From the IMG/VR virus record IMGVR_UViG_3300031715_000027, positions 1-21,821 of that record: a stretch of 21,821 nt of DNA; one strand, given 5' to 3'. The position numbers were made by a program, and so were the translations under genes. The stretch comes from a virus. This document shows positions 1 through 21,821 of the stretch, piece by piece. The notes beneath the pieces were generated by a model. It saw only the letters and a list, made by a program, of their open reading frames with translations. It did no database searches and had not been told where the DNA came from. Numbering within the stretch: the stretch's first letter is position 1; the number at the start of each line of letters is the position of its first letter.

Positions 1-2
1 TC

Positions 3-187
3 CCGGCCTATATCCGGCCTATATTTTGCCCCGGTTATCGTCCGGACGCCCCGACAAACGTCCTGTTCCGTGCCTAATCCACGCACTAGAACCGGGTGTG
101 ATCACCAGTTATAGCTCACTAGCAGTGAGTCCGATTCGGCCGCTCTCGCACCTCTCCCTGTTGCTTCGGCCTAGTTCCGGCCTATAT
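3..187. repeat. Direct repeats CCGGCCTATAT before the integrase
   Basis: The 11-mer CCGGCCTATAT occurs at 3-13, again directly behind it at 14-24, and a third time at 177-187, ending just before the integrase start. A shorter relative, CGGCCTA, lies at 167-173. Repeated short motifs beside an integrase gene are typical of arm-type integrase sites in a phage attachment region, and that is the likeliest reading. The core attachment site itself could not be identified because only one end of the element is in view. No protein gene is supported in 1-188. Confidence 0.5.
115..129. promoter_or_regulatory. Small perfect inverted repeat upstream of the integrase
   Basis: CTCACT and AGTGAG flank a 3-nt AGC spacer, forming a perfect 6-bp inverted repeat about 60 bp upstream of the integrase start. 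It could be an operator for a repressor or excisionase, but a 6-bp arm can occur by chance. No clear -35/-10 promoter pair was recognised around it. Confidence 0.25.
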
Positions 188-188
188 C

Positions 189-1379
189 GTGATGGGCGTG
201 GAATCCAAAAGCCGTCGCAGACCCAAGGGTACCGGATCTGTCCAGGAGCTCGCAGGCGGCAAGTGGCGTCTTCGGCTCTTCGTCGGCCTCGATCCGCTCA
301 CCCGATCACCGCGGCAGTTGTCAACAACTGTAGAGGCGAAGAACAAGACCGAGGCCCAGAAGCGCCTACGGGACTGGCAGAGAGAGGTTGCCGATCAGCC
401 GGGCCTACTGGGGACCGCCGCCACGGTGCGGGTAGTCGTCGAGGAGTGGCTCCAGCACTCTGCGGCACGAGGCCGGTCCCCGAAGACGATCCACGAGGCT
501 CGGCGGTCGGCCGAGACGGTGATCTTCCCCACGTTGGGTGATGTGAGGGTCGCAGAGCTCACCCCCCGTCACCTTGACGAGTGGTACCGCCAGCTGGTGA
601 CGGGCGAGGGCCGGAAGCGCCCCCTGGCCGCTACGAGCGTGCGCAGGCACCACGCCGTGCTGTCAGCGGCGCTGTCCCAGGCGGTGCGCTGGGGCTGGCT
701 CGAGCGAAACCCGGCCGAGCGGGCCCAGCCACCCGACCTGCCCCAGCGTGCCCTGAGGGTCCCCACGGCCGACGAGGTCCGACTCCTGCTGTCGAGGGCC
801 GCGGCCGGGGACGGCAGATGGGGGATGCTCCTCGCCCTGGCGGTTCTCACCGGGGCCAGACGTGGAGAGATCTGTGCCCTGAGGTGGTCCGACATCGACG
901 CCGGAACGATCCGGTTCCGAAAGTCGCTCTATCGTGCCGGCGCGGTCCGTGGTGAGAAAGGGACCAAGGGCGGCAAGCAACGATGGGTGGTGGTCGCTCC
1001 CGTCGGGATCGCCCTCCTCGACCAGTGGCGAGAACGCTGCGTGGCGCGAGCTGAAGAGGCGGGAGTCGACCTGGTCGACGATGCCTTCGTGGTCTCGACC
1101 TTCCCGGACGGCAGTCGCCCCGTCAATCCCGACAGCCTGTCGTCGGCCGTTCACCGTATGTGCGAGGAGCTCGGGATGCCGGACGTCCACCTTCACTCGC
1201 TGCGCCACTTCGCCGCCACAGAGATGATCGGATCCGGAGTCGACCCTCGGAACGCGGCAGAACTCCTAGGCCACGCCGATCCGTCGCTGACCCTGGGTGT
1301 CTACGCGCACAGCACACCCGATCGACAACGCCAGGCGGCCGAGGTCCTAGGTCGGATCCTGATGCCGGGATCGGACTGA
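189..1379 (+). CDS. int: Tyrosine-type phage integrase
   Basis: Site-specific recombinase that would integrate and excise the phage genome. The N-terminal part (about residues 14-65) resembles the small arm-DNA-binding domain of phage integrases. A core-binding helical domain (about 75-175) and the catalytic domain (about 190-390) follow. The tyrosine-recombinase set is visible: Arg in TGARRGE (R224), a probable beta-hairpin Lys near 260, HSLRH (H336, R339), LGHAD (H362) and the nucleophile Y372 in GVYAH. The length of 396 aa is normal for the family and the gene looks intact. Starts are GTG at 189 or ATG at 192. There is no good Shine-Dalgarno sequence, so translation may be leaderless or weak. 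A CCGGCCTATAT repeat abuts the start, which would let bound integrase influence its own expression (inference). Confidence 0.95.
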   Translation: MMGVESKSRRRPKGTGSVQELAGGKWRLRLFVGLDPLTRSPRQLSTTVEAKNKTEAQKRLRDWQREVADQPGLLGTAATVRVVVEEWLQHSAARGRSPKTIHEARRSAETVIFPTLGDVRVAELTPRHLDEWYRQLVTGEGRKRPLAATSVRRHHAVLSAALSQAVRWGWLERNPAERAQPPDLPQRALRVPTADEVRLLLSRAAAGDGRWGMLLALAVLTGARRGEICALRWSDIDAGTIRFRKSLYRAGAVRGEKGTKGGKQRWVVVAPVGIALLDQWRERCVARAEEAGVDLVDDAFVVSTFPDGSRPVNPDSLSSAVHRMCEELGMPDVHLHSLRHFAATEMIGSGVDPRNAAELLGHADPSLTLGVYAHSTPDRQRQAAEVLGRILMPGSD

Positions 1380-1444
1380 GCACCCACCATTCGCCATGAA
1401 TAAGGTAAGGGCCGCCGGGGGGCCGAAGGGAGGGAAGTTCAGCA

Positions 1445-1921
1445 ATGACCAATCCCGACAGCCCCAGTCGTCACCAGCGCATCCTCGCAAGATCGGCGCT
1501 GGTCCTGGTAGCAGGCCTCACTATCGCCGCCTGCACCTCCAAGACCACTCCAGCCGTCACGACCACGAGTCAACCTTCATCCCAAGCGACAGCAGCTCCT
1601 CCGGCCTCCGCGGCCAGCACCCCCACCACTTCGCCGGCGGCGGCCGACGTGTCGATCACCAGTTGCGCCCCGGACCCGAGCGACTCGACGCTCATCGACG
1701 TGACGGGCCAGATCGTGAACCACGACACCCAGACCGACGACTACAGCATCACCGTTACCCTGCTGAGCGGGTCGACCCGGGTGGGCGAGGCGGACGACGT
1801 CGAGAACAGCATCACGGCGAACCAGAAGTCGACATGGTCGGCAAGCGGGTCGGCGACGAACGCGACCGGCGCGGTCACCTGCCAGCTCGCCAGCGTCCAG
1901 CGCACTCCGTCGAACCCATAG
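1445..1921 (+). CDS. Small secreted lipoprotein, possible lysogeny-expressed
   Basis: A 158-residue protein with an RR/R-containing N-terminus, a hydrophobic signal segment and a lipobox ending in TIAAC (lipidated Cys30). A Thr/Ser/Ala/Pro-rich linker (about 31-70) leads to a single beta-rich domain (about 72-155) that recalls FxLYD-type extracellular domains, with two Cys residues that could form a disulphide. The start has a strong AGGGAGG site at about 1429-1436. It sits directly after the integrase on the same strand and away from the late operon, a place where phages often carry genes expressed in the lysogen. A role in superinfection exclusion or altering the host surface is inference. 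It could also be a bacterial gene if the element ends between it and the integrase, but the late operon on its other side argues against that. Confidence 0.8.
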   Translation: MTNPDSPSRHQRILARSALVLVAGLTIAACTSKTTPAVTTTSQPSSQATAAPPASAASTPTTSPAAADVSITSCAPDPSDSTLIDVTGQIVNHDTQTDDYSITVTLLSGSTRVGEADDVENSITANQKSTWSASGSATNATGAVTCQLASVQRTPSNP

Positions 1922-1926
1922 ACGCG

Positions 1927-1953
1927 AAAAAACCCCGGCCTTTCGGGCCGGGG
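1927..1953 (-). terminator. Rho-independent terminator of the late operon
   Basis: Read on the minus strand, CCCCGGCC, a 5-nt loop (CGAAA) and GGCCGGGG form a perfect 8-bp stem, followed at once by six T (1932-1927). It lies 23 nt past the stop of the last minus-strand gene. On the plus strand the same stem follows the lipoprotein stop (1921) but has no T-run, so it would be a weaker terminator in that direction. Confidence 0.92.
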
Positions 1954-1975
1954 CGATCGGAAACTTCGTTCGGTC

Positions 1976-2293
1976 TCAGACAGGCACGGTGATCAGGGTA
2001 ACGGTCGAGGTCTTCAGGCCGGCGGCGGGGATGAAGGTGACCACGAGCAGATAGCTATGGCCCACCTCGAGCGCTGAGCCCTGGACCCTCTGGATTACCG
2101 AGTTGCCGGACACCACGGGCGCGTCCGCCAGGGCGATGGCAGTGCTCGGCAGGTCGGTGAGCGTCGACGTCGGCGTGGAGACCGCCTCGCCCGGCTGGAG
2201 GACCCCCGTCATGTCGATCTGCCAGTCCCAGATCTCGGTGGTCGCCTGGACGACCATCGGCGGGACCGTGGCCAGCTTGCCGTAGTTGGTCAT
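1976..2293 (-). CDS. Small late-operon structural protein (fibre-associated)
   Basis: A 105-residue protein with no signal peptide or membrane segment. It is rich in beta-formers and resembles the short Ig-like proteins that accompany actinophage tail fibres: a W-D-W core near 22-24, GEAVSTPTSTLTDL in the middle and a VTF/VTLI C-terminal strand. It is the last gene of the late operon. Its ATG overlaps the TGA of the repeat-protein gene upstream (ATGA at 2293-2290), and GGAGG lies about 10 nt before the start. Translation is therefore likely coupled to that of the repeat protein. The precise function is unknown; a fibre or virion accessory protein is an inference from position. Confidence 0.7.
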   Translation of the reverse strand: MTNYGKLATVPPMVVQATTEIWDWQIDMTGVLQPGEAVSTPTSTLTDLPSTAIALADAPVVSGNSVIQRVQGSALEVGHSYLLVVTFIPAAGLKTSTVTLITVPV

Positions 2294-3555
2294 GCGGGCT
2301 GTGCCTCCAGAACGGGGCGGGACTGGGCCAGGACGCCGGATGGTCGATCGAGGGCCGCCAGCTGCCCGTCGCGCTGCGCGGCAGAGACCCTGTCTCGAGG
2401 CGAGCCGGCCACAACGGCGGGACGGGACTGGGCCAGGAGAACGAAGGTGGGAACGCTGGCTATCGGGACGAAGACATTCGCCGCGTCGCTCAGGATCAGC
2501 GAGTCGGCACCGTGACCCGGCTGTGCACCGGTGCGCGCCGAGTCTCCCAGTATCAGGGTGTCCCTCAACGCTGCCTGTCTGAAGGCGGCCGTGGCGCTGT
2601 CGGTGAGAACGAGAGCGTTAGCGCTGCTCGAAGGCTGGCGGGTCACCTTCGCGGTGTCGACGATCGAAATGGCGTCCATCGTGTGTGCCGGTTGCGTGCT
2701 GGACCGAACGGTGTCGGCAAGTGTGACGGGATCCGTCGTGTGCCCCGGCTGGGCTGTGAGCCGAGCCGAGTCGGCGAGAGTGAGGGCGTCGACACTGCGG
2801 GCTGGCTGGCTCCCAAGTCGAGCGGCGTCGGCGAGCTCCAGCAGATCCATCGCGCGGGCCAGTTGCGCCGCGGTCCGGGCGCTGTCCGTCAGGGTCACTG
2901 CATCGGTAGCCTGTGCGGGCTGCAGGGCGACTCTGGCGGTATCCGTAAGGGTTGCGCTGTCCGTGGAATGGGCTGGCTGGGCCGTCGGACGCGCCGAGTC
3001 GGCGACAACGACGAAGTCGGTCGCACGGGCACCCTGCACTGTGGGACGGCCTGAGTCGGTTAGTACGAGAGCGTCCGTGGCGTGGGCCGGTTGGGTCGTC
3101 AAGCGGGCCGTGTCAGTGAGGACGAGGCTGTCGGTGCTCCGGGCCGGTTGCGATGTCAGCCTGGCAGTGTCGGCCACCAAGAGGCTGTCGGTAGCGTCCG
3201 CGGCTTGAGCGGTGGCGCGGGCGCTGTCGGAGATGACCAGGCTGCTCGTGCCGTGCCCCGGCTGGGCTGTGAGCCGAACCGAGTCGGACACGATGAGCGT
3301 GTCGGTGCAGCGGGCTGGTTGAGCCGTCAGGCGCGCCGAGTCGGTAAGAACCAGGGCGTCGGTGGCACGGGCGCCCTGCATCTTGACCCGAACCGTGTCG
3401 GACACAACCAGGCTGTCGGTGCTGTGAACCGGTTGAGCGGCGGCGCGGGCGCTGTCGGAGATGACCAGGGCATCGGTGACCGGGAAGACGTACGCCTCGT
3501 GCAGGTGCGCCGATACATTCGTCGGCGGAGCCGGGACGAACCGCCAGCCGGGCAT
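2290..3555 (-). CDS. Tandem-repeat protein, probable tail fibre shaft
   Basis: A 421-residue protein built mainly of 18 consecutive repeats of exactly 19 residues (residues 27-368). The consensus is close to TDsLvltDsARltAQPArs, with the two Asp, the Ala-Arg pair and Gln-Pro best kept. The last repeats are more worn. A short N-terminal segment (1-26) and a C-terminal tail with two LAQSRP motifs flank the array. No signal peptide or membrane helix is seen. Regular short hydrophobic/Asp repeats suggest a rod or beta-structured fibre, but I know of no named family. It starts 1 nt after the stop of the preceding lectin-like gene, with GGAG about 9 nt ahead, and overlaps the last gene of the operon. 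The cluster position supports a fibre role. Confidence 0.75.
   Translation of the reverse strand: MPGWRFVPAPPTNVSAHLHEAYVFPVTDALVISDSARAAAQPVHSTDSLVVSDTVRVKMQGARATDALVLTDSARLTAQPARCTDTLIVSDSVRLTAQPGHGTSSLVISDSARATAQAADATDSLLVADTARLTSQPARSTDSLVLTDTARLTTQPAHATDALVLTDSGRPTVQGARATDFVVVADSARPTAQPAHSTDSATLTDTARVALQPAQATDAVTLTDSARTAAQLARAMDLLELADAARLGSQPARSVDALTLADSARLTAQPGHTTDPVTLADTVRSSTQPAHTMDAISIVDTAKVTRQPSSSANALVLTDSATAAFRQAALRDTLILGDSARTGAQPGHGADSLILSDAANVFVPIASVPTFVLLAQSRPAVVAGSPRDRVSAAQRDGQLAALDRPSGVLAQSRPVLEAQPA
2452..3477 (-). repeat. 18 x 57-bp in-frame tandem repeat array
   Basis: Coding repeats of 57 bp without any indel between units, diverged at the nucleotide level but kept at the amino-acid level. 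This shows selection on the unit length of 19 residues, and makes recombination-based change in repeat number possible. Confidence 0.85.
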
Positions 3556-3556
3556 C

Positions 3557-4357
3557 TCAGAGTGCTCCAGCTATTGCGAGGCGCTGGTCGGCAAAGCCGG
3601 GGACAAAAAGTCCGCTGTGACGCCGTCGGAGGGACTGGCGCTTAAACCAGTTGGGAACGACCAGTGGGACGAAGGACCGTGGTGAAGCAGTTGGAGTGAA
3701 GGACGGAGGGGCGGCCTTGAAGCTGGCGATCACCATAGACCCGTTATAGGCACCTGGGGCTCCCCCCGTGATGGTCGAGGTGTCGGAGTCGGCTGAGCTG
3801 TTACCCGTGGTGACGCCCCAGCAGAAGTCGTAGATCACGCCGCTCTCGGAGCTGGCGTTCGAGTAGCCGGTTGTGGTGTTGGCCGTGGCTCCGTTGTTCA
3901 GGCTGTCAGCCCCAGTGCCTGACGTGGAGAAAGTGTTGTAGAACATCGTGCAAACAGCAACTAGCTCGCCGGCTCCGGCGTCTGCGGCGGCGGCGGCGGC
4001 TGTGGAGCTCGTCTGGTTGCTGGTCACGAAGCTCGACTCCCCCACCTGATCGAGGGGGGACGAGGTCACGTTGCCAGCGAATTCCCCCACCTGAGCTATC
4101 CATTGGTTGTTTGTGGCCGCAGCGAAGCTGGGGGAGGCATCGCCGCCAGCAGCAATCTTGTAGAACAGCGTCGCGCCATTGTCGTGCTCAGCCAATGACC
4201 AGCCCGTGGGTGTTGACGGGTTTATTCCGTTGCTCCCTACCAGCCAGCAGAGAAGCAGATGGTTCACGGTGGGGGTCTGTCCATATGCTGGGGTGACTGT
4301 CGCGTCGACTGCCCCGACGGAGACAGCCCCAAGGGAGCCGACGAGGGAGTACGACAC
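3557..4357 (-). CDS. Lectin-like beta-sandwich minor tail/fibre protein
   Basis: A 266-residue protein beginning with GTG (AGGA 4-5 nt upstream). Residues about 1-215 look like the concanavalin-like beta-sandwich domain frequent in phage tail fibres: an early TPTVNHLLLCWLVGS strand, a TPTGWSLAEHDNGATLFYK segment, and a closing GSMVIASFKAAPP strand. A basic, proline-rich tail (about 216-266) follows. It has no catalytic signature that I can recognise. It is placed between a small hypothetical gene and the 19-residue repeat protein, so a host-surface binding or decoration role is likely. This is inference from fold and position. Confidence 0.65.
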   Translation of the reverse strand: MSYSLVGSLGAVSVGAVDATVTPAYGQTPTVNHLLLCWLVGSNGINPSTPTGWSLAEHDNGATLFYKIAAGGDASPSFAAATNNQWIAQVGEFAGNVTSSPLDQVGESSFVTSNQTSSTAAAAAADAGAGELVAVCTMFYNTFSTSGTGADSLNNGATANTTTGYSNASSESGVIYDFCWGVTTGNSSADSDTSTITGGAPGAYNGSMVIASFKAAPPSFTPTASPRSFVPLVVPNWFKRQSLRRRHSGLFVPGFADQRLAIAGAL

Positions 4358-4377
4358 CTAGTCCTGGCTCAGGACAC

Positions 4378-4683
4378 TCAGCCTGAGAACGCGGGCCACA
4401 CGGCGGCCACCGCCGTGTCCACCGCTGCGTCGATCTCCGCGTCCGACAGTGGTCGGATAGCAGCGAGCACCGCTCCCATCTGCACAGCCACGGCTAGAGC
4501 GAACTGAGGCGTCCAGCCGTTCGGGCTCTGAATCACCTTGTTGGCGAACGCCAGCCGGTTGACGTGGTCCGCGGTCGTCGGGTCCTCAGCGGCGACGCCG
4601 AGGGCGTACTTTACCATCCCCGCCGAGACGGCAGCCTGGAAGGTCGACTCCTGTGCTGCGGCCACGTTGTCGGTGTAGCTCAT
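4378..4683 (-). CDS. Small helical late-operon protein, unknown function
   Basis: A 101-residue, mostly helical and Ala-rich protein. It begins MSYTDNVAAAQESTFQ and ends with an acidic amphipathic stretch (LSDAEIDAAVDTAVAA) before WPAFSG. No membrane segment or motif of known function is recognised. The ATG overlaps the TGA of the previous gene (ATGA at 4683-4680), so it is translationally coupled to it. Small proteins of this kind occur among minor structural genes of actinophages. A virion-assembly role is possible but not shown. Confidence 0.7.
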   Translation of the reverse strand: MSYTDNVAAAQESTFQAAVSAGMVKYALGVAAEDPTTADHVNRLAFANKVIQSPNGWTPQFALAVAVQMGAVLAAIRPLSDAEIDAAVDTAVAAVWPAFSG

Positions 4684-4907
4684 GACACTCCTTCGATGGC
4701 GTTGGCGAGGGCCAGCTCGTAGGTGGCTCCGGTGAATTCCCGCTCTTCTTCGGTCTGTCCGTTGGCCTTAGTCCGAATCACCCAGCGCGCCGGCGTGTCG
4801 CCGGGGTCGGTGCATTGGACATGGGCGAGCTCCGTCTTGGTCCCGTTGTGGCGGCCGCCGAGCTTGTCGTACAGCTGCACCAATAGGTCGTTCGCGAGCT
4901 GCGACAT
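4680..4907 (-). CDS. Small hypothetical protein (75 aa)
   Basis: A compact, soluble 75-residue protein starting MSQLANDLLVQLYDKLGG and ending with a short helix (ATYELALANAIEGVS). The middle has a beta-like WVIRTKANG segment. I do not recognise a family. The ATG shares one base with the TAA of the upstream gene (TAATG at 4909-4905) and its own stop overlaps the next start, so it belongs to the same coupled block of minor virion genes. Confidence 0.65.
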   Translation of the reverse strand: MSQLANDLLVQLYDKLGGRHNGTKTELAHVQCTDPGDTPARWVIRTKANGQTEEEREFTGATYELALANAIEGVS

Positions 4908-5374
4908 TAGTTGCCACCCTCTTCGATCTGGATGTTGAGACAGCAGTTGGGGCTCACGCCCGAGGGAGTGATGAGGCGAATGCCCCAGCGGGATCCACCA
5001 CCCTTGAGCTTGTACTCCCGCCCGTTGGGCAGAAGAGGCTGGGGGACCCCTCCCCCGATGGGCTGGATGAAGCCCGAGTGGATCGCAGCGACAGTCGTAG
5101 GCTCGGCGGAAAGAGCCGTCAGGGCGGTACAGGTGGCCGCTACGGGATCGGTGTCGTCCATCACGTCCAGGGTCGCGCTCGTGCCCGCGGGCGAGCCGAG
5201 AGTCGTGACCTTGTAGAGGTCGAATCGGATCGCCGTCAGCGCTGAGCCGGAGTCGAAGGAGATGTCGTCCCCGATGATCTTGGCATTGTTGGTGACGGGG
5301 TTGATCAGCACCATGGACTTGGTGGCCCCGGCCGAGAGGGCCACCGACCCAGTCGAGATCTCGAACCGAGACAC
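4907..5374 (-). CDS. Beta-rich minor structural protein (155 aa)
   Basis: A 155-residue protein with GTG start at 5374, 1 nt after the stop of the preceding gene and without a clear Shine-Dalgarno sequence, which suggests coupling. The sequence reads as a beta-sandwich: SRFEISTGSVALSAGATKS at the start, alternating strands through the middle, and a CLNIQIEEGG end. Two adjacent Cys lie near the C-terminus. No catalytic motif is visible. A tail decoration or fibre-attachment protein is likely from its position only. Confidence 0.65.
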   Translation of the reverse strand: MSRFEISTGSVALSAGATKSMVLINPVTNNAKIIGDDISFDSGSALTAIRFDLYKVTTLGSPAGTSATLDVMDDTDPVAATCTALTALSAEPTTVAAIHSGFIQPIGGGVPQPLLPNGREYKLKGGGSRWGIRLITPSGVSPNCCLNIQIEEGGN

Positions 5375-5375
5375 C

Positions 5376-6485
5376 CTATGACGCCGTGATCGTGTCGGTC
5401 ACCGTCGCCTGGTCACCGTTGGTCGTGACCGTGAAGCTCCCGGAGAACGACGTCTCGAGCATCATGTTGTCGGTGGTGTCGGACTTGACCGCCGAGGTGA
5501 AGGTGGCCATCGCGTAGAACGTGGTGGCCGAGGCCCCGGTGAAGGTGAATGTCGTCGAGACAGTGAATGCTGCCGAGCCGGCAGAGGCGCTCGTGTAGGT
5601 GAACGTCGCCTGCTTGCGGGCCATGCCGTTGGTCGTGGCCTCGCCCGAGAGGGTGGTGTCGGTGGTGGCCGGGGTGATGTTGGTCGTCGTGATGCCCATG
5701 TAAAGCCACGGCGGGCTCGCCCACACAATGAAGAATTCGAACCCGGCAACCGGCGTGGTCCCAAGGGCTCCCCCCGCGGTGTACCACTGGTCGACGGTGA
5801 GGACCCCCGCCGCGGTGTTGGAGATGATGTTCCCGTAGACGACGTCGCCGGTCGTCGTGTCCGCCACGTATACCGTTGCCTGGGCATAGGCGTTCGTGGT
5901 CATCGCGGTACCGGTGGTGAAGGTGGTCGCACCGGCGGCGGTGCCCTTGCCATTGAGGGGTGGCGTCGAGGCAGCGGCCGGGGAGCCGCCTCCCACCATG
6001 GCTTCGATCGAGTTGACGCCGACGTTCGTCAGCAGCGCGCTCAGGTCCGGAATGGTGCTCGGGACCCCGGGTGGAAGTGTCCGCATTCCCGCCCGGCGCC
6101 AGTGCGTCTCCTCGTAGAAGTCGGGACGGCCCTCGGGGATCTGGTGGAACTCGCTCAGGAACCGCTGGACCTCGGCGTCGTCGCTCCAAGCCCAGGAGAA
6201 CCGCTTGCCGTCTACCAGGTTGGCTGCTAGCGACAACGGGCCGTAGGGATGCGATAGCTGGCTCAGCACCTCGCCACCTTCGTAGTTCGTGACACCGTCG
6301 TTGCTCATGACGGCGCCCGTCAGGTGCCTGCGCCAGTCCTCGGTATCCACGCCACGCTGGAAGCTGAGCGCATCCGGGATACGCATGTAGGTGATGACTG
6401 GGTGCTTGCCGGGGTCTATCTCGTCCCAGACGGCTTGTGCCTTCGGGGCCAGCTTAGGGACGGGGGTGCCGAGTTCTACCAGCAT
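5376..6485 (-). CDS. Minor tail / fibre protein with C-terminal beta domain
   Basis: A 369-residue protein. The N-terminal third (about 1-140) is mixed alpha/beta with many Trp and Tyr (RFSWAWSDDAEVQRFL). After a Pro/Ala/Gly linker (about 165-185), the C-terminal two thirds are extremely Thr-rich and beta-like. The last domain (about 255-369) resembles the one common in actinophage minor tail proteins, running from WLYMGITTTNITP through SGEATTNGMARKQATF to SGSFTVTTNGDQATVTDT. The ATG at 6485 has GGAG about 9 nt upstream. A role in the tail tip or in a side fibre is inferred from these domain types. Confidence 0.75.
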   Translation of the reverse strand: MLVELGTPVPKLAPKAQAVWDEIDPGKHPVITYMRIPDALSFQRGVDTEDWRRHLTGAVMSNDGVTNYEGGEVLSQLSHPYGPLSLAANLVDGKRFSWAWSDDAEVQRFLSEFHQIPEGRPDFYEETHWRRAGMRTLPPGVPSTIPDLSALLTNVGVNSIEAMVGGGSPAAASTPPLNGKGTAAGATTFTTGTAMTTNAYAQATVYVADTTTGDVVYGNIISNTAAGVLTVDQWYTAGGALGTTPVAGFEFFIVWASPPWLYMGITTTNITPATTDTTLSGEATTNGMARKQATFTYTSASAGSAAFTVSTTFTFTGASATTFYAMATFTSAVKSDTTDNMMLETSFSGSFTVTTNGDQATVTDTITAS

Positions 6486-6498
6486 TGTGCGCTGCTCC

Positions 6499-7056
6499 TT
6501 ATTCGCCGTGAATCAGGCGGTCGAGGATGAACATGTGGTTGATCTCCCAGTCGGGATCCCCGTGGATCCGCTGGACGAGTCGGATGGCCTTCGCGACCGT
6601 GTCCTCGCTGTGCGCGAACCCGACGTCGCCCGGCTCGGCACCGGCCAGATCGATCTCCTTCGCGCCCGAGGCCTCGAGGGCTCGCTTGGACTCGGCCGGG
6701 TCCACGGCATAGATATCAGGCCAGTCCCAGAGCCAGCCGCCGTAGCGAAGAGCCTCCGAGCCGAGCGCCGAGCAGATCCACGTGCCGGGCCTTCGGAATG
6801 GGACGTGGAACCAGGCGGGCGTGAGCTCGTCGACGCAGACCGAGACGATCGTGAGATACCCGTATTTGTTCCCCACCCGGCTCCTGGCGAAGGCAAGTGT
6901 CCGGTTCGGGTCCACCTGGGAAGGCGGCCGCAGGATCGTGAGCTGGCCTCCCGGGGCCACTCGATCGAGGGTGCGCGGCTCGTAGCCGGTGCCGTCAGGC
7001 CTGGTGCCGGTAACCCCGTGGGCCTCGGCCTGGATGACGGTCCACAGCGGGCTCAC
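6499..7056 (-). CDS. NlpC/P60-like (YiiX-type) protein in permuted order
   Basis: A 185-residue protein starting with GTG at 7056, which overlaps the TGA of the DUF1003 gene and follows AGGGAGG. Residues 52-107 match the Cys half of YiiX-type NlpC/P60 enzymes: AFARSRVGNKYGYLTIVS and WICSALGSEALRYGG, with presumed nucleophile C95. Residues 141-178 match the part that normally comes first in that family: PGDVGF, AKAIRLVQRIHG and NHMFIL, with presumed catalytic H174. The start (SPLWTVIQAEAHG) reads like the natural continuation of the C-terminal end. It is probably a peptidoglycan or lipid-linked amidase or protease. With the lysin two genes upstream of the DUF1003 gene, a cell-wall role is likely. 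Activity is not certain. Confidence 0.7.
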   Translation of the reverse strand: MSPLWTVIQAEAHGVTGTRPDGTGYEPRTLDRVAPGGQLTILRPPSQVDPNRTLAFARSRVGNKYGYLTIVSVCVDELTPAWFHVPFRRPGTWICSALGSEALRYGGWLWDWPDIYAVDPAESKRALEASGAKEIDLAGAEPGDVGFAHSEDTVAKAIRLVQRIHGDPDWEINHMFILDRLIHGE

Positions 7057-7490
7057 GGACCTCCCTCTGGCGAGATGCAGACCCTCGAGTGCACCTCGGC
7101 GGTGAGTGCCTCCACGGCTTTCGTCAGCACTGTGTTCTGCCTCAGGAGCTCGCGGGTGTCCTCGCTCACCTCGAGGTGGTGAAGCGCCTGCTCGGCTGCG
7201 ACCTGGTCGGCCCGCTTTGCAGCGATGAGGAGGATCGCCGCCTGTAGCCCCGCCATCGTCGACAGCAGCAGGTTCAAAAGGATGTAAGGGTAGGGGTCGA
7301 AGGCGCGGTGGTGCAGGACGCGCGTGATGAGCTCGGTGTTGACGATCGCCCAGAGCACCATCGCGACCAGGAAGCTGATAACGAAGGGCCAGCTCCCCAT
7401 CGAGTTGCGCATGTAGTCCGCCCACCGCTCCCCTCGGGTGAGCTGTGAACCGGTGCGCACCGCCGGATGGCGATGCCAGGGGGAGCTCAC
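7053..7490 (-). CDS. DUF1003 membrane protein
   Basis: A 145-residue integral membrane protein. The DUF1003 pattern is clear: RGERWADYMRNSMGSWPF leads into the first TM helix (about 34-54), the short loop ends with FDPYPYILLNLLLS, and the second TM helix (about 68-90) is followed by AAKRADQVAAEQ and a charged, probably coiled-coil C-terminal region. GTG at 7490 overlaps the TGA of the upstream gene (GTGA) and has little Shine-Dalgarno sequence, so it depends on coupling. The family's biochemical function is unknown. Its place among lysin, holin-like and NlpC-like genes suggests a role in membrane or envelope changes at lysis, or protection of the membrane (inference). Confidence 0.85.
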   Translation of the reverse strand: MSSPWHRHPAVRTGSQLTRGERWADYMRNSMGSWPFVISFLVAMVLWAIVNTELITRVLHHRAFDPYPYILLNLLLSTMAGLQAAILLIAAKRADQVAAEQALHHLEVSEDTRELLRQNTVLTKAVEALTAEVHSRVCISPEGGP

Positions 7491-8092
7491 CCTGTGGTCG
7501 CCGCCGGTGCTGGCTGTGTAGGTCCGGTATAGGGCGTCCACTCGCCGCCCACCGGCGCGGGGCCCTGGCCGTTCCAGGTGAACAGTGGAGCGCTGGCCGG
7601 AGTCACCACATCCGCCTTGGGCCACACGGTCAGATCGACGGTCGTGGGATCGCCGGCGAAGGCGAACAGCACCTCGGGCGCCGGAGCCGACGGGGGCACG
7701 GCGGAAGGGTCAGGGAGGGCTTCCACGGGAGCAGCCGGGGTCGGGGTCGCCGTGACGGGAGCGGACTCGGGAACGGCTGCCGCAGCCTCGGCGGGTGGAG
7801 GCGCCTCGGCTGGCGCCTTCGGCGCCGGCACGTCGTCCACCGGTGCCGCTGAAGCCGGTGCAGGCTGGTTGCGGGCGATGGCCGCGTGGGCCCAGAAGGC
7901 GACCTCCTCGAGCTTCGTGAGCACGAGCGAGGCCTCGCGGCCCTGCGGGAGCGCTTCGACCAACTGGATAGCCGGGCCCTCGAGCAGTTGGCGGACCTTG
8001 CCGTGCATAGCGGCCACGGCATCGGAGGAAGGCGGCCAACGGAACCGCTTCGCGAGGTCGTCGAGGATCTCGGTCGGAAGGTCTGAACCCAT
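7487..8092 (-). CDS. Acb2/Tad1-like cyclic-nucleotide sponge from internal start
   Basis: Alternative 201-residue product in the same frame, starting at ATG 8092. Upstream lies GAAAAGGAGACA followed by 3 nt and the ATG. The same 12 bases with the same spacing precede the major capsid gene, so this is very likely a real start. The protein begins MGSDLPTEILDDLAKRF, carries the Acb2/Tad1-like hairpin at about residues 9-76, then the Pro/Ala-rich linker and tail. Known Acb2 proteins are soluble multimers that sequester CBASS signals; this form lacks the TM helix and would act in the cytoplasm. The Tyr expected in the family's RFTYHPP-like segment (from memory) is Trp here (RFRWPP). Which signals it binds cannot be told from sequence. 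Confidence 0.75.
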   Translation of the reverse strand: MGSDLPTEILDDLAKRFRWPPSSDAVAAMHGKVRQLLEGPAIQLVEALPQGREASLVLTKLEEVAFWAHAAIARNQPAPASAAPVDDVPAPKAPAEAPPPAEAAAAVPESAPVTATPTPAAPVEALPDPSAVPPSAPAPEVLFAFAGDPTTVDLTVWPKADVVTPASAPLFTWNGQGPAPVGGEWTPYTGPTQPAPAATTG

Positions 8093-8437
8093 GGATGTCT
8101 CCTTTTCGACGGTGCCCGACGAGGAGTCGGACTTGATGGACGGTCCTGCAGAGCTGAGGAGAACGTCGAGCTTTCGATGCAGCTCGGCGTTCGATGATTC
8201 GATGTGGGATTTGAGCTCGGCGGTAATGGCGGCGTTTTTGGCGAGGTGCTTGTGAATCCAGGCGTCGAAGCGCTTTCGAACCCGAGGCCACAGTAGGTAG
8301 CTGGCGAAGGCCGCGATGCCGCCGCAGATGATCCAGGCCGAGAAGTTGGGACCCCAATTGAAGGGCTGCCAGATCGCTGCGAACCAGTGCCGCAGCAGAT
8401 CGAGGTAGTGGACGAAGAGGTGGTTGGGACCGGTCAC
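7487..8437 (-). CDS. Membrane-anchored Acb2/Tad1-family domain protein
   Basis: Full-length product of 316 aa from GTG at 8437, preceded by AGGAG at 7-nt spacing. Residues about 32-50 form one TM helix (FSAWIICGGIAAFASYLLW), followed by a basic then coiled-coil segment (about 53-100). Residues about 124-191 match the Acb2/Tad1 hairpin family: RFRWPP near the start and GREASLVLTKLEEV + FWAHAAIARN at 166-190. Acb2 proteins bind cyclic di- and trinucleotides and block CBASS immunity. A Pro/Ala-rich linker (192-254) and a short C-terminal segment follow. There is no stop codon between the membrane part and the sponge domain. The N-terminal part alone resembles small one-TM proteins of actinophage lysis cassettes. 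The fusion may be genuine or a lost stop codon between two genes; an internal start is listed separately. Confidence 0.8.
   Translation of the reverse strand: MTGPNHLFVHYLDLLRHWFAAIWQPFNWGPNFSAWIICGGIAAFASYLLWPRVRKRFDAWIHKHLAKNAAITAELKSHIESSNAELHRKLDVLLSSAGPSIKSDSSSGTVEKETSMGSDLPTEILDDLAKRFRWPPSSDAVAAMHGKVRQLLEGPAIQLVEALPQGREASLVLTKLEEVAFWAHAAIARNQPAPASAAPVDDVPAPKAPAEAPPPAEAAAAVPESAPVTATPTPAAPVEALPDPSAVPPSAPAPEVLFAFAGDPTTVDLTVWPKADVVTPASAPLFTWNGQGPAPVGGEWTPYTGPTQPAPAATTG
8096..8107 (-). promoter_or_regulatory. Strong internal ribosome-binding site (Acb2-like start)
   Basis: GAAAAGGAGACA, 3 nt before ATG 8092, inside the longer reading frame. It is identical in sequence and spacing to 21805-21816 in front of the major capsid gene. 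Confidence 0.8.
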
Positions 8438-8459
8438 GTTTGCTCTCCTGCTCGACGGC

Positions 8460-8828
8460 TCAAACCTGGTCCGAGGCCCTCCGGCGCTGGTAGGGCTTGA
8501 GCACCTCCTCGGGCACACCCAAGTGGGTGGCCACGTCGATGATCAGGTCGCGCGAGGTGGCGATCCGCTCGATCGTCTCTATCCGGCCGGCCTGGGAGTC
8601 GAGGAGGTCCTGTTGGTGGCTGTTCTGCTCCTGGAGTCGCTTGACCTGTGCCTTCAGGACCTCGATCTCGACCGAGGCTGCTGAGAGAGCCTGGTCCTGG
8701 GCGGTAGCGACCGTGAGCTTCCTCGTCCCCGCGATGGTGACGATGCTGGCGGTCAACAGGCTCAGGACGCCGAAGACGCCGAGAATGATCCCGCCAGCGG
8801 ATCCCCACACAACGGTCGCGGTCGTCAT
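8460..8828 (-). CDS. One-TM coiled-coil membrane protein (holin/spanin-like)
   Basis: A 122-residue protein. A Gly-rich N-terminal TM helix (about 8-34) is followed by a long coiled coil (about 42-88, SVEIEVLKAQVKRLQEQNSH) and a short helix ending VPEEVLKPYQRRRASDQV. The ATG overlaps the TGA of the previous gene (ATGA at 8828-8825). Next to a lysin-like gene and other small membrane proteins, it is a candidate holin accessory or spanin-like component. The sequence has no lipobox and no decisive motif, so this is only a positional inference. Confidence 0.7.
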   Translation of the reverse strand: MTTATVVWGSAGGIILGVFGVLSLLTASIVTIAGTRKLTVATAQDQALSAASVEIEVLKAQVKRLQEQNSHQQDLLDSQAGRIETIERIATSRDLIIDVATHLGVPEEVLKPYQRRRASDQV

Positions 8829-9139
8829 CTACACATGACGTGGATCACGTAGTCGGCCCGGTTGCGATTACCCATGACCACCAAGTTGATGTCATGGAGG
8901 ACGTCGTTCATTGCCCGCACCTGACATTTCTCGCGCCGTGTCGACACCTGTGTGTTGTGCCTCTGGCCTCCCTCGATGTTCCCGACGGCGATCGAGACGT
9001 AGACCAGTGCGCCGATCGTGATCGCGAGAGTGGCTGTGAGGGCGATCGACACCCGCCGCCACAGCTGGGAGTTGAACCTTTCGACAGCATCGGTCGCGGA
9101 CTTCGTATCCGCGATGAGGCCGGTCGCGGTATCGCTCAC
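8825..9139 (-). CDS. Small one-TM membrane protein of the lysis region
   Basis: A 104-residue protein with a polar N-terminal helix (about 1-28), one TM helix (about 30-53, ALTATLAITIGALVYVSIAV) and a polar C-terminal domain with two Cys (REKCQ and the penultimate residue). It starts 1 nt after the stop of the lysin-like gene and overlaps the next gene. Similar small TM proteins are common next to endolysin genes in actinophages. Holin or lysis-regulator function is possible but unproven. Confidence 0.7.
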   Translation of the reverse strand: MSDTATGLIADTKSATDAVERFNSQLWRRVSIALTATLAITIGALVYVSIAVGNIEGGQRHNTQVSTRREKCQVRAMNDVLHDINLVVMGNRNRADYVIHVMCR

Positions 9140-9140
9140 C

Positions 9141-9431
9141 TCAGACCAGGCTCGGTTCCCAGGCGCCGAACTTGGCGGCTCCTGCCACGATCGAGAAGGC
9201 GAGAGACTGGCCGTTCGAGCGCTCGGCGGTGACCACGAGCTCGTTCGGAGAGATGGAGCCGACCGGGAAGGTCTCGACCTTCGGCTCGCCGGCGAAATCC
9301 CCGCAGGGAAGTCCTGCGTTCTCGGCGATGTCGAAGTACCCGAAGGTCTTGATGCAGAGATAGAGGTGCCCGTTCACGATCTGGGTGTAGCAATCCTCGC
9401 CGTTGAACTGTCGAGCCTTGGAAACTGCCAT
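9141..9431 (-). CDS. Possible separate 96-aa product from internal start
   Basis: Within the lysin frame, ATG 9431 is preceded by GGAGG (9444-9440) at 8-nt spacing. The product would begin MAVSKARQFNGEDCYTQIVNG and consist only of the C-terminal beta-rich domain, with three Cys and a SNGQSLAFSIVAGAA segment near the end. I do not recognise the family. It may be a wall-binding module supplied both fused and free, as seen for some phage endolysins with internal starts, or an originally separate gene whose upstream neighbour has lost its stop. Confidence 0.5.
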   Translation of the reverse strand: MAVSKARQFNGEDCYTQIVNGHLYLCIKTFGYFDIAENAGLPCGDFAGEPKVETFPVGSISPNELVVTAERSNGQSLAFSIVAGAAKFGAWEPSLV

Positions 9432-9938
9432 CGGTGGAACCTCCGGTGTGGTTAGTGGCGCGGGTTCGAAGAAGTCGTCGGCGAGCAGCGATTCGTCCCA
9501 GGGACCGTGGTCGATCCACTGCGTCCCGTCGCACTGCGGGCCGAGCTTGCAGGTAGTGGGTCCGCAGATGTGCGTGCCGGCGCCGTAGTGCGCCGACAGA
9601 AGCCGGTAGGAAGCTCGCTCGTGGCTGGCAGCGGTCTGCAGGGCCACGATGTTCGCCATCCGGGTGATCGAGGCGTATACCACCGGACGCCACTCGCCAG
9701 CGGCCAGGCGTTCGGCGACGTAGGTCACCGTGTCTGCGTCGGAAGCATCGCCGGGTTCGTCGTCGATGCCTTCGCCTCGGTTAGCCAGGAAAACTGTGAG
9801 CTCGAGGAGATGGGCCGAGCCGTGGGCGGCAGCGACGGCCTGGAAATCCGGCCAGTTGCCGTCGTCGTAGCCCGCGTACGCGTCGAAGCCGGTCGGCAGG
9901 TTGCCGGGCAGGATGGCATCGGCCATGCGGAGTGTCAC
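9141..9938 (-). CDS. Glycosidase-like (GH25/DUF1906-type) lysin with C-terminal domain
   Basis: A 265-residue product from GTG at 9938, with AGGAGG at 8-nt spacing. Residues about 8-165 look like the TIM-barrel glycosidase-like proteins found in actinobacteria and their phages: an opening GFDAYAGYDDGNWPDF, an acidic IDDEPGDA (about 58-65), RPVVYAS on a later strand, RLLSAHYGAGTHICGP, and a closing CDGTQW with DDFF. The acidic residues are candidates for catalysis. After a Pro/Thr linker comes a separate 96-residue beta-rich domain that has its own internal start at 9431. The position between the propeller fibre and the membrane proteins suits a peptidoglycan hydrolase for entry or lysis. The family assignment is by pattern only. 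Confidence 0.7.
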   Translation of the reverse strand: MTLRMADAILPGNLPTGFDAYAGYDDGNWPDFQAVAAAHGSAHLLELTVFLANRGEGIDDEPGDASDADTVTYVAERLAAGEWRPVVYASITRMANIVALQTAASHERASYRLLSAHYGAGTHICGPTTCKLGPQCDGTQWIDHGPWDESLLADDFFEPAPLTTPEVPPMAVSKARQFNGEDCYTQIVNGHLYLCIKTFGYFDIAENAGLPCGDFAGEPKVETFPVGSISPNELVVTAERSNGQSLAFSIVAGAAKFGAWEPSLV

Positions 9939-9950
9939 AGGTCTGTCCTC

Positions 9951-11123
9951 CTAGATGGCGAACCGCATCAGGCCGTAGGCCCCCGAGGCGATCCACAGGT
10001 TGCCGTCGGGCCCATTGCATATCCCGTCGCTCGGAACGAGCTGCACAGGGAAGGGTGTGGCGGCCATGCCAGGGTCGGAGAAGCGCATCAGGTTGAACGG
10101 GCCGGTCGGGTCGCGCTGTGTCGCCCACAGGTTGCCGTCGGACCCGAGCGCGAGACCGCCGAGGGCCACGGACGAGGCGATGACGCTGATGGAGCCGGCC
10201 GTGGTGACCTTCGCGAAGTAACCGGTTGTCCCCCCGTCGAACACGGCCACCCACAGATACGTCCCGTCGCTCACGATCGACTGCCAGGTCGTGTTGCCGC
10301 GGTTGCCGACGATGCCGGACCAGCCGTTGTAAAGCGTCTGCACGCCAGCCGTGGTGACCGCCAAGATGGGCGTAGGCCCCGAGTTGGAGGTCACCCACAG
10401 CCTGCCGTCGGGCCCTGAGCAGACACTGCCCGGCTGGTAGTTGGCCCCGCCGGCGAGCCCGTACTCCGTGATGGTCAGGGTGGAGAGGTTCATCTGGGCG
10501 AGCTTCGGGTAGCCCGAGTAGACCTCGGTGAACCAGACATTGCTGTCCGGGCCCACGCAGATCCCGTAGGGGTAGGAGTTGCCGGAACCACCCGGACAGG
10601 CGTACTCGGTCATCACCCCGGCGGTCGTGGTTCGCACGATCCGGTACTCGTTCTGCTCGCACCACCAGAGGTTCCCGTCGGGGGCCGCCACGATGCCGCC
10701 CCCGCTGCCGGCGACGGCGCCAGAGCGCGGCGCGGCGTAGGAGGCCAGCACCGCGCCCGCTGTGCTGTATTTCACGACCGCATTGGCACCCGCGTCGAGT
10801 GTCCAGAGGTTCCCGTCGGGCCCCGAGCAGACCGAGATGATGTTGGAGGTCCCCGGTGTCGGGGGCTGGAAGGCGTAGCCTCCCCCGTTGCTCGGTGGCG
10901 CGCCCGGCAGCCCATGGTCGTGATCGCCCCGGGCGAAATGCGCCGTGTCCATCCCCACGTGTGCTGCTGCGCCGAAGGCATCTGGACCTGTGACCGTGGT
11001 CGCCGGCGCTGGCCCAGCTGTGGCCGGTTGGGCCGCGATCCAGTTCTCGATGCGCTTGAGTCGCTCCTGCGCGGCCTGGAGCGTGGTGAGCAGGTGACGG
11101 CCTGCAGTGGGGACGGTCTTCAC
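9951..11123 (-). CDS. Tail fibre with seven-bladed Vgb-like beta-propeller
   Basis: A 390-residue protein. GTG at 11123 overlaps the TGA of the previous gene (GTGA), with no clear Shine-Dalgarno sequence. A short coiled coil (about 9-30) precedes a fibre collar motif, HFARGDHDHGLP (about 62-73), typical of phage tail fibres. Seven repeats of the form GPDGNLW then follow, as in virginiamycin B lyase-like and SMP-30-like propellers: GPDGNLWTLD, APDGNLWWCE, GPDSNVWFTE, GPDGRLWVTS, DGTYLWVAVF, GSDGNLWATQ and GPDGNLWIAS. The propeller occupies about 95-390. A receptor-binding tail tip protein is the best reading. Lyase activity is not expected, since the tail-fibre collar sets the context. Confidence 0.85.
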   Translation of the reverse strand: MKTVPTAGRHLLTTLQAAQERLKRIENWIAAQPATAGPAPATTVTGPDAFGAAAHVGMDTAHFARGDHDHGLPGAPPSNGGGYAFQPPTPGTSNIISVCSGPDGNLWTLDAGANAVVKYSTAGAVLASYAAPRSGAVAGSGGGIVAAPDGNLWWCEQNEYRIVRTTTAGVMTEYACPGGSGNSYPYGICVGPDSNVWFTEVYSGYPKLAQMNLSTLTITEYGLAGGANYQPGSVCSGPDGRLWVTSNSGPTPILAVTTAGVQTLYNGWSGIVGNRGNTTWQSIVSDGTYLWVAVFDGGTTGYFAKVTTAGSISVIASSVALGGLALGSDGNLWATQRDPTGPFNLMRFSDPGMAATPFPVQLVPSDGICNGPDGNLWIASGAYGLMRFAI

Positions 11124-12283
11124 AACGGAGGCAGGTAGGGAACGGAGGCCACTGGCGGCACGTTCAGCGTGATCGCGGTCGTAGCGACTCCTTCGTCGGG
11201 AACCGTCGTGTCCAGGCGCTGGACTCTCCAGACGATGTCCCAGCCGCCCGGAAAGCACAGGTCTCCCGCGGGCAGGTGGACCCGCAGGTCGTCGCCCGGG
11301 CTCAGCACGTCCGGGCCCATGAGCGCGGCATTCGTGGTGAGCACAGGGGCCACCACCGGGTAGCCCGCCGCTGCCAGGTAGGACTGCAGGAGCTGGATGA
11401 GGAAGTAGGGGCTCGTGTTGCCGGCGAGCCCGGCCTGGCTGACGACCTGCTCGAGCAGTGGCCAGGGCCCTCCTGAGGCTACGAAGCCACCCTCGGCCGA
11501 CTGGCCCCCGAGGGCGAGCATGTACTCGAAGTTCCCCATCTGTGTCGCGTCCGCGGGGTACTCGAAGTCGACACAGACGTCACCGCCGACGTCGACCGTC
11601 TGGTACCAACCGCCCGAGCCGTAGATGTTGCCGGTGCGTGGATATTCGAAGTTGGCGCTCGCCGTGAGGGCATTGCCTATGCCGTAGGCCGGCTTCACCC
11701 GGTAGTCGAAGCCGCCCGCTTCGTACCCCTGCTGCGCGAGCGTCTGGACGATCGAATCGACGGTCTGCTGCTCGGTCTGTGGATAGCTGGCATTGACCCA
11801 GTAGGCCGAGGGACTCGGTGGCGACGCGTTAGCCACGATCGGCGGCGAGTAGATGTTGAACGCGGGATAGTTGACCTGCAGGGCGTCGTGGGTCACCTGG
11901 TAAGCGATCGCCTGCGGGTCCGTCAGCGTCGTGGCCCAGGTGGTCGTGTAGTCCGCTGCTTGAACCCGGGCCGCGAAGTAGCTCCAGAACTCCGAACCAC
12001 CGATGGCGACGGAGCGAGAGGACCGGGTGTAGTCCTTCGTCCAGACGATGCCGCCCCATGCGATCGCCCCGTCGAGGTCGACGACGAGCGCCGTACGCGC
12101 GGGGATGATGTAGGGACTGATCCCCGCGTTGGCCGGCTCCGAGAGGTCGATCGTCCCCTGGAACTGGCCAGCGGCGTTGAGCTCCGAGGAGAACGACACT
12201 CCGGTCATCCACGGCACGTCGCCGATGTAGGCGAAGTCCGCCAGCCGGTAGAGCCGGTAGCGGAGGCTGGCCGCGAGGCTCAT
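11120..12283 (-). CDS. Minor tail protein, tail-hub / Gp37-like
   Basis: A 387-residue protein whose ATG (12283) overlaps the TGA of the distal tail gene (ATGA). The N-terminal part, with SFSSELNAAGQFQGTIDL followed by a GAIAWGGIVW strand, resembles the Gp37-like minor tail proteins of siphoviruses, related to the baseplate hub. A long mixed region with many Tyr and Trp follows, and the C-terminal third has DDLRVHLPAGDLCFPGG and WRVQRLDTTVPDEGV. It sits directly after the tape measure and distal tail genes, where the tail-associated hub is expected. Role: completing the tail tip and linking to the propeller fibre encoded next. Confidence 0.75.
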   Translation of the reverse strand: MSLAASLRYRLYRLADFAYIGDVPWMTGVSFSSELNAAGQFQGTIDLSEPANAGISPYIIPARTALVVDLDGAIAWGGIVWTKDYTRSSRSVAIGGSEFWSYFAARVQAADYTTTWATTLTDPQAIAYQVTHDALQVNYPAFNIYSPPIVANASPPSPSAYWVNASYPQTEQQTVDSIVQTLAQQGYEAGGFDYRVKPAYGIGNALTASANFEYPRTGNIYGSGGWYQTVDVGGDVCVDFEYPADATQMGNFEYMLALGGQSAEGGFVASGGPWPLLEQVVSQAGLAGNTSPYFLIQLLQSYLAAAGYPVVAPVLTTNAALMGPDVLSPGDDLRVHLPAGDLCFPGGWDIVWRVQRLDTTVPDEGVATTAITLNVPPVASVPYLPPL

Positions 12284-13092
12284 GTCGCAGACGTGTAAGC
12301 GGCCGTGGCGTAGGTGATGCTGCAGCCGGATCCGGCAGGCTGTGCCCCATCGGTCGAGCTGAACCCGATGTTGTTCACGCCGGGCAGCAGCCACCACCAC
12401 AGCGAGCTTGCGAGCACGTCCTGCGGCGCCGCCACACCGTTCACCGTGAGCAGGTGGGTCCTCATGTCGACAACGAGCGTCTGGCCGGCGCCTAGCGTCG
12501 CGAAGTTCATGTCTGGGGCGCCGGGAACAGTGTTGTTGATGACGCTCGGCAGGGTGAGCGGCCCGGTTAGCGTGATGATCGGGTACTGGACGAAATCGCC
12601 GTTGCTCGTGAGGTTCGCGGACCCGAACCACGGGATGGCCGTGGCAGTGGTCGCCTCGTAGAGAGCGGGGTCAGTCGAATGCAGCAGCAGCGAGACCTTC
12701 ACCAGGCCCCCGAGCACGTACCGCACGTCGATCGGCGAGCTCCGCTTGCGCACACGGGCGGTGCCGCCGACCGGGTGGGGCAGCACCGGTGTCTGGAACC
12801 AGAAGGTGTACTCGGTCGCGACAGTCTGGGGAGCCGTGGCGCTCTTCAGGGCCGGGAGAGCCGACAGGGGAGCGACGTCGAGCTCGACGGTGATGTCCCG
12901 GCCGCCCATGAAGTCCTGTCCCATGAGCTCGCCGACGGCCAGGGGTCGCGGCAGATCCGCCGTCCTTATCGGCGGGAGATCGAGCCCCTCGAGGCCCTGG
13001 ATCTCGTAGTCCGTCCCCTGGCCGCACACGAGGCCGTTGAACTCGAATTGCCACGGGGCGGACGTGCCGGAGGCGCCGGCGGGATAGCCCAC
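12280..13092 (-). CDS. Distal tail protein (Dit-like)
   Basis: A 270-residue protein starting with GTG at 13092, 1 nt after the tape-measure stop. The first half has the features of siphovirus distal tail proteins: an opening WQFEFNGLVCGQGTDYEI, a GQDFMGGRDITVELDV segment, and a VRYVLGGLVKVSLLLHSTDP strand pair. The second half (about 160-270) is a beta-sandwich with LWWWLLPGVNNIGFSS near the end, as in Dit C-terminal domains. Position directly after the tape measure is the normal one. It would form the ring that connects the tube to the tip complex. Confidence 0.85.
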   Translation of the reverse strand: MGYPAGASGTSAPWQFEFNGLVCGQGTDYEIQGLEGLDLPPIRTADLPRPLAVGELMGQDFMGGRDITVELDVAPLSALPALKSATAPQTVATEYTFWFQTPVLPHPVGGTARVRKRSSPIDVRYVLGGLVKVSLLLHSTDPALYEATTATAIPWFGSANLTSNGDFVQYPIITLTGPLTLPSVINNTVPGAPDMNFATLGAGQTLVVDMRTHLLTVNGVAAPQDVLASSLWWWLLPGVNNIGFSSTDGAQPAGSGCSITYATAAYTSAT

Positions 13093-13093
13093 C

Positions 13094-15295
13094 TCAGATC
13101 CTCATCGCCCAACCGACCTCGCTCGCGATCTCGCTCGGGTTGGCGTTGGTCTGCACGTGGACATTGATCTCTTGCTTCAGGGCCTGGGTGGCCTTCTGCT
13201 CCTCAGCCGTGAATTGCTTCGTCGCCGCAGCCATCTCGGAGACGGTCTGCCTCAGGAGGCTGAGCGATACGGCTGTGTCCTTCACGCTGACGACGAGCAG
13301 CGCCTGGGCCCGCTGGTCCGCGAGGTTCGAGGACGTCGCAGAGGAACCCGAGCTCGCGCTATTGGGTGACGTCGCCGTTGCCTGGGAGACCCGCTTAACC
13401 GCGCTCTGCATGGCACTGTGGGCTTTGTCTGAGCGGTCCGAGATCCCCTTGGCGAGGCCGTCCATGAGATTGCCGCCGACGTCGGCCATCACGCGGCTCG
13501 GGGAGAAAATGCCGAAGAAGCTCGTGATCCCGTGCAGGATCGACTTGCCGATGCTCTTCATGATCGAGCCGATCTTGCCGATGCCCTTCTCCATCCCGTG
13601 GAGGAGCCCCTCGAGGATCTTCTCGCCGGCGTCGACGAGCATTTGGGCGACGTCGCCCAGGGCGTGCAGGATCCTGCCCGGGATGGAGGTGAAGAAGGAC
13701 TCGATCGTGTGCCAGTGCTTGATCACCTGCGGGAGGATGAGCGACATCCCGAGAGTGAATGGGGCGAGCACGACCTCCAGGACCAGGGGCCCCCACTTCT
13801 TCACGAAGCCCCAGAAGTCATCGAAGACACGCTGTACCTTGTGCCATACGGTCTTCGCGACCGACTCGACCTGCTTCCAGTGGGTGACGAGGAGCAGCCC
13901 GATGGCGACGATGGCCATGATCGCAATGCCGATCGGCCCGAAGGCCATCGACGAGGCGGCCCCGGTCGCCTCCGAGCTCGCAGCGAACTCTGCCTCTGCT
14001 GCCTCGACCTCGCCGAAGCTGAGCTGTATCGCGTCGCCGGCCTCGGTCTGGGCGGCTGCCGCCGCTGACGCGGCCTCGCTCGAGGCTGCGAAATTGGGGA
14101 TCGTGTCGAGGAGCTTCGAGCCCAGTTTGCCGACAGCCCCCACGGCCTTCGAGATCGAGCCGACGAACTTGACCGTCATATTCACGGCGAATGCGGCGAC
14201 CGCGATGGCGAGCACGCCGCCGATCACGCCGGCGAGGACCTTGGCGACGTCCTTGTGCTTCTCGAGCCAGCCGATGGACTTGGAGACCGTCGAGATGGCC
14301 ATCTGGATCTTCGGCGTGAGGAACTCGCCGAACTGCGTGCCGAGGTTGTGGACCTCGGCCCGGGCGGTCTGCATCTCGCCTGGGAGGGTCTTGCCGTAGG
14401 CGACAGCCGCCCCTTCGGTCTTCTTCTTGAGCTCCGCGAGGATGTCCCCGCTCGCCTGCTGGTCTCGCCTCAGGTGGTCGCTCGCGACCGACACCGAGTT
14501 CTGGGCGGTGGCGAGCGCCTGTTGGGCCGCGACGCCTTTCAGGGACCCGTCGGCGATCTTCTGCTGGGTTTGTTCGAGGTGGAGCTGGGCCGTCGCGAGC
14601 GCCTGGCTCGCGGTGTGCATCGAGGACAACTTGGCGGAGCCGATGTCGAGGTTCAGGCCGAGGCTCGTGAGGGCCCGGGTGCTGCCGGCAAAGGTCTTCG
14701 CGAGGATCCCCGAGGCTTCCGCCAGCGAGATGTGCTTCATGCGCGCCAGGTCGGCCGCGAGCCCGAGATCGGCGATCGCCTTCTTCGGCGACCCCGTCGC
14801 CGTCGTGAGCGTGGTTAGCGCTGTGGCCGTGTCGGTCGAGTTGAACCCGAGCTTCGCCATCGAAGCGAAGCTGGCGTCGATCTGGGGCTTCAGTGACCGC
14901 AGGTTCCCGCCGTTGTTCTTGATGGCGGTGTCCATCGAGGCGGCCGCCGTGTCGTAGGCGTCGGCCATCTTGAGGGCCTCTGAGCCCACCGCGACCGTCC
15001 CCGCAGCGAGGCCGAGGAGCGCGGTGCCGCCGAAGCTCGAGAGCCGCTGGAAGGCGCTCCGTCCCTTGCCCTCGGTCTCATCGAACTTGGAGCCGACAGA
15101 GGTGAGGGCCCCGGCGAAGGGGATGCCGAGGTTCGAGGCGGTGTTGCCGAGGTTCGTGAAGAGGCCGCCGAGGCGGGAGGTGTTCTTCTCGATCTTGCCG
15201 GTCGCGTCTTCGGAGACGAGGGCCGAGTCGTTGAAGGACTTTACGAGGCTCTGGTTGTCACCGAGGAGGATGGCACGAAGGGTGCGCGATGCCAC
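13094..15295 (-). CDS. Tape measure protein
   Basis: Determines tail length and helps genome delivery. The product is 733 aa from GTG at 15295, which has GGAGG at 8-nt spacing. It is largely helical: N-terminal region (1-120), coiled coils (about 225-295), a hydrophobic segment near 353-377, and a second near 451-471 (GIAIMAIVAIGLLLV). Further C-terminal helices rich in Gly/Ile carry ITSFFGIFSPSRVMADVGGN, a motif seen in many tape measure proteins. Its length and its position between chaperone and distal tail genes agree. The protein spans 733 residues, so by the usual rule of about 1.5 Å per residue the tail would be near 110 nm (rough inference). Confidence 0.95.
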   Translation of the reverse strand: MASRTLRAILLGDNQSLVKSFNDSALVSEDATGKIEKNTSRLGGLFTNLGNTASNLGIPFAGALTSVGSKFDETEGKGRSAFQRLSSFGGTALLGLAAGTVAVGSEALKMADAYDTAAASMDTAIKNNGGNLRSLKPQIDASFASMAKLGFNSTDTATALTTLTTATGSPKKAIADLGLAADLARMKHISLAEASGILAKTFAGSTRALTSLGLNLDIGSAKLSSMHTASQALATAQLHLEQTQQKIADGSLKGVAAQQALATAQNSVSVASDHLRRDQQASGDILAELKKKTEGAAVAYGKTLPGEMQTARAEVHNLGTQFGEFLTPKIQMAISTVSKSIGWLEKHKDVAKVLAGVIGGVLAIAVAAFAVNMTVKFVGSISKAVGAVGKLGSKLLDTIPNFAASSEAASAAAAAQTEAGDAIQLSFGEVEAAEAEFAASSEATGAASSMAFGPIGIAIMAIVAIGLLLVTHWKQVESVAKTVWHKVQRVFDDFWGFVKKWGPLVLEVVLAPFTLGMSLILPQVIKHWHTIESFFTSIPGRILHALGDVAQMLVDAGEKILEGLLHGMEKGIGKIGSIMKSIGKSILHGITSFFGIFSPSRVMADVGGNLMDGLAKGISDRSDKAHSAMQSAVKRVSQATATSPNSASSGSSATSSNLADQRAQALLVVSVKDTAVSLSLLRQTVSEMAAATKQFTAEEQKATQALKQEINVHVQTNANPSEIASEVGWAMRI

Positions 15296-15308
15296 TGTCC
15301 AGTCCTCC

Positions 15309-15794
15309 TCACTCGCGGTAAGCAGTGACGGCAACCTCGATCGCGTCGTCGATGCTGCGAAGCGCCATCTCTGCGGCCACAGCGCCCTTCTTGTCCATCG
15401 CCGGGGCGAGGAACGGGTACATGCGCTGTGCCACCCAGGCCTCACGGTCGCCGAAGATCGGATGCCGAAAGGTCCTGCCGCCTCGCTGTCCCCTGTTGCC
15501 GGCCTCGAGTAGTCCTGCCTCCGGGGCCTGAGCGCCGCCGGCGATCACCACGACTGAGGCACCGCGCGTGCGAACCTTGATCGAGGAGGCGATGCGGTCG
15601 GTGCGGTTCTTGCCCGGGATGGCCGCGGCATTGCGGCGCGCCTCCGCGCCCATGAGCTCGCCGGCCGCCCTCAGGTTCCGGCGCAGTGATCTCGAGTTCT
15701 CGGCCGAGGCCTTGCGCAGAGCCTTGGCGAAGTCCCTGAACTCACGCGTGTCGACGGAGATACCGCCCGTCGAGAGGGTCGTGGGCTTCGCCAT
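15309..15794 (-). CDS. HK97 gp10-like tail-component protein
   Basis: A 161-residue protein (ATG 15794, GGGAG 4 nt upstream). Residues about 10-75 form the helical part typical of the HK97 gp10-like family (FRDFAKALRKASAENSRSLR, then GELMGAEARRNAAAIPG). A SSIKVRTRGASVVVIAGG strand and a short GRTFRHPIFG motif follow, and the C-terminal helix is APAMDKKGAVAAEMALRSI. Members usually act at the head-tail joint or in tail completion. Here the gene sits between the tail chaperone and the tape measure rather than upstream of the tail tube gene, which is an uncommon order. Confidence 0.8.
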   Translation of the reverse strand: MAKPTTLSTGGISVDTREFRDFAKALRKASAENSRSLRRNLRAAGELMGAEARRNAAAIPGKNRTDRIASSIKVRTRGASVVVIAGGAQAPEAGLLEAGNRGQRGGRTFRHPIFGDREAWVAQRMYPFLAPAMDKKGAVAAEMALRSIDDAIEVAVTAYRE

Positions 15795-15803
15795 CGCTCT
15801 CCC

Positions 15804-16330
15804 TCAGTCCGGTGCCGGTGCCTTCTGCGCCTTTAAGTACTCGTCCACCCCCGCGCAGTAGTGCAGGAAGTCGCGCCACGAGCAGGCATCGACCTCTGCA
15901 GCGCTCAGGTGGCAGATGTGGGCGAGGGCGAAGAGGTACTGGTCTCGGAGCTCGTCGACGTCGGTGTCGAGCCGGGGGAAGCGGCGCCGTTGCCGCTCGT
16001 AGGGTCCATCCCGTCCGAGCCCTCTTCGGACTTGGACTCTTCTTCCTCGAGGGCCGCGGTGACGCCGTCCATGTAGGCCAGGTAGAACTTGCCGGCTGCG
16101 AAGTTGGGCATGTTCTTCGGATCACCCGTCTTGCCATTCACGATCCGCATCACCCAGAGCAGCCCCACGAGGGCGTCAGCGTCGCCCTGCGCCCCGAGCT
16201 GCATGAGAGTGATGTACTTGCCGTAGTCGGGCCCGAAGGCCGCCTTCAGCACCCGCAGGCGCTGGACGGTTATGTCGGTGTCAGGGTCGAACGAGTAGGA
16301 CTCGTCCTCCCACTGGACGTTCATCTGCAT
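15804..16330 (-). CDS. Tail assembly chaperone, -1 frameshift fusion product
   Basis: Predicted long form of the tail assembly chaperone pair. It starts at ATG 16330 and moves to the -1 frame before or at about 15980. The -1 frame is open to TGA at 15806-15804 and encodes a good chaperone tail: RFPRLDTDVDELRDQYLFAL, then AHICHLSAAEVDACSWRDFL and HYCAGVDEYLKAQKAPAPD. It has no start codon or ribosome site of its own that fits. This matches the G/GT arrangement of siphovirus tail chaperones, which act on the tape measure. The frameshift itself is inferred, since only the open frame can be seen. Confidence 0.75.
15905..16330 (-). CDS. Tail assembly chaperone, short form
   Basis: A 141-residue product of the zero frame. 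The ATG overlaps the tail tube stop (TGATG at 16332-16328), and no Shine-Dalgarno sequence is evident. A second Met lies two codons later. Residues about 1-105 form the conserved part: VQWEDESYSFDPDTDITVQR, LLWVMRIVNG and GKFYLAYMDGVTAALEEEES. The last 35 or so residues (many Ser, Thr, Pro) look like a zero-frame run over DNA that codes for the -1 frame. It would associate with the tape measure during tail assembly. Confidence 0.85.
   Translation of the reverse strand: MQMNVQWEDESYSFDPDTDITVQRLRVLKAAFGPDYGKYITLMQLGAQGDADALVGLLWVMRIVNGKTGDPKNMPNFAAGKFYLAYMDGVTAALEEEESKSEEGSDGMDPTSGNGAASPGSTPTSTSSETSTSSPSPTSAT
15974..15980 (-). promoter_or_regulatory. Candidate -1 slippery site TTCCCCC
   Basis: On the minus strand the zero frame reads TCC CCC and the -1 frame reads TTC CCC, with a GC-rich stretch downstream. 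The A-site codon re-pairs perfectly, the P-site less well. Both frames are open for more than 60 nt upstream, so another site, such as around GGACCCT (16009-16015), cannot be excluded. Confidence 0.4.
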
Positions 16331-17337
16331 CAGAGGGCGGTGTCGCCGGAGATCCAGGTGCCCGTGAGCGGGTTGTCGCCGGCGACGTCGAGGTCGACCT
16401 TGAACGGGAAGGTGCCGGTTACGACCTGGGGGCCGCTCAGATCCGGCGTCTCGCCGGTGAGCAGGATCGAGGGCGTGGCGAACTTGATCTCGTTTGCGTG
16501 GCCCGAGGCGCCGATCTGGGGGCCCACGAAGTCCATGATGGCGCTGAACCACGTGCCGGCGTTGAAGACGTCGGCGAAGGCCGCCTTCACCGTCGGATTC
16601 ACGAGGTCCACGTCGAACGAGCCCGTGATCTCGACCACGCCGTCGGTGATCGGCTCGTCCTTCACCGTGTCGCCCAGGTAGATCCGCGACGTCGCGAGCT
16701 TGCGACTGATCTTGAGCTTCCACTTCTTCACCCCGTCGACGGCCACCTCCCCGCCGATCGCGCCCACTTTGAGGGTCGCCTCGCCTCCGTGGAAGGAGTA
16801 CTGCCCGGGCGAGCCAGTGAAGACGTCGACGGCCTCGGTCTCGACCACGTCCTGGGCGTCGACGGTGAGGGTCACCATGAGGATCCCGTTGCGCTCGGCG
16901 GTGAACTCGACGTCCACGAACTTGCAGCCGAGCGCGGTGTAGGGATGGAGGTTGCCCGCGGTGTCTGGGACGACTTCCTGGATCGAGAGACTCAGGCCGT
17001 CTGTGGACCCGAAGGGACAGGTGAGGGTGTACGCGGCCGTCGCGCCGATCTGGACCGGCACTGCCGTCGCGCCGAAGATGCTGTTGAGAAGCAGTCCCAT
17101 GTTCGTCGTGAGGAACTCCATCTCGATCGGCCCCTGGCCGTCGAAATAGGTGTTCACGTGGCGGGCAACGGGGTCGACGAAACGACCCGCCGCTAGACCG
17201 GTCCCCTGGATGTAGTGGGGCTTGCGCGCGATCTTGGCGCTGTGCACCTCGGGATAGCGCGTGGCCGCCCCGTAGGTGCCGTAACTGCCCTCGGCGCCGA
17301 CGCCGATGAAGCCCGCAAGACCTGAGCCGATAGGCAT
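16330..17337 (-). CDS. Major tail tube protein
   Basis: A 335-residue protein (ATG 17337, AGGAG 9 nt upstream). It has an N-terminal segment rich in Gly (IGSGLAGFIGVGAEGSYGTY), a first beta-rich region (about 60-180), and a second with KKWKLKISRKLATSRIYLG and GVVEITGSFDVDL (about 205-260). The DFVGPQIGASGHANEIKFATP segment towards the end resembles the phage tail tube family. It lies between the small TTG-start gene and the tail chaperone, which is the standard place. The protein polymerises into the tail tube. Confidence 0.9.
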   Translation of the reverse strand: MPIGSGLAGFIGVGAEGSYGTYGAATRYPEVHSAKIARKPHYIQGTGLAAGRFVDPVARHVNTYFDGQGPIEMEFLTTNMGLLLNSIFGATAVPVQIGATAAYTLTCPFGSTDGLSLSIQEVVPDTAGNLHPYTALGCKFVDVEFTAERNGILMVTLTVDAQDVVETEAVDVFTGSPGQYSFHGGEATLKVGAIGGEVAVDGVKKWKLKISRKLATSRIYLGDTVKDEPITDGVVEITGSFDVDLVNPTVKAAFADVFNAGTWFSAIMDFVGPQIGASGHANEIKFATPSILLTGETPDLSGPQVVTGTFPFKVDLDVAGDNPLTGTWISGDTAL

Positions 17338-17343
17338 TTGCCG

Positions 17344-17664
17344 CTACTCCTTCTCGGCCGGCTGAGCCGGGCCGGTTTGTGGAGATCCGGAGGACTGCTC
17401 CCCGGAGGCCCCCACTGCAGCGAGATCCGCTTCGGCCTTGCGAGCCTCTTCCTCGGCCTGAGCGGCCTTGGCGGCTGCAGCGGCGACGGATCCCTCTGCT
17501 GGCGGGGTCGCGGACCACAGTGGGGACTTGCCCGCGGCGGTGTAGGCCTCGACCTTGTCGTCCGCCACCTCTTGCGAGGCCCCGGGCTGCACGACAACGG
17601 CACCGGCGTCAGGATCGGGGTTCAGGCTCAGGGGTTGCCCCGAGATGTTGTGGATCGTTCCCAA
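17344..17664 (-). CDS. Small structural-module protein with TTG start
   Basis: A 106-residue protein. TTG at 17664 is chosen because AGGAGG lies 8 nt upstream and directly follows the preceding stop. No ATG or GTG alternative fits. The N-terminal half (GTIHNISGQPLSLNPDP, then VVVQPGASQEVADDKVEAYTAA) resembles small proteins often encoded just before the tail tube gene in actinophages. The C-terminal half is a low-complexity, Ala/Glu-rich helix and linker. The function is unknown. It may be a tail-tube or head-tail joint accessory. Confidence 0.75.
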   Translation of the reverse strand: MGTIHNISGQPLSLNPDPDAGAVVVQPGASQEVADDKVEAYTAAGKSPLWSATPPAEGSVAAAAAKAAQAEEEARKAEADLAAVGASGEQSSGSPQTGPAQPAEKE

Positions 17665-17678
17665 GATGGCGCCTCCTG

Positions 17679-18161
17679 TTAGATGCGCGCGGTGACTTCG
17701 ATCACGAAGTCGATCTGGTAGTCGGTGCCGTCGGGCGATGGAAAGCCCTTGCCCCGCTTCGGCCTGAACCCGATGTCCGAGATCTGTGCCGTCTGCCCGG
17801 GGAAGGCGGCAGCGACGGCCTCCGAGAGCGTCGGATAGGTCCCGTCGTTCGGGCCCACAAGCCCACGGAGCGTGGTCTCGACAGCCGCCATCACGTCCCA
17901 GGCAGTCTCGAGGGACTCCTGTGCGCTCATAGCCGGAGAACGGGCCTGCACGAACCCGTCGAGCTCGTAGGTCTCCTCGCGGCGCTGGCCGCCGATGCCG
18001 ATCCACTCCTCGTTCGTGTATTCGACGTCGCCGGTGAGGACGAGGTTCGAACGCTCGGCATCGCGTCCGTTGTCCCCGTAGAGGACCTGGACGTCGCCCA
18101 GGGCCTCGGTGAACATCTCGAAGAGGGTGGAGAGCACGATAGGGACGGTGGAGGTGGCCAT
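17679..18161 (-). CDS. Tail terminator-like / neck protein
   Basis: A 160-residue protein whose ATG shares one base with the connector stop (TGATG at 18163-18159). It is mixed alpha/beta: a first helix STVPIVLSTLFEMFTEALG, a beta part with YELDGFVQARSPAM, a central helix ESLETAWDVMAAVETTLRGL and a final DYQIDFVIEVTARI strand. This pattern and place, between the connector and the tail tube, match siphovirus tail terminator or tail-completion proteins. These cap the finished tail and join it to the head. Confidence 0.75.
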   Translation of the reverse strand: MATSTVPIVLSTLFEMFTEALGDVQVLYGDNGRDAERSNLVLTGDVEYTNEEWIGIGGQRREETYELDGFVQARSPAMSAQESLETAWDVMAAVETTLRGLVGPNDGTYPTLSEAVAAAFPGQTAQISDIGFRPKRGKGFPSPDGTDYQIDFVIEVTARI

Positions 18162-19375
18162 CAGCGCCTACCGCCGTGCCAGACGCTGAACCAGCTGGGA
18201 TCGGTGTCGTACAGGCGCGAGGCCGGGATCGGATCCTGGTCGTCGTACTCGCGAGTGGAGTAGCGGTCGTAGGCCGCGTCCACCTCGGGGATCCCGGTCT
18301 TGAACGCCGCCGGCATGTCGAGGCGATAGGTCTGCCCGCCCTCCGTCGTGAAGGACGTGGCCCGGTCGAAGACGACGCCGCGCGGACGCTGCAGGACGGT
18401 GCGCAGCCGGATGAGCGCTGCGTCGGCGAGCTCGGCCGGCGGCATGTCCCAGCCGCACTCGTACTCGATGGCGACGTTGCGGCGTCCTTCGTCCCAGACA
18501 CCACCGTCGTTGCGCTGGATCTGGAAGTCGTCGTCGATGACGATCGCCGAGATCTGGCCGGCGGTGAAAACGAGAACCGAGCCCGTCGAGCCCACGGCCG
18601 ACCCGATGGTCCCAGCTGGCCCGGGGTTGTCATTTGTGGACACCACGACCTGGTTGCCGGCCGGGACCGAGGCGACCACCCAGGAGCCGTTGTAGGCGTA
18701 GGGGTTGAACCCCGACAGGATGATGTTGCCACCTGGGGCCAGCGAGTGGTTCGAGGCGAACGTGACCGTGAAGGCGAGCGCTGTCGAGGTGATCGAGGTG
18801 ACAGGGGGCAGGTAGACGAATGCGCCCCCGGTCGTGTCAGCGGTGATGATGATGGCCGAGCGGATGTCGCGGATCTTCGAGTCCGGGAGGAAGATCTCAG
18901 GCTCGGCGGTCCCGTCCAGGAGCACGCGCCGGTAGCGCGGCACGAAGGCAACGTCGCAGATGAACTCGCACTCGTCCTCGACGGCGTAGCGCGCGGCGAG
19001 GACGGCGGAGTCGGGGAACTTGCCCGTGTCCGCCAGCACAGCGTCCGAGGCACGGGCATCGGCAACGGAGAAGAAGAACCCCCCGCAGACTTCGTGGTCC
19101 GAGCTCTGCACCGAGCCGTTGCCGGCGTCGGTCCATGTCGCCGTCCACAGGTCGAGCTTGGACGCCTGGGCGGCGGTGACGGCTACGGTCACGACACCGA
19201 TTCCGGAGCCTGCCACGGTCGCTGTCCCGGGAGGCAGGATCACCTGGCCCGACGCGGACTGCACCCCGACCATGACGGCCCCCGAAGGTGCTACCGGGTT
19301 CCCGTTCGTGTCGAGGAGAGTGGCCGTGAGGACCCCGGGCTTGCCGACGAGGAGGCGCTGGACGGTCGAGGCCAT
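18161..19375 (-). CDS. Head-tail connector with N-terminal Ig-like and inserted beta domain
   Basis: A 404-residue protein. Residues about 1-100 form a beta-sandwich that looks Ig-like (LLVGKPGVLTATLLDTNGNP). A connector-type helical core follows (FPDSAVLAARYAVEDECEFI, about 120-180) and resumes near 280-404 with NVAIEYECGWDMPPAELADA, ALIRLRTVLQRPRG and a YRLDMPAAFKTGIPEVDAAY end. Between them (about 190-262) lies a separate small beta domain of the type seen in fibre proteins (SLAPGGNIILSGFNPYAYNG). The family binds the portal and accepts the tail. At 404 aa it is far longer than usual connectors (roughly 100-200 aa), because of the extra domains. Confidence 0.8.
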   Translation of the reverse strand: MASTVQRLLVGKPGVLTATLLDTNGNPVAPSGAVMVGVQSASGQVILPPGTATVAGSGIGVVTVAVTAAQASKLDLWTATWTDAGNGSVQSSDHEVCGGFFFSVADARASDAVLADTGKFPDSAVLAARYAVEDECEFICDVAFVPRYRRVLLDGTAEPEIFLPDSKIRDIRSAIIITADTTGGAFVYLPPVTSITSTALAFTVTFASNHSLAPGGNIILSGFNPYAYNGSWVVASVPAGNQVVVSTNDNPGPAGTIGSAVGSTGSVLVFTAGQISAIVIDDDFQIQRNDGGVWDEGRRNVAIEYECGWDMPPAELADAALIRLRTVLQRPRGVVFDRATSFTTEGGQTYRLDMPAAFKTGIPEVDAAYDRYSTREYDDQDPIPASRLYDTDPSWFSVWHGGRR

Positions 19376-19378
19376 GGC

Positions 19379-19678
19379 TCAGCCGACGTAGGCCGAGCCC
19401 TCGACCACCCCGGAGACGTACTCCACCCACAGACCGTCGAAGACCATGAGGTCCAGGCCGATCTTGTTCTCGAAGCACCCCACGGTCCCGGGCGCGGTCA
19501 GGTCGGCAACCGCCAGGATCGTCCCCGATGCGCTGTCGTCGTTGTCCCAGAACCGCACCACCGCGGCGCCCCCGACCGAGTGAACGGTGAAGCCGTGGAA
19601 CACGGCGCCGGGGACGGTGACGTTGACGAGGAGCCCAGAGGCCGCCGGCAGCTTGACCGCGGTGTGGGCAGCCTTCAT
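19379..19678 (-). CDS. Small head-region protein, unknown function
   Basis: A 99-residue beta-rich protein: KAAHTAVKLPAASGLLVNVT, HGFTVHSVGGAAVVRFWDND and LDLMVFDGLWVEYVSGVVEG. The ATG at 19678 shares one base with the stop of the preceding gene, so translation is coupled. No known motif is recognised. In this position, between capsid and connector, it may be a head decoration or neck accessory protein. A small trimeric-like fold is possible but not shown. Confidence 0.65.
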   Translation of the reverse strand: MKAAHTAVKLPAASGLLVNVTVPGAVFHGFTVHSVGGAAVVRFWDNDDSASGTILAVADLTAPGTVGCFENKIGLDLMVFDGLWVEYVSGVVEGSAYVG

Positions 19679-20103
19679 CAGCTGAACTGGTAGGTGACTT
19701 CGACGATGCCGGCCGGCAGCACGAGGCCTGCGCCGGTGTGCACACGCTGGACCGTGATGACGTGGCCACCGGCGATCACGAGGTTCGCCGGCGTCGGGTC
19801 GAGCGTCATGACCTCGGCCACGAAGGCGACGGAGTCACCCGCCGCGTAGGAGCGCGTGGCGAGGAGCTCGGCACCCGAGGCGTCGGCCTTGCGGTCACGC
19901 ACGGCGAGGGTCGTGTAGGCCGCAGCGTTGTGCGCCACCGCGGCCGACGGGATCCAGGTCGCCTTCGTGATCGTCACGAGCGCCTCGGTGTCGGACGGCG
20001 TGACGAAACCCGACCATTCGTCGTCGGCCGCCGCGCCGGTCATGGCCGACGGGATGCAGATCCGGACCGTGTGACCGCCGGGTACGTCGATGTCTCCGGG
20101 CAT
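19678..20103 (-). CDS. Probable capsid decoration-type protein
   Basis: A 141-residue protein after an AGGAGG site 5 nt before ATG 20103. It is beta-rich with a DIDVPGGHTVRICIPSAMTG start and a VITKATWIPSAAVAHN-like middle (TITKATWIPSAAVAHNAA), followed by AGDSVAFVAEVMTLDPTPAN and a C-terminal GIVEVTYQFS strand. Proteins of this size and style directly after the capsid gene are often decoration or head-stabilising proteins. No sequence motif proves it. Confidence 0.65.
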   Translation of the reverse strand: MPGDIDVPGGHTVRICIPSAMTGAAADDEWSGFVTPSDTEALVTITKATWIPSAAVAHNAAAYTTLAVRDRKADASGAELLATRSYAAGDSVAFVAEVMTLDPTPANLVIAGGHVITVQRVHTGAGLVLPAGIVEVTYQFS

Positions 20104-20146
20104 TGAGCCCTCCTTCTTGGGGTTTGGGTGAAGCGGGGAACGGACA

Positions 20147-20172
20147 GGCCCCCAGGCGTGAACCCGGGGGCC
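20147..20172 (-). promoter_or_regulatory. Stable hairpin after the capsid gene
   Basis: GGCCCCC and GGGGGCC can pair over 7 bp, and over 10 positions with a single A-C mismatch if the inner bases are counted. It lies 12 nt downstream of the capsid stop and has no T-run, so it is probably an mRNA-stabilising or attenuating structure rather than a full terminator. This would fit high capsid expression against lower downstream expression. Confidence 0.5.
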
Positions 20173-20184
20173 GAGGACGAAGGA

Positions 20185-21801
20185 TCAGCTGTTGCCTCGG
20201 TACAGGCTCCGGAAGTCCACGGCCGTGCCGCCGTAGATGTGCCGGATCTTGTAGGTGAGCTTGTCCGCCGTGAACACCGACCCCACAGTCGGGTCGTTCT
20301 GCACGAACAGCTCGGGGTCGACCTGGCCGTTGTAGAACCCGAGCTCGATCGTCGGGATCATGTTCGGGTCAGCGACGATGAACCAGGCCGTCTGCGAGGT
20401 GGCTGTCCAGTAATCGACGACGACCGCTGTCATCCCCTGGTGCAGGTTGGGGACGTTCCCAGCCGCAGCTCCGTCCGGAGCGGCCACCGGCAGCACGACC
20501 GAGGACTCGGTGAGCTCGAAAGCGAGCTGCTCGAGGCTCGAGTTCACGACCAGGAGCTTCGGCACGATGGACAGGATGTCCTTCGTGTCCCCGTAGGCCG
20601 TCTGCTGGCGCATCGCGGCGCGGGCAGCCGACAGGTTCCCGTTCGACAACACCGTCGCCGCGGTGTTGTTGTGCCCCGCCACGAAGAGCGCCGTCCCGTC
20701 CGGGGTGTAGATCGGGTTCGTGATGAACCAGTCCCAGACGAAGCGGTAGAGCGTCTGCGCGGCCGCGAGGCCGAGCAGGGTCGGGATCCGCTGCACCGCA
20801 CGGATGTCGTCGTTGGCGATGGTCTCGAGGGTCAGGTCTTCCGTGCCACCCCGCTTGCTGATGGCGTAGGTCGCCTCCTCGTTCCCCGGCGTCGTGAGCG
20901 GCTGGTAGGGAGCGCCCTGGTTCACTCCAGGGAGCGTTCCGTAGCCGCCCAGACGCTCGATGCGCTGCGTACGGAAGTCGACGATCGGCACGATCGAGGA
21001 CACGACGCTTCGCCAGGTCTGGAGGTTCGGCTGCTGGTACATGGCCACCATCCGGCGGGTGATCGAGTCACCGAGGATGAGGTTCCACGTCCCGGACTGC
21101 GCCGACTCCGTGAGGCGCCGGGCCTTGGCCGAGTCGTAGTCACGCGCGCCGATCGACTCGCGCATCACCATCTCGGCGAGCTCGGCGCGACCCATACCGG
21201 CAGGGTTCGTCCCGGTGATGTCGCAGAAGGCGTGGGTGAGCGTGCGATAGCCCTCGAGCTGGCGGTGGGGATCGAAGAGGGCGTCGAGCGCGCCGATCTT
21301 CTTGTCGCGCTCTTCCTTCGTCACCCTCGAGATCTCGGTCGGCGCCCGGCCACCGCCGTCCACGAGCTGCTCACGCTCGAGCTCCCGGCGCATTTCGCCG
21401 TAGACCTGGATGTGAGAGGTCAGCTGCTTCTCGGTGAACCTCTCCGGGAGGCGCTTGGTGATCGACTCGACGAACCGGTCCTCGAGCCCGACGCCGGAGA
21501 CGGCCTCACGGATGAGCACACGTCCCATCATGGAGTCGCGCGCCACGACGGACTCCGTCGCGGCCCCGACGCCGGCAGTCTCGGTCTCGGTCTCACCCGT
21601 CTCTGAGCCGGTTCCGGTCTCGGTCTCTGTGCCCGTTTCCGTCTCGGTTCCACCTGTACCCGTGGGACTGTCCAGAAGCCGGGTCATGTCGGCCTCGTCC
21701 AGGCCGTACTCCTCGAGGACGGACTTGTGCTCTTGGAGCAACTCAGTCCGCTTCTCGGCGGTCGCGCCACGGAGCAGTTCGAGAAGCTCCTTGAGGGTCA
21801 T
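20185..21801 (-). CDS. Major capsid protein with N-terminal scaffold-like region
   Basis: A 538-residue protein that starts with ATG 21801 after GAAAAGGAGACA. Residues 1-43 are helical and charged (LKELLELLRGATAEKRTELL). Residues 47-76 are a Thr/Glu/Gly repeat linker, and 84-160 is another charged helical region (LEDRFVESITKRLPERF), like scaffold parts of capsid precursors. From about 160 onwards the sequence fits an HK97-fold capsid: SGTWNLILGDSITRRMVAMY, FRTQRIERLGGYGTLPG, YRFVWDWFITNPIYTPDG and a closing YKIRHIYGGTAVDFRSLYRG. About 150 N-terminal residues would be cut off by a protease during maturation (inference), and a protease gene is expected beyond the right edge. Confidence 0.88.
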   Translation of the reverse strand: MTLKELLELLRGATAEKRTELLQEHKSVLEEYGLDEADMTRLLDSPTGTGGTETETGTETETGTGSETGETETETAGVGAATESVVARDSMMGRVLIREAVSGVGLEDRFVESITKRLPERFTEKQLTSHIQVYGEMRRELEREQLVDGGGRAPTEISRVTKEERDKKIGALDALFDPHRQLEGYRTLTHAFCDITGTNPAGMGRAELAEMVMRESIGARDYDSAKARRLTESAQSGTWNLILGDSITRRMVAMYQQPNLQTWRSVVSSIVPIVDFRTQRIERLGGYGTLPGVNQGAPYQPLTTPGNEEATYAISKRGGTEDLTLETIANDDIRAVQRIPTLLGLAAAQTLYRFVWDWFITNPIYTPDGTALFVAGHNNTAATVLSNGNLSAARAAMRQQTAYGDTKDILSIVPKLLVVNSSLEQLAFELTESSVVLPVAAPDGAAAGNVPNLHQGMTAVVVDYWTATSQTAWFIVADPNMIPTIELGFYNGQVDPELFVQNDPTVGSVFTADKLTYKIRHIYGGTAVDFRSLYRGNS

Positions 21802-21804
21802 CTC

Positions 21805-21816
21805 TGTCTCCTTTTC
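21805..21816 (-). promoter_or_regulatory. Ribosome-binding site of the capsid gene
   Basis: GAAAAGGAGACA, then 3 nt, then the ATG at 21801. The identical 12-mer with identical spacing stands before the internal Acb2-like start at 8092. Confidence 0.85.
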
Positions 21817-21821
21817 ATCGG

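What the first reader, a model, noticed from the sequence alone, without database searches (positions are those of the whole stretch)
7487..8437. Anti-CBASS Acb2/Tad1-like sponge domain joined to a membrane anchor
Seen: a 316-aa frame with one TM helix, a coiled coil, then a segment (RFRWPP ... GREASLVLTKLEEV, FWAHAAIARN) that matches the Acb2/Tad1 hairpin family, then a Pro/Ala linker. Known: Acb2 proteins sequester cyclic di- and trinucleotides and block CBASS; those I know of are small soluble multimers. Inference: a tethered form would place the sponge beside membrane CBASS effectors, and its late-operon expression would act when CBASS is triggered. I know of no described membrane-anchored Acb2.
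Basis: partly seen in the sequence, partly recalled or inferred. Interest (0 to 1): 0.88.

Follow-up and report, generated by a model that had tools for sequence, protein, structure and literature searches.

The report
Membrane-anchored Acb2-family phage sponge fusion
A soil-phage gene in a late, probably lysis-related cluster joins a membrane anchor to a small domain of the Acb2/Tad1 family, whose studied members soak up bacterial alarm molecules; a second start signal inside the gene suggests the phage also makes the usual free version.

Summary
The 316-aa ORF (window 7487-8437, MINUS strand; the finding gives no strand) has one TM helix, a long helix, an Acb2/Tad1 hairpin domain (Pfam PF24729, 2.1e-9, 37.9 bits, cut-off 27; PHROG 1454, 1.5e-15) and a Pro/Ala tail. 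AlphaFold gives the family's short helix plus two-helix hairpin (mean pLDDT 92 for the domain alone). Codon statistics support one coding frame throughout. No stop occurs in any minus-strand frame between 8436 and 7712, and a second contig is identical here.

Two refinements. An internal ATG (8092, M116) carries a strong Shine-Dalgarno, the same 12-mer that precedes the major capsid gene, at the place where homologues begin. A dual-start gene making anchored and free Acb2 is therefore likely. Among 208 other homologues examined, none has a convincing N-terminal TM fusion. Several (CherryBlossom, prophi91-3, L028, L042) carry acb2 as a separate gene beside holin or other membrane genes.

Ligand and function are untested. 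The clade lacks T4 Acb2's stacking Phe82, and this protein departs from it at two conserved positions. CBASS inhibition is inferred. I judge it a new variant of a known kind.

The parts
7487..8437 (-). Fusion ORF, 316 aa: TM anchor + helix + Acb2/Tad1 hairpin domain + Pro/Ala tail
   Evidence: one open frame, coding bias throughout (weak in the tail), no stop in any minus frame from 8436 to 7712
8438..8450 (-). Shine-Dalgarno CAGGAG (8450-8445) before GTG 8437
   Evidence: sequence; duplex energy -7.4
8288..8344 (-). Predicted TM helix, residues 32-50; more K/R on its C-terminal side (positive-inside: C-terminal part cytoplasmic)
   Evidence: K+R 6 in residues 51-75, 1 in residues 1-32
8150..8287 (-). 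Cytoplasmic continuation of the long helix, residues 51-96, possible coiled coil
   Evidence: H32-96, pLDDT about 90
8090..8107 (-). Internal translation start: GAAAAGGAGACA-TCC-ATG, Met116; the 12-mer occurs elsewhere only before the major capsid gene (8107 and 21816)
   Evidence: expected 0.0004 occurrences on this strand
7871..8092 (-). Acb2/Tad1 hairpin domain as found free in homologues, residues 116-189 (Pfam match 147-189)
7490..7870 (-). Pro/Ala-rich tail with a low-confidence beta segment (residues 256-288)
   Evidence: no family or phage match
7053..7490 (-). Downstream DUF1003 membrane protein; candidate GTG 7490 overlaps the TGA of the fusion ORF (GTGA), translational coupling inferred
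   Evidence: PF06210 5.7e-21; sequence
8460..8828 (-). Upstream small protein with one apparent N-terminal TM segment and a helical part
   Evidence: sequence; only weak hits
8825..9139 (-). Upstream small protein with one apparent TM segment
   Evidence: sequence
9141..9938 (-). Candidate endolysin (identity inferred from position and sequence look, not shown by a profile)
   Evidence: relatives L135-L139; L135 has the same lysin-candidate then small-TM gene order

Best explanation
A late phage gene arose by in-frame fusion of a small TM/helix gene with a downstream acb2-family gene that kept its own ribosome-binding site. Translation from GTG 8437 gives a 316-aa protein anchored N-out/C-in, with the Acb2 domain held in the cytoplasm on a long helix. 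Translation from ATG 8092 gives a 201-aa free form. The two forms probably co-assemble into Acb2-type multimers that bind cyclic-nucleotide defence signals and keep them from their effectors, partly at the inner membrane, during the late phase. Shown: frame, domain, TM segment, second start signal, separate acb2 genes beside membrane genes elsewhere. Inferred: that both products are made, multimers form, ligand is bound, the role is anti-defence, and membrane placement matters.
For: PF24729 above its cut-off, PHROG 1454, BFVD fold matches nearly all named Acb2/Tad1 hairpin proteins at probability about 1. Conserved core kept: R149, R167, E168, T174, E177, W182, R189. T4 Thr68, whose T68M change lowers binding (PMC12657230), aligns with T174; T4 Tyr8, needed for binding (PMC12657218), plausibly corresponds to aromatic W134 (my reading of the GY-KP / RW-PP stretch; the MAFFT row itself leaves a gap there). 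The internal SD and ATG lie where free homologues start. Coding bias across the join. Separate acb2 next to holin or TM genes: CherryBlossom holin then acb2 8 nt later, prophi91-3 lysA-lysB-acb2-holin, L028/L042 between TM genes.
Against: No binding or expression data. Near-invariant Asn of WANAAIAR (102 of 103 homologues) is His here, and the His of RFxxH is lost, although CherryBlossom Acb2 also has His at the first site. T4 Phe82, which stacks on ligand, is Ala188 here, as in nearly the whole clade. PDB Foldseek gave no significant match. The fusion is known from one virus only, and the N-terminal part has no detectable relatives.
Confidence: 0.55

Rival explanations
1. The free 201-aa Acb2 from ATG 8092 is the only functional sponge. 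The TM part is an ordinary small lysis-region membrane protein that merely lost its stop codon, and the anchor has no role in defence evasion.
For: Internal start as strong as the capsid gene's; all other homologues are free proteins starting at this point; fusion seen in one virus.
Against: GTG 8437 also has a good SD and the N-terminal part is under normal coding bias, so the long form should be made; no decay is visible.
Confidence: 0.22
2. The hairpin domain is kept as an oligomerisation or structural module of a membrane protein and no longer binds nucleotides.
For: Changes at two conserved positions, Asn184 to His and loss of the His in RFxxH; domain score is lower than free homologues (37.9 against 61-80 bits).
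Against: Most invariant residues including R149, R167, E168, T174, E177 and R189 are kept; CherryBlossom Acb2, a free protein, scores the same (37.4 bits).
Confidence: 0.12
3. The domain senses rather than sponges: binding of a defence signal by the anchored protein changes lysis timing or membrane state.
For: Position among small TM genes after a candidate lysin; TM joined to the ligand domain through a continuous helix and a linker.
Against: No known Acb2 acts as a sensor; no lysis function shown for this TM part; its hydrophobic segment is single and of modest score (1.63).
Confidence: 0.06
4. Assembly artefact: two separate genes joined by a sequencing or assembly error.
For: Metagenome contigs; no independent relative carries the fusion.
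Against: Two contigs identical here; no stop in any minus frame from 8436 to 7712, so a single indel could not restore separate genes ending before acb2.
Confidence: 0.03

Closest known systems
Acb2 (T4 Vs.4; Pseudomonas phage p26 type), PF24729
   Same: Same Pfam domain (T4 Vs.4 7.1e-20); short helix plus two-helix hairpin; T4 Thr68 equals T174 here
   Different: Known ones are free proteins of about 90 aa forming hexamers; direct similarity is weak; T4 Phe82 is replaced by Ala; here a TM anchor and tail are attached
Tad1 (Thoeris anti-defence 1), C-terminal hairpin
   Same: Clade profile matches Tad1 chains in the PDB (0.0014)
   Different: Tad1 has an N-terminal beta sheet before the hairpin (PMC12043709); none here
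PDB 9ptq 'Acb2 homolog 43'
   Same: Closest solved sequence (2.1e-10 with the profile), six chains
   Different: 76 aa, free, no anchor
Separate acb2 genes beside holins: Streptomyces phage CherryBlossom gp29-gp30; Mycobacterium prophage prophi91-3 gp62-gp63
   Same: acb2-family gene in a lysis region next to a holin
   Different: Separate genes with stops between them; no sequence relation between CherryBlossom holin and this TM part

Membership tests
Acb2/Tad1 hairpin family (PF24729) | Profile score above the curated cut-off | tested here: met
   37.9 bits against 27; 40.3
Acb2/Tad1 hairpin family (PF24729) | Short N-terminal helix plus two long antiparallel helices | tested here: met
   H7-16, H24-47, H52-74, mean pLDDT 91.6; BFVD family matches
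Acb2/Tad1 hairpin family (PF24729) | Conserved core residues of the clade | tested here: met
   Most kept; exceptions Asn184 to His and the RFxxH His
Acb2 proper (anti-CBASS sponge) | Ligand-stacking residues as in T4 (Tyr8, Phe82) | tested here: inconclusive
   Tyr8 position probably W134 (aromatic); Phe82 position is Ala188, as in nearly the whole clade
Acb2 proper (anti-CBASS sponge) | Hexamer formation | not testable with these tools
   Only monomer prediction available
Acb2 proper (anti-CBASS sponge) | Binds cyclic di- and trinucleotides and blocks CBASS | not testable with these tools
   Needs biochemistry and infection tests
Acb2 proper (anti-CBASS sponge) | Small free protein | tested here: not met
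   Full-length ORF is anchored; a free form from ATG 8092 would meet it
Tad1 | N-terminal beta sheet before the hairpin | tested here: not met
   No strands before the hairpin in the model
Phage holin families | Profile match of the TM part | tested here: not met
   No Pfam match for residues 1-115

The most novel reading that the evidence does not exclude
A membrane-tethered ligand-binding protein in the lysis region that couples detection of a bacterial defence nucleotide to lysis timing or membrane protection, with the free form from the internal start tuning its threshold.
Probability: 0.06. Interest if true: 0.85.

Novelty: new variant of a known kind. Interest (0 to 1): 0.5.

Why it matters
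Anti-defence sponges are described as small free multimers. A natural anchored version with a built-in second start would test whether placing a sponge at the membrane, where effectors such as CapV and Cap15 act, changes protection. It also draws attention to acb2-family genes placed in phage lysis regions, where they are annotated as hypothetical proteins.

Tried and rejected
The long open frames upstream of acb2 in other loci (up to 419 aa) looked like fusions but are chance GC-rich frames; each has a start at the domain itself, most with an SD. L152-L154 showed hydrophobic upstream stretches, but the L154 sequence read has no good start there and a strong SD directly before the domain. PADLOC and NCBIfam gave nothing for the fusion protein. 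Foldseek against PDB was uninformative. No relatives of the N-terminal part were found in viral contigs or phage records, and its similarity to the L135 small TM protein is only E 0.029 for a single comparison. A Pfam or PDB identity for the candidate lysin was not obtained. Host could not be assigned: no tRNA in the window, capsid relatives spread over many hosts. A 195-aa relative in the fold library, the MalagasyRose protein, was not inspected.

Full report
OBSERVATION. The finding's coordinates are right, but the gene is on the minus strand: GTG 8437 to TGA 7489-7487, 316 aa. The protein matches Pfam PF24729 (Acb2/Tad1 hairpin) with 37.9 bits against a curated cut-off of 27, E 2.1e-9, and PHROG 1454 with 1.5e-15. 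Residues 32-50 form one hydrophobic segment (1.63 on the Kyte-Doolittle scale), with six K/R in residues 51-75 and one in 1-32, so by the positive-inside rule the Acb2 part should be cytoplasmic. AlphaFold2 on a 51-sequence alignment gives a continuous helix 32-96, then helices 122-133, 139-162 and 167-189 at high confidence, and a mostly disordered tail with a weak beta segment. The domain alone reaches mean pLDDT 91.6, and the best matches in the viral fold library are mostly Acb2/Tad1 hairpin proteins. PDB Foldseek was uninformative.

ONE GENE. Codon log-odds favour this frame over the other five in the N-terminal part (0.29 per codon) and the Acb2 part (0.31), as in neighbouring genes; the tail is weaker, 0.05. 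On the minus strand no stop occurs in any frame between 8436 and 7712, so a single indel error would not yield a separate upstream gene. Contig IMGVR_UViG_3300031753_000300 is identical here, with one mismatch in 19.8 kb; it may be the same population, so this is only partly independent.

SECOND START. An ATG at 8092 (Met116) is preceded by GAAAAGGAGACATCC. The 12-mer GAAAAGGAGACA occurs only twice on the minus strand, here and before the major capsid gene, with duplex energy -8.7 in both cases; among 85 internal ATGs in the window's genes only one scores better. Met116 lies where free homologues begin, a few residues before RFxxH. I infer that the gene makes a 316-aa anchored and a 201-aa free form, though neither product has been seen.

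RELATIVES. I examined 128 homologous loci (10 named phages, 80 viral contigs, 38 genomes) and 80 of a second clade. None has a convincing coding TM segment N-terminal to the domain; long upstream frames are chance frames. Two other fusions were seen: L151 (HAD-like N-terminal part, PF18143 3.5e-4, below its cut-off) and L202 (C-terminal extension). acb2-family genes next to membrane genes recur as separate genes: CherryBlossom gp29 holin (PF16938 6.6e-22) followed 8 nt later by gp30 (PF24729 2.9e-9); prophi91-3 between lysin B and holin; L028 and L042 between TM genes. In the window the order is tape measure, tail genes, a candidate lysin, two small TM genes, the fusion, and DUF1003. A distant relative, L135, has the candidate lysin followed by small TM genes and no acb2 nearby. 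Fusion of a TM gene with a downstream acb2 gene is thus an easy origin.

FUNCTION. Structurally characterised Acb2 and Tad1 sequester signals as hexamers (PMC12043709, PMC10419184). In T4 Acb2, Tyr8, Thr68 and Phe82 matter for binding (PMC12657218 and PMC12657230). Thr68 corresponds to T174 here. Tyr8 probably corresponds to W134, by my reading of the GY-KP and RW-PP stretches; the MAFFT row leaves a gap there. Phe82 corresponds to Ala188, as in nearly the whole clade. This protein also has His for the near-invariant Asn184 and lacks the His of RFxxH; CherryBlossom Acb2 has His at the first of these sites too. The clade's profile finds 'Acb2 homolog 43' and Tad1 in the PDB, not T4 Vs.4 or p26. 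So a nucleotide-signal sponge is the best reading, but which signal, and whether CBASS is the target, cannot be told.

TETHER. An anchored sponge could act close to membrane effectors (CapV, Cap15), and mixed multimers could be built from few anchored and many free subunits. This is inference. Alternatives are an idle anchor, a structural module, or a sensor in lysis; see the rivals.

VERDICT. Real, a member of the family by the tests available, and an architecture I did not find elsewhere. Because the domain is well known, acb2 in lysis regions is not new, and the function is untested, I call it a new variant of a known kind, interest 0.5.

Noticed in passing
L151:1138-1701 (IMGVR_UViG_3300019124_000089): Acb2-type domain fused in frame to an N-terminal HAD-like part (PF24729 9e-24; PF18143 3.5e-4, below its cut-off), with no Met at the domain start: possibly another natural Acb2 fusion.
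   Followed up: partly
L202:1501-2103 (IMGVR_UViG_3300010167_000395): Acb2 domain followed by an acidic linker and a C-terminal segment that looks like an Ig-like/Big2 domain by eye (no Pfam hit).
   Followed up: partly
L235:4277-4884 (Streptomyces phage CherryBlossom), L014:1429-2169, L028, L042: acb2-family genes annotated as hypothetical (or unannotated) sit in lysis regions beside holin or TM genes; a systematic survey may be worthwhile.
   Followed up: partly
L233:792-998 (Brevibacillus phage Jenst) and Paenibacillus phage Diane (hit H118): acb2-family genes are annotated as phosphomannomutase in some phage records, likely a naming error.
   Followed up: no
window 2290-3555, minus strand: Protein with degenerate repeats of about 19 aa (TDSLVLTDTARL..QPA), fibre-like; repeats also show in DNA.
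   Followed up: no
window 9951-11258, minus strand: Virginiamycin B lyase-type propeller domain (PF24684 1.6e-29) in a tail-region gene.
   Followed up: no
BFVD A0A5J6TE31 (Mycobacterium phage MalagasyRose): 195-aa Acb2/Tad1 hairpin protein, much longer than usual; not inspected for a TM segment.
   Followed up: no

What the first reader, a model, noticed from the sequence alone, without database searches (positions are those of the whole stretch)
8090..8107. Internal start inside the fusion uses the same 12-nt RBS as the capsid gene
GAAAAGGAGACA plus 3 nt plus ATG appears twice in the window: before the major capsid gene (21805-21816) and inside the long frame before the Acb2-like domain (8096-8107). 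Such identity at equal spacing is hard to explain by coding needs alone. It implies that a soluble 201-aa sponge is made at a high rate next to the 316-aa membrane form, or that two genes fused by loss of a stop codon.
Basis: seen in the sequence. Interest (0 to 1): 0.75.

Follow-up and report, generated by a model that had tools for sequence, protein, structure and literature searches.

The report
Internal start in phage sponge fusion
A phage gene that joins a membrane segment to an Acb2-like domain (a family that soaks up bacterial alarm nucleotides) carries a full ribosome-binding site and start codon exactly where free-standing Acb2 genes begin, so it probably makes a membrane-bound and a soluble version; the phage's fused protease-capsid gene uses the same device, which is a known phage habit applied to a new pair of domains.

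Summary
The context needs one correction. A 99.99% identical, longer contig shows that the "capsid start" is itself internal: it lies in frame inside an 852-codon protease-capsid gene (22740-20185). Both copies are therefore internal starts inside fusion genes. In 50 non-redundant relatives of the protease-capsid gene, Shine-Dalgarno (SD) sites are concentrated at that junction while the encoded residues vary, so an internal start there is well supported. Of 460 internal start codons in this phage, only these two have a 7-nt SD match. The motif is also a common strong phage RBS: 83% of its IMG/VR copies head an ORF, and five of seven copies inside long frames sit at a domain boundary. Identity of the two copies thus needs no common origin. 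Nearly all of about 123 Acb2 relatives examined begin near the internal Met and are free-standing. Most likely one gene makes a 316-aa membrane form and a 201-aa soluble form. Expression and nucleotide binding are untested, no relative of this fusion was found, and the domain lacks a near-invariant His.

The parts
8090..8107 (-). Internal ribosome-binding site and ATG: GAAAAGGAGACA TCC ATG (7-nt SD match AAAGGAG, 6 nt before ATG)
7487..8437 (-). Long fusion ORF, GTG start, 316 aa: membrane helix + helical arm + Acb2-like domain + Pro/Ala-rich tail with a C-terminal segment
8445..8449 (-). SD (AGGAG) of the long form, 7 nt before GTG 8437
8288..8344 (-). Predicted single transmembrane helix (residues 32-50), followed by a basic stretch (PRVRKRF) that places the C-terminal part in the cytoplasm by the positive-inside rule (inference)
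   Evidence: hydropathy; helix 32-96 in a low-confidence model
7487..8092 (-). Predicted short product, 201 aa, without the membrane part
7868..8074 (-). Acb2-like three-helix domain (PF24729 match at residues 147-189 of the long form)
   Evidence: Pfam 37.9 bits against cut-off 27; PHROG 1454; AF2 model pLDDT 90; PDB 9ptq Acb2 homolog 43
7490..7852 (-). Pro/Ala-rich tail and C-terminal segment; no relative found
21799..21816 (-). Second copy of the motif: internal start inside the protease-capsid fusion gene (GAAAAGGAGACA GAG ATG)
20185..21821 (-). Part inside the window of the 852-codon protease-capsid ORF (22740-20185 in the sister contig); ATG 21801 gives the 538-aa scaffold-capsid product

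Best explanation
The 18 nt at 8090-8107 are a working internal translation start inside a fused gene. Ribosomes starting at GTG 8437 make a 316-aa protein whose single membrane helix holds an Acb2-like domain at the inner face of the membrane. Ribosomes starting at ATG 8092 on the same mRNA make a 201-aa soluble Acb2-like protein. The gene probably arose when a small membrane-protein gene and a free-standing Acb2 gene came into one frame and the RBS of the second was kept. The phage uses the same arrangement in its protease-capsid gene, where the internal start would make capsid subunits without the protease. The likely role is sequestering of cyclic-nucleotide alarm signals in the cytosol and at the membrane, where several effectors act. 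Shown here: the motif, frames, domain identities, SD ranking, position relative to free-standing homologs, and conservation of the internal start signal in the capsid family. Inferred: actual initiation at 8092, membrane insertion, nucleotide binding, and the benefit of two forms.
For: Of 460 internal in-frame start codons (158 ATG) in 37 called genes, only 21801 and 8092 have a 7-nt contiguous SD match; only one ordinary gene start equals it. The codon choice for EKET at this site has about 1.2% probability under the phage's codon usage (GAA 15% of Glu, ACA 9% of Thr). Predicted accessibility ranks 9th of 107 internal ATGs. 73/73 IMG/VR Acb2 relatives have a start codon between -14 and +10 residues of the internal Met (commonest +8), and 60/73 have an in-frame stop within 60 codons upstream; 47/50 from GTDB genomes likewise have a start near it. 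The same motif with ATG in IMG/VR heads an ORF of at least 50 aa in 85/102 cases against 27% of random ATGs. Inside long frames it marks domain boundaries: Mu-like protease|scaffold, S49 protease|scaffold, T7-type primase-helicase after the Zn-finger, exonuclease|RecT, and the end of a PD-(D/E)XK nuclease. In 50 protease-capsid relatives, SD runs of at least 5 nt precede 34/128 ATGs in the junction zone against 23/370 elsewhere, Fisher p about 7e-9, with ATG and GTG exchanged at the site. The long form has its own SD and GTG 22 nt after the preceding stop.
Against: No expression data. No independent relative of this fusion exists in the collections searched, so conservation of 8092 itself is untested. 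The Acb2 domain is divergent: the near-invariant His of the F-x-x-H-P motif is absent and the N of FWANAA is H, so ligand binding may be changed or lost. The SD duplex energy including bulges (-9.3 kcal/mol) is not exceptional. The 22 protease-capsid relatives' contigs searched have no recognisable Acb2, though most are fragments.
Confidence: 0.6

Rival explanations
1. Fossil signal: the gene is a fusion by stop-codon loss and the old RBS of the free-standing Acb2 gene is still readable, but the long membrane form is the only product that matters.
For: Free-standing homologs start at this place; no homolog of the fusion is known, so it may be young.
Against: A 7-nt SD with optimal spacing in an accessible stretch should still initiate. 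The same phage keeps a like site in the capsid gene, where the family conserves it.
Confidence: 0.15
2. Only the 201-aa soluble form is made; the membrane part upstream is an independent or decaying gene that lost its stop.
For: The internal SD (7 nt) is stronger than that of the long form (5 nt, GTG).
Against: The upstream part is well-formed coding sequence: GC3 0.80, a hydrophobic helix, its own SD and a start 22 nt after the preceding stop.
Confidence: 0.08
3. The match follows from protein coding: E-K-E-T-x-M is a needed peptide, for example a cleavage or linker motif, and the SD likeness is a by-product.
For: Both sites read EKETxM, and both lie between domains.
Against: In capsid relatives the peptide changes (NKEGTD, STKESD, YEEED, HTQESE, HQRGES) while SD and start codon stay, with Met and Val exchanged as ATG and GTG. 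Codon choice is unusual for the peptide.
Confidence: 0.04
4. Internal start real, but the domain is no longer a nucleotide sponge; it serves as an oligomerisation module of a late membrane protein in the lysis region.
For: The gene sits among small membrane-protein genes after the tail genes, whereas Acb2 in the annotated phages examined is a free-standing gene in other neighbourhoods; near-invariant His lost.
Against: The core hairpin motif (P-x-GRE...TKLEE..FWA.AAIAR) is intact and scores above the Pfam cut-off.
Confidence: 0.13

Closest known systems
Anti-CBASS protein Acb2 / Acb2-Tad1 hairpin family (PF24729, PHROG 1454)
   Same: Core motif, three-helix layout and start position. The Acb2 protomer is described as one short N-terminal and two long antiparallel helices that assemble as a hexamer (PMC12043709).
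   Different: Fused to a membrane segment and a Pro/Ala-rich tail; lacks the near-invariant His. Most free-standing homologs are about 65-110 aa.
Protease-capsid fusion genes of the Gifsy-2 / Stenotrophomonas S1 / Rhodobacter phage kind (PF25209, phrog_133, phrog_4523, phrog_29592)
   Same: The second copy of the motif lies in a member of this family, at the protease/scaffold junction where the family keeps an internal SD and start.
   Different: A head gene, unrelated in sequence to the Acb2 fusion; only the translation arrangement is shared.
Classic in-frame internal starts of phages (lambda C/Nu3, Mu I/Z, T7 gene 4A/4B; from memory)
   Same: One frame, two products, the shorter from an internal RBS at a domain boundary. 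The exact motif was found at the Mu-like, S49-protease and T7-type junctions of uncultivated phages.
   Different: Those pairs concern head assembly and replication, not counter-defence.

Membership tests
Acb2/Tad1 hairpin family (PF24729) | Profile match above the curated cut-off | tested here: met
   37.9 bits against 27, E 2.1e-9; 40.6 bits for the domain alone
Acb2/Tad1 hairpin family (PF24729) | Invariant residues of the hairpin (P, R-E, E, A-R at the end) | tested here: met
   A41, P49, R52, E53, E62, A73 and R74 identical in all 50 sequences
Acb2/Tad1 hairpin family (PF24729) | Near-invariant His of the F-x-x-H-P motif (a feature of the alignment made here, not a published criterion) | tested here: not met
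   Gap in the window sequence at the His column (FRW-PP); His is present in nearly all GTDB relatives read, with rare exceptions such as L313 and L339
Acb2/Tad1 hairpin family (PF24729) | Fold matches a solved Acb2 structure | tested here: inconclusive
   Model has the right helix order; T4 Vs.4 with cGAMP (7uq2) appears at Z 5.7 among unrelated helical hairpins; Foldseek has no match below 0.001
Anti-CBASS sponge (functional class) | Binds and sequesters cyclic di- or trinucleotides; rescues phage from CBASS | not testable with these tools
   Needs biochemistry and plaque assays
In-frame internal-start (nested) phage genes | Strong SD at proper spacing before an in-frame start codon at a domain boundary | tested here: met
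In-frame internal-start (nested) phage genes | Signal conserved in relatives beyond the coding needs | tested here: inconclusive
   Met for the capsid copy; untestable for the Acb2 fusion because no relative was found
In-frame internal-start (nested) phage genes | Both products detected | not testable with these tools
   Needs proteomics or ribosome profiling
Protease-capsid fusion (phrog_29592 / phrog_133) | One uninterrupted frame through protease, scaffold region and capsid domain | tested here: met
   851 aa match phrog_29592 over positions 51-887 of 893; capsid PF25209 at 546-848; N-terminal part hits head maturation protease profiles weakly (phrog_3894 E 1e-8, phrog_15531 E 5.5e-4); no Pfam protease hit

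The most novel reading that the evidence does not exclude
A phage makes a nucleotide sponge in two forms from one gene, a membrane-tethered one and a free one, by internal initiation. The two may form mixed hexamers, so signals are trapped both in the cytosol and next to membrane effectors.
Probability: 0.38. Interest if true: 0.68.

Novelty: new variant of a known kind. Interest (0 to 1): 0.5.

Why it matters
If true, it would be an Acb2-type counter-defence protein with a membrane-anchored form, and an extension of the phage dual-start device from head assembly and replication to immune evasion. No membrane-anchored Acb2 turned up in the papers searched, but most subscription papers are not held. 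More broadly, the comparison gives a simple sequence rule: an in-frame RBS at a domain boundary, read as EKETxM, marks fused phage genes that probably make two products, of which an annotation by longest frame lists only the long one.

Tried and rejected
Searching for relatives of the fusion: IMG/VR gave only the same phage, GTDB gave no relative of the full protein, and the phage collection gave no significant hit to the membrane part (best E 6) and none to the C-terminal part. Long open frames upstream of Acb2 in relatives (L067, L069, L077, L060, L085 and others) looked like fusions but read as Arg/Pro-rich out-of-frame translations in GC-rich DNA and were rejected; L080 is a real second fusion, without a strong internal RBS. 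Fold search of the 81-aa model was uninformative for so simple a hairpin. The full-length model without an alignment is poor (pLDDT 52.6). SD duplex energy with bulges did not separate true sites from noise in this GC-rich genome; contiguous SD match length did. Shared descent of the two 12-mers was considered and rejected as unneeded, since the motif is a common strong RBS. NCBIfam was not searched, because the one call failed on coordinates. The held library gave no text on Gifsy-2 internal starts or on membrane-anchored Acb2.

Full report
Observation. GAAAAGGAGACA-N3-ATG is present exactly twice in the window, at 8090-8107 and 21799-21816 on the minus strand. Shuffled sequence gives none, although the core AAAGGAG by itself is no rarer than chance. 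The long frame starts at GTG 8437 with its own SD (AGGAG) 22 nt after the preceding stop, and ends at 7487: 316 aa. The internal ATG 8092 is in frame and gives 201 aa.

Correction of context. The window is a viral contig cut at 21821. A second IMG/VR record (IMGVR_UViG_3300031753_000300, 39,644 b) is the same phage, with one mismatch in the overlap, and extends 18 kb further. There the frame of the 'capsid gene' continues upstream to ATG 22740, 852 codons including the stop. The protein matches PHROG 29592 over nearly its whole length and carries the capsid domain PF25209 at 546-848; the N-terminal part matches head maturation protease profiles weakly. The annotated relatives include protease-capsid fusions such as those of Rhodobacter phages, Stenotrophomonas phage S1 and Gifsy-2. 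So ATG 21801 is also an internal in-frame start, and the two copies are the same kind of thing.

Is an internal start at the capsid site real? Ten fused genes read first all have an SD-like sequence, some weak, before a Met at the protease/scaffold junction, with different residues encoded. In the closest relatives the junction reads NKEGTD^M, STKESD^V, YEEED^V, HTQESE^V, HQRGES^M; L107 keeps the Met with a weak SD. The SD stays and ATG and GTG are exchanged. In 50 non-redundant fused genes, SD runs of at least 5 nt precede 34 of 128 ATGs in the junction zone and 23 of 370 elsewhere, p about 7e-9. The zone was set after viewing the first relatives and the starts are not fully independent, so the p-value is a guide only.

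Is the Acb2 site of the same strength? Of 460 internal start codons in 37 called genes of the phage (my own rough gene calls), 21801 and 8092 alone have a 7-nt contiguous SD match, and only one gene's own start equals it. Given the amino acids, the phage's codon usage would produce the 12-mer in about 1.2% of trials at each site. Predicted accessibility of the start region ranks 9th of 107 internal ATGs for 8092 and 22nd for 21801.

What the second half is. Residues 147-189 of the long form match PF24729, Acb2/Tad1 hairpin, above the cut-off, and PHROG 1454; the profile finds PDB 9ptq 'Acb2 homolog 43'. The AF2 model from a 50-sequence alignment has one short and two long helices at pLDDT 90, as described for Acb2 (PMC12043709). 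All seven invariant residues are kept, but the near-invariant His is missing and FWANAA reads FWAHAA.

Where relatives start. In 73 IMG/VR relatives a start codon lies between -14 and +10 residues of the internal Met, most often at +8, and 60 have an in-frame stop within 60 codons upstream. In 50 relatives from GTDB genomes 47 have a start near it. They are mostly short free-standing proteins, with one other real fusion seen, L080. The internal ATG therefore sits where the free-standing gene begins. In the annotated phages read, the Acb2 gene is free-standing too.

What the first half is. Residues 1-115 have one hydrophobic segment (32-50) followed by basic residues and a long helix. No family or relative was found. 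The gene lies in a cluster of small predicted membrane proteins after the tail genes.

Is the 12-nt identity special? Of 102 usable ones, 85 head an ORF of at least 50 aa, against 27% of random ATGs in the same DNA, and 69 of these have fewer than 40 open codons upstream. It is thus a common strong phage RBS, and identity between two sites needs no shared origin. Seven sites lie inside long frames. Five of these are at domain boundaries: Mu-like protease|scaffold (L225), S49 protease|scaffold (L228), T7-type primase-helicase after the Zn-finger (L263), exonuclease|RecT (L255), and the end of a PD-(D/E)XK nuclease (L270). In these frames the motif reads EKET-x-M. That lambda C/Nu3, Mu I/Z and T7 4A/4B use internal starts is from memory.

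Conclusion. Internal initiation at 8092 is the best reading. The combined claim (two products, a membrane and a soluble form, with a sponge role) is given 0.6 as the leading model; initiation itself is more certain than the sponge role. Fossil RBS, soluble form only, and a non-sponge module remain open. The device is known; its use on a membrane/Acb2 pair is new to the collections searched.

Noticed in passing
window 20185-21821 and L093:2062-4614: The 'major capsid gene' is the 3' part of an 852-codon protease-capsid fusion gene that runs off the window; internal SD and start at the junction are conserved in the family.
   Followed up: yes
L225:11397-12254, L228:2-763, L255:304-1785, L263:1665-3395, L270:4091-5455: The same RBS motif occurs in frame at domain boundaries of other fused phage genes (Mu-like protease|scaffold, S49 protease|scaffold, exonuclease|RecT, T7-type primase-helicase, PD-(D/E)XK nuclease|tail), suggesting a searchable signature for dual-product genes.
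   Followed up: partly
L080:2185-3462: Another Acb2 fusion: about 270-aa acidic, Glu/Pro-rich N-terminal protein plus Acb2 domain plus basic tail; no strong internal RBS.
   Followed up: partly
window 9951-11258: Tail-region protein with a strong virginiamycin B lyase-type propeller match (PF24684, 103 bits), probably a receptor-binding or structural propeller.
   Followed up: no
window 2290-3555: Protein made of many copies of a roughly 17-residue repeat (like TDALVLTDSARLTAQPA), fibre-like.
   Followed up: no
window 7053-9139: Cluster of four adjacent small genes with predicted membrane segments (DUF1003 protein, the fusion, a coiled-coil protein weakly like spanins, and a 104-aa protein), possibly the lysis region.
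   Followed up: partly
window 15295: GTG with AGGAGG inside the tape-measure frame 13094-15445 is probably the true tape-measure start, as the frame upstream of it overlaps the gene at 15309-15794.
   Followed up: no
window 11433: Only base that differs between the window and the sister contig over 21.6 kb.
   Followed up: no
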